Shown here one piece after another: positions 1-64,000 of a stretch of 64,000 bases of DNA. Origin of the DNA: Candidatus Thermoflexus tengchongensis (lineage in GTDB: Bacteria; Chloroflexota; Anaerolineae; Thermoflexales; Thermoflexaceae); NCBI GenBank assembly GCA_016842085.1, contig JAEVEX010000016.1, positions 1 to 64,000 of the forward strand, read 5' to 3'. A program made the position numbers and the translations under genes. Numbering within the stretch: position 1 is the first letter of the stretch; every line of letters begins with the position of its first letter. Under the pieces are notes generated by a model. That model did no database searches. It was not told the origin of the DNA and saw only the letters and a list, made by a program, of their open reading frames with translations.

Positions 1-2
1 AG

Positions 3-161
3 GATGTGCTTAAGATGCACCGCCTGGCAGAGGATGGGGAAGCACTCAGACGCCGTGTCGATGCTTTCCTGGATCAATTCGCCTCCGGCTCTCAGGAGTT
101 GCTCCGGTATGTGGGACTGTTGGGCGACGGCAAACTGGCCCAGGCAATCCATGGCCCATGA
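3..161 (+). CDS. C-terminal fragment of an unidentified protein
   Basis: An open frame enters from the left edge and stops at TGA 159-161, giving 52 residues (DVLKMHRLAEDGEALRRRV to GKLAQAIHGP). The composition, amphipathic helix-like with balanced charges, is protein-like, and the two other frames on this strand are less so. The family cannot be named from this piece; a transposase tail is possible but not shown. The following 188 bases up to the next gene carry a short inverted repeat (ATTACC 161-166, GGTAAT 191-196) and no recognisable gene. Confidence 0.45.
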   Translation, partial: DVLKMHRLAEDGEALRRRVDAFLDQFASGSQELLRYVGLLGDGKLAQAIHGP

Positions 162-349
162 TTACCGAACTTGATCGTCAAAACTCATAAGGGTAATGCC
201 ATGGAGCCGTAATGTCAAACCGTTGTCTAACTCCTGCGTTGTTCCCGGAGACCGACCATTGAAGGACCTGGAGGGCGGGCAGCGAAGCCCAGAAGCCCCC
301 AGAGGAAGGCCAGCTGTGTAACTCTTACCGATTTGCGAGGGAGGCTTTT

Positions 350-1117
350 TCACCCCTCGACGGGGTTCCTCAGCACCCCGATGCCCTGGATCTCCACCTC
401 CACCCAGTCCCCGGGGCGGAGCGGCCCGACTCCGGCCGGGGTTCCGGTCAGGATCACATCGCCCGGCTCCAGCGTCATCACCGATGAGATGTAAGCGATC
501 AGCGTGGGGATCGGGAACACCATCTCCCGCGTGTTCCCGTGCTGGCGGATCTCCCCATTCACCCGGCAGATGATCTCCGCGCTGCTGATCTCCTCCGGGG
601 AAAGATGGGTGACGATCCAGGGTCCCAGGGGGCAGAACGTATCGAAGCCCTTGCTCCGGGTCCACTGGCCGTCCCGTCGCTGCAGATCCCGGGCGGTCAC
701 ATCGTTCCCGCATGTCACACCCAGCACGTAGGTCCATGCCTCATGTTCCGGGATATCTTTCCCCCGACGTCCGATCACAACGGCCAGCTCCGCTTCGTGC
801 TCTACCTGCCGGGATTGCGGTGGAATCCGGATCGGGCTCCCCGGTCCGATCACCGCGCTGGGGGGTTTGAGGAAGATGAGAGGCTCCGGCGGGACCTCCG
901 CTTCCTGCTCACGGGCGTGCTCCGCGTAATTCCGGCCTACCGCGATAATCTTGGAGGGGACGCATGGGGCGAGCCAGGTCAGTGCGGCCATGGGGCCCAG
1001 GGGATCCCCTTGCGAAAACTCCCCGCGGAACGGATCACCGGAAAGCGCATACAGCTGATCCTCCTCAATGATCACAAATTGAGGGCCCTTTTCCGTCAGG
1101 ATCCGCCCAATGCGCAT
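350..1117 (-). CDS. Fumarylacetoacetate hydrolase family protein
   Basis: A 255-residue protein of the FAH superfamily (2-hydroxyhepta-2,4-diene-1,7-dioate isomerase / 5-oxopent-3-ene decarboxylase / acylpyruvase type). These are metal-dependent C-C bond hydrolases or isomerases acting on 2-oxo acids. A short N-terminal region (about 1-55) precedes the catalytic beta-roll from IIAVGRNYAEHA. Metal ligands are visible as the Glu pair in VEHEAELAVVIG (E106, E108) and Asp in CGNDVTARDLQ (D139). The RSKGFDTFCPLGPW and LTGTPAGVGPLRPGD signatures are also present. Length matches the single-domain members. It stands alone between an unidentified fragment and a large regulator, so the substrate cannot be inferred from neighbours. 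Oxaloacetate decarboxylase or acylpyruvase activity is equally compatible. Confidence 0.9.
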   Translation of the reverse strand: MRIGRILTEKGPQFVIIEEDQLYALSGDPFRGEFSQGDPLGPMAALTWLAPCVPSKIIAVGRNYAEHAREQEAEVPPEPLIFLKPPSAVIGPGSPIRIPPQSRQVEHEAELAVVIGRRGKDIPEHEAWTYVLGVTCGNDVTARDLQRRDGQWTRSKGFDTFCPLGPWIVTHLSPEEISSAEIICRVNGEIRQHGNTREMVFPIPTLIAYISSVMTLEPGDVILTGTPAGVGPLRPGDWVEVEIQGIGVLRNPVEG

Positions 1118-1482
1118 CGCTGGCCTCCTGTTTGAGATGAATGAGGAACGCCTTCCCCCTTATCCCCACCGCTCCCCCTTTCTTTCCCGCTCGCCATTCG
1201 ACGACGGGAGCGAGGAGAGGGTAAGATCAGATAGGGGGAGTGGGACCGGCGGCTTTGCCGTCCTTCAGACCCTTTCAGAACTCCAAGTTCGAACAGCACA
1301 TATTTTAGCAAAGCGCGGATCCACCCAGGATGATTGCAAAGCCCCTGGGGTTGGAGAGGGATCATCCGTCCTTGTTCTTCCTGGGGTCCCCTGGGGGGTG
1401 AGCTGGAGATACGTTCCGGATGGGTAAGCGCGCCGAAAATGTGCCTGCCCTGCTTCTCCAGAACGGAGAGGAGAGTTTTCAC
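1118..1482. other. Intergenic region, no gene seen
   Basis: About 365 bases between the divergently arranged FAH gene and the BTAD regulator. It should hold promoters for both directions, but no convincing -35/-10 pair was found. A weak GC-rich stem (GGCGGC near 1250 with GCCG near 1257) is the only structure noted. Confidence 0.4.
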
Positions 1483-4400
1483 ATGCTGCGCGTGCGGATG
1501 TTTGGCCGTTTTGAGGTATGGCGGGGGGAGGTCCCCATCCCAGAATCGGCGTGGTTCACCCGCCGTGCAAAGCAGCTCCTCAAGATCCTGCTGCTGGCCC
1601 GGGGGAAACCGGTGCCTTCGGACCAGCTGCTGGACTGGCTCTGGCCCCATTCCGATCCCCAGCGGGCCGCGATCACGCTGCGCAGCACCGTCCACGCCCT
1701 GCGCCGCGCGCTGGAACCGGATCGCCCGCCTCGGGCTTCGCAGTATATCCTCTCCCAGCCGCCCGGTTATGCCGTGGCCCGGGATGCCCCGCTCTGGGTG
1801 GATGTCTGGGCTTTCGAAGATCTCCTGGAGGCCGCGGGGCGTGCGACCACGCCTGAGGAACGGCGTGCCCGCCTGATGGAGGCTCTCTCCCTGTATCGGG
1901 ATGATCTGCTCATCGAGGATCCTTATGCGGAGTGGGCGTTGGCCGAGCGGGAGCGGTTGCGCGAGCGATATGTGGAAGCGGCCCTGGATCTGGCGGAGCT
2001 CCTGGCGGCGGCGGGCGCGCCGGAGAAGGCGATCCCGCTCTGTCGTCGGGTGCTCACACTGGATGAATTCCGGGAGCCGGCTTATCGTGCCCTGATGCGT
2101 TATCAGATCGCAGTTGGGGATGTGGCCGGGGCGTTAAGCACCTATGAGCGCTGTCGGCAGGTGATGATGGAGGCTTTCGGTGTGGAACCCTCCCCTTCCA
2201 CCCGCGCCCTCTATGAAGCGCTCCTTCGCGGGGAGCTCCCATCGGCCCGTCCCACCCGGTTTTTGCAACCGGTGCGGGATCTTCCCCCGGTGGAAGGGAT
2301 AATGGGGGAAGTCTTTGTTGGGCGGGAGGCAGAACTGGAGCGCTTGCGGGAGGTCTTCGCCGGGCTTTCCAGGGGACAGGGTGGTGTGGGGGTGCTGATC
2401 GGGGAGCCGGGGGCGGGCAAAACCCGCCTGGCGGTGGAGGCGATCCGTCGTTTCGCCCATGACGCGGATGTCCTTTATATCCGCGGCCTGTTCATCGAGC
2501 GCACCCTCCCCTTTTCATGTCTGGCGGAAGGCTTGCGGCGATTGCTGGGTCAGCTTTCGACGGAGCGACGGGGTGAGCTGCCGCTTTTTGCCCTCGCCCA
2601 GGTCGCTCAGCTGATCCCCTCTCTGCACCTTCTTTATCCGAACCTGCCGGCTATCCCGGAGACCACGCCGGAGGAGAACCGGCATCGTCTGATCGATGGC
2701 TTTTCCAACCTGATCATTGCCCTGGCGGATCAGCATCCGCTGGTGATGTTTGTGGATGATCTGCACTGGGCCGATGAGGCCACCCTGACCGTGGTGGGTC
2801 GTCTGGCCCGGCGCGCTTCGCGCCATCCCCTGGTGCTGCTGCTGGCCCACACTCCCGAGGAGGAGCCGGAGGGGCGTGAGGTCAGCCATCTGCTGGAAAT
2901 GCTGCGGCGGGAGGGGATCGGCTGCTGGATCCGGGTGGGGCGTCTTTCCCTTGAGGCCCTCACTTCCTGGCTGGCCCGATTGAGTGGGGAACCCTTTGAG
3001 GGCCTGAGGGATCTCGCCCGGCGTTTGCACAGTCTGACGGAGGGGAACGCTCTGTTCACAGCGGAGCTCCTGCGCGCGGCGCTGGCGGCCGGAGGATCGT
3101 TCCGGCGCGAGACGCTGGAGCGCTATCTGGACGGACCGGCGGCGATCTCTTCCCTGCGCGCCCTGATCGCCGATCGGGTGGCCCGCCTGTCCGAGGGCGC
3201 GCGAGAGATCCTGGAGATCGCGGCGGTGATCGGTCGGGCTTTCCCGGTTCGATGGCTGGAGCTGATCGGGCCGCCGGATCCGGAGCCCGATCTCCGGATC
3301 CTGCTGGAGCGCCATTTCCTCCGGGAGGACGCGGAAGAGCGCCTTTCCTTCGTGCATGAGGTAGTCCGCCGGGTGATCTATGAAGCGATCCCTCCGGTGG
3401 TGCGGCGACGCCAGCATCAACGTCTGGCGGAAGCCCTGGCCACCCTGTATGGCCTCCATCCGGGCCCTTACAGCGCGGAGATCGCCTATCACTTCCAGCG
3501 CGCGGGCCGTGGGGCTCTTCCGTCGATGGTACGTTATGCGGTGGAAGCAGGGGATCATGCCCGGCGGGCATATGGATTCCGGCAGGCAGTGCGCCATTAC
3601 GATGAGGCCCTGTCTGTTGCGGCTCAAAGCCCGGGCGATAGGGGGATGGCGGAATGGATCCGACGAGCCTATCTGGGCCGTGGGATGGCGCTGGAGGCGC
3701 TGGGGGATTGGGAAGGTATTGTGGAGACGTATACCCGATTCCGGGAATGGGCGGAGGCGCATGGAGATCGCGTTCACGCGCTGAACGCGGCCCGCCGGCT
3801 GATGACCACCCTGGCGATGCTGGGCCGGCTGGAGGAGGTGGGAGAGCTGGCCGGGGAGATCCGGGCGCAGTTCGCTTCGGAACTGAGCCTGGCGGAGGCG
3901 GATTTGCTGGATCGCCTGGAGCTGGTCTTCGGGGAGGAATCCCCTCTCCTCCCTTCCGGGGAGGGGCTCTTTCAGCCGGCTCCCCCTCTCTGGGGTCGGC
4001 CCTGGGTGGATCTGGCGGAAGCCCTGGCGCCGGAGCAGGCGCCGTTGTTGCTGAACTTCTATGGCTGGATCCTCACGCTGCAGGGGATGTCGGAGCCTGC
4101 GGAAGCCTGCCTGCATCAGGCGCTGACCATCGCGGAAGCGACCGCGCAATGGCCTCACGTGGTGATGAGCTGCAATCTGATGGCGTATTTGCAGGACCTG
4201 CGGGGGGAGTTCGCGGACGCCCAGGCCTGGCTGAACAAAGGGCTGCAGCTGGCCCGGCGGGTTCCGGAGATGGACTGGAGCACCATCTGGGGGCGGATCT
4301 TCCAGGGGTATCTGGCCCTGCGGGCCCGCCAGCTGGAGGAGGCTCAGGCCCAGTTCCGAAGCGTGGTGACGCTGTTAAAAAACCAGTCTGCCCTGCGCGC

Positions 4401-4938
4401 ACACCGTTTGAGCGCTCAGATCGGCCTGGGCATGGTCTTCCTGGCGCGAGGGGATCTCGAGCGGGCGACGGCGCTGCTGGATGAGGCGCTGGCCCAGGGG
4501 CGGGCTGTCGATGCCGTAGCCCGCAGCGTGGGGTTGATCGGGGAGGCCCGTCTGGCCCGTCTGCGAGGGCACTGGCCGGAGGCCCGTGCGCTGCTCGAGC
4601 AGGCGCTTCGATACACGGGTCGCCGGGGGCTGGTGGTGGAGTTCGTGCACGCGGCGGTGGAAGCGGGGCGCTGGGCCCGGGCGGTGGGCCGTCCGGAGGA
4701 AGCGCGCCCCGTTCTGGAGGAGGCCAGCCGATGGGCGGATGCAGCGGGCTTCCGGCCCGCGGCGCTGATGGCCCGGATCGCCCTGGGGAAGGTGCTTCGC
4801 GCTGCGGGAGCGGTGGAGGCTCTGGAAACCGTGCGGGCGGAGGCCCGGCGCCTCTGGCAAACCCTGGCCGCTCATCTTCCGGGCGGGGAGCCGATGGAGC
4901 GCTATCTGGTTCCACGGGAAGTGGTGGAAACCCTGTAG
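1483..4938 (+). CDS. BTAD/SARP-type transcriptional regulator with AAA ATPase and TPR repeats
   Basis: A giant signalling regulator of about 1151 residues, AfsR/SARP-like. Order: winged-helix DNA-binding segment (MLRVRMFGRFEVWRGEVPI onward), bacterial transcriptional activation domain (about 100-255), STAND/AAA ATPase core with Walker A GEPGAGKT (about 307) and Walker B LVMFVDDLHWAD (about 425), then a long helical TPR-like half. The chosen ATG at 1483 has a GGAGAGGAG ribosome site about 8 nt upstream. An in-frame ATG at 1420 would add 21 residues with a weaker site. Such proteins usually activate neighbouring genes after ligand or ATP binding. No obvious target is adjacent; the next genes run convergently. 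The family call is firm, the regulon unknown. Confidence 0.92.
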   Translation: MLRVRMFGRFEVWRGEVPIPESAWFTRRAKQLLKILLLARGKPVPSDQLLDWLWPHSDPQRAAITLRSTVHALRRALEPDRPPRASQYILSQPPGYAVARDAPLWVDVWAFEDLLEAAGRATTPEERRARLMEALSLYRDDLLIEDPYAEWALAERERLRERYVEAALDLAELLAAAGAPEKAIPLCRRVLTLDEFREPAYRALMRYQIAVGDVAGALSTYERCRQVMMEAFGVEPSPSTRALYEALLRGELPSARPTRFLQPVRDLPPVEGIMGEVFVGREAELERLREVFAGLSRGQGGVGVLIGEPGAGKTRLAVEAIRRFAHDADVLYIRGLFIERTLPFSCLAEGLRRLLGQLSTERRGELPLFALAQVAQLIPSLHLLYPNLPAIPETTPEENRHRLIDGFSNLIIALADQHPLVMFVDDLHWADEATLTVVGRLARRASRHPLVLLLAHTPEEEPEGREVSHLLEMLRREGIGCWIRVGRLSLEALTSWLARLSGEPFEGLRDLARRLHSLTEGNALFTAELLRAALAAGGSFRRETLERYLDGPAAISSLRALIADRVARLSEGAREILEIAAVIGRAFPVRWLELIGPPDPEPDLRILLERHFLREDAEERLSFVHEVVRRVIYEAIPPVVRRRQHQRLAEALATLYGLHPGPYSAEIAYHFQRAGRGALPSMVRYAVEAGDHARRAYGFRQAVRHYDEALSVAAQSPGDRGMAEWIRRAYLGRGMALEALGDWEGIVETYTRFREWAEAHGDRVHALNAARRLMTTLAMLGRLEEVGELAGEIRAQFASELSLAEADLLDRLELVFGEESPLLPSGEGLFQPAPPLWGRPWVDLAEALAPEQAPLLLNFYGWILTLQGMSEPAEACLHQALTIAEATAQWPHVVMSCNLMAYLQDLRGEFADAQAWLNKGLQLARRVPEMDWSTIWGRIFQGYLALRARQLEEAQAQFRSVVTLLKNQSALRAHRLSAQIGLGMVFLARGDLERATALLDEALAQGRAVDAVARSVGLIGEARLARLRGHWPEARALLEQALRYTGRRGLVVEFVHAAVEAGRWARAVGRPEEARPVLEEASRWADAAGFRPAALMARIALGKVLRAAGAVEALETVRAEARRLWQTLAAHLPGGEPMERYLVPREVVETL

Positions 4939-4969
4939 TGCTCCATTCGCTTCAGCCATCCATCCGGGA

Positions 4970-5704
4970 TCATAACCATCCTCGCTCCCGGAGGCGCTCG
5001 ATCAGGCGGCGAGCGTAAGTCTCGCCCCCGATCTCCAGCAGGATCATGTCCACAGGCGGCAGCGGGTTCTGCCAGAGCCAGTCCACCCGGATCCAGAACC
5101 CGGGGACAACGCGGGAGCGATAGATCCCCTGGGGATCCGGGGGAACGTACTGAAAACGGCCCTGCTCATCTCGTTGATAGAACTCCACCTGCTGATGGGT
5201 GGGGTCGATGAGCCAGTATTCGGGGATGCCGGCTTCCTGGTATTCATAGAATTTTTCGCCCCGGTCGCGGGGGGCGCTTTCGGGGGAGACGATTTCGACT
5301 ACCAGGTCAGCGGGGCCTTCGAGGTGGGTGGGGTGGAGGCGGTGGAGGTGGTCCCGGGTGAGGAAGAGCAGGTCGGGCTCGCGGCCGGAGCGGGAGAGCT
5401 TCATCTGGAAGGGGGCGGGGAGCACCACCCCCAGGTTATGGGCCTCCACGTAGGCGCTCAGGAGGGCGGTAAGAAAGCGAACGATTTCCTGGTGGGTTCG
5501 GGAGGCGGGGCTGTAGTGGACGATGGTCCCGTCGACCCATTCGGCCCGGTCGTCCTCATCGGCCTGGGCCAGGAACTCCTCGTAGGGGATGTAGGGCGTT
5601 TGGGTGGGCGGGAGCAGGAGGTCCAGGAGCTTCCGCCGCAGTTCTTCGGTGAGGACGCCGGGTTGCTGGAGGAGAGCGAGGATCTCTTCGGGCCGGGTGG
5701 GCAT
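4970..5704 (-). CDS. Uma2 family endonuclease (copy A)
   Basis: A 244-residue Uma2/DUF820 family protein, a PD-(D/E)XK-fold group of restriction-endonuclease-like proteins abundant in Chloroflexota and cyanobacteria. Visible signatures are FLAQADEDDRAEWVDGTIV, GREPDLLFLT (the acidic PD motif), ADLVVEIVSPES (the E-x-V strand) and YWLIDP. The start at 5704 (MPTRPEEILALL) has GGAGGAAG 5 nt upstream; a longer in-frame extension to 5890 is Pro/Arg-rich and would overlap the next gene. It lies 14 nt downstream of copy B, so both are probably one transcript. Its middle part is almost identical in DNA to copy B, while both termini differ. Biological role of the family is unsettled. Confidence 0.88.
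   Translation of the reverse strand: MPTRPEEILALLQQPGVLTEELRRKLLDLLLPPTQTPYIPYEEFLAQADEDDRAEWVDGTIVHYSPASRTHQEIVRFLTALLSAYVEAHNLGVVLPAPFQMKLSRSGREPDLLFLTRDHLHRLHPTHLEGPADLVVEIVSPESAPRDRGEKFYEYQEAGIPEYWLIDPTHQQVEFYQRDEQGRFQYVPPDPQGIYRSRVVPGFWIRVDWLWQNPLPPVDMILLEIGGETYARRLIERLRERGWL
5201..5576. repeat. Direct repeat, copy A, inside Uma2 genes
   Basis: A 376-bp segment matching 5899-6274 at a constant offset of 698 bp without indels. Only two differences were seen by eye (cattca/cattcg in the tattcNtaga stretch, and cctgNtggg). Sequence outside the segment diverges at once on both sides, although both genes continue to encode the same fold. Confidence 0.9.
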
Positions 5705-5718
5705 GGGCTTCCTCCGGT

Positions 5719-6408
5719 TTAAGGGATGAGCTGATTGTATCGGAAGGCCTCCAGGAGGGGGGGTGGCGCCCAGAGCCATTCGATGCGGAGGCGGAGGCCG
5801 GGGAGGGCCTGGCTGTGGTATTCGCCGCTGGACCCTTCGGTGATCAGGCGGTAGCGGCCGGGGGGTTCGAGGCGATAGAACTCGGCCCATTGGGCCTGGG
5901 GGTCGATGAGCCAGTATTCGGGGATGCCGGCTTCCTGGTATTCGTAGAATTTTTCGCCCCGGTCGCGGGGGGCGCTTTCGGGGGAGACGATTTCGACTAC
6001 CAGGTCAGCGGGGCCTTCGAGGTGGGTGGGGTGGAGGCGGTGGAGGTGGTCCCGGGTGAGGAAGAGCAGGTCGGGCTCGCGGCCGGAGCGGGAGAGCTTC
6101 ATCTGGAAGGGGGCGGGGAGCACCACCCCCAGGTTATGGGCCTCCACGTAGGCGCTCAGGAGGGCGGTAAGAAAGCGAACGATTTCCTGATGGGTTCGGG
6201 AGGCGGGGCTGTAGTGGACGATGGTCCCGTCGACCCATTCGGCCCGGTCGTCCTCATCGGCCTGGGCCAGGAACGCTTCATACGAGATCCGTGGAGGGAA
6301 GGGGGATTCCAGCAACAATTCCAGCAGGCGACGGCGGAGTTCCTCCGTTAACACCCCTGGCTCCCGAAGCAACGCCAGCACCTGTTCCGCCCGGGGCTCC
6401 ATTTCCAT
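5719..6408 (-). CDS. Uma2 family endonuclease (copy B)
   Basis: A 229-residue paralogue of the downstream gene, with the same DDRAEWVDGTIV, GREPDLLFLT, VVEIVSPES and EYWLIDP motifs. The ATG at 6408 follows AGGAGG at about 6 nt. The N-terminal helical segment (MEMEPRAEQVLALLREPGVLTEEL) and the last 60 residues are diverged relative to copy A, while the middle 125 residues are essentially identical. That pattern fits gene conversion between old tandem duplicates better than a fresh duplication of the whole gene. Function is as for copy A; specific substrate unknown. Confidence 0.88.
   Translation of the reverse strand: MEMEPRAEQVLALLREPGVLTEELRRRLLELLLESPFPPRISYEAFLAQADEDDRAEWVDGTIVHYSPASRTHQEIVRFLTALLSAYVEAHNLGVVLPAPFQMKLSRSGREPDLLFLTRDHLHRLHPTHLEGPADLVVEIVSPESAPRDRGEKFYEYQEAGIPEYWLIDPQAQWAEFYRLEPPGRYRLITEGSSGEYHSQALPGLRLRIEWLWAPPPLLEAFRYNQLIP
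5899..6274. repeat. Direct repeat, copy B, inside Uma2 genes
   Basis: Partner of 5201-5576 (376 bp, two visible mismatches, same strand). It covers the codons for the conserved nuclease core of copy B. Confidence 0.9.
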
Positions 6409-6520
6409 CCAACCTCCTGGCGATCTCCCTCCTAAATATAGCGCGACTTCTCCTTTTTCCCAAGGGGCTTCACCCTGGTCCTTCTCTGGCTCAAAAGACG
6501 GCCTGCGCCCCCCTCAAATG

Positions 6521-6553
6521 CAGGCGGCGCACCCCAAATGGGTGCGCCGCCTG
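6521..6553 (-). terminator. Stem-loop terminator after the subtilase gene
   Basis: A perfect 13-bp stem, CAGGCGGCGCACC (6521-6533) against GGTGCGCCGCCTG (6541-6553), with a 7-nt loop. It sits 24 nt beyond the protease stop codon on the minus strand. The tract after it is not T-rich, so it may act with Rho or as a 3' stabilising hairpin. Confidence 0.7.
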
Positions 6554-6577
6554 TTCGCAAGGGGAGAAAGGGCCAGA

Positions 6578-9500
6578 TTATGGCCCGGCGTTCTTCAGCA
6601 CCAGTGGCAGGTAGATGGTCGCCGCTGTGGGAACGAAGCGGATGATGACCGGAACCTGCAGGGCGGTGGGGGCTGGGGCCGGGCCGATGAAGAGCAGGCC
6701 GTAGTAAGTGGCCGGCGGGGTGACGGTCTTGGAGAACGACACCTGGAAGGTCACCGGGCTTCCTGCGGCCACCGGCCCGGAGGGCACTCCACTGACGTTC
6801 AGGTCTGTGCCCTGGATCGCGTTAATGGTGATATCGAAGGGCTGGCTTCCGCCCGGCACATTCCAGCCATGGACTGTGATCCAGTAGCGGCCGTCTGGCG
6901 GCAGGGTCAGGCGGACCTTCTCAAACGCTGTAGGTGTGGTGGAAGAAGCCACCAGAGCATCCTGGGTGCCGCACTCGAAAGTGCCGTCCCCATCGTCCTT
7001 GTAGACATACAGATCGATGTCGAGCCCGGCTACTCCGCTGGCCGTGGTCACCTCCAGCAGCCCGCCGGTGCTGATGGTCTGCGAGATGACCCAGCTGGCG
7101 GTGCATGGGTTGTTTGGATCATCCTGAACGGCTGTCTGGTTGAGGAGCACGGTGGGCTGGCTCAGGCCGAAGGCCAGGACCTGGATGCCCTCAGAGATAG
7201 TGCGGGTGGTGGAGAAGGCCTGGGTCCAGCTCCCGAAGTTGACCGGCGTGGTGATCACCACCGGGAACGGAAGCGCCTGGACCGCATAGGCGGCTCCGAC
7301 GAGCGGCTCGCCGAACTGGGCCCCGGCATAGAGGACGTTGTGCAGCGCCAGGAAGCCCAGGCCGTCCCGGATCTCACCGGCCACGATCTCCCGCGGGCCG
7401 CCGGTGGCGGTATTGAAGATGAAGCGGCCGCTGCCGATGTAGGTGTCATTGCTCCCGCCCACCAGCTCCACGCTCTGCGGGCCGAAGAAAGTGGGATCCA
7501 GGGTGGAGTAGAAGTCCGTGGCGCGGCCGAAGATCCAGGTGTCCACATCGGTGGGGGTTGTGACCCAGCGGGTATCCACGATCATCGCCTTGCCAGGAGC
7601 AGCGGTCCCATCGGGGATGTCGAAGTAGTAGAGCTTCCAGTCCCCGGCCTCGTAGCGCCAGGCCCAGTCGAAGCCACCGAAGAGGTGGCCGTTGTCGTAA
7701 GGCTGGTTGCCGATGGGCTCGGTCAGGGAAGCCGACCCGAAATCGAAGGTGGGCCCGCTGGCCGCCACGTGCACCACCACCGGGATCACATGCTTATGCG
7801 GGCCGTGGCTCACCTCAATCGCCCCTTCGTAGACGCCCGGCCGCGCGGTCGCAGGCACGGCCATTGTGGCGTTGAAGGTGGCGGTGCCGCCCGCCGGCAG
7901 GCTCACACTGGCGGCCGAGAGGCTCAGCCAGCCCCAGTCCGCCTTCTTGTAGAAGGTGATGCGGACCTGCATGGTGACCGGGTCGCTGCCGGCGCGGCGC
8001 TGGACGCCGAAGAAGACGCCGTCGTGGCGGCGGGAGAGGCTATCCCGGCCTACGCTGGCCTCCAGGTAGGTGCCGCTGGGGTAACCGTAGGTGAAGCGGT
8101 TGTATTCGTAGATCCCGCCGACAATGTCAATCTCCCCCGCATCCACCCGGCCGTTGCCGTTGGTGTCGGTCCACAGGTTCCCGTCCCCGTTCAGGTCGGT
8201 CCAGTCGTAGAAGAGGACGCGCCAGCGGTTGTCGTAGGCATAGTTTCCATCTGTATCAAACACGCTGTATGGAAAGACCACCTGCGCCCGCACCAGGTCG
8301 GGGTCGTAGGCATCGATCAGCGGCGTGATGTCCGTCACCCAGGTGGGGCGGGTGAAGGGCGGCGGGCTGAAGGAGGGGAAGGAGAGGGTGAAGGTGACCT
8401 CAGCGACCTTCTGTAGCGTGACATCCCGCAGGCTCACCGAGAAGGGCACGCCGGTGGGGTTGTGGATGGTAAAGGTCTTCACGGCGGATTGGCCGGGCAG
8501 CATAATTGCCGGGAAGGAGGGATATTCCACGCCCCGATAGCTGCCCGGGTTCCACTGGGCCGGCTCCACCCAGTAGCCGTAGTTCATCCCGGCAGCGATG
8601 TCAGTGCCCCGATTGGCGTCCACATTGCCCGAACCCTGGGTGAGGACATCGTAGCCCAGATCGTGGGCGGCGTTGAGGAAGATCGCCTTCGCCTCCTGCC
8701 ATGTGGGCCAGCGGCCGTGCTTGGCCCGGAAGGCGTGGTAGACCAGGGCCAGGTTGCCCGCGGCGACGGGGGTGGCCATGGAGGTCCCGCCGAAGAGGTC
8801 ATAGGCGGCCTGGCCATTGCCGAAGTAGATGTTCAGGGGGTTCGCCCCGGTGCCCCAGGCGCCCACCGCCACCACATCCGGCGCGACATCGCCCAGGGTG
8901 CCCGGTCCGCGGTTGGACCAGGGCTGCACGTCGCCCCATGTGAACTGATCAGGGGGCACGAACTCGAAGTAAATCGTCGTGCCGTAAGAGGTGCTGGCAC
9001 CCACATCGATGATGGAACCGCCATCGGGTTCGGTGACGGTGCCGTAGCCGTGGCCGCCGTTGCCTGTGGCCACCAGGAAGACGGCGTTGGGGGCGAAATA
9101 GTTGTTCAGCCAGTGGGCGAAACGGGAAGTGGCGTCCCAGCCGTCATTGATGGTGGGGCTGGCGCCCCAGGAGTTGCTGATGATCTGAGCCTCATCGCCG
9201 CTGTTGGGGACGCCATCGAAGCCCAGGGCGGCCAGGGCCCAGGAGTCGAAGGGCAGGTTGAAGCCGTTCTGGAAGGCAGCCACTTTGGCCTGCGGCGCCA
9301 TGCCAGCCATCACCGGCCCGCCGGCTCCGCCGACGTTCGCGGCCCCGGCAAAGAGCGGGTTGATGGGCCCCACCCATTCGGGGTCGGTGATCACCCCCTG
9401 GGCGGCGATGTCGCTGGCGCAGTTGGTGCCGTGGCTGTCCTCATCGCCCACAAAGGAAATGAGGCGCCCGGCCTGGGGTATCGCCACACCTGGATACAGG

Positions 9501-10888
9501 GCTGAAACTCCCGGCGGCGGGTTGACCCCATCGGCGATCCATGTCAGCATCCCGGCGGAGAGATCCCAGATCCCGTCCGTTCCGGGGTTTCCGGCGGCGT
9601 CGAACAGGTCGGCGCCCGCCAGCTCGCTGCCCTTACGCATGGGCTTCTCGTCGGTGAGGTCCTGGTCGAAGTCCACATCGACGTAAACCGTGTCGTAGAT
9701 GCCCGGGCTCGTTTCATCCGCGACGATGACCACAGCAGGGGCGATGACCGTGGCCGCGTAGCCCAGGCCCAGTGCGTTGCCCGCGATCAGGTGGTTGATG
9801 TCCGGATGCACCGTATAGTAATACTGGCCGCTGCGGGAACGATTCGGCCAGACGAAGGAGAGGGTCGAGGTCGGCACGTTGGTGAAATCGAGGGTGAGGG
9901 CGGCTGTGCAGGTGACAGGGGTACAGGTGGCTCCGGTCACCGGCAGGGTGTGGGCGAACCAGGTCAGGGTCACCAGATCCCAGTAGTTATCCGGGCCGAT
10001 TGTAAAAGTGGGATCCAGCGCATAGAAGGCGCCGGAGAGGGTGTTGTAAGCGAAAGGCCAGCCCGCGTAGGGACCAGCGGGGATGCGGGCCTGGGTGCCC
10101 TGGAGGTCGGGGTGGCCGAAATCCACCCCGGTGTCCACCACGGCCACCACCACCCCGGCGCCGGTGTAGCCCTTGGCCCAGGCGGCGGAAGCGCCGTGGA
10201 TGTCCTTCACTTGCACGGTGGCCGGCTGGATCCCGGATTCAGGCGCGGCGGATGGGAGGGCTCCTTCCGGCCGGATGCGATCCGGTTTCGCAGGCTGCGG
10301 CCGCCGGGGCTGCTGCTGCCGGAGCTCCCGGAGCTTCTGGAACAGCTGGTTCTTACCGCCCTGCTGCAGCAGTGCCCGGATCTCCTTCGGGGTCAGGCGC
10401 TCCCGCTGGGGCTTCGCCTCGTCATCCCATGGGGCCTCCACCGGCTGATAGGACTCGGTGGAGATCACCGAGATCACGCCGGGGATCCCCGCCAGCTTCT
10501 TGAGCTGGGTATCGAGCACTTCCCCGGTGGCCCAGCGGATGCCGTTGAGGGGCTTGCTATAGATCACCCGCTGCATCAGGCCGTTGAGATCCGTGTCTTT
10601 CGTCATCAGAATGCTGATCAGCACCGGGCGGCGGGTGGGGCGCAGGGCCAGCGGGCGGAGATCCGGGGCCAGCTTCCGGAGGGCAGGGTCGGAAGCGGTT
10701 TCCACACCAGGGGAGGGAGTCGGGGGCTGAGGAGAGCGGGCGGTTATCGGCGCCGTTGAGGTTTGCAGAGCAGGCGGGGATCCGCTTTCGGGACGAGCCT
10801 GGACGCCCGATGGGAAGCCGGCGGATCCTGCGAGGAGGGTGATCACAGAGAGAAGATAGATCCAGCGCTTCGGGAATCTGAGGATCAT
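6578..10888 (-). CDS. Large secreted subtilisin-like serine protease (S8)
   Basis: A 1436-residue exported protease. A signal peptide (MILRFPKRWIYLLSVITLLA, cleavage after VQA near 31) is followed by a pro-region. The S8 catalytic triad is D252 (VVDTGVD), H486 (DSHGTN) and S703 (GGTSMATP), with oxyanion Asn N610 (ATGNGGHG). About 230 residues separate Asp and His, far more than in plain subtilisins, so an inserted domain is present; Asp-rich runs such as DFDQDLTDE and DLNGDGNLWTDTNGNG look calcium-binding. After the protease come Fn3/beta-sandwich-like modules and a pre-peptidase-like segment. The protein ends with a short hydrophobic tail IYLPLVLKNAGP, a pattern common at the C-termini of Chloroflexota secreted proteins. 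It is monocistronic with its own promoter at 10952-10979. Confidence 0.93.
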   Translation of the reverse strand: MILRFPKRWIYLLSVITLLAGSAGFPSGVQARPESGSPPALQTSTAPITARSPQPPTPSPGVETASDPALRKLAPDLRPLALRPTRRPVLISILMTKDTDLNGLMQRVIYSKPLNGIRWATGEVLDTQLKKLAGIPGVISVISTESYQPVEAPWDDEAKPQRERLTPKEIRALLQQGGKNQLFQKLRELRQQQPRRPQPAKPDRIRPEGALPSAAPESGIQPATVQVKDIHGASAAWAKGYTGAGVVVAVVDTGVDFGHPDLQGTQARIPAGPYAGWPFAYNTLSGAFYALDPTFTIGPDNYWDLVTLTWFAHTLPVTGATCTPVTCTAALTLDFTNVPTSTLSFVWPNRSRSGQYYYTVHPDINHLIAGNALGLGYAATVIAPAVVIVADETSPGIYDTVYVDVDFDQDLTDEKPMRKGSELAGADLFDAAGNPGTDGIWDLSAGMLTWIADGVNPPPGVSALYPGVAIPQAGRLISFVGDEDSHGTNCASDIAAQGVITDPEWVGPINPLFAGAANVGGAGGPVMAGMAPQAKVAAFQNGFNLPFDSWALAALGFDGVPNSGDEAQIISNSWGASPTINDGWDATSRFAHWLNNYFAPNAVFLVATGNGGHGYGTVTEPDGGSIIDVGASTSYGTTIYFEFVPPDQFTWGDVQPWSNRGPGTLGDVAPDVVAVGAWGTGANPLNIYFGNGQAAYDLFGGTSMATPVAAGNLALVYHAFRAKHGRWPTWQEAKAIFLNAAHDLGYDVLTQGSGNVDANRGTDIAAGMNYGYWVEPAQWNPGSYRGVEYPSFPAIMLPGQSAVKTFTIHNPTGVPFSVSLRDVTLQKVAEVTFTLSFPSFSPPPFTRPTWVTDITPLIDAYDPDLVRAQVVFPYSVFDTDGNYAYDNRWRVLFYDWTDLNGDGNLWTDTNGNGRVDAGEIDIVGGIYEYNRFTYGYPSGTYLEASVGRDSLSRRHDGVFFGVQRRAGSDPVTMQVRITFYKKADWGWLSLSAASVSLPAGGTATFNATMAVPATARPGVYEGAIEVSHGPHKHVIPVVVHVAASGPTFDFGSASLTEPIGNQPYDNGHLFGGFDWAWRYEAGDWKLYYFDIPDGTAAPGKAMIVDTRWVTTPTDVDTWIFGRATDFYSTLDPTFFGPQSVELVGGSNDTYIGSGRFIFNTATGGPREIVAGEIRDGLGFLALHNVLYAGAQFGEPLVGAAYAVQALPFPVVITTPVNFGSWTQAFSTTRTISEGIQVLAFGLSQPTVLLNQTAVQDDPNNPCTASWVISQTISTGGLLEVTTASGVAGLDIDLYVYKDDGDGTFECGTQDALVASSTTPTAFEKVRLTLPPDGRYWITVHGWNVPGGSQPFDITINAIQGTDLNVSGVPSGPVAAGSPVTFQVSFSKTVTPPATYYGLLFIGPAPAPTALQVPVIIRFVPTAATIYLPLVLKNAGP

Positions 10889-10951
10889 ATCTGTCCCTCC
10901 CGGAGCTGGAGGATGAATATGACCTGCAGATCTCCATGCACTTCAGTTTCA

Positions 10952-10979
10952 ATTATATCTGATTTTCGATTCTGGGCAA
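10952..10979 (-). promoter_or_regulatory. Sigma70-type promoter of the subtilase gene
   Basis: On the minus strand TTGCCC (10974-10979) and a perfect TATAAT (10952-10957) are separated by 16 nt. Transcription would begin near 10945, leaving a leader of about 57 nt to the ATG at 10888. The rest of the 384-base gap up to 11272 shows no gene. Confidence 0.6.
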
Positions 10980-11272
10980 GCCTCAGGATTCGTGCCCGAC
11001 AGACTCCCATGGGATAAGAACGGATGGCGGGGTCATCCGATACCTCACGCGGGATCTGCCCTGCCCGGGCGTATGCGACCGCTGCATTGTTCTCGAACTC
11101 CAGGAGGGTTCCGGATCCCCCTTCTGCCCTTCTTTCCAGAACGCCGGAGGCGAACGCCGGGCGAGCGCAAAGGGCTTTTCCGGCCATCCATGGCCGCAAG
11201 GCTTGCGTATCAAAAATATGGAGTTCGCGACATAGAGGATCCGGGGGGACGGAATTTGGATGGAGGTGGGTC

Positions 11273-11824
11273 ATGAGGCACCGGTGGAGGGAGTGGATTC
11301 GATGGCTGGCGATGGAGGAAGTGGGGGTGGCATGGCCCGTGGAGATCATCCCCTATCGGGCGGGGATCCTGGGCGGGCTGGCCGGTGGGGGCGTGATGGT
11401 GGGCGTCGCCCTGGCCTATGGCCTGCTCTCCGGCCGTGGGGTCTGGTTCCCAGTCAACCTCATCGGCGCGGTCCTCGTCCGGGAGCTGCAGGATGCTCCG
11501 CTGGAGGTCCTGACCCGCTTCCACTTCTCTGCGCTCATCGCCGGTCTGTTCGTCCATATCCTGCTCTCGGCCCTGCTGGGGGCCCTCTATGCGCTGATCC
11601 TGCCTGCGCTGCCCGGATCCCCGCTGGTCTGGGCTGTGATCGTCGGGCCTCTTCTCTGGCTGGGGGCCACTTTCGTGATCCTCCCCATCTTTAACCCGAT
11701 TATGGCCCGCTACGTGGACTGGCCTTCCTTCGCTCTGGCCCACCTGGCTTACGGTCTGACCATGGGGAGCATCGTCACGCGCATCGCCCGTGGCCAGGGG
11801 GGTGTTCGAGGGTTAAAGCGTTGA
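11273..11824 (+). CDS. Small polytopic membrane protein, function unknown
   Basis: A 183-residue protein with a charged start (MRHRWREWIRW) and about four hydrophobic helices: ILGGLAGGGVMVGVALAYGLL, ALIAGLFVHILLSALLGALYALIL, VWAVIVGPLLWLGATFVIL and the stretch around FALAHLAYGLTMGSIV. ATG 11273 is preceded by GGAGGTGGG. The frame stays open upstream but without membrane character, so the shorter start is chosen. No family is recognised. It is followed by a GC-rich hairpin and then a convergent gene, so it seems monocistronic. Confidence 0.75.
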   Translation: MRHRWREWIRWLAMEEVGVAWPVEIIPYRAGILGGLAGGGVMVGVALAYGLLSGRGVWFPVNLIGAVLVRELQDAPLEVLTRFHFSALIAGLFVHILLSALLGALYALILPALPGSPLVWAVIVGPLLWLGATFVILPIFNPIMARYVDWPSFALAHLAYGLTMGSIVTRIARGQGGVRGLKR

Positions 11825-11863
11825 GGACAGAGCGCCGGGCTCCGCCCTTGCCCGGGAAATGCA

Positions 11864-11901
11864 TGCGGCCCGGTCTCGGTCTGGGTCCGAGCCGGGCCGC
11901 A
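11864..11901. terminator. GC-rich hairpin between convergent genes
   Basis: TGCGGCCCGGTCTCGG (11864-11879) pairs with CCGAGCCGGGCCGCA (11887-11901) with a single bulged base and a 7-nt loop. It lies 40 nt past the plus-strand membrane-protein stop and could serve both directions. No T-tract follows. Confidence 0.55.
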
Positions 11902-12064
11902 GCAGGAAAGGAGGGGCCAGGGCAAGCGAACGCCAGTGGAGTGGGCGGCGATGGCGCTGCTTGCAGCTTAATCATAATCAGGGCCAGGGCCCCCATGTAG
12001 TGATAAATGTCACAATCTATGGATGACAGTTGTCAGCCAAATTCGGGAGGGGAGATCCTGCCTT

Positions 12065-13432
12065 TCATCCCCCCACTTTCTCCAGGATAGCCCCAAAAGC
12101 GCCGTCCATATGATGGATGTGAGGCAGGACCCGGTAGAAGCCCTCGGCGTCCACAAAGGGGCTGGGCACTTTCCCCTGGGCGGATACCTGGCGGAATTCC
12201 GGGTGATCGCGCAGGAAAGCGTGGATCTGTTCCTCGTTTTCCTCCGGCTCCAGGGAACATGTGCTGTAGACCAGGCGTCCTCCCGGCCGGAGCATCTGAG
12301 CCGCTGCCTCCAGCAGCTCCCGCTGGATCCGGACCAGGTTGATCAGATCAGACTCCTGTTTGTGCCACCGCGCGTCGCTCCGCCGGGCCAGCACGCCGGT
12401 CCCCAGACAGGGGGCGTCGATCAGGATCCGGTCCGCCCATTCCGGGAGGAAAGGCCTCCGTCCATCCGCCTGGACCACCCGGATGGTGGTGAAGCCCATC
12501 CGGAGGGCATGCTCCCGCAGGCGCCGCAGGCGGCCGAAGTGAGCATCGGCCGCCACGATGATCCCTCGATCCCCCATGCCCTCCGCGATCGCGGTGGTCT
12601 TTCCCCCTGGAGCCGCACACAGATCCAGCACCCGTAACCCGGGCCGGAGATCCATCAGATAGGGAACCAGGGCTGCCGCCTCGTCCTGCGCGATCACTTT
12701 TCCTTCCTGATAGGCTGGCCACGCGGTAAAGTCCAGCCCTCCTTCCACCCGCACGACGTAGGGGTGATAGGCACTGGGCCGGGCCCGCAACCCCCGCGCT
12801 TCCAGGTCTGCGAGGATCTCCTCCCGGGTCGCCCGCAGGCGGTTCACCCGCAGGCTCAATGGCCGCGGGGTATTGTGGAAGCGACAGAGCTCCCGTGCTC
12901 CCTCCACCCCATATCGGGCGATCCAGCGTCGCACCATCCATTCCGGAAAGGAATACCGGATCGCCAGGTGCGCCACGGGGTCGATTTCGATCGGAGGGAA
13001 AGTGGCCACCGGCCGTCCCTGTTCGAGCCGGGCGGAGATCCGCCGCAACACGGCGTTCACCAGGGCGGCCGCCCCCTCTCCGGCCACTGCCCGGGTCACT
13101 TCCACCGTCTCGTGCACCGCGGCCCAGCGGGGGATGCGATCGAGGAACATCAATTGGTAGAGCCCCATCCGCAGCGCGTTCCGCACCCATGGGTCCAGGC
13201 GCTCCAGCCCGCCCCGCACGTAGCGGGCCAGCACCCAATCCAGGGTCTTCCGCCAGATGGTCACGCCATCCACCAGCGTGGTGAGCAGGTCCTGATCCCG
13301 CGGGGATAGCTCGGCCTCCCGCCGCAGGGCCTGTAGCACATAGTCCGCATAAGCGGCCCGGGTCTCGATCCGATGCAGGGCCTTCAGGGCGTAATAGCGC
13401 GCCGGCGACCGAACGGATGGACGGGCGGGCAC
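12065..13432 (-). CDS. rsmB: 16S rRNA (cytosine-C5)-methyltransferase RsmB
   Basis: A 455-residue RsmB/Sun protein, which methylates a 16S rRNA cytosine (C967 in E. coli) using SAM. An N-terminal NusB-like RNA-binding domain (about 1-160; ARYYALKALHRIE, LVDGVTIWRKTLDWVLARY, NAVLRRI) precedes the Rossmann methyltransferase. The SAM motif is VLDLCAAPGGKTTAIAEG, and the two catalytic cysteines are in IDAPCLGTGVLARR and VYSTCSLEPEENE. Length is normal. It is 16 nt downstream of the mevalonate kinase gene, so mevalonate kinase, rsmB and the upstream FkbM gene probably form one minus-strand transcript. Confidence 0.95.
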   Translation of the reverse strand: MPARPSVRSPARYYALKALHRIETRAAYADYVLQALRREAELSPRDQDLLTTLVDGVTIWRKTLDWVLARYVRGGLERLDPWVRNALRMGLYQLMFLDRIPRWAAVHETVEVTRAVAGEGAAALVNAVLRRISARLEQGRPVATFPPIEIDPVAHLAIRYSFPEWMVRRWIARYGVEGARELCRFHNTPRPLSLRVNRLRATREEILADLEARGLRARPSAYHPYVVRVEGGLDFTAWPAYQEGKVIAQDEAAALVPYLMDLRPGLRVLDLCAAPGGKTTAIAEGMGDRGIIVAADAHFGRLRRLREHALRMGFTTIRVVQADGRRPFLPEWADRILIDAPCLGTGVLARRSDARWHKQESDLINLVRIQRELLEAAAQMLRPGGRLVYSTCSLEPEENEEQIHAFLRDHPEFRQVSAQGKVPSPFVDAEGFYRVLPHIHHMDGAFGAILEKVGG

Positions 13433-13448
13433 GGGATCGCCTCCTGGT

Positions 13449-14429
13449 TCAGCGCCTGGAGGGCGACTCCATCGGCAGGGTGGCCGGGATCTCGGTCCAG
13501 TAAGTGGCTCGCGCGCCGGCCGCCTGCAGGGCGTGGGCCACCGGCTCCGCCTGCTCCGGGCGTACCAGGGCGATCAGATTGCCTCCCCGGCCGCCGCCGG
13601 TCAGCTTGGCCCCCAGGGCGCCGGCCTCCCGGGCGATCCGGGTGAGATGATCCAGGGCTGGCGAGGAAACCCCCAGTTCCCTGAGCAGCTGGTGGTTTGC
13701 GTTCAGGAGCGGGCCCAGGTCCTCGATCCGGCCAGAAGCCAGGCAGGCCTCTGCTTCCTGCACCAGCGCCGCGATCGCATCGAACAGCCGCTCATACCGT
13801 TCTCGCTCCCGTTCCCATCCTGCCCGCACCGCGGCCACGGTCTCCCGTGTCGGGCTGGGGATCCCGGAATCGGCGATGACCAGGGTGAAGGGCCGGGCGA
13901 TGGGAAGGAGAACAGGCGGTTGACCCCGGACGAAGCGGATGGGGCGCTCCCAGGCAATGACCGTGTTATCGATCCCGCTGGGGGTGCCGTGGTGGAGCTT
14001 CTCCACCTCATAGACCAGGGCGGAGACGATCTCCGGATCGGGGGATTGACCGGCCCACCGGAAGATCGCGCGCACCAGCGCCGCCGAGGCCGCTGCGCCG
14101 CTCCCCAGCCCGCCCGCAATGGGCAGCTCGGAGCGCAGCGCAAGCTGGAGGTCTGGCTCGGGAAGGGCCAGATGTTGCAGGGCCAAGCGAACGGCCATGG
14201 CCAGAGGATGATCCGGCGGTGCCCCGGAGAGCCGAAGCCTCTCACCGGTGTCCAGCGCCTCGATCCAGCATCCGGATCCGGGGGGAAGGGGCTCTGCCCG
14301 CGCCCGGGCCCGCAACCCGCACACCGGGACGGCAAGGGCTGGCCGGCCATAAACCACGGCATGTTCCCCCAGCAGGATCACCTTGCCGCAGGCGGAAGTT
14401 TCCACCGGGAGAGGTGTCTCTGTCGTCAT
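13449..14429 (-). CDS. mvk: Mevalonate kinase
   Basis: A 326-residue GHMP kinase that phosphorylates mevalonate at the expense of ATP in the mevalonate route to isopentenyl diphosphate. Motif 1 is GKVILLGEHAVVYGRPAL (15-32), motif 2 is the ATP loop PIAGGLGSGAAASAA (103-117), the EKLHHGTPSGIDNTV motif is typical of mevalonate kinases, and motif 3 is KLTGGGRGGNL near 287. No other isoprenoid gene is adjacent, so the pathway must be completed elsewhere. The start codon overlaps the FkbM stop as ATGA, which implies translational coupling. Other GHMP kinases are less likely given the HGTPSGIDN motif. Confidence 0.92.
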   Translation of the reverse strand: MTTETPLPVETSACGKVILLGEHAVVYGRPALAVPVCGLRARARAEPLPPGSGCWIEALDTGERLRLSGAPPDHPLAMAVRLALQHLALPEPDLQLALRSELPIAGGLGSGAAASAALVRAIFRWAGQSPDPEIVSALVYEVEKLHHGTPSGIDNTVIAWERPIRFVRGQPPVLLPIARPFTLVIADSGIPSPTRETVAAVRAGWERERERYERLFDAIAALVQEAEACLASGRIEDLGPLLNANHQLLRELGVSSPALDHLTRIAREAGALGAKLTGGGRGGNLIALVRPEQAEPVAHALQAAGARATYWTEIPATLPMESPSRR

Positions 14430-15238
14430 GGTTCGGTAACTCTTTCCGCAGCAAGGAAATACTCCGTCCGCCGATCACTGATGCGAAAGACCCTGAACCC
14501 CAGGCTTTGTAAAAAGCGTTCCACGGACCCAGACATATTCCGTCGGATCAGATAATCCGCATGCACCTCACAGATCATGAAGCGCACATGACGACGCAGG
14601 GTCTCCCGCATCCCCTGCAGCACCTGAAGCTCATGGCCCTCTACATCGATCTTGACGACGTCCGGCGCCGGGATCCCGGAAGCGACGAGGCGATCTCCCG
14701 GGATGATTCGAACCTTCAGGGCGGATGGGGGGCTGTCAGTGATATGCCCCATCATAAACGAGCGCTGCCCACCCCGCACATCGAAAGGGGCAACACCATG
14801 CCGATCCGAGAGCGCCAGCGTCAGAACCTGGATGCGATCTTCGCACCGGTTGAGCCGGGCGTTCTCCTGGATCCGCCGGGCATTGGGCCCATACGGTTCG
14901 AAGGCCATGACCTTTCCGCCGAGGCGGGCGGCGAGCATCGCGTAAAGACCGTGATAGGCTCCCACATCCCAGAACACATCGGCTTCATGCAGGCGGTTCG
15001 CCAGGTATCGCAGGCATTCGTTCTCGGTTTGAAAGGTCTGGATCAGATGAAGAGCCTCCGCATAGGATCGAACATGAAAACAGAGAGCGACGTGACCAAT
15101 CCTCAGGCGCTGCTGTCCGCGGATTGCGGCAAGGATAGAGATCGCTCTTCGCCAGGGGAACCAGAAGGCCTCCCGGACGAGGCCGCGAAGCCCCTCCATG
15201 TGGAGAACCCCTTGTGCTTTTGCAAGTTTGCTGTCCAT
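14426..15238 (-). CDS. FkbM family SAM-dependent methyltransferase
   Basis: A 270-residue protein with an FkbM domain from about residue 80: VFWDVGAYHGLYAMLAARLG (SAM-binding loop), VMAFEPYGPNARRI, LALSDRHGVAPF and the hallmark VVKIDVEGHELQVLQGM. FkbM enzymes O-methylate sugars or polyketides, often during cell-surface glycan modification. The N-terminal 80 residues are basic and helical without a signal peptide. The stop overlaps the mevalonate kinase start by 4 nt. The upstream 160 bases before the tandem repeat show no clear promoter. The substrate cannot be predicted. Confidence 0.88.
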   Translation of the reverse strand: MDSKLAKAQGVLHMEGLRGLVREAFWFPWRRAISILAAIRGQQRLRIGHVALCFHVRSYAEALHLIQTFQTENECLRYLANRLHEADVFWDVGAYHGLYAMLAARLGGKVMAFEPYGPNARRIQENARLNRCEDRIQVLTLALSDRHGVAPFDVRGGQRSFMMGHITDSPPSALKVRIIPGDRLVASGIPAPDVVKIDVEGHELQVLQGMRETLRRHVRFMICEVHADYLIRRNMSGSVERFLQSLGFRVFRISDRRTEYFLAAERVTEP

Positions 15239-15401
15239 CCGGTTCTTCCTCTGGATCGCGCATGGCCTGCCATGTCTCCTGGAGATCCCAGGGGGCTCAC
15301 GGTGAATGTGCGGATGGGAAAGCCAGTCTTTCCAGGCATGGAGCCTCCCGTTACTCGTCTATGCGGGCACTGCGGGAAAATCGCTCGCGGTTGCCTTTGC
15401 T

Positions 15402-15815
15402 CATCGCGCCGATTGGAAATCGGCCTCGGGAGGCGCTACGCGCCGGATGCTGGCCTTCGCCGGCATGAGAACCACCCTTCGGCCGGCGCAGGCCGGCCGC
15501 TGGCCGGAGGCCTGTCGAGGTCGAATTCATTCGACGCCACCCATCACGCCGATTGGAAATCGGCCTCGGGAGGCGCTACGCGCCGGATGCTGGCCTTCGC
15601 CGGCATGAGAACCACCCTTCGGCCGGCGCAGGCCGGCCGCTGGCCGGAGGCCTGTCGAGGTCGAATTCATTCGACGCCACCCATCGCGCCGATTGGAAAT
15701 CGGCCTCGGGAGGCGCTACGCGCCGGATGCCGGCCTTCGCCGGCATGAAAACCACCTTTCGGCCGGCGGGGGCCGGCCGCTGGCCGGAGGCCTGTCGAGG
15801 TCGAATTCATTCGAC
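15402..15815. repeat. Three tandem copies of a 140-bp palindrome-rich repeat
   Basis: Copies start at 15402, 15542 and 15682 with an exact 140-bp period; the third is cut a few bases short, directly before the stop codon of the next gene. Copies 1 and 2 are almost identical; copy 3 differs at about ten positions. Each unit contains nested inverted repeats: GCCGATT-GGA-AATCGGC, GGCGC-TAC-GCGCC, GGCCTTCGCCGGC-type arms and GTCGAA-TTCA-TTCGAC. The period is not a multiple of three, so the open frames running through it are not a repeat protein. It resembles REP/MITE-type intergenic elements. No spacers are present, so it is not a CRISPR. Confidence 0.9.
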
Positions 15816-15817
15816 CC

Positions 15818-16474
15818 TCACCCCTCAGCCCGCCGCGCGAGGATCCCGGTGAAGCCGGCTTGCGGGTCGAAGCCCGGGCGGGCCTCTTCCTCCCGGATCT
15901 CCGGGGCATCCGGAGCCTGGAAGAGGGTAGAGCGATATTCAACCACCTGGAACCCGGCCTGTTCCAGCCACCCTTCCAGCTCCTGGCGGGAATAGAAGCG
16001 CGCAATGGAATAAAAGGGATGGCCCTGGCGGCCCTTCTCCTGGTAGTGCGCGGCCCACGGGCTCCCCGCCAGGATCATCCCCAGCACCAGCCCGCCATCC
16101 GCCCGCAGCACCCGATAGGCTTCCCGCAAAACCCCCATGGGATCTTCCACGAAGCACAGGGTGACCACCAGGAGAACCCCGCCGAAGGCACCGTCGCGGA
16201 ACGGGAGCCGTTCCCCCACCGCCTGAGCCACCCGGATCCCCCGGGCAGCCGCCATCCGGAGGGGCTCTCGCGCGGGATCGATCCCAAAGCCGACGCCGAG
16301 GGCCTGGGCGAAACGCCCGGATCCCACGCCGATCTCCAGATAAGGGGGCGGGCACTGGGTCAGCAGGGGAGCCAGCGCCCGGACCTCCGAGCGGTAAGCT
16401 CCCCGACCCACCGGCCCTTCATACCAGGCATCGTAACGGGCTGCGTAGCGTTCAAACACCGGGGCGGTTTCCAT
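15818..16474 (-). CDS. Class I SAM-dependent methyltransferase
   Basis: A 218-residue Methyltransf_11-type enzyme. The start METAPVFERYAARYDAWYEG at 16474 is the usual beginning of this family; upstream in-frame codons are poor. Motif I is YLEIGVGSGRFAQALG, post-I GIDPAREPLRMA, then GERLPFRDGAFGGVLLVVTLCFVEDP and VLREAYRVLRADGGLVLGM. Family members act on small molecules, lipids or quinones; the substrate is not given by neighbours. The gene begins 10 nt after psuG ends on the same strand and its stop codon lies at the edge of the 140-bp repeat array. Confidence 0.87.
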   Translation of the reverse strand: METAPVFERYAARYDAWYEGPVGRGAYRSEVRALAPLLTQCPPPYLEIGVGSGRFAQALGVGFGIDPAREPLRMAAARGIRVAQAVGERLPFRDGAFGGVLLVVTLCFVEDPMGVLREAYRVLRADGGLVLGMILAGSPWAAHYQEKGRQGHPFYSIARFYSRQELEGWLEQAGFQVVEYRSTLFQAPDAPEIREEEARPGFDPQAGFTGILARRAEG

Positions 16475-16484
16475 AGGGCGTCCC

Positions 16485-17456
16485 TCACGGTCCCCGCGAT
16501 AACGCCTCCAGTGCCCGAGCGATGCGGGCCGCGATACGGGCGTTTTCAACCAGCAGCGCGCGATTGACCTGTATGCTTTCCCCACCGGTCCGCTCTGCCA
16601 CCCGGGCCAGGAGGAAGGGCGTCACCTCCCATCCCTGGATCCCGCGCCCTTCGGCTTCCTCCAGGGCCTCCTGGATCACCTCCTCCAGCCGATCCAGCGG
16701 CACCGCCACCGCGGCGGGGGGCGGAACGGTCACCAGGATCCCTTTCCCTCCCAGTGCCCAGTGGATCCGGGCGATATGAGCGATCTCCTCTGCCGAATCC
16801 ACCCGGGCATCGACCGGCAGTCCGCTGGAGATGCTGTAAAAGGCGGGCAGGGTCTCCGTGCCCCATCCCAGGACCGGGACCCCATAGGTCTCCAGCCATT
16901 CCCGGGTTGCCCGCAGATCCAGGATCGCCTTGGCCCCGGAGCAGACCACCACAACCGGCTCCGTGGCCAGTGTCGGCAGGTCGTTCGAAACATCGAATGG
17001 CGCCCCCCGGTGCACCCCGCCGATGCCGCCCGTGGCCACCACCTGGATCCCGGCCCGCGCCGCGGCCCAGACGGTGGCGGCCACTGTGGTGGCACCGATC
17101 CGGCGACGCGCCAGGACAATCGGGATGTCTCGCCGGCTCACCTTCCGGATGGGTTCCTCTCCCGCGAATCGTTCGAGCTCAGCCGGCGTCAGGCCAATGA
17201 CGACCTGCCCATCCAGCAGCCCGATGGTCGCCGGGACCACCCCCTCGGCGCGGATGGTTGCCTCCATCTCGTGGGCAACCTGGATGTTCGCTGGCCGGGG
17301 CAGCCCGAAGGTGACCACCACCGTCTCCAGCGCGACGATCGGTTGGCGGCGGGCCCGGGCCTCCTTCACGTGAGGGCCGAGGCGGAAATACGCGTTCACG
17401 GTGGAAAAATCCATCGCCCCAAATTCAAGATCAACTGCCGATCCAGGCGTGGACAT
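16485..17456 (-). CDS. psuG: Pseudouridine-5'-phosphate glycosidase
   Basis: A 323-residue PsuG homologue, which reversibly splits pseudouridine 5'-phosphate into uracil and ribose 5-phosphate. Visible family motifs are ARRQPIVALETVVVTFGLPRP (usual ALEST with the Glu kept, E44), ATIGLLDGQVVIGLT, KVSRRDIP, GATTVAATVWAAARAGI, VVATGGIGGVHRGA, FDVSNDLPTL (Mn-binding Asp), VVCSGAKAILDL (catalytic Lys) and VLGWGTETLPAFY. A start at residue 15 (MDFSTVNAYFRLGP) would fit the family's usual length better. No psuK kinase is seen nearby. A stump of a second psuG lies at 18175-18324. Confidence 0.93.
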   Translation of the reverse strand: MSTPGSAVDLEFGAMDFSTVNAYFRLGPHVKEARARRQPIVALETVVVTFGLPRPANIQVAHEMEATIRAEGVVPATIGLLDGQVVIGLTPAELERFAGEEPIRKVSRRDIPIVLARRRIGATTVAATVWAAARAGIQVVATGGIGGVHRGAPFDVSNDLPTLATEPVVVVCSGAKAILDLRATREWLETYGVPVLGWGTETLPAFYSISSGLPVDARVDSAEEIAHIARIHWALGGKGILVTVPPPAAVAVPLDRLEEVIQEALEEAEGRGIQGWEVTPFLLARVAERTGGESIQVNRALLVENARIAARIARALEALSRGP

Positions 17457-17531
17457 CCCTTGCCTCCAGGAGCAGGCTCCCGAAACCTGCAGCCCGAAGT
17501 AGGAAGGGACGGCAAAACACCGGCCAGCCGG

Positions 17532-17851
17532 CTATAAACGGGATGATCGGGCTTCCAGCTCCGCGACAATGACCTCCGGCGTTTTGTAGGGAATCACATT
17601 CTCGATCGCCCGGAAATGATCATCGTAGGCCACGATCGCCGTGCAGCCTGCGATATGGGCGGCAATCGCATGCGGTAGATCCGTCGGATCTCTCAACGCT
17701 GCGAAGAGCCTGGCCCGAAGCAACTTCTCCTCGCGGCGAGGGATCGGCGGTCGATGAGCTGGAATAACTTCGAAACCGCCTCAAATCGTGTGGGCTCCAG
17801 TTTCCGGGCCAGCGTGAAGACCAGCAGCACGGAGGTATCCAGATAGATCAC
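17532..17851 (-). pseudogene. Disrupted PIN-domain (VapC-like) toxin gene
   Basis: On the minus strand GTG 17851 opens VIYLDTSVLLVFTLARKLEP and about 45 residues of PIN N-terminus with the first catalytic Asp (YLDTS). The frame then fails, and a different frame carries the PIN C-terminus, LRDPTDLPHAIAAHIAGCTAIVAYDDHF, to the stop at 17532 with two more acidic residues (LRDPTD, YDDHF). The total coding content, near 110 residues, is short of the usual 130, and the middle with the conserved Glu is missing. That suggests a deletion with frameshift near 17730-17750. It overlaps the upstream small gene as GTGA, the layout of a toxin-antitoxin pair. A sequencing error could explain the frameshift but not the shortness. 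Confidence 0.7.
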
Positions 17852-18054
17852 CGGGTCCTCTCCGTCGAAGCGGGTGTTTCGGTTTCCACTGTGGGAGGCA
17901 ACAGGAGGATCTTCAACAACTCATGGGAGAGCAGCAATGCCAGGGGCACAATGGCCTCAGAGAAAATGCGCTCAGCGCTTTCTTTGCGTCCTTCATGAAG
18001 GAGCTCATCAAACGATTTTCCTTTCAGATATTCGGAGAAATCTTCAAGCGCCAT
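17848..18054 (-). CDS. Probable antitoxin partner of the PIN gene
   Basis: A 68-residue acidic-to-hydrophobic protein (MALEDFSEYLKGKSFDELL, later VPLALLLSHELLKILLLPP). ATG 18054 has GGAGGC 6 nt upstream; a longer start at 18114 lacks such a site. The stop TGA overlaps the GTG of the PIN gene, the coupling expected of an antitoxin-toxin operon. No classical antitoxin DNA-binding motif (AbrB, RHH, Phd) is evident, so the assignment rests on position and size. Confidence 0.5.
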   Translation of the reverse strand: MALEDFSEYLKGKSFDELLHEGRKESAERIFSEAIVPLALLLSHELLKILLLPPTVETETPASTERTR

Positions 18055-18174
18055 AATCCGCCTCCGGATTTCGATAGCCGGGCAGGGTCCATGCCTGCGC
18101 TGTGTTTCGGTCATCGCGTATACCGTCAGCCCATGGGGATGATGCTCACGAGAGGGGAAAGCTCCTCTCTTACC

Positions 18175-18324
18175 TTAGCATAAAACGCTGGATTTCACCA
18201 GGGGTGGGCCGATGGGTCGGCCGGGGCGGTTCGAAGCGGTCACCACCGTCTCCAGCGTGACGATCGGTTGGCGGCGGGCCCGGGCCTCCTCCACGTGAGG
18301 GCCGAAACGGAAACCGGTGTTCAT
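18175..18324 (-). pseudogene. Truncated second copy of psuG (N-terminal stump)
   Basis: A 49-codon frame begins MNTGFRFGPHVEEARARR and continues QPIVTLETVVT, matching the PsuG N-terminus (FRLGPHVKEARARRQPIV), then dissolves into unrelated sequence. At DNA level 18241-18305 matches 17316-17380 at offset 925 with about two mismatches. Its ATG overlaps the xseA stop as ATGA, so this was once a translationally coupled psuG after xseA. The toxin-antitoxin remnant lies exactly between stump and intact gene. Confidence 0.75.
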
Positions 18325-19553
18325 CCGGGGGAACCTCCTTCCACCCGCACCGGAGCCTCCCCATCGATCCACTGCACGATGAGGTGCTCACCGGGCTGAA
18401 TCTGATCTGCCCGGGTGACCAGGCGGCCATCGGCCCGGCGGACCAGGGCATAGCCCCGGGCCAGGACAGCGAGGGGGTTCAGGGCTTCCAGTCGGGCCTG
18501 ATGGTAGCCCCACCGGGCTTCCGCTTGCAGGATCTGCTGACGGATCGCGCCCTCCAGCCGGGTCCGCAACCGATGCAGGCGCTCCCGACGGGCGTAAAGC
18601 TCCCGCTCGGGCGTATGGGCCTGCAGGCGCGCGCGCAGGGTCGCCAGGGCCTGTCCCGCCCGCTCCAGCCGGGCACGCATCGCCTGCTCCAGACGATCCC
18701 GCCATCCGGCGATCTGAGCGGCCACCGTGTCCCGATCCGGGGTGGCCAGCTCCGCCGCCGCGGAGGGTGTGGGCGCGTGCACATCGGCAGCGGCATCCGT
18801 CAGGGTGAGATCAATGGCATGGCCGACGCCCGAGACCACCGGGAACGGCGAGGACGCCACTGCCCGAACCACCCGTTCATCGTTGAAAGCCCACAGCTCC
18901 TCATTCGACCCTCCACCCCGCGCGATGATCACCAGATCCACCCCTGCCACCCTCTGAAGCGCCTCCAGCGCGGCAACGATCGAAAGGGGGGCATCTTCCC
19001 CCTGGACAACGGTGGGGGAGAGAATCACCTCGGCCAGGGGCCATCGGCGCCGGAGGATATTCAGGATGTCCCGAAGGGCCGCTCCCGCCGGTGAGGTTAC
19101 CACACCGATCCGACGGGGGAAGGGGGGTGGCGTTCGCTTGCGGGAGGGATCGAACAGCCCTTCCGCTTCCAGCCGACGCTTTAATGCCTCGAGGGCCAGG
19201 AATCGCTGGCCCAGGCCGATGGGAAGCCAGCGATCCACATACAGACGGCAATCCCCCCGATCCTCGTAGTAACCGATCCGCCCGCGCACCACAATGGTCT
19301 GGCCGTTCGCGGGCAGCTGGGCCATCCGGGCTGCCTGCGTCCGCCAGACGACACAGGTAATCTGCGCCCGTCCTTCCTTTAATGAAAAGAAGATATGGCC
19401 TGGCGCCGTGGGGCGAAGATCGCCCACCTCCCCCTCCACCCACAGATCCCCCCAGGTGAAGCGGGATTCGATCACTTCCTTCAGATGGGCGGCCAGCTGG
19501 GACACCGTGAGATATGTGATGGGAGCCTGTTCGAATTCCTCCCACTCGCTCAT
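18321..19553 (-). CDS. xseA: Exodeoxyribonuclease VII large subunit
   Basis: A 410-residue XseA. An N-terminal OB-fold (LTVSQLAAHLKEVIESRFTWGDLWVEGEV to GHIFFSLKEGRAQITCVVWR) is followed by the catalytic core with RIGVVTSPAGAALRDIL, VDLVIIARGGGSNEELWAFNDE, SGVGHAIDLTLTDAAADVHAPTPSAAAEL and a coiled-coil region to about 370. ExoVII degrades single-stranded DNA in both directions and needs many copies of the small XseB subunit, which is not visible here. The protein is about 40 residues shorter at the C-terminus than the E. coli enzyme. Stop overlaps the psuG stump start. Confidence 0.95.
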   Translation of the reverse strand: MSEWEEFEQAPITYLTVSQLAAHLKEVIESRFTWGDLWVEGEVGDLRPTAPGHIFFSLKEGRAQITCVVWRTQAARMAQLPANGQTIVVRGRIGYYEDRGDCRLYVDRWLPIGLGQRFLALEALKRRLEAEGLFDPSRKRTPPPFPRRIGVVTSPAGAALRDILNILRRRWPLAEVILSPTVVQGEDAPLSIVAALEALQRVAGVDLVIIARGGGSNEELWAFNDERVVRAVASSPFPVVSGVGHAIDLTLTDAAADVHAPTPSAAAELATPDRDTVAAQIAGWRDRLEQAMRARLERAGQALATLRARLQAHTPERELYARRERLHRLRTRLEGAIRQQILQAEARWGYHQARLEALNPLAVLARGYALVRRADGRLVTRADQIQPGEHLIVQWIDGEAPVRVEGGSPG

Positions 19554-19587
19554 GAAAATGCTCCGGAGAAAGATCTGCGCTCGTTGT

Positions 19588-20619
19588 TCATCGCGTTTCC
19601 GTGACCTTCTGTAAGCCTCGCGGCCGATCCGGATCCAGCCCCTTCCATCGGGCGAGGGAAACGGCGAACCACTGGCCGGGGATCACGGCCACCACCGGTG
19701 AGAGCCACTCCGAAACCGGAGGCAGCGGGATGCCCACGTCCGCTAAGGCGAGCAACGCACGATCTTCGCTGCAGAGCGTGAGATGGGCCTCCTGCTCCCG
19801 AAGCAGGCGGGCCAGGTTTTCCATTTCGGAGCGGAAGGTTGGACCCGGGGCGATCAGGAACACCGGGAAGCCCGGCTCCACCAGGGCGATGGGCCCGTGG
19901 AGGAAATCCGCCGAGGAATATGGCTCCGCCACGATGTAAGTCAATTCCTTGAGCTTGAGGGCGACCTCGAACGCCGTTGCGTAATTGAAACCCCGGCCGA
20001 TCACCACGCCGTGAACGACCCGCTGCCAGAACGCTGCCGCCTCGCGGGCGGCCTCCTCCGTGCCCAGCGCCTGGGCCATCGCTTCCGGCAGCTGAAGCAG
20101 ATCCTCCCGCATGGCCGGGTCCTCTGTCCAGGCAGCGACCAGGAGGGCGAGGGCCATCAGTTGCGCCGTATAGGTCTTGGTGGCGGCCACCGCACGCTCC
20201 TCCCCCGCGCGCAGGGAGAGGACCGCGTGGGCGGCGGAGGCGAGGGGAGAGGCCGGATCATTGGTGATGGCCAGGGTCCATCCGCCCTGACGTCGAGCTT
20301 CCCGGATGACCTCCACAATATCCGGGGAGCGGCCGGATTGAGAGATCCCGATCACCCATGCGTGGTCCAGGCGAGGAGGCCGGCGGTAGAAGGTGAAGAG
20401 AGAGGGGGTGGCGAGGGCTGCCGGGAGACCGGCGAAGGCCCCCAGCAGATATTGCCCGTAGCGGGCGGCGTTATCGGAGCTTCCCCGGGCAGCCAGCACG
20501 GCCAGCGCCGGTTGAAAGCGGCGCACGGCTTCCACGATCCGCTGCGCCTCCTCCCACCCCTCGCGGATCAGGCGATCGGCGACCTCAGGCTGCTGTCGGA
20601 TTTCCTGCTCTACCCACAT
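19588..20619 (-). CDS. SIS-domain sugar-phosphate isomerase/deaminase
   Basis: A 343-residue protein with two SIS domains, like the isomerase half of GlmS but without its glutaminase domain. The start MWVEQEIRQQPEVADRLI at 20619, with GGGAGC about 7 nt upstream, matches family members (MWxEI..QPxV); the frame is open 51 codons further but unlike the family. Sugar-phosphate binding motifs are LAARGSSDNAARYGQYL (first SIS), GISQSGRSPDIVEVI and VAATKTYTAQLMAL, and the second SIS has VIGRGFNYATAFEVALKLKE with AEPYSSADFLHGP. Likely reactions are glucosamine-6-phosphate deamination or an AgaS-type step. It directly follows no sugar gene, so the substrate is open. Confidence 0.85.
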   Translation of the reverse strand: MWVEQEIRQQPEVADRLIREGWEEAQRIVEAVRRFQPALAVLAARGSSDNAARYGQYLLGAFAGLPAALATPSLFTFYRRPPRLDHAWVIGISQSGRSPDIVEVIREARRQGGWTLAITNDPASPLASAAHAVLSLRAGEERAVAATKTYTAQLMALALLVAAWTEDPAMREDLLQLPEAMAQALGTEEAAREAAAFWQRVVHGVVIGRGFNYATAFEVALKLKELTYIVAEPYSSADFLHGPIALVEPGFPVFLIAPGPTFRSEMENLARLLREQEAHLTLCSEDRALLALADVGIPLPPVSEWLSPVVAVIPGQWFAVSLARWKGLDPDRPRGLQKVTETR

Positions 20620-20868
20620 CCAGAGCTCCCGCGTGCGGCATCGGATGATGTGCGGAATGCGCTTAAGGTGCCCCTCGAGCCGATTATACTTCAGGGCGTG
20701 GCGATGAATCCTTATGGCCCCTGCTGGAGGCGGGTTCTGAAGGGTTTCCACCTTCGCCATGAAAAAGGCCAAACCCCAGGGGAGGGGAGAGGGGATATCC
20801 AGCCTTCCCAGCGGGGGCCCGGCTGCGGGAGTTCTGCTCCCCTCAGGAGCAGGGAGAGGCCATCCGGA

Positions 20869-21738
20869 TCAGTGCCCCCAGGTCAATCCGCCCCATGCGG
20901 CAGCGAACAGAAGCACGCTGATATAGGCGTTGACGTTAAAGAACGCCACATCCACCCGGGAAAGATCCTCGGGAGAGACCAGACGATGTTCATAAGCCAG
21001 GAGGGCGCCGACCAGCCCAAGCCCCAGCCAGTAAGGCCATCCCAGCCGGAGCATGAGCCCCAGGATCACCAGCAGGAGCAGCATGCCCAGATGGTTCAGA
21101 CGGGCCAGCCATAATGCCGTGGCCACCCCGAAGCAGGCCGGAACGCTGTAAAGCCCCTCTCGACGGTCGAAATCCACATCCTGGCAGGCATAGATGAGAT
21201 CAAAGCCGGCGATCCACAGGGTCACCACGGCGATCAGGATCCACGCGGGTAAATCTTCCGCCTTCCAGAAAGACCCCCGGATGGCGACCCAGGCTCCCAT
21301 GGGCGCCAGGCCATCGGTGAACCCCAGGATCCAGTGGCTGAGCCATGTGAAGCGTTTGGTGTAATGATAGCCGATCAGAAAGAGCAGCGCTCCAGGGAGG
21401 AGCGCCACGCACAGGGGATTCAGCGCCCACGCGGCCACCACCAGCACGATTCCGGAGAGCGCGGCTGCCCATTTCAGGGTCTCCGGCCGAAGCAGGCCGC
21501 GGGGCAACGGCCGGTTCGCCGTGCGAGGATTTCGTGCGTCATATTCCCGGTCCGCCAGGCGGTTCATGCTCATCGCCAGGGTGCGAGCCGCCGCCATCGC
21601 CACGGTGATCCAGAGGACCTGGTCCCAGCGCGGCCAGCCATCGGCGGCCAGAAGCATGCCGATGTAGGCGAAAGGCAAGGCGAAAACTGTATGCTCGAAT
21701 TTGATGGTCTCCAGGAAGATTCTCAGCCCCCGCCACAT
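20869..21738 (-). CDS. UbiA-family prenyltransferase (MqnP/UbiA-like)
   Basis: A 289-residue polytopic membrane prenyltransferase with about eight helices. The two Asp-rich Mg-diphosphate motifs are NRLADREYDARNPRT and YACQDVDFDRREGLYSVP. The beginning, FLETIKFEHTVFALPFAYIGML, is typical of the 4-hydroxybenzoate octaprenyltransferase/MqnP branch, which attaches a polyprenyl chain to the quinone ring precursor at the membrane. In an organism using the futalosine pathway the product would be a menaquinone precursor. No other quinone gene is adjacent, so UbiA versus MqnP stays undecided. Confidence 0.88.
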   Translation of the reverse strand: MWRGLRIFLETIKFEHTVFALPFAYIGMLLAADGWPRWDQVLWITVAMAAARTLAMSMNRLADREYDARNPRTANRPLPRGLLRPETLKWAAALSGIVLVVAAWALNPLCVALLPGALLFLIGYHYTKRFTWLSHWILGFTDGLAPMGAWVAIRGSFWKAEDLPAWILIAVVTLWIAGFDLIYACQDVDFDRREGLYSVPACFGVATALWLARLNHLGMLLLLVILGLMLRLGWPYWLGLGLVGALLAYEHRLVSPEDLSRVDVAFFNVNAYISVLLFAAAWGGLTWGH

Positions 21739-21840
21739 CCTTACCAGATTCCTCCAGCGAGCTTTGTCCGGTCGGCGTTGATCACCGCATGGACGATAGG
21801 ACCGATGCGGCTGAGCTCGAAAGAAACCCGGAACGAAGCG

Positions 21841-22587
21841 CTACGCTTCCTCCTCCCACCGGCTCAGAACCGTCAGGATCTCGCTCAGCGAGCGGATGAT
21901 GGCATCGGGTTGGGCATGGTTGGGAGATGGCATGGGTCCGGGCCCGCTGGACATCGCCGCCCAGATCCCCCGCATCCCGGCCAGATGGGCGCCCCGGATG
22001 TCGGCGTCGAGAAGATCCCCCACCACCACGACGGCGGATGGAGGAAGCGCCCAGGCGGCTGCGATCCCCAGGAAGAGATCGGGGTGCGGCTTCCGCCAGC
22101 CCGCGGCGGCAGAGATCACAATGGGGTCAAAGTAGCGGCGAAGGCCGAACCGATCGATCAGCCGCCAGGAGTGATCGGCATCGCCTGAGTTGGTCAGGAG
22201 CGCCAGCCGGTAGTTCCGTCGACGGAGCTCCTCCAGCGTCGTGAATGTATCCGGGAAGGGTTGCCAGCGTGCCTCCTGGGGGGCCAGGAAGGCTCGCACG
22301 ACTTCCCGAATCCGCCCCTCTGGCAGCCCGCCATAGCCCAGCTCGCCCAGGGCCAGGGCGAAGGTCTCCACCAGCGGATATTCCCGCCAATCCTCCTGCC
22401 AGCGTCCATAACGCAGATCCATCCAGCGCTCCACGGCGCCGGCAAAGGCGGACGCCTCCACAGGGATCCCATGGCCATGCAGCACCCTCAGGGCTGCGGC
22501 GAACATTTCCTGACGCAAAGCCTCAGGATCCTCCGGAAGTTCAATCAGGGTATGGCCGAGATCGAAGATCAGGCCCTGGATCTTCAT
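21841..22587 (-). CDS. HAD-superfamily hydrolase
   Basis: A 248-residue HAD hydrolase (subfamily IA, phosphoglycolate phosphatase/pyrimidine nucleotidase-like). Motif I is FDLGHTL: the nucleophile Asp is present but the second Asp of DxD is replaced by Gly, as in a minority FDLGGTL group. Motif II is LALLTNSG, motif III the Lys in GWRKPHPDLF, and motif IV VVVGDLLDADIRGA. The start MKIQGLIFDLGHTL at 22587 follows GGGAGGGTGG. Loss of the general acid/base Asp leaves phosphatase activity uncertain. It follows rimI by 72 nt on the same strand. Confidence 0.85.
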   Translation of the reverse strand: MKIQGLIFDLGHTLIELPEDPEALRQEMFAAALRVLHGHGIPVEASAFAGAVERWMDLRYGRWQEDWREYPLVETFALALGELGYGGLPEGRIREVVRAFLAPQEARWQPFPDTFTTLEELRRRNYRLALLTNSGDADHSWRLIDRFGLRRYFDPIVISAAAGWRKPHPDLFLGIAAAWALPPSAVVVVGDLLDADIRGAHLAGMRGIWAAMSSGPGPMPSPNHAQPDAIIRSLSEILTVLSRWEEEA

Positions 22588-22659
22588 CCACCCTCCCTCG
22601 TTCAAGGCTGCAGTCTTCGAGGAACCATCCCTGCGAAGCACGAACCTCCGGATGGGCCC

Positions 22660-23274
22660 TCAATTCGCTCCAGAACGGTGCAGGGGGATTGGGCCGGCGG
22701 ATTGCAATCGGACCCAGAGCTGGGCCTTCAGAGCCTCCAGCCGTTCCCGATAAGTCGGAGAACGCACATGCTCCACGCTCATCACCAGGGCGTCCTCCCG
22801 GTTGTCCCGATAATACCCTGGACGACGGCCCACGACCTCCAGCCCGTATTTCCGGTAGAGGTTCTGCGCCACGAGATTGGAGGCCCGCACCTCCAGCGTG
22901 ATCAGACTGGCACCCAGGGCGATCGCCTCCTCGACCAGGGCCAGGAACATCAGCTCCCCCAGGCCGCGCCCCCTCCATGGCGCATCGATGGCGATCGTGC
23001 TGATATGGGCCTCATCCGGAACCAGCCAGAACCCTCCATATCCCAGGATCGGCAATCGTGGGGAAGGAAGCACCAGCCCGGTTGTGCGGACCTCCCGGGG
23101 GCGCAGGACCAGATAATGGGCGTTTGGATTCCTTAAAATCTCCTGCTCATAGGCGCGCATCGGCCATGGCATGGAGAACGCGCGCCGCTCGATCTCCATA
23201 ACCTCGGCAATATCTTCCCATCGCATCGGGTCAACCCGAAAAGGAACCGACTCCGGGATCTCGAGGGCTGGCAT
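22660..23274 (-). CDS. rimI: Ribosomal-protein-alanine N-acetyltransferase RimI
   Basis: A 204-residue GNAT. Conserved features are MRWEDIAEVMEIERRAFSMPWPMRAYEQEI, the acetyl-CoA loop IAIDAPWRGRGLGELMFLALVEEA, and VRASNLVAQNLYRKYGLEVVGRRPGYYRDNREDALVM, all characteristic of RimI. It acetylates the N-terminus of a ribosomal protein (S18 in E. coli) and possibly others. It is longer than the usual 150 residues because of a basic C-terminal extension. It lies downstream of tsaE and tsaB on the same strand, the common tsaE-tsaB-rimI arrangement. Confidence 0.92.
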   Translation of the reverse strand: MPALEIPESVPFRVDPMRWEDIAEVMEIERRAFSMPWPMRAYEQEILRNPNAHYLVLRPREVRTTGLVLPSPRLPILGYGGFWLVPDEAHISTIAIDAPWRGRGLGELMFLALVEEAIALGASLITLEVRASNLVAQNLYRKYGLEVVGRRPGYYRDNREDALVMSVEHVRSPTYRERLEALKAQLWVRLQSAGPIPLHRSGAN

Positions 23275-23329
23275 CCGGGCCTCACTTTGTCTGGTTGCAA
23301 ATGTACATCGGGAATTCTAATGGTAGGGC

Positions 23330-24019
23330 TCATCCCTCCGGGACGCTGGGGGTGCGCAGGTAGATCGGGCGCAACAGCGCGGGATCCGGTCGCTCGCCCG
23401 CCTGATAGCGGGCCCAGGCCAGCCGGGCAGCTCCCATCACCCGGGATGGACCGTCCCTGGGGATCAGCCAGTCTGCAACCGGCGGCTGGGCCAATCGCAT
23501 ATGGTCTCGAGCCGTCCATTCCCCAACCAGCCAGACCCCCGGCCTCCAGGAAGCGACCAGTGCTTCTGCGTTCATCAGCGTGGGCTCCCCCTCAGGCATC
23601 CATCGCTCCGCCCACCGATAACGGCGCAGCGCCAATCGCCCCCTTCCGGCCGGGAGAAGCACGTTCAGCGTTCCCATCCATGGAGGAAGATCCGCCAGCA
23701 TCGCCTCCTCCGTGCCGATTCCAAACAACGGACGGTCCAGGGCCATCGCCAGCCCCTTGGCCGCCGCGATGCCGGCCCGAAGCCCGGTAAAGGAGCCGGG
23801 CCCGCTGATCACGGCCACTGCGCTCAGATCCTCTGGCGTCAGACCGACCCGGGCCATCAACTCCTGGCAGCGTTGCATCAGCTCCGCGGTATGTCGATCC
23901 GTTGTTCGCCAGTAAGCCACCGCGGCCCACTCCGCTCCATCGAAGAGCGCCAGGGCCAGCCCCAGAGTCGCGGTATCCATCGCCAGCAGATAGCCTGGTT
24001 TCCCTTTCATCCGATCCAC
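23330..24019 (-). CDS. tsaB: tRNA threonylcarbamoyladenosine biosynthesis protein TsaB
   Basis: An about 229-residue TsaB, an ASKHA-fold partner of TsaD that helps install t6A37 on ANN-decoding tRNAs. Motifs are YLLAMDTATLGLALALFDG, RHTAELMQRCQELMARVGLTPEDLSAVAVISGPGSFTGLRAGIAAAKGLA (shown here only as landmarks) and LRPIYLRTP near the end. GTG 24019 has GGGAGAG 5 nt upstream and is chosen; ATG 24010 (MKGKPGYLLAMDT) is an alternative. It sits between tsaE and rimI; TsaD is outside the window. Confidence 0.9.
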   Translation of the reverse strand: MDRMKGKPGYLLAMDTATLGLALALFDGAEWAAVAYWRTTDRHTAELMQRCQELMARVGLTPEDLSAVAVISGPGSFTGLRAGIAAAKGLAMALDRPLFGIGTEEAMLADLPPWMGTLNVLLPAGRGRLALRRYRWAERWMPEGEPTLMNAEALVASWRPGVWLVGEWTARDHMRLAQPPVADWLIPRDGPSRVMGAARLAWARYQAGERPDPALLRPIYLRTPSVPEG

Positions 24020-24114
24020 GATCTCTCCCTCCCCTCCCTGTGATCCTCCGGGCCACAGGGAGAGGAAAAATGGTGCATGGTTGAGCCGGTCCCCGAAGGT
24101 GAGTCGCTCAACCC

Positions 24115-24645
24115 CTAAAGCCTCCACGGGCGATGATCCGGGTCGGGCAACCCGGGCGCGTATCGTTCTGGAACCATCATCGCCTGAAGCGCCTCCAGGC
24201 GCTCCAGGGGAAAGGCCCCCACCGCTTCGATTCGAATATGACGAGTCGTGTCATCCAGAGGGATAAGGATCACTCGAAGATACGGCTCCGGGATGAGGCC
24301 GGCCGCTCGCTCCGGCCACTCCATGGCGATGATCGCCGTTTCATCGAACAGATCCCACAATCCGAGCGCCCAAACCGCTTCCGGGTTTTCCAGCCGGTAA
24401 AGATCCACGTGATAAAACTTCCCTCCCCCTGGCAACGGATAAGCCTGGATCAGAATGAACGAAGGGCTCTGAACCGGTTCGGTCACCCCCAGCCCCTCCG
24501 CGATCCCCTGGATCAGACGGGTTTTCCCGGCCCCGAGGGGGCCCTGGACCGCGACGATATCCCCGGGCTGAAGCCAGCGCCCCAGCGCTGCTCCGATCCG
24601 CCGTGTGGTGTTCTCATCCCTGGAGGTTCGTTCCAGAAGCCACAC
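24115..24645 (-). CDS. tsaE: tRNA threonylcarbamoyladenosine biosynthesis ATPase TsaE
   Basis: A 176-residue TsaE P-loop ATPase that drives turnover of the TsaB-TsaD complex in t6A synthesis. Walker A is GPLGAGKTRLIQGIAEGLG; further signatures are VQSPSFILIQAYPL, FYHVDLYRLENPE and AIIAMEWPERAAGLIP. The GTG start at 24645 (WLLERTSRDENTTRRIG) has GGAGTGAGG just upstream; longer reading begins in the tail of the cytochrome gene and is unlike the family. The start lies 95 nt after the upstream gene, so co-transcription with it is possible. Confidence 0.9.
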   Translation of the reverse strand: MWLLERTSRDENTTRRIGAALGRWLQPGDIVAVQGPLGAGKTRLIQGIAEGLGVTEPVQSPSFILIQAYPLPGGGKFYHVDLYRLENPEAVWALGLWDLFDETAIIAMEWPERAAGLIPEPYLRVILIPLDDTTRHIRIEAVGAFPLERLEALQAMMVPERYAPGLPDPDHRPWRL

Positions 24646-24740
24646 GATCCTCACTCCATAAATAGAACCTGCGCAGCGGAGCCCCCATTCAGGGAGCGGG
24701 ATGGCCTCCTTCGGATAGAGGGATGACCTGCTGAAAGCGA

Positions 24741-25424
24741 TCACTTCCGCCGGCGAAGCCACCCGATCATCCCCCACAGCAGGCCGGCGGCGCTGATCCC
24801 TCCCCCGATTCCCCAGGGGAGATAACGTTTGATGAGACCGAAAGCATCTCCCGATGCTCCCTCCTCCCTGAGGGCTGCTGGGCGAAGCGGAACTCCCCGC
24901 GCGGTTTCTGGATCGAAGGGCTGGCCATCCGCCGGGATCCCATGGCGCTGCAGCAAAAAGGCGGTAACGGCCCGGTAATCTTCCTCAGGGAGGCTTCCCG
25001 GAGCATGGAACGGCATCCGGGCGCGGATGTAAGCGTAGAGATCCGCGGCCGTCGCGAACCGCTGGAGGGTGCCGGGCCCGATCAGCGGCGGAACCACACG
25101 GGGGAGCGTGAAGCCGTTTTCCGGATAAGGTTGAGCCCCATGGCAGTTGGCCTTCCAGCAATTCTGATGCGTGGGCGGCCAGGTGGCCCGCCACTCGTCG
25201 GTCAGCCCCTGCCCCCGATCTCCGTGACACGTCGAACATCGTCGAGCGAAGACCGCCGCCCCCCGCTCGGCCTCCTGGTCCTGATAGGCATGGGCAGAAG
25301 CTACAGGGAACAGAAAGACCAGCCCCAGGATCCCCAGGACCGCTCCCCGCCACCTGATAGGAAGAGAGCCCATCCGGGGGATCCCCCTCTCTGCTCGATT
25401 GGCCACCTGGGGTTCATGCGCCAA
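24741..25424 (-). CDS. Membrane-anchored cytochrome c with CXXCH and CX4CH motifs
   Basis: An about 227-residue protein with an N-terminal export/anchor helix (WRGAVLGILGLVFLFPVASA), a cytochrome c domain and a C-terminal helix (WGIGGGISAAGLLWGMIGW) ending in RRRK. The haem motif CSTCH (C63-H67) is canonical. A second site, C89-WKAN-C94-H95, has four rather than two residues between the cysteines. Met in YAYIRARMPFHAPG is the likely axial ligand. A TTG start at 25424 has AGGAGGGGG upstream; ATG at 25373 is an alternative that leaves the helix intact. Its redox partner is not encoded nearby. Confidence 0.82.
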   Translation of the reverse strand: MAHEPQVANRAERGIPRMGSLPIRWRGAVLGILGLVFLFPVASAHAYQDQEAERGAAVFARRCSTCHGDRGQGLTDEWRATWPPTHQNCWKANCHGAQPYPENGFTLPRVVPPLIGPGTLQRFATAADLYAYIRARMPFHAPGSLPEEDYRAVTAFLLQRHGIPADGQPFDPETARGVPLRPAALREEGASGDAFGLIKRYLPWGIGGGISAAGLLWGMIGWLRRRK

Positions 25425-25471
25425 TTTGGATCCCCCTCCTTACGCGGCTTCACGATAGGGGGAGGAACGAA

Positions 25472-26425
25472 TCAGGCCTTTGGTTCCACTTCCATCGGTG
25501 GGAAGGCGCTCATCCCCTCCACGGTCCGGCGGAGTTCGTTCACCAGGCGTCGGATCGGGTGTTCGGCGAACTGCTCCGCGTAGTCCAGGGCCGCCATCTC
25601 CGGATCGACCTCCGGCCCATAGGCCTCCCGCAGGTAATACAGGTGGTCCATAATCCAGAGATAGAGATCGGCTTCGGTCCGACCCGGGAAATCCTCCAGC
25701 AGGCCGTGTTCGCGGATGATTTCCACCACCGGTCGATATACCTCATCATACCAGTGGGCCACCGCTTCGTCCTCCGGGATCTCGCGGCCCTGCTCGAGGC
25801 CCATAAAGTAGCGATGCACCGCGATATGCTCCAGCAGGCGCTGATATCCCCCGGCGATCGTGAACCGGATATCCGCCTCCGGGCGCAGGAGATCCAGGCG
25901 AGTCCGCTCCAGGAACTCCTCATACTCGCGAAGAATCTCCAGATCCTCCGCCTGAAGATCCGGCCCCACCGGCACCCGGCTTCGAACCTCGATCACCTCC
26001 GCTTCGATCTCCTCCCATCCCAGCGCCCGGGCCACCGAGATCCGGTGGTGGCCATCCAGGACGAAGTAAGCATCTCCTACCTTGTAAAGCCGAACGGGGG
26101 GAAGGCTGGCTTCCTGGAAAAGGACGGTGCCCACCGCGATCCAGCGATCCGCCATATGGCGACGGATCGGCAGGAAGGCCCGATCGAAGTCCTGGTATCG
26201 GTTGACGCTGCCGATGATGTGATCCAGCGGGACCCGCTGGACGCCCCGATAAACGGATCCGCGCAGGTTCAGTTTCTCTTTCACCTCATCAAACGCCAGC
26301 AGCCGGTTCGGACGCCCGGTCAGGCGGGCGATGAGCGTCCGCAGCATCGCCCGAAAGCGGGCCCTTCGATACTGCGCGATGACCTCCGCGGACACCAGCT
26401 CGTTTCCACCCAGGGTTTCCCGCAT
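25472..26425 (-). CDS. ParB/sulfiredoxin-fold domain protein (DUF4032-like)
   Basis: A 317-residue protein. The middle carries a ParB-like nuclease motif, VGDAYFVLDGHHRISVARALGWEEIEAEVIEV, preceded by VPLDHIIGSVNRYQDFDRAFLP. The C-terminal half is acidic and helical with a conserved-looking segment HWYDEVYRPVVEIIREHGLLEDFPGRTEADLYLWI (landmark, not a known site). Such proteins are found in Chloroflexota and Actinobacteria without an assigned role; they are not partition ParBs because the HTH domain is lacking. Its 5' end overlaps the metallophosphoesterase 3' end by 137 nt in another frame. Confidence 0.7.
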   Translation of the reverse strand: MRETLGGNELVSAEVIAQYRRARFRAMLRTLIARLTGRPNRLLAFDEVKEKLNLRGSVYRGVQRVPLDHIIGSVNRYQDFDRAFLPIRRHMADRWIAVGTVLFQEASLPPVRLYKVGDAYFVLDGHHRISVARALGWEEIEAEVIEVRSRVPVGPDLQAEDLEILREYEEFLERTRLDLLRPEADIRFTIAGGYQRLLEHIAVHRYFMGLEQGREIPEDEAVAHWYDEVYRPVVEIIREHGLLEDFPGRTEADLYLWIMDHLYYLREAYGPEVDPEMAALDYAEQFAEHPIRRLVNELRRTVEGMSAFPPMEVEPKA

Positions 26426-27068
26426 CGTTCACCTCGATCTCCAGCACGTAATAGGGAAATACATTGATCACCAGGGTTGGGCCGACCGGAATGATGGGCC
26501 GACGCCCGTGGAAGTGCAAATGCCCATGCAAAAAGTAGCGCGGGCGGAAGCGATCGATCAACCACCGGAACGCGGCGAAACCCTGATGGGCCGGATCCGA
26601 CCCATCGCCGATGAATCGCGGCGGGGCATGGGCGATGAAGAGGTCGATCGCCCGTCCGTAGCGATGCCGGTTCCACAGAAAACGTGGAACCAGACGGAAG
26701 ACCCGAAGCCACATCTCCTCTTCGGTGTATTGATGACAGCCCTCGGGATGATAGCGCCGGGAGCCTTCCAGTCCGCTCAGCAACAGGCCCTGCTCCCAGA
26801 CCACTGCCCCATCCAGGTTCTGCCCACCCTCCGGCGCATAGCGGATCCGGCCATCGGGGAGGAGCTCCGGCCGGTCGTGATTCCCATGAACATAGAAAAG
26901 CGGGGCGTTGAAAAGTTCCATCAGGAATTCCAGATATCCGTAAGGCAGATCCCCACACGAAAGGATCAGATGGATGGGGGAAAGCCATTCCCGGGCCTGA
27001 GGCGAGTATAACGCCTCGACCGCCTGATCGGAGACCGCCAGGATACGGAGCCGGCGTCCTTCGCTCAT
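26289..27068 (-). CDS. Metallophosphoesterase
   Basis: A 259-residue calcineurin-like phosphoesterase. Metal motifs seen are LSCGDLPYGYLE (GD), VHGNHDRPEL (GNHD), IAHAPP and LHGHLHFHGRRP (GHxH). The first DxH motif is altered to SDQAVEALY, so the His ligand is absent, as in a subgroup of these enzymes. ATG 27068 overlaps the mazG stop as ATGA and has GGGAG upstream, which fixes the start. The last 45 residues (after EVNDAGNPGWKRAG) overlap the next gene out of frame and look like low-complexity read-through, hinting that an earlier stop was lost. Substrate unknown. Confidence 0.82.
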   Translation of the reverse strand: MSEGRRLRILAVSDQAVEALYSPQAREWLSPIHLILSCGDLPYGYLEFLMELFNAPLFYVHGNHDRPELLPDGRIRYAPEGGQNLDGAVVWEQGLLLSGLEGSRRYHPEGCHQYTEEEMWLRVFRLVPRFLWNRHRYGRAIDLFIAHAPPRFIGDGSDPAHQGFAAFRWLIDRFRPRYFLHGHLHFHGRRPIIPVGPTLVINVFPYYVLEIEVNDAGNPGWKRAGVRGGHRAVSKGPLSGDAADAHRPPDRASEPAAGV

Positions 27069-27361
27069 GGCCACTCCCGCTGGTAATTTCGGGCCAGTTT
27101 CGCCATCACCGCCTCGCCCAGATCGATGCCATGCAGACGGGCCAGCTGCAGCAGATAAAGCATCACATCCGCCAGCTCATCAGCCAGCGCTTCCCGATCC
27201 GCCGTTTCCTTCCACTGGTAGAGCTCCAGCACCTCCGCCGCTTCCAGGACCAGAGAGATCGCCAGATTGCGAGGGGTCTGCGGCCGCGGCGAGTTCGGGC
27301 CATACCATCCCTTCGCCGTAACGAACTGTTCCATCGCCTCCTCGAGCGCACGCAAATCCAC
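27065..27361 (-). CDS. MazG-like nucleotide pyrophosphohydrolase
   Basis: A 98-residue MazG/RS21-C6-type all-alpha NTP pyrophosphatase, which hydrolyses (d)NTPs, often non-canonical ones, to monophosphates. The Mg-binding motifs are EAAEVLELYQW and DELADVMLYLLQLA. The GTG start at 27361 has GGAGGGAG just upstream. It is translationally coupled (ATGA) to the metallophosphoesterase. It is the first gene of a minus-strand set, divergent from dnaJ. Confidence 0.9.
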   Translation of the reverse strand: MDLRALEEAMEQFVTAKGWYGPNSPRPQTPRNLAISLVLEAAEVLELYQWKETADREALADELADVMLYLLQLARLHGIDLGEAVMAKLARNYQREWP

Positions 27362-27575
27362 GGGCTCCCTCCGGATTGGGCTTACACCACGGACCTTCCC
27401 CGGGGCTTCTGGCTTTCCCTATTTTCCTTCTCCGACGGGCTCCGGGCGAATTCCCCGGGTTACCTCTCTTTCCCGGTTGCCTCACTCCTTTGTTGAGCAT
27501 ACCGATTCTCCGGCACCCTGGTTGTAAAATCAAAAGCTGAAGGATCCTGAAATCTCCAGGAGCCGGGGCCGCGAG

Positions 27576-28496
27576 ATGGAGTTCAAGGACTACTATGCGA
27601 TCCTGGGGGTCTCCCCCGATGCCAGCGAAGAGGAGATCAAACGGGCTTACCGGAAGCTGGCGCGACAATACCATCCGGATGTCAACCCGGGTGATCGGAC
27701 GGCGGAGGAGAAATTCAAGGAAATCAATGAAGCATACGAGGTGCTCTCCGATCCGGAGAAGCGCCGCAAATACGATGAGCTCCGCCGTCAGTATGAAGCC
27801 TGGCGTCGGGCCGGTTACGATCCGGGTCAGTTCGACTGGTCTCCCTGGGTCCAGCCGGGGCGGGTGCGGGTCGAGGTGGGCGATCTGGAGGACCTGCTCT
27901 CCGGGTTCTCGGATTTCTTCGAGATGCTGTTCGGGGGCATGCCCCGGCGGACGCGAGGGTGGACCACCACCCGGATCCGGGGGCGGGATATCGAGCAGCC
28001 GGTGACGCTCACCCTGGAGGAGGCGTTTCAGGGGACCACGCGGATCATTCGCACCCGGGATGGGCGCCGCCTGGAAGTCCGCATCCCTCCTGGGGTGCGC
28101 ACGGGCGCTCGCGTTCGGGTTCCGGGGGCTGGAGAGCCCGGCTATGGCGGGCCGCCTGGGGATCTGTATCTGGTGGTCGAAATCGCTCCCCATCCCCGCT
28201 TCGAGCAACGGGATCGGGATCTCTACGCCACGTTGCCGGTTGATCTCTACACCGCTGTCCTGGGGGGCGAGGTTCCCTTCCGCCACCTGGATGGGAGGAC
28301 CCTGATGGTTCACATTCCGCCGGAGACCCAGAACGGCACACTGATCCGCCTGCGCGGGGAGGGCATGCCCTCCCCCCACCATCCGGGCGAACGGGGAGAC
28401 CTGTATCTTCGGGTTTCCATAGAACTGCCCCGCAACCTCACCCCCCGGGAGCGGGAGCTGTTTGCCGAACTGGCCCGTCTGCGCCGGGGGCGCTGA
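27576..28496 (+). CDS. DnaJ/CbpA-type J-domain co-chaperone
   Basis: A 306-residue Hsp40. The J-domain is at 1-70 with the HPD triad at 33-35 and the [23 protein letters not shown] helix. A spacer rich in Arg/Gly/Trp follows, then the two C-terminal substrate-binding beta domains ([18 protein letters not shown] to [13 protein letters not shown]). The CXXCXGXG zinc repeats of DnaJ are absent, so it is the CbpA/DnaJ type II form. It stimulates DnaK ATPase in the cytosol. It heads a plus-strand quality-control cluster with two HtrA proteases and a MerR regulator. A TAAAAT box lies at 27525-27530 but no -35 is convincing. Confidence 0.93.
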
Positions 28497-28570
28497 CGAA
28501 CGGAGGTCTTCTGTCTCCTCCCCTGGCGGATCCCGCATGACCAGCTGATCACCATCCGGAGTGAGGACCT

Positions 28571-29749
28571 ATGGATTCGCGAATCCGAAAAGGGATATGG
28601 ATCCTCATCGGGGGAATCCTCGCGCTGAGCGCATGCCGCTCGCTTCCCCTGCGGGAACTGATTTTCGTTACGCCCACGCCAGGGTCTGGTGGCACCATCG
28701 TTGTTCCGGCAGGGCCTCCGCCGACGCCCCCGCCGATCCCATCAGGGCTTGACGAAGAGGAGCAGCGGCTGGTCGCCATCTATCAGAAGGTCCTGCCCTC
28801 CGTGGTGAATATCGATGTGGAAGGGGCGGAAGCCTCGGCCTTCGGGAGCGGATCGGGTTTTATCTATGACACCCGGGGGCACATCGTCACCAACAATCAT
28901 GTGGTGGAATTCGCTGAGGAGATCTGGGTGACCTTTTACGATGGGACGGTGGCGAAGGCCCGTGTGGTCGGGCGGGATGTCTTCAGCGATCTGGCGGTGA
29001 TCCAGGTGGACGCGCCTCCGGAGCTTCTGCGCCCCGCCGAGCTGGGGGATTCGGATCAGCTTCGGGTCGGCCAGAAAGTGGTGGCCATCGGCAACCCCTT
29101 CGGCCTGCGCGGGACGATGACCCTGGGGGTGATCAGCGCGCTGGGCCGTGCTCTGGAGACCCCCACCCGCTTCCAGATCCCGGATGTCATCCAGACCGAT
29201 GCGGCCATCAACCCGGGCAACTCCGGTGGGCCCCTGGTGGACCTCCAGGGGCGGGTGATCGGTGTCAACTCCGCCATTCGTACGGATTCCAGTGCGACGG
29301 GCATACCGGCTAACATCGGCATCGGGTTCGCGATCCCGGTGAACACGGTCAAACGCGTGGTTCCCCAGCTGATTCAGAACGGTCGGGTTCGTTATCCTTA
29401 TCTGGGGATCACCTCTACGGGCGCCATCTCGCTGGCGGAGCTGCGCGCGCGAGGATACGATGTCCCCACCACCCGTGGCGTCCTGATCCAGGAGGTGGTT
29501 CCTGATGGCCCGGCCGCCCGGGCTGGCCTGCGGGGCGGCACCCGCGAGGTTCAGGTTCGGGGGGCACGTATTCTCCTGGGTGGGGACATCATCACCGCCA
29601 TCGATAGCCATCCTGTCTCTTCCTTCGATGAGCTGGTCTCTTACCTGGTCAATCACACCGAGGCCGGACAGACAGTGACCTTAACGATCCTGCGGGATGG
29701 GCAGGAAAGGGTGGTCCAGGTGACGCTGGGAGAACGGCCCTCGCCATGA
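28571..29749 (+). CDS. HtrA/DegP-type serine protease lipoprotein (first copy)
   Basis: A 392-residue trypsin-fold protease with one PDZ domain. A lipoprotein signal (ILALSAC, lipidated C22) and a Pro/Thr-rich linker precede the catalytic domain. The triad is H110 (TNNHVV), D140 (DVFSDLAVI) and S218 (NPGNSGGPL). The PDZ domain runs from about 285 (YLGITSTGA to LGGDIITAIDSHPV). It should face outside the membrane and degrade misfolded envelope proteins. It shares the order and about half the sequence with the next gene, so the pair is a tandem duplication. Confidence 0.95.
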   Translation: MDSRIRKGIWILIGGILALSACRSLPLRELIFVTPTPGSGGTIVVPAGPPPTPPPIPSGLDEEEQRLVAIYQKVLPSVVNIDVEGAEASAFGSGSGFIYDTRGHIVTNNHVVEFAEEIWVTFYDGTVAKARVVGRDVFSDLAVIQVDAPPELLRPAELGDSDQLRVGQKVVAIGNPFGLRGTMTLGVISALGRALETPTRFQIPDVIQTDAAINPGNSGGPLVDLQGRVIGVNSAIRTDSSATGIPANIGIGFAIPVNTVKRVVPQLIQNGRVRYPYLGITSTGAISLAELRARGYDVPTTRGVLIQEVVPDGPAARAGLRGGTREVQVRGARILLGGDIITAIDSHPVSSFDELVSYLVNHTEAGQTVTLTILRDGQERVVQVTLGERPSP

Positions 29750-29804
29750 GGTCCCCGTGCCCGGAACCTGACTTACCCATCCTGGTGAGGAGGATCCAGA
29801 ACCC

Positions 29805-31001
<1,197 letters not shown>

Positions 31002-31002
31002 T

Positions 31003-31029
31003 CCTGAGCGGCCATGTGAAGCGCTCAGG
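31003..31029. terminator. Inverted repeat after the second htrA gene
   Basis: CCTGAGCG (31003-31010) and CGCTCAGG (31022-31029), an 8-bp stem with an 11-nt loop, start right after the stop codon. There is no T-tract, so it may be a weak terminator or a protein-binding site ahead of the MerR gene. Confidence 0.4.
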
Positions 31030-31135
31030 AGTTCCGTGGCCGACACGCCACGAAAACAGGAGTTGCGCAGCTGGCCTCCCCGGTAAGCCCTGACCCTCGA
31101 GGCCTGCACACCACCCGATCCTGGAGGTGAGGGCA

Positions 31136-31486
31136 ATGATGGAAATCCAGGTCAGCGCGGTCGAGGTTGTGGATGAAGATCAGCCCCGGTATCGGATCGG
31201 GACGGTGGCTGCGATGGTGCAGCTGCATCCCCAGACCATTCGCCACTATGAATCGATCGGTCTGATCTCGCCCCGGCGGGTCCGGGGTCGGATGCGTTTG
31301 TATTCCGAGCGGGATGTGGCCCGGCTGCGCCAGATCGTGGAGCTGACCCAGCTGGGTGTGAACCTGGCCGGGGTGGAGATCATTCTTCGCCTGCGAGAGC
31401 AGATCGCCGCCCTCCAGGCGGAGATCGAGCGGCTGCGGGCGATCCTCGAGACTGAGCAATTATCCTCTTCTTCAGAACCCGGGTAG
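31136..31486 (+). CDS. hspR: MerR-family regulator, HspR-like
   Basis: An about 116-residue regulator with the MerR winged HTH: YRIGTVAAMVQLHPQTIRHYESIGLISPRRVRGRMRLYSE, then a helix with LTQLGVNLAGVEIILRLREQ and a short coiled coil (IAALQAEIERLRAIL). The QLHPQTIRHYESIGL and GVNLAGVE signatures match HspR, the repressor of dnaK-type operons. GGAGGTGA sits 5 to 8 nt before ATG 31136/31139. Its place behind dnaJ and two htrA genes supports a heat-shock role. No copy of the known HAIR operator (CTTGAGT-N7-ACTCAAG) was found upstream of dnaJ. Confidence 0.85.
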   Translation: MMEIQVSAVEVVDEDQPRYRIGTVAAMVQLHPQTIRHYESIGLISPRRVRGRMRLYSERDVARLRQIVELTQLGVNLAGVEIILRLREQIAALQAEIERLRAILETEQLSSSSEPG

Positions 31487-31705
31487 GACGCTGCCGCAAT
31501 GGGTCAGGAAGAGTCGCGCTGCCGGGGAAAACCTGTCCCTCTCCCCTTCCCCGCCGCTCCATAGCGTGGGAGGGGAGGATATTTGGGAGGGGCGATTGCG
31601 CCTTTGGCACGCCTGCCGATCATTGCTTCCTCGCGCTGTCCCCAGAACGGGGCCGGCTGCGCAGCTTTCCGGTATGGAAACGAACCTGAATCCCGGGAGG
31701 TCTGG

Positions 31706-32224
31706 ATGAGCATGCGGATTATGAGCGACAACCGGCCCGTGGAGCTGGACGCGCCGCTGACGGAAAATCTGGTGAAAGAAGAGATCCGCCGCTACGAAAA
31801 CGGACCCTATCGGGCCCTGACCCTTTATCTGTGGTTTCAGACCCGGGAACGGCGGGCGATCATCCGTCTGACCGACCGCGTGCGGCAGGCGGTGCGCGAG
31901 AGCGGGATCCGCGAAGGCTTCGCGCTGGTCAGCGCCATGCACATCACCGCAGCGGTTTACGTGAACGATCATGAAGAGGGCATCATGCAGGATATGATGG
32001 AGCTCCTGGACCGCCTGGCCCCCTTCCGTCCGGATTACCGGCATCACCGCACCGGCGAGGATAACGCGGATGCCCATTTGAAAAGCCTGCTCCTCCACCA
32101 TGAAGTGATCGTTCCGGTTACCAATGGGGATCTGGATCTGGGACCCTGGCAGGAGATCTTTTACGCGGAGTTCGATGGCCAGCGCCGCAAGCGGGTCCTG
32201 GTGAAGGTCGTGGGGGTAGATTGA
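31706..32224 (+). CDS. YjbQ/UPF0047 family protein
   Basis: A 172-residue member of the YjbQ (secondary thiamine-phosphate synthase) family. ATG 31706 follows GGGAGG at 5 nt; upstream codons in frame lack coding character. The conserved end is fully present: [39 protein letters not shown] and [10 protein letters not shown]. The family's usual length is about 140, so this one carries some 30 extra N-terminal residues. A weak thiamine-phosphate synthase activity is reported for the family, but the physiological role is unsettled. Confidence 0.88.
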
Positions 32225-32256
32225 ACATTCTCCGGAGCGATAGGGAGGGAGGCTCG

Positions 32257-34461
32257 ATGGTTCCGCGCGCCCGCCGGGAGGGATTACTTGCCCTCTTTCT
32301 GGCCCTGGCCCTCTGGCACAGCGCTGTCAATCCCCTCCTGGAATCCTCCGACGAGCGATGGCACGTCGGTGTAATTGTTCACCTGGTGCGGACTGGAAGT
32401 CTTCCGGTTCAGATCCCCGGGCAGGAGACCCTCTGGCGACAGGAGGGGAGCCAGCCCCCACTTTACTATATGTTGCTGGCAGCCCTTACCCGGATCCTGG
32501 GCCTTCCCCTGGACGACTTCGAAGCCATTTACCATCCGAACCCCCATGCAGCACCTGGTGATGCCTCCCGGATCGCTAACCGCAACCTTGCCCTTCACGG
32601 CCCATGGGAGGCCTTCCCATGGCGGGGATCTGTTCTGACCCTCCATATCTGGCGATCGGTCTCTGCCCTGCTGGCTGCCCTCACGGTCCTTGCCACCGTC
32701 CAGGCGATCGCTCTTCTCTTCCCCCAGCGAGCGAGGCTGGCCCTGGGAAGCGGGCTCCTGGTCGCTGCCAACCCGATGTTCATTTTCATCAGTGCCTCGA
32801 TCAACAACGACAACCTCGCCCATGCGATGACGGCGCTCGCCTTATGGCTTCTCGCTCTCCGCCTCCGCCACGGCTTCTCCGCATGGCGAGTTGCGGGGCT
32901 CGGGCTGGTTCTGGGAGCCGCCGCCCTGGCGAAGCTGAGCGGCCTCGTCCTCTGGCCGGTAACCGTGTTCTTCCTGTTGGGCGTTGCCAGAAGGGAACGT
33001 CGATGGGCTCATGGGCTGCTGGAAATCGCCACGACGTTCAGCCTCGCCACAGCCGTCTGTGGGTGGTGGTTCGCACGCAACTGGTTGCTTTATCGCGACC
33101 TCACCGGCCTGTCGGTGATGTTGGAGATCGCCGGACGTCGGTCGGCCACCTGGGCGGATCTGGTGGGGGAGTTCGAGGGTTTTCGGCGCTCGTTCTGGGG
33201 TGTCTTCGGGGGGATGAACGTTCTCATGCCCTCCTGGACCTATCTTGCCCTCGATCTGTGGACGATCCTTACGGTCATCGGCCTGATTGCTGGCGTGGGA
33301 GCTCGCGCCCGGAACGCACTTCGCGTCCATCGATGGGGGGAGGAATGGGCGATCGGAGGGTGGCTGCTCGCCTATGTGGCCTTGCTGTTCGCAGCCTTTC
33401 TGCGCTGGACTTCCCAGACCATGGCCTCCCAGGGGCGATTGATGTTCCCGGCCATCGGCCCGATCGCCTTAGGCCTTTGGGCCGGCTGGGAGGGAATCGT
33501 GTCTATGATGGGCCGGGCTTGTCGATGGCTGATTCCCCTTCCGGGAGTCTTCCTGGGCTCCCTGGCCCTGTGGGCCCCTCTTCTGTGGATCGCCCCCGCC
33601 TATCGTCCTCCTTCGCTACCTCTGCCGAAGATCCCTCCCCATCGACTGGAGGCGACATTTGGGGACACATTCCGCTTGTGGGGTTACGAGGTCCATCCAT
33701 TGACGCTGACACCGGGAGAGACCATGGAGCTCACCCTCTACCTGGAGGCCCTTCGGACGCCAATCAGGGATTGGAGCCTTTTCGTCCACCTGGTGGATGA
33801 AGCGGGGATCATCCTGACCCAGGAGGACCGCTATCCCCGCCAGGGCCTGGTCCGAGCGACCACCCTGCAGCCCGGGGAGCGCTGGGCGGAGATCATCCGC
33901 CTGCGAGTCCCGGACACCGCCATTGCCCCCACGCGGCTTTCCTTCATAGTGGGCTTTTATGATCGGCGGACATGGGAACGCATGCCGACCCGAGGGTCCG
34001 AGGGGATCCCATCAGGGAACCATTTGCAATTCGGCGACCTCGCCCTCCACGCCCGGCCCGGAGCTTATCCGAACCCGGTCTCCTACCGTTTCGGCGGGCA
34101 GATCGAACTGGTGGGGTTCGAGATTGCTCCCCGGAGGGTGCGGCCGGGAGAGGCAGTGAGGCTTATCCTCTACTGGCGGGCTCTACGTTCTGTGGAACAC
34201 GATTACACCGTCTTCACCCACATTCTGGAACCCCCTCAGACCCTTTGGGGGCAGGAGGATCGCCCACCCACTCCGCCTACCTCCCGGTGGCAAGCAGGGA
34301 CCGTGTATCGGGAATCCTACACTTTGCGTGTGAAGCCGGAGACACCCCCCGGCTTCTATGAAATAGAAATCGGTCTCTACCGACCCGAGACAGGGGAGCG
34401 ACTGCGGCTGGCCGATGGTCGGGATTTCCTGATCATCGGCCGGATCCGGGTGGAGCCGTGA
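32257..34461 (+). CDS. GT-C type polytopic membrane glycosyltransferase-like protein
   Basis: A 734-residue membrane protein. The N-terminal two thirds have about 11 helices with early acidic residues on the outer loop (LESSDERWHVGVIVHL) and EGSQPPLYYMLLA, features of the GT39/ArnT-like (GT-C) lipid-linked sugar transferases. The C-terminal 240 residues hold two copies of a soluble beta-sandwich module (FGDTFRLWGYEV and FGGQIELVGFEI, each with LFVHL/VFTHI and a GFYDR/GLYRP strand). ATG 32257 follows AGGGAGGGAGG; a TTG overlapping the yjbQ stop is less likely. Start of the next gene overlaps the stop by 4 nt, so the two are coupled. Substrate unknown. Confidence 0.75.
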   Translation: MVPRARREGLLALFLALALWHSAVNPLLESSDERWHVGVIVHLVRTGSLPVQIPGQETLWRQEGSQPPLYYMLLAALTRILGLPLDDFEAIYHPNPHAAPGDASRIANRNLALHGPWEAFPWRGSVLTLHIWRSVSALLAALTVLATVQAIALLFPQRARLALGSGLLVAANPMFIFISASINNDNLAHAMTALALWLLALRLRHGFSAWRVAGLGLVLGAAALAKLSGLVLWPVTVFFLLGVARRERRWAHGLLEIATTFSLATAVCGWWFARNWLLYRDLTGLSVMLEIAGRRSATWADLVGEFEGFRRSFWGVFGGMNVLMPSWTYLALDLWTILTVIGLIAGVGARARNALRVHRWGEEWAIGGWLLAYVALLFAAFLRWTSQTMASQGRLMFPAIGPIALGLWAGWEGIVSMMGRACRWLIPLPGVFLGSLALWAPLLWIAPAYRPPSLPLPKIPPHRLEATFGDTFRLWGYEVHPLTLTPGETMELTLYLEALRTPIRDWSLFVHLVDEAGIILTQEDRYPRQGLVRATTLQPGERWAEIIRLRVPDTAIAPTRLSFIVGFYDRRTWERMPTRGSEGIPSGNHLQFGDLALHARPGAYPNPVSYRFGGQIELVGFEIAPRRVRPGEAVRLILYWRALRSVEHDYTVFTHILEPPQTLWGQEDRPPTPPTSRWQAGTVYRESYTLRVKPETPPGFYEIEIGLYRPETGERLRLADGRDFLIIGRIRVEP

Positions 34462-36359
34462 AAGGGCTTACCCTCGCCCTGTCAAATCCACTTCAGAGTG
34501 AAATACTTTTCAAGAGCGAGACCAATATGGGTAATGTGTGTCGCTCTGCTTGCCTGGAACGATCGATGCTGGCCCTGCTTTTGAGCAGCTTCCTTGCCAT
34601 AGGGGTCTACTACGCCCTGGGCAACCCGCTCTGCAAACCCGACGAGGCTTATCACTACGCCTACGCTTCGCACATCCGTTCCGGCCATGGACTCCCGGTG
34701 ATCGGGTTGACTCCCGGGCGGGGCCAATTCGCCCCCGTGGAGATGGAGGCTCATCAACCGCCCCTTTACTATGCCATCGTTGCCGGGATCGCGGCCCTCT
34801 TGAATCTGCACGATCGAGTTGCTCCATCCGTGAATCCCTATCTGTTAGGCACGCTGGAAGGCAATCGCTGCTTGACGGTTCCATTGTACTCAACGCTCTC
34901 TGAAAGCCCGATCTTCTTCACCGGACGCCTGATATCCATGCTGTGCGGGGCCCTGGCGCTATTCTTTGCCTACTGTCTGTGTCGGATGTTCCTGCCATGG
35001 CCGGTGGCCCTCCTGAGCATCGCCTTCATGGGATTTAACCCGCAATATCTCTTCATCGCCACATCCTTCAGCAACGATATGCCTGTGGTGGCCGTGGCCC
35101 ACCTCGGGTTGTGGCAGCTTGGACGCGCAATTCGCGAGGGCCTGACCCGGAAGCGGGCCGTTGTCCTGGGTGGGATCATCACGGGGGCGACCCTCACCAA
35201 GCTGACGGGCCTGGGCCTGCTGATCCCGTTAGGTGGGATCGCCCTTTGGCAGGCATGGAAAGCCCGCCGCGGGCAGCTGCTGCAGGAGGCGGGGATCGCG
35301 GCCCTGGTGGTCGCCATGGGGGGCTCATGGTGGTTCTGGCGGAACTGGCATCTGTATGGCCACCCCCTTGCCACCCATCTTCTGACGGTGTTGCTCGGGC
35401 GGCGCACCACCCCCTGGACCTTAAAGGACTTCCAAGACTTCATCAGCTATGTCTGGAAATCCTACTGGTTGGCCTTCAGCCCGGGGGATCTTCTGTTTGC
35501 TGAGCCCATTGTCTACGGCGCGATTGGCCTGATCGTCCTTCTCGCCCTCGTCGGATTGATCCTCGCTCTCCAGCACAGGCCGCACATCCGCCCTCTGTTT
35601 GTATTACTCTGGGGGTGGTTCTTGCTGGTTTTTGTCTCGTTCCTCTATTTGACCAGAAACACCCCGATCTTCATTGGAGGCGGACGCCTGCTTTTCCCTG
35701 CGGCCATCGCCGTCGGGGCCACACTGGCCACCGGCCTTACAGAGATCTTCCGTCGCCCACTTCCTGCACCGGCCGGGCTTGCTCTCCTCCTTGCCCTTTA
35801 CGCCACCATAGCTCCAGGCCGCTACATGGATCCTGCGTATCCAAGGCCCCATCTGGTCCATGAACTCGAGCATCCCCCAAACTACCCCTTAGGGGTCTCC
35901 TTTGGGGAAGGACAATTCGAGCTGATCGGCTACGATTTGTATTTCACCCGGGTCGCTGGCCGCCCGGCCCTTTCCATCACCTACTACTGGCGCGCCCTCA
36001 AAGAAACATCCAGGAACTTCAGCGTCTTTATCCACCTCCAGGCTCAAGTCGACGGTCATCCTCATTTGCTCACACAGGTGGATACCTATCCGGGATATGG
36101 GGCCTATCCCACGTCGGCATGGCGCCCGGGATGGATCTTCATTGACCGCCTGGCGCTCCCTCTGCCATCCCCTGGCCAGGCCTTCTCGGGGACGGTAACG
36201 ACCGGACTATACGATCTGCCTGCTATGGAACGGCTCCCCGCCTATGATCGGGACGGCCGACGGTTTCCCATCGATGCGGTCCCCCTGGCCTATCTGTGGG
36301 CCGACGGGACAGGTGCCTTCCGCATCTTCGCGCCAGTCGGGATAGAAGCCCAGAGGTGA
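34458..36359 (+). CDS. GT-C type polytopic membrane protein, paralogue of the preceding gene
   Basis: A 633-residue paralogue with the same plan: a first helix, then the outer acidic loop CKPDEAYHYAYASHIRSG, MEAHQPPLYYAIVA, about ten helices, and one soluble C-terminal module (FGEGQFELIGYDL, SVFIHLQAQ, GLYDLPAMERLP) where the upstream gene has two. GTG/ATG overlap with the preceding gene (GTGA) supports translational coupling. A start at ATG near 34527 (MGNVCRSACLERSML) would drop an unlikely leader. Probably surface glycan assembly; direct proof is lacking. Confidence 0.72.
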   Translation: MKGLTLALSNPLQSEILFKSETNMGNVCRSACLERSMLALLLSSFLAIGVYYALGNPLCKPDEAYHYAYASHIRSGHGLPVIGLTPGRGQFAPVEMEAHQPPLYYAIVAGIAALLNLHDRVAPSVNPYLLGTLEGNRCLTVPLYSTLSESPIFFTGRLISMLCGALALFFAYCLCRMFLPWPVALLSIAFMGFNPQYLFIATSFSNDMPVVAVAHLGLWQLGRAIREGLTRKRAVVLGGIITGATLTKLTGLGLLIPLGGIALWQAWKARRGQLLQEAGIAALVVAMGGSWWFWRNWHLYGHPLATHLLTVLLGRRTTPWTLKDFQDFISYVWKSYWLAFSPGDLLFAEPIVYGAIGLIVLLALVGLILALQHRPHIRPLFVLLWGWFLLVFVSFLYLTRNTPIFIGGGRLLFPAAIAVGATLATGLTEIFRRPLPAPAGLALLLALYATIAPGRYMDPAYPRPHLVHELEHPPNYPLGVSFGEGQFELIGYDLYFTRVAGRPALSITYYWRALKETSRNFSVFIHLQAQVDGHPHLLTQVDTYPGYGAYPTSAWRPGWIFIDRLALPLPSPGQAFSGTVTTGLYDLPAMERLPAYDRDGRRFPIDAVPLAYLWADGTGAFRIFAPVGIEAQR

Positions 36360-36451
36360 TCGGCGGCAATCCTCGGAGGGTAACCGGTGGCCCTCCTGGG
36401 TTCGGCTAAAATCGTAAAAAGGCGAGGAACTCATCCGAGGAGCGCCGGACT

Positions 36452-37339
36452 ATGCACATCGGCATCTGCTTGCCGAACTATGGACGGGCCTCATCGCCGG
36501 AGGCCATCCGCGAGGTGGCCCGGGCCGCGGAAGATTTGGGGTTCGATTCCATCTGGACCACAGACCATGTCCTGGTCCCTGAAGCCCATCTTGAGCCTTA
36601 TGGCCGCATCTTTGAAACCTGGACCACCCTGGCCTATGTGGCCGCGCTGACGCAGCGGATCCGGCTGGGGACGTCGATCCTGCTCCTGGGACTGCGCAAC
36701 CCGGTGCTGGTGGCCAAACAGGCGGCCACGCTGGATCAGCTGTCGAACGGCCGCCTGATCCTGGGCATCGGCGCAGGATGGCTGGCCCGGGAGTTCGAGA
36801 ACCTGGGGATGTCTTTCCGGCGTCGTATCCGGTTCATAGAGGAGGGCATCGCCCTGATGCGAACCCTGTGGGCGAACCCGCGCCCACGCTTTCAGGGCCG
36901 CTTCTTCCGCATTGAGGACGCCGTGTTCGAGCCCCTCCCACTCCAGCCCGGAGGGCCTCCGATCTGGATCGGTGGGAACACCGAAGCCGCGGTGCGACGG
37001 GCCGCCCGCCTGGGCGATGGCTGGCATCCGGTGGGCCTGGATCCAGAGACGCTGCGGATGCGCGTGGCCCAGCTGCGCGAATGGTCTCACGGGCGCTCGA
37101 TCCCGGTCGTCTGCCGGATGTATATCGCCATGGATTCTCAGCTTCCCCCGGTGTATACTTCGCCGACCGGCGAGCGCCGGATGCGGCTCACCGGTTCGGG
37201 GGAGCAAATCCTGCGCCATCTCCAGGCGCTTCGGGATGCCGGGGCGGATGGGGTGATCCTCACCTTTGAGGCCCCGTCCGCCGCAGCGCAGATCGAACAG
37301 ATGCAGCGAATGGCCGAGCTGCGCCGCCATCTCGCTTAG
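36452..37339 (+). CDS. LLM-class (F420/FMN-dependent) oxidoreductase
   Basis: A 295-residue luciferase-like TIM-barrel oxidoreductase. MHIGICLPNYGRASSPEAIREVARAAEDLGFDSIWTTDHVL, LGTSILLLGLRNPVLVAKQAATLDQLSNGRLILGIGAGW and GGPPIWIGGNTEAAVRRAARLGDGWHPVG are standard LLM features (cofactor phosphate and ring contacts). The family includes F420-dependent dehydrogenases and FMN monooxygenases; LPNYG and GNT favour the F420-type subgroup. No F420 biosynthesis gene is present. The GNAT gene begins 9 nt downstream. Confidence 0.9.
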   Translation: MHIGICLPNYGRASSPEAIREVARAAEDLGFDSIWTTDHVLVPEAHLEPYGRIFETWTTLAYVAALTQRIRLGTSILLLGLRNPVLVAKQAATLDQLSNGRLILGIGAGWLAREFENLGMSFRRRIRFIEEGIALMRTLWANPRPRFQGRFFRIEDAVFEPLPLQPGGPPIWIGGNTEAAVRRAARLGDGWHPVGLDPETLRMRVAQLREWSHGRSIPVVCRMYIAMDSQLPPVYTSPTGERRMRLTGSGEQILRHLQALRDAGADGVILTFEAPSAAAQIEQMQRMAELRRHLA

Positions 37340-37347
37340 AACATCAG

Positions 37348-37944
37348 ATGGAAGGAAGATACGGGATGTGGGGAATTCCAGTCGGGGATGGGATATGGCT
37401 CCGGTTGCTGGAGCGACATCACGCAGAGCCCCTGTTCGCCCTGACGAACCGTAATCGGGAGCACCTGCGGCCATGGCTGCCGTGGGTGGATCATGTCCGG
37501 GCGGTGGGGGACAGCCTCGCGTTTATCGAGGAGGGATTGGAAAGGTTTGCGCGGGGGGCCGGTTATGAGCTGGGCATCTGGCTGGAGGAAAACCTGATCG
37601 GGGTCATCGGCGTTCATTCGATCGATCGAGAGAGCGCCTCCGCCTCGATCGGCTACTGGCTGGATGCCGGCCATCAGGGTCGGGGGATTATGACCCGGGC
37701 GGTGGCGACGGTGCTGGACGATCTGTTCTTCGCCCGGGGGCTGCACCGGGTGGAAATCCGGGTCGCGCCGGAGAACCACCGCAGCCGGGCTATCCCGGAG
37801 CGCCTGGGCTTTCGAATGGAGGGGATCCTGCGGGAGGCCGGCCGTTACGGCGGCCGATGGGGGGATCTGATGGTCTACGCCATCCTGGATCGGGAGTGGG
37901 AAGAGAGGCGAAAGCGAAAGACGCATTCGAGCCCACCCCGCTGA
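37348..37944 (+). CDS. RimJ/RimL-type GNAT N-acetyltransferase
   Basis: An about 198-residue GNAT resembling RimL/YdaF: LRLLERHHAEPLFALTNRNREHLRPWLPWVD, IGYWLDAGHQGRGIMTRAVATVLDDLFF (acetyl-CoA loop) and HRVEIRVAPENHRSRAIPERLGFRMEGILREA. It probably acetylates a protein N-terminus or small amine. ATG 37366 (MWGIPVGDGIWL), with GGAAGGAAG upstream, is an equally good start. It lies 9 nt downstream of the LLM gene, so they likely share a transcript. Confidence 0.88.
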   Translation: MEGRYGMWGIPVGDGIWLRLLERHHAEPLFALTNRNREHLRPWLPWVDHVRAVGDSLAFIEEGLERFARGAGYELGIWLEENLIGVIGVHSIDRESASASIGYWLDAGHQGRGIMTRAVATVLDDLFFARGLHRVEIRVAPENHRSRAIPERLGFRMEGILREAGRYGGRWGDLMVYAILDREWEERRKRKTHSSPPR

Positions 37945-38084
37945 GCCCGGCCAGGGCTTTACGTCCCTGGACCTCTCCTGGCAAGGCTGGCCATATCCTT
38001 CCCGATGCCCTCCAGGCCGTAGGGGTGCTGGGAAGCCGGAGATCCCGGCTCCGCCTGTTCAGTCCGGATGGGGAAGAGGAATCC

Positions 38085-38909
38085 ATGGAGATCCGTGAAC
38101 ATTCCTGGCTTCCGATCCCGATTACCGTGAGCCTGATCCTGCTCGGATGGGTGATCGTCCGTCTCTTTCCATCGGAGGGCCCTGAGATCGCTCTCCAGAT
38201 CCTGGGATCCCCGCTGGGGCTTCGTCTCACGCCTGCTTTCTGGATCGGGATCTTCAGCGCCGCCCTGGCGGCCACCGGAACGGAATCGATGCTCCAGCTC
38301 CACCCGCGTTTCCGGGAGGAAGCGCCCTGGCGTCAAATCGGCCGTCTGATCCCTTCCATGTGGGTGGCCGTGGGGGGGCTGATATTTACGCTGCAGCTTC
38401 CACCCAGCCCTCTCTGGCTGATCAGCCTGGGGCTTGGTGGGGCTGCGCTGACGCTGGCCATGCTGGGCGAATACTATCGCCTGGAAGCCGCAGGGATCTC
38501 GAAGCTGGTGACCCCGCTCCTGACCCAGGCGCTGATCTACCTGGTCACCCTGGCGGCCATCGTGTGGATTCTCCAGAGTGATCTTCGGACCCTGGGATTG
38601 ATGCTGATCAGCGGGATCCTGGCCGCTGGCCTTGCGCTGGCCCGTCTGGTCGAAGCGGAGATCCCGGAGCGCCGGCGATGGCTGTATACCGCCCTGATCG
38701 GATGGAGCATGGCCACGATCGCGGCCGCTTTCCGCTACTGGACGCTCTCCCCGGTCACTCTGGGGTTGTGGTGGATGATTCTGCTTTATGAGCTGGTGGA
38801 GATGAGCCTCTGGTATCTCCAGGGGAAGGCCATTTCCCCCCGCGTGGCCGTGGAGTTCGGAAGCCTCGGCTTCCTGATCGCCCTCCTCGCCCGGTGGGTG
38901 GCAGGATAA
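38085..38909 (+). CDS. Polytopic membrane protein of unknown function
   Basis: A 274-residue protein with eight or so hydrophobic helices (IPITVSLILLGWVIVRLF, FWIGIFSAALAATG, WVAVGGLIFTLQL, WLISLGLGGAALTLAMLG and others) and short loops. ATG 38085 follows AAGAGGA. No catalytic motif is seen and no family is recognised with certainty. It follows the GNAT gene after 140 nt without coding content and ends before a convergent glycosidase gene. Confidence 0.75.
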   Translation: MEIREHSWLPIPITVSLILLGWVIVRLFPSEGPEIALQILGSPLGLRLTPAFWIGIFSAALAATGTESMLQLHPRFREEAPWRQIGRLIPSMWVAVGGLIFTLQLPPSPLWLISLGLGGAALTLAMLGEYYRLEAAGISKLVTPLLTQALIYLVTLAAIVWILQSDLRTLGLMLISGILAAGLALARLVEAEIPERRRWLYTALIGWSMATIAAAFRYWTLSPVTLGLWWMILLYELVEMSLWYLQGKAISPRVAVEFGSLGFLIALLARWVAG

Positions 38910-39007
38910 GGTAGGACCCGGTGGATCCCTTCCCCAAACGTAAGAAAGAAGAACAGGTGCTATCAAGGGTGGCCCCTGTTGCCTCCAAGGGTGAAGGCCT
39001 GGTGTGG

Positions 39008-40096
39008 TCAGGCGGACCGGAGCGCGCAACGGAGAATCAGATACATTGCGTGGGACCAGAGGAGGGGCTTGGCCACCGGGCCCCAGCGCGCCTTCCATTC
39101 GCTGTAGCGCCTGGGGGCGAGGAGGTGCCCGGAGACCTGTTCAGGCAGATGGCCCTCCGCATCCGCCTGGTCTTCTACCCAGCGCAGAAACTCCCACGCC
39201 CGGCCGATCTCTCCGACTTCTGTGTAATACCAGCCCAGCCAAGCGGTCAGCAGCACCCATTCCCCGCCACCGTAGTAGGTATCCGCACGATAGCGATGCA
39301 CTCCGCCTCCCGGGCAGTGCAATTCCTGTTCGATGCGCGCTACTGTGGCCCGTATAAGAGGGTCGTCGGGAGAGAGCAGGCGATAGGGCGTGGCCACCCC
39401 CACGAGGCTAGCATCGATCTGATAGGCAGGGTCGGAGGGGGGTGGAATCTGCTTGACCAAGTGCCCTTCCCGCACCCCGTGGGTCAACACGAAGCGACGC
39501 ACCTGGTCTGCAATCCCTGCGAGGGAGCGGCCATGGACCCCCAGCAATGCCCCCGCGGCGCGCAGGCCGGCATAGATGGCTGCCAAGGTATATGGATGTT
39601 GATATTGTGGGTGCTCCTCCCAGAGGTCGTAGCAGGGCCGGTCCCAGAGCGCGCTCAGGTAGCGGGCGATCAGCGTAACGGCCGCCTGCCAGTCCGGCGT
39701 CAGCGCCATCCCGGTGCGCTGAACGTGCTCGTTCAGCGCCCACAGCCAGGTCCCGAAGCCGTCCAGCTGGAAATTGGGCCATTCCTCAGGCCCCTCCTCC
39801 CCATTCAAGGTATAACGGGTGTGGAGGTAATCCTGGCCCAGCGGTTCGCCGCGGGCCGCCTTCTCAATCGCCCGCTCGGCCTTACGGGCATGGCGCAGGA
39901 TCGTGCGAGCGGCCCAGTCGTGGAAGCTCCGCGCGCTCCCATGCTGGCCCACCAAGTCCATGGCGTAAGCGATGAAGGCGCCATCACGAAACCATGAATA
40001 CCGGTAAACAGGGAACTGGGGGGATGCGACATATGCCCCGGTGGGGGCTTGATGGGCTATGATCACACGAACGCTGTGTTGAACGAGATCCGTCAT
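39008..40096 (-). CDS. GH15 glucoamylase-like glycoside hydrolase
   Basis: A 362-residue (alpha/alpha)6-barrel enzyme of family GH15. Visible signatures: YRYSWFRDGAFIAYAMDLVG, WPNFQLDGFGTWLWAL, CYDLWEEHPQYQHPYTLAAIYAG (general acid Glu in DLWEE), YYGGGEWVLLTAWLGWYY and HLPEQV (general base Glu in PEQ). GH15 enzymes remove glucose from non-reducing ends of alpha-1,4/1,6-glucans, or cleave trehalose or isomalto-oligosaccharides. It lacks a signal peptide and the N-terminal beta-sandwich domain usual in bacterial members, so it is unusually short and probably cytosolic. It closes the ABC/GH66 operon. Confidence 0.88.
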   Translation of the reverse strand: MTDLVQHSVRVIIAHQAPTGAYVASPQFPVYRYSWFRDGAFIAYAMDLVGQHGSARSFHDWAARTILRHARKAERAIEKAARGEPLGQDYLHTRYTLNGEEGPEEWPNFQLDGFGTWLWALNEHVQRTGMALTPDWQAAVTLIARYLSALWDRPCYDLWEEHPQYQHPYTLAAIYAGLRAAGALLGVHGRSLAGIADQVRRFVLTHGVREGHLVKQIPPPSDPAYQIDASLVGVATPYRLLSPDDPLIRATVARIEQELHCPGGGVHRYRADTYYGGGEWVLLTAWLGWYYTEVGEIGRAWEFLRWVEDQADAEGHLPEQVSGHLLAPRRYSEWKARWGPVAKPLLWSHAMYLILRCALRSA

Positions 40097-40138
40097 CCGG
40101 GTTTACCTCTCGAAATAAGCTGATTGGGGCTTAGGGAG

Positions 40139-40172
40139 CTCGGGGGGGCACGCCGAAGGCATGCCCCCCGAG
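40139..40172 (-). terminator. Hairpin between the GH66 and GH15 genes
   Basis: CTCGGGGGG(G)CA (40139-40150) pairs with TGCCCCCCGAG (40162-40172), one base bulged. It lies about 230 nt beyond the GH66 stop and 43 nt before the GH15 start, so it may reduce GH15 expression. The rest of the 302-base gap (40097-40398) holds a 12-bp palindrome CACCCCGGGGTG at 40352-40363 beside TTTACG, a possible operator; no gene is seen. Confidence 0.5.
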
Positions 40173-40398
40173 TATCTCTTCTCCCCGCGAGGGAACCGGA
40201 GCGCTCCAGTGCCCGAGGACCCGCCCGCTGGGGAAGGCGGAACACCTTTGCCCCACTTGCCGCGCGAGCACGACCGGCATCCGATAGCGGGCCGGAGCAT
40301 CCCGTCCTTCGCCGCTCTTGTTGAGACTGTTTACGTTTGGAAATTTTGTGTCACCCCGGGGTGTCATCGCTGAGGTCCATATTCCATGCTGCAAGCAT

Positions 40399-42057
40399 TC
40401 AGTTTGCGAACACAATCACGATAAGGTCCCAATATTCCAGCCTGGGGACAGTGAACTCGATATAGTTCCCTCGGGTATCCTGACCGGGCTTGAATTCCAG
40501 AAGCAAGGCCTGGAGGGTGGTAAAATCCGGTGAAGCCAACCAGACTCGTTTCACCTCACGCTCTGTATAGTAGCGGACGCGCAGCTCGTTTAATGATGCG
40601 GGGGCCGTTAGCGACAAACTATTCCACTCAGGGCTGGAGATACCTAACAGGTTGATCAGGCTGATGGTTTCAAAATCTTCACCTTGTCGGGCGATAATCC
40701 AAACCTTCCCGCAGGCTTCCTCAGGATCCGTGTTTATTCCCTCGATTAACACCCTCCTGGCCCCCTCATCCGTGCTATCCCAGGTCCCCAAGGCCAGCGC
40801 GTTCTCGTAACGAACGGCGAAATCGTAATAGCGGCGCAGTACCTCCTTCAGGTTCTCACTCAGGGGCCAGTGCTTGGGAAAATAAGGATCGGCCAACATG
40901 CGGTCCCTCTCACCCAGCTCGATGTGGTAGCCGCCGCTGGCGAAGATCACCGCATCGGCCAGCCGCACATTTACCTCCCACGCGGGGTCGATATACGCCG
41001 CCAACACGACCGGTTTACCCCCTCCCAAGCGCTGTGCCTCCACGATCAACCGCCAGAGATCCGAATACGCGGTATGGGGCGGCCAGACTTCGATGTAAAG
41101 AAAATCCACAGGGGTCCGCGCCACCGCCTCAATCGGCCAGTTGTTAACGGCGTTAAAGACCACCGTCGCATCAGGGCGGATCGACCGCACGACTGCGCTG
41201 GCCTGCTCGATGAAGGCGGGGAAGGCCGAAGCCAGGTCCACCAAGCGGCCATGGGCATCCCAGGCCACCCATGGCTCCCCGTATTGATCCAGATGGATGC
41301 CGTCGAACCAGGTCACCTGCATGACCTCGGCGAGCTCCCGCAGCAGGTGCTGAGCCCAAGGGGAACCTGGGCGGGGATCCATAATGCTTAGGAAATCCTC
41401 GCCCAACCCGAGGGGATGCCCATCGGCCCCGCGCAAGGTCCAGCCCGGGCGCGCGCGGGCGAAAGTGGCCGAGGCCCCATACACCGCCGCATAGGCCATG
41501 GCAGCGATGTTGCGACGGTGAGCCGCCTCAATCAGAGCTTCCACCGTTCGCCAAGAGAGGAGGCGCCCCAGCGGATCCCGGTAAGGATCCTCCTCGGTCA
41601 GCAGATCCTCATGGCGGTACATCCAGTCGTAAAACTGAAGGCCGTTGATATGGAAGCGGGCCAGCGCCTCCACCGTCTCCTCGATGTCCAGCCGATTGGG
41701 CGGGAAGTCCGAGAGGAACCCATAGCGGGGCGCCACGGTCCAGTGGCGGAGGATATCGAGAGCCGTCGATCCCCGGGCCAGGAGCTTCCCCTCGGTATCC
41801 CGTAGCTCAGCGTCCACCCCATAGCCCCGCGGATCCTCCGGCGGGAGGGGGAGCGAGATGTGGATTTCCTCTGGGGCTCCGGGGCCAAGGGCGACCTCCT
41901 CCTCCACAGCAAGGACTTCGTCCGTGAGGAACATCAGCTGGAGGCGAATCCGCCCCCGCCGCGATGGCCCCTCCAACAGAGGCATCCGCACGGTGATCCG
42001 CGCCACTTCGCCCGGATAGTAAAACGCTTTGTCTGGAAACAGATCGAGGGCCGCCAT
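40399..42057 (-). CDS. GH66 family dextranase / cyclic isomaltooligosaccharide glucanotransferase-like enzyme
   Basis: A 552-residue GH66 enzyme. An N-terminal beta-sandwich (MAALDLFPDKAFYYPGEVARI) leads to the TIM barrel with ALARFHINGLQFYDWMYRHEDLL, GHPLGLGEDFLSIMDP, TWFDGIHLDQYGE (predicted nucleophile Asp), VVFNAVNNWPIE, DFLYIEVWPP (predicted acid/base Glu) and GGGKPVVLAAYI, then a C-terminal beta domain. GH66 members cut alpha-1,6-glucan (dextran) or cyclise it. No signal peptide is present, so it should act inside the cell on imported oligosaccharides. ATG 42057 lies 4 nt after the malG-type stop with AAGGA upstream, a tight operon link. Confidence 0.88.
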   Translation of the reverse strand: MAALDLFPDKAFYYPGEVARITVRMPLLEGPSRRGRIRLQLMFLTDEVLAVEEEVALGPGAPEEIHISLPLPPEDPRGYGVDAELRDTEGKLLARGSTALDILRHWTVAPRYGFLSDFPPNRLDIEETVEALARFHINGLQFYDWMYRHEDLLTEEDPYRDPLGRLLSWRTVEALIEAAHRRNIAAMAYAAVYGASATFARARPGWTLRGADGHPLGLGEDFLSIMDPRPGSPWAQHLLRELAEVMQVTWFDGIHLDQYGEPWVAWDAHGRLVDLASAFPAFIEQASAVVRSIRPDATVVFNAVNNWPIEAVARTPVDFLYIEVWPPHTAYSDLWRLIVEAQRLGGGKPVVLAAYIDPAWEVNVRLADAVIFASGGYHIELGERDRMLADPYFPKHWPLSENLKEVLRRYYDFAVRYENALALGTWDSTDEGARRVLIEGINTDPEEACGKVWIIARQGEDFETISLINLLGISSPEWNSLSLTAPASLNELRVRYYTEREVKRVWLASPDFTTLQALLLEFKPGQDTRGNYIEFTVPRLEYWDLIVIVFAN

Positions 42058-42061
42058 CGGG

Positions 42062-42904
42062 TTATCCTTTGAGGGCACCGGCACTTAACCCAACGATGAA
42101 ATACCGTTGTAACATCACATACAGGAAGATCACCGGGGCGATGGCGATCAAGGAGGCGGCGAAGACCAATCCCCACTGGGTGAGGTGAGCCCCGTGGAAG
42201 GTAGCGATGGCCACCGGCAACGTCCGCATCGCCTCCACATCGATGGCGGTGAGCGCCCAGGTGAACTCCTCCCATGCGAAGAGGAAAGTAAAAATAGCCG
42301 CCGTGGCCAGAGCGGGGGCGGAGAGGGGAAGGGTGATGCGGAGGAAGATCGTTCCGTATCCCCCCCCGTCGATCCACACCGCCTCCTCCAGCTCCCGGGG
42401 CAACTGCTCGATAAAGCCTCGGAGCAGGAAGGTGTTCAAAGGGATGGTCATCGCTACATATACGAAAACCAGGCCGGCCAAGCTGTTCCGAAGCCCCAGC
42501 GCTCGGGCCAGCATGAACTGCGGGATGATCAGCGTGAGGCTGGGAATCATCAAGGTGAACAGGATCGCGTAGAAGGCGAGGTCCTTGCCCGGGAACTCAA
42601 AGCGGGCAAAGGCATACGCCAGCATGGCCGAACACAGCACGGAGATCACCGTGGTGCTCAGGGCGACCACCGCGCTGTTCCGAAAATAAAGGGAGAAATT
42701 GTTGGAGTTCCAGGCTTCGATGAAATTCGCCAGCGTCGGCCGCTCCGGGATAAAGCGAGGCGGGATCTCCAGAACATAGACCGGCCCCTTGAGGGCGGTG
42801 GAGACCATATATAGGAGAGGCAAGACTGTGGCCACAGCCCCCGCCCCCAGCAACAGATAAAGCACCGCAACCTCCGCGATCTGTCGTTTCGGATTCGCGA
42901 CCAT
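42062..42904 (-). CDS. Sugar ABC transporter permease, MalG type
   Basis: A 280-residue inner-membrane permease with six helices and the EAA loop ELEEAVWIDGGGYGTIFLRITLPLSAPAL that docks the ATPase. The N-terminus (LYLLLGAGAVATVLPLLYMVSTALKGP) is typical of MalG/CUT1 permeases. It pairs with the MalF-type gene 12 nt upstream. No ATPase is encoded in the locus, so a shared MsmK-like ATPase elsewhere is required. Confidence 0.93.
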   Translation of the reverse strand: MVANPKRQIAEVAVLYLLLGAGAVATVLPLLYMVSTALKGPVYVLEIPPRFIPERPTLANFIEAWNSNNFSLYFRNSAVVALSTTVISVLCSAMLAYAFARFEFPGKDLAFYAILFTLMIPSLTLIIPQFMLARALGLRNSLAGLVFVYVAMTIPLNTFLLRGFIEQLPRELEEAVWIDGGGYGTIFLRITLPLSAPALATAAIFTFLFAWEEFTWALTAIDVEAMRTLPVAIATFHGAHLTQWGLVFAASLIAIAPVIFLYVMLQRYFIVGLSAGALKG

Positions 42905-42916
42905 GGAAGAGACCCC

Positions 42917-43816
42917 CTAAAGCTCCATAGGACGACGCAGCAGCTTGATTTGAATGAAGCTCAGTAGAAAGATCAGGATAGCCAGCATGTACGAGAGCGC
43001 GGCCCCATAGCCGAAATCCAGGAAATTAAAAGCCTCGTTATACATATAAGTCAGGAGAGTTTCAGTCCGATGCATCGGTGCTCCGCCGGTCATCAGGTAA
43101 ACCGGCAGGAAGACATTGAATCCCCCGATGACCAGCATCACCAAGACGAAGATCACCGTTGGGCGCATCATCGGCAAGGTGATGTATCGGAACTGCCCCC
43201 AGCGGCCGGCCCCGTCGAGGGCCGCCGCCTCATATAGCTCGAGGGGGATGTCCTGCAAGGCGGCCAGAAAGATCACCATGGACCAGCCGATCCCCTTCCA
43301 GATGCCCAGGGTCATAATAGCAACCAGGGCGGTCTCCGGGTTCTGCAGCCATGGGATGTAGTGATCCGACAGGTGAAGGACATCGACCAGGAGGTAGTTG
43401 ATCAGGCCGCTCTGGCTGTGAAAAAGGAACTTGAAAAGCAGAGCTGCCACCACCCACGAGGTGATCACCGGCAGGTAATAAAGGGTCCGGAACAGCACCC
43501 GCCACCGGGGAATGGCATGCAACGCCAGGGCAACCAGCATGGCCAGGATCATCTGCCCGGGCACGGTGACGGCGGTGTAGAGCACCGTGTTCCGCATAGA
43601 GATCCAGAAGATCGGGTCGCGAAGGGCGCGGAGGTAATTGGCGGCTCCCACGAACCGGCTGTCCTGCCCTGGCATAATGGACCATTCGTACAGGCTGATC
43701 TGGAGCGCCTGGATCAGCGGGTAGAGATAAAAGATGAGGAAGAACGTCATGCCGGGGAGCATGAACAGATAAGCTGCCCGAAGGCGCTGCGCACGAAGGG
43801 ATCCTTGATTCCACAC
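42917..43816 (-). CDS. Sugar ABC transporter permease, MalF type
   Basis: A 299-residue CUT1 permease with six helices (AAYLFMLPGMTFFLIFYLYP onward) and the EAA motif ELYEAAALDGAGRWGQFRYITLPMMRPT. The GTG start at 43816 (WNQGSLRAQRLRAAYLF) has GGGAGGAGGG upstream; frames open further are Ser/Arg-rich and run through the hairpin and the preceding gene. Its ribosome site touches the stem of the hairpin at 43828-43858, which could modulate its translation relative to the binding protein. Confidence 0.92.
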   Translation of the reverse strand: MWNQGSLRAQRLRAAYLFMLPGMTFFLIFYLYPLIQALQISLYEWSIMPGQDSRFVGAANYLRALRDPIFWISMRNTVLYTAVTVPGQMILAMLVALALHAIPRWRVLFRTLYYLPVITSWVVAALLFKFLFHSQSGLINYLLVDVLHLSDHYIPWLQNPETALVAIMTLGIWKGIGWSMVIFLAALQDIPLELYEAAALDGAGRWGQFRYITLPMMRPTVIFVLVMLVIGGFNVFLPVYLMTGGAPMHRTETLLTYMYNEAFNFLDFGYGAALSYMLAILIFLLSFIQIKLLRRPMEL

Positions 43817-43827
43817 CGTTCCCTCCT

Positions 43828-43858
43828 CCCGGGGGCCGGGTTGGGCCCGGCCCCCGGG
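43828..43858 (-). promoter_or_regulatory. Perfect 13-bp hairpin between binding-protein and permease genes
   Basis: CCCGGGGGCCGGG (43828-43840) and CCCGGCCCCCGGG (43846-43858) form a fully paired stem with a 5-nt loop, 22 nt after the binding-protein stop and 12 nt before the permease start. As in malE-malF intergenic regions, it probably stabilises the upstream mRNA and lowers permease expression. Confidence 0.75.
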
Positions 43859-43880
43859 CCTGGCCATCGGAGTTTCGGAG

Positions 43881-45203
43881 TTATTGTTGCTTGAGCAAGG
43901 CGTCGATCTTCGGGGCAAGCTCATCCAGGGCTTCCTTGGCCCCCTTCTCCCCGCGCAGGATGGCCTGGCCGGTGCTGGTGAGCAGATCCTCAATCTTCGG
44001 CCAATTGGGATGGGGCAACCGCGCCCGCGCGGTCTTGAGCTGCTCGAAGAAGAGCGCGAAGTAAGGTTGCGCTTGGACAGCCTGCTCGATGACATCGGTG
44101 CGCACCGGAACCTGGCCCGCCCGAGCCATCATGAGCTGGGCTTCGGGGCTGAGCATGAACCGGATGAACTCCAGGGCGGCCTCCTTGTTCCGGCTCTGCT
44201 TGAACAGCACGATGTCCTCGCCACCAACCACGGAGACCGAGCCGCCCTTCCCGGCTGGCATCAGCGCCCACTGGATCTGCTTCTGCGGATACTGGGCGGC
44301 GAAGATCGCCGGCATCCAGGGTCCTTCTAACAGGTTGGCGATCTCATCGCGCGCAAATCCGCCCGCCGTGTCCACACCCCCGCCGAGGATACCAGGATGG
44401 AGGTAGCCCTTGTCCAGCATCCCCTTGAGGAACTCATAAGCGGCCACCGTGTCCGGACCGTTCACATACCCGCTGGCAGTCTTCATCTCGGGATCCGTCA
44501 GGTCGCCACCGAAGCTCCAGATCCAGGGGAGCACGGCCCAACCATAGGTGCCACCATCGGCAAAGCAGTACTTGTCCCTCCCCAGGGCTTTGATCCGTTC
44601 ACAGACCCTCAGGAACTCATCGATCGTCTTGGGAGGTTCGGCGATCCCGGCGGCAGCATACATCTCTTTGTTCCACATCAGAAGCCGGGTGTTGGTATCC
44701 AGCGGCAGGCCGTAGTAGTGGCCCTGCCAGAGGTTGGTCGACAAGGGTCCGGGGAACACTTTCTCTTTGTAAGCGTTAAAGTCAGGCATGATCATATCCA
44801 GAGCCTCCAGGGCCCCCATTGCCGCCAGCTCCGGCACCCAGATGATGTCGGAGCGGATCACGTCCGGGGCGGTCCCGCCGGCGATGCTGGTCAGGAGCTT
44901 CCGACGGAATTCATCATATGGAACCTGCTGGGCCTCGATCCGGATGTTAGGAAACTTTTGGTGGAAGGCGGGGAGGACCTGCTCGTTGAAGACCTTGGTC
45001 TCCTCCGGGTTATAGGCGTGCCAGAAGGTGATGGTCACCGGGCCTTTGGGAGTGGGCGTCGGGGTCACCACTCGCTCCATCACCACCGGCGTGGGGCTCG
45101 GGCCCGGGGTTGGAGTAGCTGCTGGCGCGCACGCTGCGGCCAGGAGCGCCAGCAACATCCAGCTGATTCCGATCCGAAACGCAGAAGCTTTCGGTTGGCA
45201 CAT
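43881..45203 (-). CDS. Extracellular sugar-binding lipoprotein of ABC importer
   Basis: A 440-residue family-1 solute-binding protein. A lipoprotein signal (WMLLALLAAAC) and a Pro/Thr linker precede the two-lobe binding fold: VTITFWHAYNPEETKVFNEQVLPAFHQ, GTAPDVIRSDIIWVPELAAMG, YYGLPLDTNTRLLMWNKEMY and ALEFIRFMLSPEAQLMMARAGQVPVR. It captures the sugar outside the membrane for the MalF/MalG pair. AAAGGAGG lies 5 nt before the ATG. It is the first gene of the operon, with a ROK-type operator motif in its 220-nt upstream region. Confidence 0.94.
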   Translation of the reverse strand: MCQPKASAFRIGISWMLLALLAAACAPAATPTPGPSPTPVVMERVVTPTPTPKGPVTITFWHAYNPEETKVFNEQVLPAFHQKFPNIRIEAQQVPYDEFRRKLLTSIAGGTAPDVIRSDIIWVPELAAMGALEALDMIMPDFNAYKEKVFPGPLSTNLWQGHYYGLPLDTNTRLLMWNKEMYAAAGIAEPPKTIDEFLRVCERIKALGRDKYCFADGGTYGWAVLPWIWSFGGDLTDPEMKTASGYVNGPDTVAAYEFLKGMLDKGYLHPGILGGGVDTAGGFARDEIANLLEGPWMPAIFAAQYPQKQIQWALMPAGKGGSVSVVGGEDIVLFKQSRNKEAALEFIRFMLSPEAQLMMARAGQVPVRTDVIEQAVQAQPYFALFFEQLKTARARLPHPNWPKIEDLLTSTGQAILRGEKGAKEALDELAPKIDALLKQQ

Positions 45204-45387
45204 GGCGGCCTCCTTTATAGATATAGAGCTGGTGCGGATTCCTTTCGACTCAAGCCGTCAGGCGGAGCATGGGGCGCATCAAACCCCTATCCCCCGAACG
45301 GTCAGGGCCTCAGGCCCCGCCTTCCTACCCCGAGGCCAATAGACGCATAACGGACGTTTTGTAACTTCCCCATTGGACATTCTTATT

Positions 45388-45407
45388 TCACTAAAGTAAG
45401 AAAGTGA
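45388..45407. promoter_or_regulatory. Putative ROK-repressor site upstream of the importer operon
   Basis: TCACT-AAAGTAAGAA-AGTGA, an inverted repeat with a CTAAAGTAAGA core. The same core, CTAAGTAAGA, occurs on the other strand directly before the ROK gene. It lies about 185 nt before the binding-protein start and 16 nt after the ROK stop. The 5-bp arms are short, so this is a prediction from position and shared core. Confidence 0.45.
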
Positions 45408-45422
45408 GCCCAAAAAAACGCA

Positions 45423-46658
45423 TCAGGCGGGGATGGGGACCCAGCCCTGGCGGGCTCGCCGGTGGATAGGTGGCTTAAACAGCTCCCCCAGCACCACACA
45501 GGCCGCACCCCGCGCCCAGGTCTCGTCCCCCGCCGGCTCCAGGACAACCTCCAATTCGTCCGCCAAGCCGTTGAAAGCATGGGCCCGCAGGGCCTCTCGC
45601 ATGGGCCCGAAGCGCCACTCCCCGGCCCGCACCCCTTCCCCGCCCACGATGACCAGTTGGGGGTTCAGGAGGTTGACCAAAATCGCGATCCCCATCCCCA
45701 GCCAGCGGCCCGAATCGGCCAGCAGTTTCCGAGCCCATTCATCCCCCGCCTCGGCCGCCGCGACTACCGCCTCCAGCGTCAGGGGATCCGCCTCGGCCAG
45801 CCGCGTTGGCTCCCCCCGGGCGATGGCCGCCCGCGCCGCGCGCAGAACGGCTGGATCGGCGGCCAGGGCCTCTAAGCATCCCCGCTTGCCGCAATCGCAC
45901 AGGGGGCCGTCCTCCAGCAGCGTGATATGCCCCAGCTCCCCCGCGCCGCCCAGGGCCCCCCGGTAGAACTGGCCGTTGACGACGATGCCGGCACCAATGC
46001 CCCGCCCGACCGTGACCACCACGAAGTGTTCCACATTGCGCCCATAACCGAACCACTGCTCCGCGATCGTCAGAGTATTGACATCGTTCTCCAGATAGAC
46101 CGGGATCCCGAAGTGGGCCGCGATGGGTTCGGCAATCTGGACGTTCCGCCAGCCGAAAAAGGGGGAATACCGACAGATCCCGCTCTCCCCATCCACAATC
46201 CCTGCCATCCCGATCCCGATGCCCAGCACCCGTGAGCGATCCACTCCGGACTCGGCGATGGTGGCCTCCACCGCTCGGATGATCGCCCGGAGCACCTGAG
46301 GCAGGCGGGCCGACCTCAGGGAGGTCACCCGATGATGGAGCACCTTGGCGTCCAGGTCGGTTAACGCGCTGGCGATGGCGTGCTTCATCAGCTTGACCCC
46401 AACCACGAAGCCAGCTTGGGGGTTGAGGCGGAGGAGGACCGGCCGCCGGCCACCGCTGGATTCCCCGGTCCCGACTTCATGGATCAACCCCGCGGCGATC
46501 AGCTCGCCCGTGATCTCTGAGACCGTGGCCAAGCTCAGGCCCGAAAGCCGCGCGATGTCCGTGCGCGAGAGCGGACCCCGGCTCTGGATGAGATTCAGAA
46601 CCAGGTTGCGGTTGATGGCTTTGATCAGATCCCGACTGCCCTTCGGCGGACGGTTCAT
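45423..46658 (-). CDS. ROK-family transcriptional repressor/kinase-like regulator
   Basis: A 411-residue ROK regulator (NagC/XylR type). The N-terminal winged HTH is NRNLVLNLIQSRGPLSRTDIARLSGLSLATVSEITGELIAAGL. The actin-like ROK domain shows GVKLMKHAIASALTDLDAKVL, GIGIGMAGIVDGESG, YLENDVNTLTIAEQWFGYG, VTVGRGIGAGIVVNGQFYRG and the zinc motif CDCGKRGCLEALA. Such proteins repress sugar operons and release DNA on sugar binding. It lies directly upstream of the importer operon on the same strand and has its own promoter overlapped by a palindrome, which suggests autorepression and control of the GH66/ABC genes. Confidence 0.92.
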   Translation of the reverse strand: MNRPPKGSRDLIKAINRNLVLNLIQSRGPLSRTDIARLSGLSLATVSEITGELIAAGLIHEVGTGESSGGRRPVLLRLNPQAGFVVGVKLMKHAIASALTDLDAKVLHHRVTSLRSARLPQVLRAIIRAVEATIAESGVDRSRVLGIGIGMAGIVDGESGICRYSPFFGWRNVQIAEPIAAHFGIPVYLENDVNTLTIAEQWFGYGRNVEHFVVVTVGRGIGAGIVVNGQFYRGALGGAGELGHITLLEDGPLCDCGKRGCLEALAADPAVLRAARAAIARGEPTRLAEADPLTLEAVVAAAEAGDEWARKLLADSGRWLGMGIAILVNLLNPQLVIVGGEGVRAGEWRFGPMREALRAHAFNGLADELEVVLEPAGDETWARGAACVVLGELFKPPIHRRARQGWVPIPA

Positions 46659-46671
46659 GCCACGTTCTCTT

Positions 46672-46692
46672 ACTTAGTTCTTTGAACAAAGT
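46672..46692. promoter_or_regulatory. Palindromic operator before the ROK gene
   Basis: ACTTAGTTC-TTT-GAACAAAGT: 9-bp arms with one mismatch around a 3-nt centre. It ends 13 nt before the ROK start codon and overlaps the -10 element at 46690-46695, ideal for autorepression. Confidence 0.65.
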
Positions 46693-46718
46693 ATATGTGG
46701 CCGCCTTGAATTTGTCAA
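46690..46718 (-). promoter_or_regulatory. Sigma70-type promoter of the ROK gene
   Basis: On the minus strand a consensus TTGACA (46713-46718) and TATACT (46690-46695) are separated by exactly 17 nt. Transcription should start near 46683, inside the palindrome at 46672-46692. Confidence 0.75.
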
Positions 46719-46762
46719 GGGGGCTGGATCAAGAAGCTTCCCTGGGGCCCTTGCGGAGATGA

Positions 46763-46796
46763 AAGCCTTCAAACGAAGGCCTTTCGACGAAGGCTT
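46763..46796 (-). terminator. Hairpin after the aspartate kinase gene
   Basis: AAGCCTTC (46763-46770) pairs with GAAGGCTT (46789-46796); an internal AAGGCCTT palindrome lies in the loop. It is 16 nt past the kinase stop on the minus strand and is followed by TTTCATCT, so it can act as a modest terminator. Confidence 0.55.
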
Positions 46797-46812
46797 AAGA
46801 GGAGACAATGGT

Positions 46813-48204
46813 TTACTCGTAAAACGCCGCATGGATACGGCGGACGGCCTCCTCCGCCTCGCTCTCCGCGACCACGAGGGAGAGGTTGTATTCCGAAGAC
46901 CCCTGGGCGATAGAGAGGACATTGATGCGGCCGTTCCCCAGGGCGTTGAAAACCCGGGCCGCGATCCCGGGCGTCGCTCGCAGCCCTGCCCCGACCACAG
47001 CGATCACCGCCACCCGATCCATCGCCCAGATGTCCTCAATATCCCGCCGGGCGATCTCCCGTTCGAACGCTTTCCGCAACGCTCGAACCACCTGGGGGGC
47101 CGCCGAGGAAGGGATGACGAAGCATATGTTTTGTTCCGAAGAGGATTGAGAGATCATCAGGATGCTGACCCCCAGTTCGGCCACCGTAGCGAAGGTCCGT
47201 GCCGCCACCCCGGGCACCCCGAGCATCCCCCGGCCCTCCACCGTGACCAGGCTCAGATTCTTGATCAGAGTCACCGCCTTCACCCGGCCATTGCCCCGGG
47301 GCTCCGGGACGATCCAGGTGCCCGGATGTTGCGGGTTCATGGTGTTCAGGATGCGCACGGGAATCCGCCGGTCCATGCATGGAAGCAATGTGCGCGGATG
47401 GAGGACTTTCGCCCCGAAGTAAGCCATCTCGGCGGCCTCGATGTAAGAGAGCTCCGGGATCGTGCGGGCGTTCGGCACGATCTTCGGATCCGCGCTCATC
47501 ACGCCATCCACATCGGTCCAGATCCACACCGCCTCCGCGTCCAGCGCGTAGCCCAGGATGGTGGCGGAGAAATCGGACCCGCCGCGCCCCAGGGTAGTTG
47601 GCCGACCTTCAGGGGTGGCACCGATGAACCCGGTCACCACCGGGAGGATCCCCTGCTCCAGAAGGGGCAGCAGAAGGGCCTGCGCCCGTGCCCGGGTCTG
47701 TTCCAGATCCGGGGAAGCCTCTCCAAAGCGATCATCGGTAACCAGGAACGTATCCGCATCGATGGCACGCGCCGGGATGCCCCGGGCCCGCAGAACCGCA
47801 GCCAGGATGCGGGCGCTCCAGCGCTCCCCCATCCCGGCGAGCAGGTCTGCGGTGGATGGAGACAGCTCCCTCAGCGCCTCCACCGCCCGGAGCACGGTCT
47901 CCACCCGCTCAAGCCCCTCCCGGAGCTCCGCCTCCAGGGTTCGCGCTTCCTCCTCCGGCAGCCCCAGCGCCCGAACCGTGTCCTGATGTCGGTCCCGAAC
48001 GGCGGCCAGGGCCGGGATCCAATCCGGCTCCCCCCGGGCGGCCTGGTGGCTCATCTGGATCAGCGCGTCGGTCACCCCGGCCATCGCCGAGACCACCACG
48101 ACCAGGCGGGGATCCGCGACGCGGTGTAGCGCGATCAGATCCGCCACCTGCTGAAACCGGGCTGCGTTCCCCACAGAGGTCCCCCCGAACTTCATCACCC
48201 GCAT
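46813..48204 (-). CDS. lysC: Aspartate kinase
   Basis: A 463-residue monofunctional aspartokinase, first step of the aspartate family (Lys, Thr, Met, Ile). The N-terminus MRVMKFGGTSVGN, the LVVVVSAMAGVTDAL strand, RGGSDFSATILGYALDAEAVWIWTDVDGV and the substrate loop are typical. Two C-terminal ACT domains (VTVEGRGMLGVPGVAARTF and IAVVGAGLRATPGIAARVF) allow feedback inhibition. GGAGGC precedes the ATG at 48204. Length and ACT arrangement resemble ThrA/LysC class-III enzymes without the homoserine dehydrogenase part. Transcription is predicted to be controlled by the attenuator at 48227-48395; its Thr/Met codons fit inhibition by threonine and methionine supply. Confidence 0.95.
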   Translation of the reverse strand: MRVMKFGGTSVGNAARFQQVADLIALHRVADPRLVVVVSAMAGVTDALIQMSHQAARGEPDWIPALAAVRDRHQDTVRALGLPEEEARTLEAELREGLERVETVLRAVEALRELSPSTADLLAGMGERWSARILAAVLRARGIPARAIDADTFLVTDDRFGEASPDLEQTRARAQALLLPLLEQGILPVVTGFIGATPEGRPTTLGRGGSDFSATILGYALDAEAVWIWTDVDGVMSADPKIVPNARTIPELSYIEAAEMAYFGAKVLHPRTLLPCMDRRIPVRILNTMNPQHPGTWIVPEPRGNGRVKAVTLIKNLSLVTVEGRGMLGVPGVAARTFATVAELGVSILMISQSSSEQNICFVIPSSAAPQVVRALRKAFEREIARRDIEDIWAMDRVAVIAVVGAGLRATPGIAARVFNALGNGRINVLSIAQGSSEYNLSLVVAESEAEEAVRRIHAAFYE

Positions 48205-48226
48205 CGCCGCCTCCTGATCCAGAGAT

Positions 48227-48263
48227 AAAAAACGACCCCCCGACCGTTGCCGGCCGGGGGGTC
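48227..48263 (-). terminator. Attenuator (intrinsic terminator) in the aspartate kinase leader
   Basis: In RNA sense the stem GACCCCCCG / CGGGGGGUC (9 bp) is extended by a G-U pair and CCG/CGG, capped by a GCAA tetraloop, and followed after one base by U6 (48227-48232). It stops 22 nt before the kinase start codon, so termination here would prevent kinase expression. This is the cleanest rho-independent signal in the window. Confidence 0.92.
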
Positions 48264-48330
48264 TGTTTCCTTACGCTCTGAGGAACTGCGCCCTCTACAT
48301 CAGACAACAACCCGGGCATTCCCCCGGCCG
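48251..48330 (-). promoter_or_regulatory. Antiterminator pairing of the aspartate kinase leader
   Basis: The RNA segment CGGCCGGGGG inside the leader peptide frame (48321-48330) is a perfect 10-bp complement of CCCCCGGCCG, the 5' arm of the terminator (48251-48260). The two structures are mutually exclusive. A competing upstream pairing (CCGGC with GCCGG around 48325-48342) and a local CCGGG/CCCGG hairpin complete the classic 1:2, 2:3, 3:4 scheme. Confidence 0.8.
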
Positions 48331-48368
48331 TTCGTCCAGCCGGTGGTCATCATCCCGGTTGTGGTCAT
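48300..48368 (-). CDS. Thr/Met-rich leader peptide controlling aspartate kinase
   Basis: A 22-codon frame starting MTTTGMMTTGW and ending in RVVV-stop at 48300. It contains six Thr and three Met codons in the first twelve or so positions, followed by the antiterminator segment near its end. ATG 48368 has GGAG at 6 nt; in-frame ATGs at 48374 and 48395 would lengthen it to 24 or 31 residues (MRWGILEMA prefix). A ribosome pausing at Thr or Met codons would leave the 48321-48330 segment free to block the terminator. A ribosome reaching the stop would cover it and allow termination. Composition, position and RNA structure together make this a transcription-attenuation leader like thrL. Confidence 0.85.
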   Translation of the reverse strand: MTTTGMMTTGWTNGRGNARVVV

Positions 48369-48456
48369 CGCCATCTCCAAGATCCCCCAGCGCATTAACG
48401 CCACACCCCTGAAATCTCTTGCGAAAGCGGGATGAACGCAGCGATGTTTGTTCGAT

Positions 48457-48484
48457 ATTCTATCCAGCTCCGGCAACCTGTCAA
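48457..48484 (-). promoter_or_regulatory. Promoter of the aspartate kinase leader transcript
   Basis: Consensus TTGACA (48479-48484) and TAGAAT (48457-48462) with a 16-nt spacer on the minus strand. The start would be near 48450, giving a leader RNA of about 220 nt up to the attenuator. Confidence 0.75.
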
Positions 48485-48627
48485 CCGGGGCTTTTCCGCG
48501 CTCTCGGGACATCCTGTAGCGAACCGCTTTCTCTCCGGAGGGGCCATCTCGCCTCGCGGAATCGGAGCCCAACGGCGGATGTCCGGCCTGGTCCAGTTCA
48601 TCGGGCAGGATCCTCCTCCTGTATGTT

Positions 48628-48656
48628 TTGAGTCAGGAAGAGAAGAATCCTATCAT
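48628..48656 (+). promoter_or_regulatory. Promoter of the acyl-CoA dehydrogenase gene
   Basis: TTGAGT (48628-48633) and TATCAT (48651-48656) with a 17-nt spacer. Transcription would start near 48663, 110 nt before the ATG at 48773. It is divergent from the kinase leader promoter. Confidence 0.6.
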
Positions 48657-48772
48657 GAAACTCGCCTGGCTCCGTGGCATGGGGGTGGTCTTCCCGCTTA
48701 TCCCGTCGCCCGGGCCTTCGATCGGCGACCCGGCAGGCGAAGAATCAACCACCGATCCTTCCGGAGGCACCC

Positions 48773-50230
48773 ATGGATCTGGACGCGCTGCACACGCCGA
48801 CCCGCTTCCTTCAATCGATGGGCCTTTCCTTCCCTCCCGAACTGGACCTTCAGGAACTGGAGAACTGGTGGGAAGCGGAGGGGAAGGCGATCTCGATGAT
48901 GATCGATCGAATGGGCACGCCGTGGCTGCGCGCTTATGACCGCTTCGGCCGCCGCATCGATGAGATCCTCTATCCTCCCGATTACCGCCGGATGCTCCTC
49001 CAGGGCTATCGTGCGGGCGCGGTCTGGCACGCCTTCGAAGGCGCGGGCCTGTCTGCGACCTTCCTCATCGGCTACCTCACGGCCTTCTACGATGCCGGCC
49101 TTTACTGCCCCTATACCGTCTCCCTGGCCACCGCCCTCGCCCTGCACAAATACGGCGATCCGGATCTCCAGGCTCGCTTCCTCCCCCCGCTCCTACGACG
49201 GGATGGGGAGGTCTGGCAGGGCGCCACCTGGATGACGGAGGCCGGCGGGGGCTCGGATCTGGGGGCGACGGTGGAAACCCTGGCCCGGCCCGACGGAGGA
49301 TCATGGCGGCTGACGGGGGAGAAATATTTCGCCAGCAACGCTGGAGCGGAGCTGGCGGTCGTCGCCGCCCGGCCTGAGGGTGCCCCCCGCACCGTCCGCG
49401 GACTGGCCCTCTTCCTGCTCCCCCGCTACCGGGAGGACGGCAGCCTGAACTATCTCATCCGGCGCCTGAAGGATAAGATCGGCACCCGTTCCGTGCCCAC
49501 CGGCGAGGTGGAGCTGCGAGATAGTGAGGCCTATCTCCTGGGTCGCCAGGAGACCGGCATCTATCAGATCCTGGAGGTCCTCAACGTCTCCCGCGTCGCC
49601 AACAGCATCGGCAGCGTCGCCCTGATGCAGCGGGCCATCGCCGAGGCGCTGGCCTTCGCGGAGCGCCGCGTCGCCTTCGGCCGCCCTATCCTCCAGCATC
49701 CGCTGATGCGCCGCCAGTTCGCCGAGCGCATCCGCGACCTCCGGGCCGCCTTCGCCCTGGCCTGGACGACGGTCCGTCTGCTGGAGGAAGTCTGGCCGGA
49801 ACATCCTCCTTACTCGGAACGCTATCACCTCTTCCGCCTGCTCACCCATCTGGCCAAATACTGGACTGCGGAGCAGGCGGTGCAGACGGCGAAGTGGGCG
49901 ATGGAGGTCCACGGTGGGATGGGCGTGCTGGGGGAGTATCCGGTGGAGCGCTGGCTGCGGGAGGCCATGATTCTACCCATCTGGGAGGGGACGCCCCACC
50001 GCCAGATCCTGGACGGCCTGGAGGCCATGGCCCGCAAGGGGGCCCATCGCGCGCTGATGGAGATGCTGGCCGCCAGGGCGGATCCCCGAGCGCTGGAGGA
50101 GATGTTCGAGCGGGTGGAGGCCCATCTGCGCCTGTCTTCCGAGGAGCAGGAAGCGCAGGCCGAAGCGCTGTTCCAGGATCTGGCCCGCTTCACAGCGGAT
50201 ACGCTCAGCCGGAGCTTTCCGGGCGGATGA
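48773..50230 (+). CDS. Acyl-CoA dehydrogenase, AidB-like
   Basis: A 485-residue flavoprotein of the acyl-CoA dehydrogenase superfamily. WQGATWMTEAGGGSDLGATVE (flavin/substrate loop), WRLTGEKYFASNAGAELAVVAARPEGAP, DKIGTRSVPTGEVEL and VANSIGSVALMQRAIAEALAFAERRVAFGRPI are visible. The TEAGGGSD plus GEKYFASNA pattern and the MEVHGGMGVLGEYPVERWLREAMILPIWEGTPH block match the AidB/DszC-like branch. ATG 48773 follows GGAGG at 5 nt; longer frames upstream cross the promoter. Either isovaleryl-CoA-type dehydrogenation or an alkylation-response role is possible. It stands alone, convergent with the ABC genes. Confidence 0.9.
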   Translation: MDLDALHTPTRFLQSMGLSFPPELDLQELENWWEAEGKAISMMIDRMGTPWLRAYDRFGRRIDEILYPPDYRRMLLQGYRAGAVWHAFEGAGLSATFLIGYLTAFYDAGLYCPYTVSLATALALHKYGDPDLQARFLPPLLRRDGEVWQGATWMTEAGGGSDLGATVETLARPDGGSWRLTGEKYFASNAGAELAVVAARPEGAPRTVRGLALFLLPRYREDGSLNYLIRRLKDKIGTRSVPTGEVELRDSEAYLLGRQETGIYQILEVLNVSRVANSIGSVALMQRAIAEALAFAERRVAFGRPILQHPLMRRQFAERIRDLRAAFALAWTTVRLLEEVWPEHPPYSERYHLFRLLTHLAKYWTAEQAVQTAKWAMEVHGGMGVLGEYPVERWLREAMILPIWEGTPHRQILDGLEAMARKGAHRALMEMLAARADPRALEEMFERVEAHLRLSSEEQEAQAEALFQDLARFTADTLSRSFPGG

Positions 50231-50237
50231 GCAGGGA

Positions 50238-50921
50238 TTATGCCTTTACAATACGGCCGTCCCGCAGCCGCACCACGCGGTCCGACCAGGCGACGATCTC
50301 CGGGTTATGCGTGGTCACGATCACGGTCAGCCCCTGCTCCCGGTTTAAGCGCCGCAGCAGCTCTACGATCTCCTTCCCGGTCTGCGAATCGAGATTGCCT
50401 GTCGGCTCATCCGCCAGCAACAGCTTGGGGTTCCCGATCAAGGCCCGGGCGATCGCCACCCGTTGTTGCTCTCCACCTGACAGCTGTCCGGGCAGGTGGC
50501 GCATTCGATTCTCCAATCCAACTGCCTCCAGCAGCGCCCGGGCACGCTGCTCCAGATTGAACTTCAACTGACGCCGGTAAGGGATCAGCGGCAGCATCAC
50601 GTTCTCCAGTGCGGTCAGGTCTGGGACCAGATGGAACAGCTGAAAGACAAATCCAATGCGCTCCCGCCGGAAATCCGCCAGCTGGTCTCCCCGGAGTGCC
50701 CCCAGATCGATCCCGTCCACCACCACTCGTCCCCGGGTCGGGCGATCGAGCGCCCCGATCAGGTTGAGCAGAGTGGTCTTGCCTGATCCGGAAGGACCTA
50801 CGATGGCCAGGAACTCCCCCCGCTCCACCGTGAGAGAGATCTCCTGGAGGGCGATCACCCGGATCGCGCCAGCGATATACTCCTTGGAGACGTCTTCTAT
50901 CTGCACAAGCAGCTCCGTCAT
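50238..50921 (-). CDS. ABC transporter ATPase, MacB/LolD type
   Basis: A 227-residue ATP-binding subunit. Walker A is [22 protein letters not shown]-loop [22 protein letters not shown], signature [15 protein letters not shown], Walker [13 protein letters not shown], and the H-loop is VTTHNPE. The ENVMLPL and [12 protein letters not shown] features are those of the MacB/LolD/FtsE group, which power FtsX-type mechanotransmission rather than classical import. It follows the FtsX-type permease by 6 nt, so the two form one complex. Confidence 0.94.
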
Positions 50922-50927
50922 AGCTTT

Positions 50928-53537
50928 TCACTCCCCACGCATCACTTCCGCCGGTGGTATCCGGGCGGCCTGGATCGCCGGGTGCACGGCTGCGAAGATA
51001 CCGATCCCGATCGCCAGCCAGGCCACCGCAGGTCCCACCGCAAGCCAGATGGGAGGCAAAGCGCGATAGAGGGCCCAGAACGCCAGAGCGCCCCCCAGAA
51101 CGCCCAGTGCCCCCCCTGCCGCTCCCACGAGAAGGGCTTCCCGCAGGATCGCCTGGAACACGGTCCCATCACGCCAGCCAACGGCCTTCAGCAGTCCGAT
51201 CTCCCGGCGACGCTCCACCACCCCCGCTCGCATGACCTCTGCGATCAGGAGCCCACTGAGCAGGAGGCCGATCCCAACCATTCCGTAATGGAACCCACGT
51301 ATACGCGTGTATACGTATTCCCCGAGCAGGATTCCGTAGAGCTCTCCCCGGGTCGCAGAGCGAACAGCCAGGAGAAGCGCAGCCAGAGCCGCTGATACCG
51401 CCAGCGCCGTCAGAACCATGGCTGTTCGTACTGGCCGCCGCAGCAGGTGGCGCAACCCATAGCTCCAGAGGGACAGCGAACCGGGGGCCAGCCCCCGGCC
51501 GCTGATCTCCCCCAGCTGCATCACGGTAACAGGAGGCAGACGGGCGGCCCGCCAGGCCGGATACAGTCCCCCGCTCAGATAAAGCGCGAGGCCCAGCAAC
51601 AGCGCCAGCCCGCTGCGCTCTACAGGCACGTCCATTCGCATGGCCTTCACAGCCAGCGCTGTAAGCCCCAACCCCAGCACCCCCGCCAGCATGCCCTGCA
51701 GGAGGGCGGTCCCCAGCATCACCCGGAACACTGTGCGGGTCCGCCAGCCCACCGCCTTCAGGATCCCCAGCTCCCGCGTGCGTCCCAGGACTGCAAGCAT
51801 CTGGCTGTTCAGGAGGAACAGCCAGGCCACCAGGAACACGACCCCCGACAGGATCAGATCCGCTCGACGGAATCCCCGGGAGACCCTCGTGGTGACGCCC
51901 TTCTGCACCCAGAGCTCCTCAGCCCATCCGATGCCGGGGAGATGCACAAACACTCGGCGAGGTGAGGCCCCCACCATAATATCCACCTCCAGACCGGTGC
52001 GCCGCACGATCTCCTCCGCCACCTGCTGAATACGAGCCTGGGCCTGAGGATCCAGCCCCTGCACGTCCACCACCACTCGAATGGCGCTGATGCAATCCTC
52101 TCGTCCGAGCAGAAAGCAGGCCCCCTCCAGCGTGGTCAGGGCCGTGGGTGGGGTGGTGAGATAGCCCCGCCAGTTGAAGCTCGGCCGAAGCATTTTGGGG
52201 GGATGGACTGGAACCCCATCCTCCCGATATTTTAGGATCACAGGAGGCAAAAAGTAGGTCTCAAAGGGAAGACGGTTCAGGGTGGAGCGAACATGCTCCT
52301 CCAGCTCCTGCGGGGAAAGGGGATAAGTGGTGCCGATAGGGATGTTCCGGAGGATACGGGGTGTTGCGTAGAAAAGCTCCTCGCTGTTGAATTCCCCTAC
52401 GGGGACCAGATACATCTCATTGAACTCCGGCCGCGTGCAGTATGGTGTGGTGTGCTTCAGAGAATCCCGGAAGACCAGCTCCCCTCCCCGGGTCCCGATC
52501 GGAACAGCCTCGACGGCAATGGCCCCTTCAGGCAGGAAAGGAGGGGGCGGAACCTCTCGATAGCGAATCGGAGCTGGCAGGTCAAAGGAACATGGTTCCG
52601 GGTTGGGCGCATACACAAGCTGCGTGGCCCCACCCGGGCTGATCACCTCCAGAAAATGATTGGGAAGCAAATCCGGATCCTGGGCCCGGAAGATGCGCGT
52701 CCACACCTGCTCGTTTGTCCCCTCCCGGTAGATCTCAACGGTATGGGTGATGACGAAGGCGGAGTGACGGTTAAGCAGCATTGGGAAAGCGATCACGGTG
52801 CCCTTCTGGAGACCCTCGGAGTAATACTCCCGCCGCTGGGGAACATGCGAGAGGAGCTTTGAGATGGCCGCCGTGTTCTCCAAATAGCTGCTGCCTCGCC
52901 TCAGTGCCGCATCAAGGCCGGTCAGGCTGGCTTCCGCCTCCGGATCTATCCCCGCCAGGAAAAGAATCCAGGTTCCCTTGGGAGCGATCGGGAAGGAAAA
53001 TGAATATGCTAGCCGGAAATCCGCCCACATCTCTGGATCTGGGCGGACTTCCCCAACAAGGGTATCGGTATAGACGTGCTCTTGAATCCCATCAAACAGG
53101 CGCTGGGTTCGCTCGATGCGATATCGCCCCAGGTATTGCTCCGGGTGATAGCGCGGCTGGCTCATGTAGAGCATGTCGATGACCAGCGGGGTGGTGGCCC
53201 GATAACCCACCATGGCCACCGGTGCTGCGAGGACCACACCGGGGATCGAGCGGATGGCCTCCAGCTGAGCCCGGGTGATGCCCCCCACCGCTCCGCTGAG
53301 AAAGTTGGCATGCACGAGGTTGTATTTCTCTTCGAGGATCGAACGGGATCCCCGAGGGCGAACCAGGATATCATAAGAGGACCGCCAGTAGTAAGCCAGG
53401 ATGCGATCGCTGGTGACCTGCAAGGTGTTGGAGGCGGAGAGAAAGAGAACCAGGCCAGCAGCGATCGACAGCAGTCCCAGAACGCTCGAACCCTGAGGGA
53501 TCCCCCACCGCCGGAAGCGAAACCAGAGCCATCCCAT
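50928..53537 (-). CDS. FtsX/MacB-type ABC permease, large
   Basis: An 869-residue protein with one N-terminal helix ([17 protein letters not shown]), a very large extracytoplasmic domain (about 40-530), then two FtsX blocks of helices ([54 protein letters not shown] landmark region, and the matching [30 protein letters not shown] near the end). The repeated [22 protein letters not shown] coupling motif shows internal duplication. ATG 53537 follows AAAGGG; the frame is open upstream only as read-through of the preceding gene in another frame. It pairs with the ATPase downstream and lies 58 nt after the Cys-rich fusion gene, which may be its cargo or partner. Confidence 0.9.
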
Positions 53538-53595
53538 GCACCCTTTCCTCTCAGAGCGGAAGCTCCACAGCCTCTGATCTCCCCAGGAAGGATCG

Positions 53596-54213
53596 TCAAC
53601 AGGGGATGCCCGTTCGACGCCAGTTTCCACACCCGCAGATATTTCCCCACCAGCAGTTGTTCCCGCTACAGCACCACTGACGAAGAAGATCCCCGACCCA
53701 CAGCACCTGCCCACCGCTGGGATCCGGGCGGCATTCTGAGCATGCGTTGCTCTGGTAGACTACGCAATCGCAAACCGCAGTGGGTTGGGGGGGCATTGTA
53801 GAGGCATGGGCCTTGGATTTGGATGGAAGCCGGAAGGATGAAACCAGGAAGGCAACCAGGATCCCACTCCCGAGCTTCCGGAGCATCTCCCGCCGTCCCC
53901 AATCCACGCCCAGCACCGGCCCGCCGTGCCGGGCCACGGCCTGGGCCACCCGCAGGGCCCGCGCCGGGCCCAGGATCTGCACCAGGCGCCAGCGCATCGC
54001 CAGGCCCGTGAAGACCCGCACGCGCTCCCCCTCGATTTCGAGGAGCATCGGCTCCCAGCGCCAGCCAGGGCGGGCCTGGTTCAGCAGGGCCTGCACCTCC
54101 GGCTCCCGCAACGAGCGCACGCCCAGCCGCCCGCCGCTTGAGGCCTCCACCTCCCGGGCCAGGGCGGCGCACATCGAACACCCGCTGTCAAAGAGAAGAT
54201 ATCGTTCGATCAT
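53596..54213 (-). CDS. DCC/thioredoxin-like domain fused to twin-Arg segment and Cys-rich tail
   Basis: A 205-residue protein of unusual build. Residues 1-95 resemble the DCC (DUF393) thiol-disulfide fold: YLLFDSGCSMCAALAREVEA with C12 and C15. Residues 105-127, WGRREMLRKLGSGILVAFLVSSF, look like a twin-arginine signal or single membrane helix placed mid-protein. Residues 148-205 hold ten cysteines (148, 150, 158, 161, 181, 182, 187, 193, 195, 205) and several Trp, for example CCSGNNCWWGNICGCG. GGGAGG precedes the ATG at 54213. It heads an operon with an FtsX-type permease and ATPase. The family is not recognised. The tail could be a disulfide-rich exported domain, a metal site or a modified peptide; the DCC part may be its thiol partner. 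Confidence 0.72.
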   Translation of the reverse strand: MIERYLLFDSGCSMCAALAREVEASSGGRLGVRSLREPEVQALLNQARPGWRWEPMLLEIEGERVRVFTGLAMRWRLVQILGPARALRVAQAVARHGGPVLGVDWGRREMLRKLGSGILVAFLVSSFRLPSKSKAHASTMPPQPTAVCDCVVYQSNACSECRPDPSGGQVLWVGDLLRQWCCSGNNCWWGNICGCGNWRRTGIPC

Positions 54214-54229
54214 GGCCTCGCCTCCCTGG

Positions 54230-54298
54230 AAGGGGTTCCACTTCTCATTTTATCCCCTTCGCCCTCGGCGCGCTTCCTCATTTTTGGAGGAACCCCTT
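54230..54298. promoter_or_regulatory. Inverted repeat around the upstream region of the Cys-rich gene
   Basis: AAGGGGTTCC (54230-54239) and GGAACCCCTT (54289-54298) are perfect 10-bp arms 49 nt apart, enclosing a minus-strand TAAAAT box near 54249-54254. They could be paired operators or a long hairpin at the mRNA 5' end. No -35 is convincing. Confidence 0.4.
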
Positions 54299-54481
54299 CG
54301 GCGGCAATCCATCCTCTCAGATGCCCCATGCGCTGGCCGCAGGCCGTCTCCTGGCCCGGAAAGGCATTCGGGTATACTGGGTGCCAGGGAAGCGGTGGAA
54401 GCAGCTTGCGCCGCGGGCCTCACGCGTATCCGGGTGGGGAATGCCTTTCCTCTGGATTTGCCTGCCTCGGGGGTCATGTAG
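54294..54481 (+). pseudogene. Remnant of a radical-SAM-like gene
   Basis: One frame (from about 54297) reads FGGNPSSQMPHALAAGRLLA then RKGIRVYW, resembling the central part of PflA/AmmeMemoRadiSam-type radical SAM enzymes. A second frame (to the TAG at 54479-54481) reads AREAVEAACAAGLTRIRVGN, resembling their C-terminus. The two join near 54380 with the bulk of the gene missing, including the CX3CX2C cluster motif. This looks like an internally deleted, frameshifted relic. The remaining part of the 54214-54764 gap shows only the terminator at 54536-54567 and a weak TTGACG-N17-CAGAAT promoter-like pair at 54566-54594. Confidence 0.4.
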
Positions 54482-54535
54482 CGCCTGAGCCCGGTGAAAA
54501 AGGCCAGATTCACAGCGGGAAGAGAAGAAACCACT

Positions 54536-54567
54536 GGCGATGCTTGTCAGGGCATTGGCCTTTTTTT
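54536..54567 (+). terminator. Intrinsic terminator with T7 tract
   Basis: GGC-G-ATGC and GCAT-TG-GCC form an imperfect stem with an 8-nt loop directly before seven T residues (54561-54567). A longer pairing, AAAAAGGCCA (54497-54506) with TGGCCTTTTT (54556-54565), is also possible. It probably ended the now decayed plus-strand gene. Confidence 0.6.
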
Positions 54568-54764
54568 GACGGTAAGATGCTCCAGAGCCAGAATGGCAAC
54601 ACCTTCCGCGGCCTGGACCGTGGCCTCCACACCCCTTACTATCCCGAGAGGGTGGGGTTCCACCAGGCGCTCGATTCGCTCAGGAAGGAGGCGGATCGCT
54701 CCCGTTATCTGCCAGAATGAGACACGGGTGGTTTGAAAATGGCCTTGAGGAAAGGAGCCTGACT

Positions 54765-56162
54765 GTGGACGAGCGCATCCTTCAGTTCATCCGCGCCCTC
54801 CGGGCCACCGGTGTTCGGGTCTCCGTGGCGGAGTCGGCCGACGCGCTGCGGGCGGTGGAGCAGGTGGGGGTGATGGATCGTGAGACCTTTAAAGCCGCCC
54901 TTCGCACGGCCCTGGTAAAGGAGGCCCGGGCGATCCCCATCTTCGAGGAGCTCTTCCCCCTGTTCTTCGGGTTGGGCGAGCCGCCCATGGCTCCCGCTAT
55001 GAACGGCCTCTCGCCGGAGGACCAGCGGCGTCTGCAGGCGGCCCTTCAGGCCCTTGCAGCCCAATTCGGGCCGCACCTCGCTGCCCTGATGCAACGGCTG
55101 CTGCAAGGCCAGCCTTTCACCCCGGAGGAGCTGGAGGCGCTGGCCCGTTACGCTGGCCGTCAAAGGGTGCGAGAATGGACGGATCGCCAGGCCCTCGCCC
55201 GCTGGATGCAGCGAGGCGCCGGGCTGGACGAGCGCCTGGAACAGATGATCCGTGCCTTGCTGCGGATGCTGGCCGAAGCGGGAACGGATGCGAAAACCCT
55301 CCAGCAGCTGGAAGCGCAGATCCGGGCCAATCGGGCCGCGATGGCCCGCCAGATCCAGCAGGCAGCGGGGATGGCGACCCTGGAGCGACTGGCCGATCGC
55401 CCCCCGGAGCCCAGCGAGGCGGAGCTGATGGAGCGGCCCTTCCAGGAGCTCACCCCGACGGATCTCCATCGCCTGCGCCAGATGGTGGCCCGCCTGGCGG
55501 CCCGCCTGCGCACCCGCGCCGCCCTGCGCCTCAAGCGCGGCGATGGCCGCCGCCTGGACGCCAAAACCACCCTCCGGGTCAACCTGCGCCACGCCGGCGT
55601 CCCCTTCGATCTGCGCTTCCGCCGGCGTCACCTCAAGCCCCGCCTGGTGGTCCTGTGCGACCTCAGCACTTCCGTGCGGCACTGCTCCGAATTCTTTCTG
55701 CACCTGATCTACCTGCTCCAGGATCAGATCAGCCGCACCCGAAGCTTCATCTTCATCGATGATCTGGTGGAGATCACCCCCATCTTCGCGGAGCACCGGC
55801 CGGAGGAAGCGGTGCGCCGGGTGCTGATGGAAAACCCTCCGGGGTATTACAACACGGATCTGGGGAACAGCCTGGCCACCTTCTGCCGGGATTACCTGGA
55901 GGCCATCGATCGGCGGACCACGGTGATCATTGTGGGGGATGGGCGGAACAACTACAACGATCCACGGCTGGATTGCCTCGAGATCATCCGCCGTCGGGCG
56001 AAGCGCATCCTCTGGTTTAACCCGGAGCCTCAACCGCTCTGGGGCACCGGCGACAGCGACATGCCCCTCTACGCTCCCCTCTGCGCGGCCGTCCACCAGG
56101 TTCAGAACCTGGCCGAACTGGCGGAGGCTGTGGATCGCCTGTTCGAGCGGGGCGGCGTTTAG
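54765..56162 (+). CDS. CoxE-like VWA-domain protein
   Basis: A 465-residue protein. The C-terminal von Willebrand A domain has the MIDAS start VVLCDLSTSVRHCSEFFLHLIYLL (DLSTS) and later TDLGNSL and VIIVGDGRNNYNDPR; the first 300 residues are helical, with LRALRATGVRVSVAES at the start and a basic KRGDGRRLDAKTTLRVN segment. CoxE/VWA proteins work with MoxR AAA+ ATPases in metal-cofactor insertion or enzyme maturation, but no MoxR gene is in the window. GTG 54765 (VDERILQFIRAL) with AAGGAG upstream is chosen; ATG 54717 is possible. Its stop overlaps the convergent Lrp-type gene by 4 nt. Confidence 0.88.
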   Translation: MDERILQFIRALRATGVRVSVAESADALRAVEQVGVMDRETFKAALRTALVKEARAIPIFEELFPLFFGLGEPPMAPAMNGLSPEDQRRLQAALQALAAQFGPHLAALMQRLLQGQPFTPEELEALARYAGRQRVREWTDRQALARWMQRGAGLDERLEQMIRALLRMLAEAGTDAKTLQQLEAQIRANRAAMARQIQQAAGMATLERLADRPPEPSEAELMERPFQELTPTDLHRLRQMVARLAARLRTRAALRLKRGDGRRLDAKTTLRVNLRHAGVPFDLRFRRRHLKPRLVVLCDLSTSVRHCSEFFLHLIYLLQDQISRTRSFIFIDDLVEITPIFAEHRPEEAVRRVLMENPPGYYNTDLGNSLATFCRDYLEAIDRRTTVIIVGDGRNNYNDPRLDCLEIIRRRAKRILWFNPEPQPLWGTGDSDMPLYAPLCAAVHQVQNLAELAEAVDRLFERGGV

Positions 56163-56392
56163 ATCCCGGTGACCAGCGAGGTGAGGGTGCGCTCAACGCC
56201 CTCGATGGTCTGGATTTTCTCCGTGATCACCCGGCCCAGAACCTGGAGGTCGTCAGCTTCCACGAGGGCGATCACATCGTAAGGGCCGGTGACCACCACT
56301 GCGGACCTGACCTCGGGGAGCTTGCGCAGCGCTTCAGCGACGGCGCTGGGCTTGCCCATCGCTGCCTGGATGAACACATAAGCCTGCACCAT
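56159..56392 (-). CDS. Stand-alone Lrp/AsnC ligand-binding domain protein
   Basis: A 77-residue RAM (regulation of amino-acid metabolism) domain: MVQAYVFIQAAMGKPSAVAEALRKLPEVRSAVVVTGPYDVIALVEADD, then VITEKIQTIEGVERTLTSLV. The HTH of Lrp is absent, as in small DUF-type SraM/RAM proteins which bind amino acids or partner regulators. GGGGAGG precedes the ATG. It lies 36 nt downstream of the lipoprotein gene on the same strand. Confidence 0.9.
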   Translation of the reverse strand: MVQAYVFIQAAMGKPSAVAEALRKLPEVRSAVVVTGPYDVIALVEADDLQVLGRVITEKIQTIEGVERTLTSLVTGI

Positions 56393-56428
56393 GGGAACCT
56401 CCCCCTCCTCTGGAATGCCAGCATCCCC

Positions 56429-57094
56429 TCACAACCCCGAGAGCCACACCTCAACCGTTCCCGCTACTGTCAGCCATGAATCTTCAATCAGAACGACCCG
56501 AAAGGTCGCGTTCAGATGAACCATGGGGTGCACCTGCCCGGTCCAGAGGATGGAATCGCCGATCTTTCGATAGGGATAACCCGGCAGGCCTTCCAGGCGT
56601 GCCCGGTCGTCTTCCTTCCCTCGATAAACGATGGAGGTCCCGGGGATCACTCCGTCCCGGGGCACACGGTAGGTGACCGGGGCGGTGAAGCGCACCGCCG
56701 CCTTCTCCGGCAGCGGTCCCATCCGGGGCTGGGCCTCCTGGATCTCCACCCGGGCCGTGCCGATCGCGTGGAGAGCGCGCTCATCATAGGAGTAGATCCG
56801 GAGCGTATAGCGCACCGTTAGCGTGGGATGGGGCTGCGCCTCCGCCTCCAGGGAATCGCCGGCCAGCCGGATCGTCTCCTGCCCCTCCAGGCGCACCCGT
56901 GCTCCCTGTGGCCCTACCCCCAGGTAACGGACGTCCGTCCCGGGCAACCCCTCTCCTACCGCCAGATCCACCCGGTAAGGCCCCTCATACACCAGAGGCC
57001 CCGGGCGGGAGGACCCCAGCAGGCAGGCGCTCCCGGCGAGAAGCGACAGCAGGAGAATCCCCCAGATCGAGCGAATCGATCGCTTCATCCCCAA
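56429..57094 (-). CDS. Lipoprotein with two copies of a beta-rich domain
   Basis: A 221-residue predicted lipoprotein (ILLLSLLAGSAC, Cys near 24). The mature part is an internal duplication: PGTDVRYLGVGPQGARVRLEG with LAGDSLEAEAQPHPTLTVRYTLRI, and PGTSIVYRGKEDDRARLEG with KIGDSILWTGQVHPMVHLNATFRV, each closed by a TARVEI/GTVEVWL strand. No known family is recognised. It follows the YvcK gene by 38 nt on the same strand, so both may be co-expressed in the cell envelope. Confidence 0.75.
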   Translation of the reverse strand: MGMKRSIRSIWGILLLSLLAGSACLLGSSRPGPLVYEGPYRVDLAVGEGLPGTDVRYLGVGPQGARVRLEGQETIRLAGDSLEAEAQPHPTLTVRYTLRIYSYDERALHAIGTARVEIQEAQPRMGPLPEKAAVRFTAPVTYRVPRDGVIPGTSIVYRGKEDDRARLEGLPGYPYRKIGDSILWTGQVHPMVHLNATFRVVLIEDSWLTVAGTVEVWLSGL

Positions 57095-57132
57095 TCTCCG
57101 GTCCCATCGCGAGAGGATGCGCCATCCGGAGC

Positions 57133-58449
57133 TCAGCGGCGATATCGCTCGTAGAGCATCATCAGCGCCCGGGCGAGCTTCTCCGGATCATGGCGCCATG
57201 GCGTTCGCTCATCGATGACATCCATCGCCACCACCGTGTAGGGAGGGATCGGCTGCCCATCCCAGCGCACCAGCTCGCCGACCTCCTCCGGGACTTCGTT
57301 CCACGCGACATCCGTCCGGCTGTTCACCAGCACGAGGTGGAACAGGCCGGATCCCACATGGCGTTCGATAGCCTGCACATGCTCCGCCACACCGTAGCCT
57401 TCGGTCTCCCCGATCTGGGTGGCCACATTGCACACATATACTTTCAGGGCCCGGCTGGCCCGGATCGCCGGGACGATCCCCTCGACCAGCAAATTGGGCA
57501 GCACGCTGGTGTAAAGGCTTCCCGGACCCAGCACGATCAGATCGGCCTCCAGGATCGCCCGGATGGTCTCCGGATAAGCACGGGCATGCTCCGGGATCAG
57601 CCATACCCGCTCGATGCGGCCCCGGACCTCCGGGATCGCCGATTCCCCGTCGACCCGATGGACCCGCCCTTCAGCATCCCGGATCTCGGCGGCCAGCACG
57701 ACGTGCTCCACGGTGCACGGCAACACCCGGCCGCGGACGGCCAGGACGCGGCTGGATTCCGCCACGGCCTGCTCGAAGCTTCCGGTGATCTCGGCCATCG
57801 CGGCGATGAACAGGTTGCCGAAGGCATGGCCGTTCAGCCCTGTTCCCCGTCCGAACCGATACTGGAAGAGGGCGGTCATCAGAGGTTCCGCCTCCGCCAG
57901 GGCCGCGAGGCAGTTCCGAAAATCCCCTGGCGGCAACAGCCCCATCTCGCGCCGCAGGCGGCCGGAGCTGCCCCCATCGTCCGCCACCGTGACCACTGCG
58001 GTCAGCCGCGCGCTCATCCCTTTCAATCCGCGCAACAGCGTCGACTGGCCGGTGCCGCCCCCGATGACGACGACACGCGGCCCGCGCTCCCGCTGCCGGT
58101 GACGGTGCAGGATCTCCGCCACATCCCGACCGGGCTGCACGAAGGGGGAAAGCAGCGTGCGATTCAATCGCACCAGGGCGAACCCGGTGGTCGCGATGCC
58201 CAGGAGCCCAAAGAGCGCCGCCCGGCCCAGACGGGGGATGAACTGCAGGGTCAGATAATAGAAGATCGGGGGTAATGGTTGCTCTCGATAGATGGTGACC
58301 AGCACATAGGCCAGCGCCAGGGCCAGTTCCGTAACCCCCAGCAGCAGCAGGATCAGCCACCGCTTGACCCCCAGCCCGGGGGTTAACCAGTAACGCAGGG
58401 ACCGAATGGCGGATTCCCGCGCCGGGTAAGATTTTCCTCTTCGAGTCAT
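57133..58449 (-). CDS. yvcK: YvcK/CofD-family protein with N-terminal membrane helices
   Basis: A 438-residue protein. Residues about 30-100 hold two membrane helices (WLILLLLGVTELALALAYVLV and ALFGLLGIATTGFALV). The remainder is the YvcK domain: VVVIGGGTGQSTLLRGLKGM, TVADDGGSSGRLRREMGLLPPGDFRNCLAAL, GLNGHAFGNLFIAAM, ADLIVLGPGSLYTSVLPNLLV and TQIGETEGYGVAEHVQAI. YvcK binds UDP-sugars and coordinates cell-wall synthesis with carbon flux in Firmicutes and Actinobacteria. The membrane-anchored version is seen in Chloroflexota-like genomes. The neighbouring lipoprotein and penicillin-binding protein fit an envelope role. Confidence 0.92.
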   Translation of the reverse strand: MTRRGKSYPARESAIRSLRYWLTPGLGVKRWLILLLLGVTELALALAYVLVTIYREQPLPPIFYYLTLQFIPRLGRAALFGLLGIATTGFALVRLNRTLLSPFVQPGRDVAEILHRHRQRERGPRVVVIGGGTGQSTLLRGLKGMSARLTAVVTVADDGGSSGRLRREMGLLPPGDFRNCLAALAEAEPLMTALFQYRFGRGTGLNGHAFGNLFIAAMAEITGSFEQAVAESSRVLAVRGRVLPCTVEHVVLAAEIRDAEGRVHRVDGESAIPEVRGRIERVWLIPEHARAYPETIRAILEADLIVLGPGSLYTSVLPNLLVEGIVPAIRASRALKVYVCNVATQIGETEGYGVAEHVQAIERHVGSGLFHLVLVNSRTDVAWNEVPEEVGELVRWDGQPIPPYTVVAMDVIDERTPWRHDPEKLARALMMLYERYRR

Positions 58450-58783
58450 TTCCTTCCCCCATGCGATCCGGAGCGCGTCACAAGATCAGGCGGGGCGCTC
58501 TGGATTGTTCTCGGACCATCCATTGGATGGCGGGGTCATTTCTCTATCCCCTCTGACAGATATCATACCCCAACTTCGCTCCTCGGGCTTACGCGGTCCG
58601 ACGTTCATCCGGGGGCCGTGATCGCCCTTCCCCCAGGATCCTCTGGGACAGGCCAGCCCCAAAAGCTCCCGGAAGGGCCATGCTCGCGATCTCATCGAAT
58701 CATTGCGGGCTTTCCACCTCTGTCTTAGACTGGAAGAGGGAGCGTTGGGCCCCAGTATCTTTCTTTGTGAGGCATTCCGCTCG
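58450..58783. other. Intergenic region between divergent genes
   Basis: A 334-base region between yvcK (minus) and the M50 protease (plus). It contains a minus-strand TATGAT box near 58560 but no matching -35, and no structured element or gene that can be supported. Confidence 0.4.
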
Positions 58784-59887
58784 ATGGAAACGATCTGGTA
58801 TGAGACGGAATGGACGCCCTCCACGCTGGATCGCCTGGCGGCGGCGCTGCGGGGGCTTTTCGTGATCACCGAAGCCCGCGTGCTGTATCCGCCGGATCAG
58901 GTGATCGCGTTCGAGGGCTATCTGCAAACCGATCCGGAGTCAGCCTTCGAGCTCCTGCGCCTCCGCTTCGAGGCGCTGGGATATACCCCCCTCCTGCGAC
59001 GTCACGGGAAGACCGACCAGATCATCGCCCAGGCCGGGGTCGCCCGGCCGGCTCGCACCCGGCCATGGGTGAATCTCCTCCTGTTCGTGGCCACGGTGGT
59101 CACCACGGTATGGGCCGGGGCGCTCTACGGTGGCGAGGGACCCCTCGATCTGAGGCAGGGCATCACCTTTGCGGCTGCGCTGCTGCTCATCCTGGGTGTT
59201 CACGAAATGGGGCACTACGTCGCTGCCCGCCTGCATCGCAGCGAGGTGACGTTGCCCTATTTCATCCCGGTGCCCCCCCTGATCGGGATGCTCGGCACCT
59301 TCGGGGCTTTCATTCAGATCCGATCCCCGATCCGCAATCGGAAGGCTCTTTTCGATATCGGCGTGGCGGGCCCCCTCGCCGGGCTGGCCGTCGCCCTCCC
59401 GATCCTGATCTACGGGCTCATGACCTCCCCGGTCGTCCCCCTTCGGGGCACCGTCGCCCTGGAGGGAAATTCTCTTCTCTACTGGAGCCTGAAGGTTCTG
59501 ATCTTCGGCCGTCCCCTGCCTGGGGATGGCTATGACGTGCAGCTGAATGTCCTGGCGTGGGCGGGGTGGATCGGGTTGCTGGTGACGGCCTTCAACCTGC
59601 TGCCTCTGGGTCAGCTGGACGGCGGGCACATCATGTATGCCATGCTCGGCCGCACTGCGTGGCGGATCTCGGAGATCGGCGTGTTCGCTCTGCTGCTGCT
59701 GGGCCTGCGCTGGCCGGGATGGTTCCTCTGGGCCTTCATGCCGATGCTCACCGGCCTGCGCCACCCGCCACCCCTGAATGACATCACCCCCCTGGATCCG
59801 GTCCGTCAGGTAATCGGGTGGCTGACCTGGATTCTGTTCCTGTTGATCTTCGTCCCCGTTCCCTTCTCGCTGGTGGAATTCCCGTAG
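58784..59887 (+). CDS. M50 (site-2 protease) family membrane metalloprotease
   Basis: A 367-residue intramembrane zinc protease. About 90 soluble N-terminal residues precede helix one (WVNLLLFVATVVTTVWAGAL). The zinc motif is HEMGH (140-144) in ILGVHEMGHYVAARL, and the third ligand is in FNLLPLGQLDGGH. Further helices follow, with PYFIPVPPLIGMLGTFGAFIQI between, a loop typical of the plant EGY/cyanobacterial S2P group. Such enzymes cleave membrane-spanning regulators. The start METIWYETEW at 58784 is chosen; frames upstream lack coding character. It is followed by a strong hairpin. Confidence 0.92.
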   Translation: METIWYETEWTPSTLDRLAAALRGLFVITEARVLYPPDQVIAFEGYLQTDPESAFELLRLRFEALGYTPLLRRHGKTDQIIAQAGVARPARTRPWVNLLLFVATVVTTVWAGALYGGEGPLDLRQGITFAAALLLILGVHEMGHYVAARLHRSEVTLPYFIPVPPLIGMLGTFGAFIQIRSPIRNRKALFDIGVAGPLAGLAVALPILIYGLMTSPVVPLRGTVALEGNSLLYWSLKVLIFGRPLPGDGYDVQLNVLAWAGWIGLLVTAFNLLPLGQLDGGHIMYAMLGRTAWRISEIGVFALLLLGLRWPGWFLWAFMPMLTGLRHPPPLNDITPLDPVRQVIGWLTWILFLLIFVPVPFSLVEFP

Positions 59888-59996
59888 GGGCGGCGCTTCC
59901 CGGCCCGTCCCTCCGAGGCGGGGTGACCACGCTTTTGCCCGGGAAGAGGGAAATGGCCCCGCCCCCGCGCAAGCTCACCGGGAAGCGCATCCCTAC

Positions 59997-60035
59997 CCGG
60001 GGGTTGGGGGGCTGAAGATGCCTCCCAACCCCCGG
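59997..60035 (+). terminator. Strong hairpin between the M50 and pbpC genes
   Basis: CCGGGGGTTGGG (59997-60008) and CCCAACCCCCGG (60024-60035) form a perfect 12-bp stem with additional GG/CC pairing inside the loop. It lies 110 nt after the protease stop and 50 nt before the pbpC start. No T-tract follows. Confidence 0.6.
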
Positions 60036-60085
60036 AGACCCTCGGGGCGAATCCAGAGGATCGCCTCTGGAAGCAGGAGCGCTCT

Positions 60086-62551
60086 GTGACCCGAACCCGG
60101 CGGTGGCTGAGAAGGATCCTGCTGATCGGTTTGCTGGGAAGCGGGCTGGGTGTGGGGGCGCTGGCGCTCTGGATCGGGCCGCTCCCCGATCCCGCGGATC
60201 TGGGACAGCGGGCCCCTCGCTCCAGCGTCCGCATCCTGGATCGCCATGGCCAGCTCCTTTATGAGATGGCCCCTCCCCACCAGGGACGCCACGTCTGGCT
60301 CCCGCTGCATCGGATCCCCAGGGTCTGCATCGCTGCCACCCTGGCCACTGAGGATGCCCGTTTCTATGAGCATCCCGGCGTGGATCCAATCGCGATCCTG
60401 CGGGCCTTATGGACCAATCTGAAGGGCGAAGAGGCGATATCCGGGGCCAGCACCATCCCCCAGCAGATCGCCCGATCGCTGCTCCTGAGCCCGGACGAGC
60501 GGACCGCGCGCACCCTCCGCCGGAAGGCACGGGAGGCGATCCTGGCGCTGATCCTGAGCCAGCGCTATGGGAAAGACGAGCTCCTGGAGATCTATCTCAA
60601 CACGGTCTTCTATGGGCACTTCGCCTACGGGCTGGAAGCTGCTGCGATGACTTATTTCGGCAAGCATGCCGCGGAGCTGGATCCGGCGGAGTGCGCCCTC
60701 CTGGCTGGCCTTCCCCAATCGCCGGGCCGCTATGATCCCCTCACGAACCCGCAGGCTGCTGAAGAACGCCGCCAGCAGGTGCTCCGCCTGATGGTTCGAC
60801 ATGGCCTCCTTTCCCCCGAGGAAGCCGAAACCGCCGCCGCTGAACGATTGCGCTTCGCCAGCGCGCCGTTTCCCATTCACGCCCCCCATTTCGTGATGGC
60901 CGTCCGCGAGGCCCTGGTAGCGCAGTTCGGGGAAGAAGCGATGTTTGAAGAAGGCCTGGTGGTGACCACCACCCTGGATCTGGCCTGGAATGAGGCCATC
61001 ACAGAGATCCTGCGTGCCCATCTGGAAGAGATCAACCGCCCCCGACCAGACCACCCGGGCGCTGGCGCACGTAACGGCGCCGTGGTGGTGATCCAGCCTT
61101 ACACCGGAGAGGTCCTGACGTGGGTGGGAAGCCCCGATTACTTCAATGCCGCCATTCAGGGCGCAGTAGATGGGGTCCGCATCCTCCGCCAGCCCGGCTC
61201 CGCGCTCAAGCCCTTCACCTACGCCCTCGCCTTCGATCCCCGCAACGGCCCGCTCCTGACCCCTGCCTCGCTCCTCTGGGATCTTCCTCAGACCTTTATC
61301 ACCGCGGAGGGGGAGAGCTATCAGCCCATCAATTACGATCGGCGCTATCATGGGCCGGTTTCCGCTCGCGTGGCGCTGGCCTCGTCTCTTAACGTGCCCG
61401 CCGTCGCCGTGCTGGAGCAGGTGGGAGTCCCCCGACTCGTGGAACTGCTGGATCAGCTGGGGGTTCAGCTTCCAGGACCCCCTACCCGGTATGGGCTGGC
61501 GCTGACCCTGGGGGGCGGCGAGGTGCGGCTGGTAGATCTCACCGCGGCCTACGCCGCCCTGGCGAACGGTGGTCACCGTATTACCCCTCTCCTGATCCGC
61601 GAGGTCCGGGATCGCCATGGGCGGCTCCGGTATGCGGCGTCGCCGGGGCTCGGTCCCCAGATCCTGGATCCGCGGGTGGTTTTCCTCATCACCGATATCC
61701 TGAAAGATCCCAACGCGCGGGCCATGGGGTTCGGATCCTGGAGCCCGCTGAACCTCTCCCGTCCGGCCGCGGTGAAAACCGGGACCAGCAGTGACTGGCG
61801 GGACAACTGGACCATCGGCTACACCCCGGATTGGGTGGTCGGGGTATGGATCGGGAACGTGGATCAGACGCCCTTGCGGGAGGTTTCCGGGGTAACCGGC
61901 GCCGCACCCATCTGGCATACCGTGATGGAGCTCCTCCATCGGGACCAGCCGGTTCGGGATTTCCCGATCCCGGAGGGTGTGCATCGGGTGAGCGTCTGCG
62001 CGCTATCGGGGAAACGGCCTACCCCCGATTGCCCGCAGACCCGGGAGGAATGGTTCATTGAGGGAACAGAACCGAAAGAACCCGATGACCTTTATCGACG
62101 ACTGCGGATTGATCGGCGGACGGGCAGGCTGGCAGGGCCGGAGACGCCGCCCGGGGAAGTGGAAGAGCGAGTGTTCATCATGTGGCCGCCATCGGCGTGG
62201 AAGTGGGCCCAGGAGAACGGCCTCCCGTTGCCTCCTATGGAGGAACATGGGGCGGCGGATGGATCGGGCATCCTGCGCTGGGTCTCTCCACCGGCGGGGG
62301 CTGTCTATCGACGGATCCCATCCCTTCCTTCAGAGGCCCAGCGGGTTTTAGTGGAGGTCCACTGGATTGGAAGGGGAGTTCCCCGGGTTGTGCGGGTGCA
62401 GATCGATGGTCAGCCGTGGATGGAGTGGACAGAGCCGCCGTATCGGGCCTGGTGGCCCCTCGCGCCCGGATCCCATACCTTCCAGGCCATCGCCCGGCTC
62501 GGGGAAGGCCAGACCGTCGAGGCTCCTCCCTTGCATATTGAGGTTCGATGA
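60086..62551 (+). CDS. pbpC: Bifunctional penicillin-binding protein, PbpC type
   Basis: An 821-residue class A PBP. An N-terminal anchor helix (ILLIGLLGSGLGVGALALWI) is followed by the GT51 glycosyltransferase with ATEDARFYEHPGVD (catalytic E89), GASTIPQQIARSLLL and RKAREAILALILSQRYGKDELLEIYLN. The transpeptidase has S372 in PGSALKPF (SxxK), SSLN (SxN) and KTGTSSDWRDN (KTG). The C-terminal 130 residues (from about 690) form the PBP1C-specific beta domain. It polymerises and cross-links peptidoglycan outside the membrane. GTG 60086 has AGGAG 6 nt upstream. Confidence 0.94.
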   Translation: MTRTRRWLRRILLIGLLGSGLGVGALALWIGPLPDPADLGQRAPRSSVRILDRHGQLLYEMAPPHQGRHVWLPLHRIPRVCIAATLATEDARFYEHPGVDPIAILRALWTNLKGEEAISGASTIPQQIARSLLLSPDERTARTLRRKAREAILALILSQRYGKDELLEIYLNTVFYGHFAYGLEAAAMTYFGKHAAELDPAECALLAGLPQSPGRYDPLTNPQAAEERRQQVLRLMVRHGLLSPEEAETAAAERLRFASAPFPIHAPHFVMAVREALVAQFGEEAMFEEGLVVTTTLDLAWNEAITEILRAHLEEINRPRPDHPGAGARNGAVVVIQPYTGEVLTWVGSPDYFNAAIQGAVDGVRILRQPGSALKPFTYALAFDPRNGPLLTPASLLWDLPQTFITAEGESYQPINYDRRYHGPVSARVALASSLNVPAVAVLEQVGVPRLVELLDQLGVQLPGPPTRYGLALTLGGGEVRLVDLTAAYAALANGGHRITPLLIREVRDRHGRLRYAASPGLGPQILDPRVVFLITDILKDPNARAMGFGSWSPLNLSRPAAVKTGTSSDWRDNWTIGYTPDWVVGVWIGNVDQTPLREVSGVTGAAPIWHTVMELLHRDQPVRDFPIPEGVHRVSVCALSGKRPTPDCPQTREEWFIEGTEPKEPDDLYRRLRIDRRTGRLAGPETPPGEVEERVFIMWPPSAWKWAQENGLPLPPMEEHGAADGSGILRWVSPPAGAVYRRIPSLPSEAQRVLVEVHWIGRGVPRVVRVQIDGQPWMEWTEPPYRAWWPLAPGSHTFQAIARLGEGQTVEAPPLHIEVR

Positions 62552-62617
62552 TCGCCCTGGCGAAGGAGAAGCAGGAAGTCGCAACCCGGACCTCTCCCAC
62601 CGCGTGCGGCGTATGAA

Positions 62618-63811
62618 TCAGGACGGCCAGTCGATGCCCCCATCCAGGGCGACCACCATCGGCTGCCCTTCCTCACGGATCGTCTGCAGGAGCTCGCGGG
62701 CCCCTTCCGTCAGACGATTGCCGGCGACCGCAGGCCAGGTTTCCCCCAGGATCGCCTCCAGGATCCGGGCGCGCCGCACCGCCCGCTCCACATCCCCGCG
62801 ATCGATCCTCCAGGAAGTCTCCATGGCCAGGTGAAGCGTCCGCCCCTCCCACTCGCCACGGAGCACCAGGTCGACGCGCCGGGCCTCCTCGAAGTCCTCC
62901 GGCTGGATCTTCCCTTCATCCAGGGCGGCCCATAGCAGGTCAGCTAGCTCAGAGGAGGTCAGGACCCGGATCTTGCGGAAGTTCGGCCGGCCGAAATAAG
63001 AGGGCGCCAGCTCCACATAACGCCGGCGCAGGTCGTGGTCCTTCAGCACCCCCACATCCTGCTCAATCCGGTCCACCCGCTCCACCAGGATGCGCACGGT
63101 CGCGGCCAGCTCCGCGAAGCGGCGGTCCGCCTCCGCCCGGTATTCCAGGAACTCCCGGCGATGTTCCAGAAATTCCTGACGGTGCTCCTGGAACTCCTGG
63201 CGGAGTTCCAGAAATTCCCGACGGTGCTCCTGGAACTCCCGGCGGAGTTCCAGGAACTCCTGGCGGTGGGCGGCGAAAGATTCGGCCAGGCGGTTGAGGC
63301 TCTCTTCGGTGCGCCGCTGGGCTTCAGCCAGCTCGGCGAAGCGGCGGTCGGCCTCCGCCCGGTATTCCAGAAACTCCTGGCGCAGGGCGACCAGACTCTC
63401 CTCCGCGCGCTGCTGGACCTCGGCCAGTTCCGCGAAGCGACGATCCGTCTCCCCGCGCTGTTCGAGGAGCTCCTGGCGCAGCGCTGCCAGGCTCTCCTCC
63501 GTGCGGCGCTGAGCCTCCGCCAGCTCCGCAAAGCGACGGTCCGCTTCCGCGCGGGCTTCCGCGACCTCCTTCCGCAATTTCGTCAAAGCCGCCGCATGCC
63601 GTCGCTGGTCCTGAGCCAGCTTCCGCACCGTCTCCGCCAGCGCCGCCAGGGTCTTCTCCATCCGCCCCAGCCGGACGGACAGCCGTCGATGCGCTCGGGG
63701 AAGCTGCTCCAGCTCCTCCAGGAGGATCCGCCGGCGCAGCTCCTCCCGCCAGTTGGGATAACGATCCAGGATCCGCAGGAGATCCTCAAAATCCTTTACG
63801 GTGAAAGCCAT
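62618..63811 (-). CDS. Coiled-coil protein with C-terminal PD-(D/E)XK-like domain
   Basis: A 397-residue protein. Residues about 35-265 are a long coiled coil with repeated blocks EADRRFAELAEAQRRTEESL and a central run of 7-residue and 11-residue units (LRREFQEHRREFLELRQEFQEH). The C-terminal 130 residues (GRPNFRKIRVLTSSELADLLWAA, RRVDLVLRGEWEGRTLHLAMETSWRI, GDVERAVRRARIL) look like a nuclease-like fold of DUF3782-type proteins found in Chloroflexota and cyanobacteria; D and E-x-S positions could be catalytic. No signal peptide. Function unknown. Confidence 0.8.
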   Translation of the reverse strand: MAFTVKDFEDLLRILDRYPNWREELRRRILLEELEQLPRAHRRLSVRLGRMEKTLAALAETVRKLAQDQRRHAAALTKLRKEVAEARAEADRRFAELAEAQRRTEESLAALRQELLEQRGETDRRFAELAEVQQRAEESLVALRQEFLEYRAEADRRFAELAEAQRRTEESLNRLAESFAAHRQEFLELRREFQEHRREFLELRQEFQEHRQEFLEHRREFLEYRAEADRRFAELAATVRILVERVDRIEQDVGVLKDHDLRRRYVELAPSYFGRPNFRKIRVLTSSELADLLWAALDEGKIQPEDFEEARRVDLVLRGEWEGRTLHLAMETSWRIDRGDVERAVRRARILEAILGETWPAVAGNRLTEGARELLQTIREEGQPMVVALDGGIDWPS

Positions 63812-63848
63812 CCGGTCTCCTTTCCCTGGAAGGAAATCCCGAACACCA

Positions 63849-64000
63849 TCAGACAGGCGGCTCGCCGGCGCGGGACTCGAAGCGCTGCAGGGCCTGCTGC
63901 AGGAGATGCTCCCGCAAACTGAGCGTCAGCTCTCCACGGGTCCGCTCCAGTGTCCCCCGCACCACATCCGTTGCCCGGCGCAGGTTGCCCGTCAGAACGT
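63849..64000 (-). CDS. C-terminal fragment of an unidentified protein
   Basis: A frame entering from the right edge (first full codon at 63998) ends at 63849 after 49 residues, VLTGNLRRATDVVRGTLERT to QQALQRFESRAGEPPV. It is helical and charged, and lies 37 nt upstream of the coiled-coil gene on the same strand. Too short to assign. Confidence 0.5.
   Translation of the reverse strand, partial: VLTGNLRRATDVVRGTLERTRGELTLSLREHLLQQALQRFESRAGEPPV

Follow-up and report, generated by a model that had tools for sequence, protein, structure and literature searches.

It is very likely that the aspartate kinase gene in the window, the whole stretch of 64,000 nucleotides analysed here, is controlled by a classical ribosome-mediated transcription attenuator. 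Before the gene stand a promoter, a short open reading frame (ORF) with threonine and methionine codons, an antiterminator and an intrinsic terminator (Table 1). The antiterminator and terminator pairings are mutually exclusive, and the elements are conserved in eight genomes. From these elements we infer the mechanism as a whole, that is, the translation of the leader, the positions of the ribosome, the dependence on tRNA and the effect on the kinase gene.

The kinase encoded in the window shares 98% identity with the one from 'Candidatus Thermoflexus japonica', which places the window in the genus Thermoflexus (Chloroflexota). It is a stand-alone aspartate kinase. Its upstream neighbour, an acyl-CoA dehydrogenase-like gene (48674-50230, plus strand), is transcribed divergently, which assigns the terminator to the kinase leader and means that it ends no other gene's transcript. 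No U run follows the terminator hairpin in the window when it is read on the plus strand.

Table 1. Features of the aspartate kinase gene and its leader in the window
Feature	Position	Strand	Sequence or remark
Sigma-70-type promoter	48457..48484	-	TTGACA-N16-TAGAAT; 11/12 matches; TTGACA and TAnAAT in 8/8 genus members
Leader peptide ORF, 31 aa	48300..48395	-	MRWGILEMAMTTTGMMTTGWTNGRGNARVVV (stop); in-frame upstream ATG in 8/8 genomes
Shorter frame of the preliminary description	48300..48368	-	MTTTGMMTTGWTNGRGNARVVV; ATG 48368, GGAG 6 nt upstream
Putative control codons	48342..48353	-	ATG ATG ACC ACC (Met Met Thr Thr); same peptide in 7/8 species, Pro Met Thr Thr in L006
Region 1, 5' arm of protecting hairpin (inner helix)	48337..48343	-	weaker outer helix extends to 48366
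Region 2	48321..48330	-	CGGCCGGGGG; partner of region 1 (protector) or region 3 (antiterminator)
Region 3, terminator 5' arm and region 2 partner	48251..48263	-	GACCCCCCGGCCG
Region 4, terminator 3' arm	48234..48246	-	CGGTCGGGGGGTC; 97% of cells paired, both-side changes at two pairs
U6 tract of intrinsic terminator	48227..48232	-	expected end of terminated leader RNA, ~225 nt
Shine-Dalgarno (SD) sequence of aspartate kinase	48210..48215	-	AGGAGG
Aspartate kinase, putatively controlled gene	46813..48204	-	AA_kinase and ACT domains; ATG at 48204

A preliminary description of this DNA had reported the promoter, a 13-pair stem with a GCAA loop and U6 ending 22 nt before the kinase start, and a perfect 10-bp complement between the end of a short frame (48321-48330) and the terminator arm (48251-48260). 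All of these are present. The promoter occupies 48484-48457, and transcription is expected to start near 48451 on the minus strand. Two promoter-like sites were found in the region against an average of 0.1 in shuffled sequences, and four terminator-like sites against 0.4. The terminator consists of the stem 48263-48251/48246-48234 and the GCAA loop, followed by G and U6. It stands between the leader ORF and the kinase gene, and its stem has a free energy of -31.5 kcal/mol at 37 °C. The 224-nt leader folds with a z-score of -4.2 relative to shuffles.

The complement between 48330-48321 and 48260-48251 is exact over 10 nt, and a match of this length to the 5' arm of the terminator arose in 19 of 5000 dinucleotide shuffles (0.4%). 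Region 2 can also pair with region 1 (48343-48337 with 48330-48324), forming a putative protecting hairpin. The attenuator had been called complete. The elements listed for it are all real, but this hairpin was missing from the list, and without it the switch would be incomplete.

The three pairings were counted on an alignment of the eight genomes as the percentage of cells that form standard pairs. In the terminator (3:4), 97% of cells are paired. Two of its 13 pairs have changes on both sides, in four cells altogether, three of which probably go back to one inherited change from G-C to A-U. In the antiterminator (2:3), 92.5% of cells are paired and eight of 10 pairs are invariant across the eight species. 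Because these pairs hardly vary, covariation cannot be claimed for the antiterminator. In the protecting hairpin (1:2), 94% of cells are paired in the inner helix and 76% in the outer helix, and covariation shows no excess over column shuffles of the eight-genome alignment. Eight related genomes hold little independent covariation. Covarying stems, which had been proposed as a check, are represented by the two terminator pairs and are absent or weak elsewhere.

The protecting hairpin is the minimum-energy fold in the window (z = -4.8 for this segment alone) and in locus L003 (z = -4.3). In L004, L005, L006, and L036, too, the best fold is a version of this hairpin, though not always one that is unusual relative to shuffles. 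Different local hairpins are more stable in L007 and L008 at 37 °C. At 72 °C, the terminator is stable in all eight species (-14.1 to -17.5 kcal/mol), and the 2:3 pairing has -7.1 to -11.4 kcal/mol. The listed 1:2 pairs are clearly stable at this temperature only in the window and L003, with small energies in most species.

Nine genomes of the genus were available, of which eight cover the leader region; in the ninth, the contig ends within the kinase gene. Genes for aspartate kinase, homoserine dehydrogenase, and threonine synthase-family proteins are present in all nine. The same layout precedes the aspartate kinase gene in all eight assessable genomes: the promoter, a short ORF with a Met-Thr-Thr-Gly core, a hairpin within the ORF, the antiterminator segment, a G+C-rich terminator, and a U-rich tail. 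The conserved segments include region 2 (GCCGGGGG) and region 3 (ACCCCCCGGCC), and outside the conserved segments the leader, like the upstream and intergenic sequence, has diverged in large part. Conservation of the leader codons and stems in close relatives, on which the preliminary description had made its reading depend, thus extends to the promoter, the Thr/Met core, regions 2 and 3, and the terminator in 8/8 members. Region 2 is kept at third codon positions as well, which is what a constraint from pairing would produce. At the eight loci, a covariance model of the leader, built from these same sequences, scored 123-157 bits, and none of its hits elsewhere in 396 genomes of the class exceeded 36 bits; its E-values are rough. 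On these scores, the leader family is confined to Thermoflexus as far as the sample goes.

The translation start of the leader is most likely ATG 48395 rather than ATG 48368, because an in-frame upstream ATG is present in all eight genomes and ATG 48368 is not conserved. The codon corresponding to ATG 48368 is GCG in L003, AAA in L006, and ACG in L036. The short frame described earlier, with GGAG 6 nt before its ATG, does exist, but its start is the part that did not hold. An SD-like AGGGGTG lies upstream of ATG 48395 in the window, and GGAGG lies ~8-9 nt before the upstream ATG in L007, L008, and L036. The leader peptide of L006, read by eye from the sequence, is MPPKQSFRSVSPATKTTTEPMTTGWKSSRGDAWLAT.

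The 31 codons of the leader include six Thr and four internal Met, and the core is kept in the eight species. The putative control codons are ATG 48353-48351, ATG 48350-48348, ACC 48347-48345, and ACC 48344-48342. Within the core, no species departs from Thr at positions 6, 10, and 11 or from Met at position 9, and a later ACG codon (48335-48333) is not conserved. The Thr/Met part of the frame has 67, 82, and 110 pairwise differences at codon positions 1, 2, and 3. After this part, the pattern is reversed (110, 88, and 81), as expected where RNA pairing and not the peptide is selected. Among single-change codon differences in the Thr/Met core, 38% are synonymous against 26% expected at random. 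The coding signal, resting on 24 codons in eight related genomes, appears modest and lies in the expected direction.

The following sequence of events is proposed. RNA polymerase would start near 48451 and transcribe the 31-codon leader ORF. When charged tRNA is sufficient, the leading ribosome would reach the stop codon at 48302-48300 and cover the RNA to ~48320. The inner 1:2 helix would re-form behind it and occupy region 2, leaving region 3 to pair with region 4, and RNA synthesis would stop at the U tract near 48227. Under a shortage of threonyl-tRNA, or secondarily of methionyl-tRNA, the ribosome would stall at the ATG ATG ACC ACC codons. The ribosome was placed by assuming the standard footprint of about 30 nt. 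With either ACC in the A site, the ribosome would cover most or all of region 1 and leave region 2 free. Region 2 would then pair with region 3, blocking the terminator and letting transcription proceed into the kinase gene. A stall at the later ACG would place the ribosome on region 2 itself. Judging from these positions, the conserved codons would be those that work best as stall sites. A second attenuator in Thermoflexus, before ilvB, appears to follow the same logic with matching amino acids, and this is counted in favour of the kinase attenuator. The Thr leader at locus L031, from a different family, counts likewise.

Threonine or methionine had been named as the signal. Both are supported by the conserved codons, but not equally. 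Threonine appears to be the best-supported signal and methionine the second, since Thr codons dominate the core and their stall position would cover region 1. It is unlikely that the attenuator senses mainly methionine, another residue of the frame such as Trp or the Val at its end, or a general slowdown of translation instead of threonine. Met codons are almost as conserved as Thr codons, and the frame ends in three Val codons in the window and L003. However, neither the Val run nor the Trp codon is conserved in every species, whereas the core Thr residues are invariant, and a ribosome stalled at the first Met codon would, from its position, reach region 1 only at its edge.

Two explanations do without a reading of the leader codons. 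With a stem as strong as that in the window, the terminator could be constitutive, holding back kinase transcription to a fixed degree regardless of amino acids while the small frame stays untranslated. This is very unlikely given the exact in-frame region 2, which is rare in shuffles yet kept in all eight species, and given the conservation of the frame and its Thr/Met codons. It is more improbable still that the leader RNA works as a riboswitch for a metabolite or a tRNA, whether of the T-box, SAM, or lysine type or of one not yet described, in which the Thr/Met frame is incidental. No Rfam family reached its threshold in the window: the leader stayed below the gathering threshold of Thr_leader (RF00506), and the SAM riboswitch (RF00162) had no match in the window. 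The best match at a lax threshold was His_leader (22.3 bits against 49 required, E 0.18), which is no riboswitch. The kinase leader contains neither a T-box sequence (GGTGGNACCRCG) nor an Rfam T-box match. The Thr/Met codons would be dispensable for a riboswitch, yet they are the best conserved part of the frame. What speaks for a riboswitch is that SAM riboswitches and T-boxes occupy the same place before other Chloroflexota aspartate kinase genes, so exchange of sensors does happen.

The analysis also covered 121 upstream regions of aspartate kinase genes (ask) from the same class outside the genus, a sample that leans to the best matches. T-boxes were recognised by their box sequence in about 15 other Chloroflexota loci. 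SAM riboswitches had Rfam matches in L020, L025, and L039, from other genera, and their consensus was seen in several more. Both sensors fit a pathway that leads to threonine and methionine, and the sensor at aspartate kinase seems to have been exchanged several times in Chloroflexota. One other clear Thr-leader attenuator was found among the 121, in another Chloroflexota family (L031). Its leader MAGALLASYTTTTGTPATGRCFALRRVCQK, with GGAGG, is followed by a hairpin of CACCGGCC/GGCCGGTG, an 11-pair match of regions 2 and 3 (20 of 2000 shuffles), and a terminator with U5. The L031 case is one genome, and the leader is absent from the one related genome sampled in its family (L029, L310).

Thr leaders were also observed at other loci. 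In a third Chloroflexota family (L183, genome G339), a Thr/Met leader MSISPFTTTNTMTTTARTRQPSLPVG and a terminator lie 248-115 nt before the aspartate kinase gene; no clear region 2 was seen there by eye, and this is a weaker candidate. In Myxococcus (L101, L104, and L109), the region upstream of the aspartate kinase gene has a terminator and a leader frame in which as many as ten Thr codons follow one another (MLTTTTTTTTTTPRRARVV), and the antiterminator match of L101 is moderate (32 of 1000 shuffles). In Acidobacteria (L110), a Thr leader MMMITMATTTNAARPV and then a terminator precede the gene, without a significant antiterminator (970 of 1000 shuffles as good).

The ilvB gene of Thermoflexus, with leuA downstream, is preceded in eight genomes (L212-L219) by an Ile/Leu/Val leader, e.g., MAFGLVVLSLVLIALILRGILRLGEAMPVWEGTTPG containing CGTTTGGGAGG, and then by a strong terminator GGGAGGGGGCCTCCCAAACGGGAGGCCCCCTCCC with a U run. 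One of these loci, the region upstream of ilvB on G000:C73 (L216), lies at G000:C73:18396 on the plus strand. Region 2 complements the terminator over 11-12 nt, and a match of at least 11 nt arose in 11 of 5000 shuffles. With a fixed criterion of at least eight Ile, Leu, or Val in 12 residues plus a terminator, ilvB leaders were found at five of 25 loci of other families (L286, L291, L293, L307, and L309, from five families). The same criterion found none in the 121 ask upstream regions and none in 25 antisense controls. A GTT(T)GGG segment at or just after the end of the leader frame, seen by eye, is common to all five and Thermoflexus, and downstream of it lies a C-rich terminator arm with which it could pair.

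The hom, thrC, and hisG genes of Thermoflexus have no convincing leader attenuator. Rfam scans of one or two loci each of ilvB, hom, trpE, and thrC gave no family above threshold. Upstream of trpE in Thermoflexus (L231-L238), a conserved T-box-like leader GGGTGGCACCACGGG is followed by a terminator CGCCCGTCCCTCA...GAGGGACGGGCG and is often directly preceded by a second terminator-like hairpin. The copy in the genome of the window (L234) is below the Rfam threshold.

Ribosome-mediated attenuation is probably an established and repeatedly used control of amino-acid genes in Chloroflexota, including at ~70 °C, with ilvB leaders across families (GTTGGG-type region 2) and separately evolved Thr(/Met) ask leaders in Thermoflexus and one other family. 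The ilvB leaders make attenuation in Chloroflexota more than a single curiosity. Together with the kinase case, they suggest that attenuation either has a far wider distribution or evolved more than once, and they point to tight coupling of transcription to translation in Chloroflexota and at high temperature. T. hugenholtzii, which grows at 67.5-75 °C, was predicted by pathway analysis to be unable to make threonine or methionine de novo (PMC8129789). Contrary to this prediction, a conserved switch reading Thr/Met implies that the aspartate kinase pathway is used and regulated.

This kind of mechanism is known, and Chloroflexota is apparently a new phylum for leader-peptide attenuation. Such attenuators are on record from Proteobacteria and Actinobacteria (PMC1262725) as well as from Firmicutes (PMC2965389, PMC9413887). 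The earlier statement that they are rare outside the first two phyla is roughly right, but it omits the Firmicutes cases. The open-access literature, with most subscription journals outside its scope, yielded no report of attenuation or leader peptides in Chloroflexi or Chloroflexus. A survey by Vitreschak et al. in 2004 is said to have found leader attenuators also in Thermotogales and Bacteroidetes/Chlorobi.

The attenuator of the E. coli thr operon (thrL; RF00506) has a Thr/Ile leader and precedes an operon with a fused kinase-homoserine dehydrogenase. It shares with the Thermoflexus leader a Thr-rich leader before an aspartate kinase gene, an intrinsic terminator, and an alternative antiterminator. 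The Thermoflexus leader differs in that it does not match the covariance model, its second amino acid is Met instead of Ile, its gene is a stand-alone kinase, and its host belongs to Chloroflexota and grows near 70 °C. The likeness to the his operon leader (RF00514) is a weak one of architecture, 22.3 bits over the whole model and far under the threshold; the Thermoflexus leader has no His codons and is not a member by score. The trp and ilvB leaders of Actinobacteria (PMC1262725) and the his leaders of Firmicutes (PMC2965389, PMC9413887) have in common with it a short ORF with regulatory codons and an antiterminator complementary to a terminator arm. They belong to other genes, amino acids, and phyla, and the likeness seen is one of architecture. 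The ilvB leader of Thermoflexus comes from the same species, with the same type of putative mechanism and a region 2 within the frame, whereas its peptide is rich in Ile, Leu, and Val and its terminator has a different sequence.
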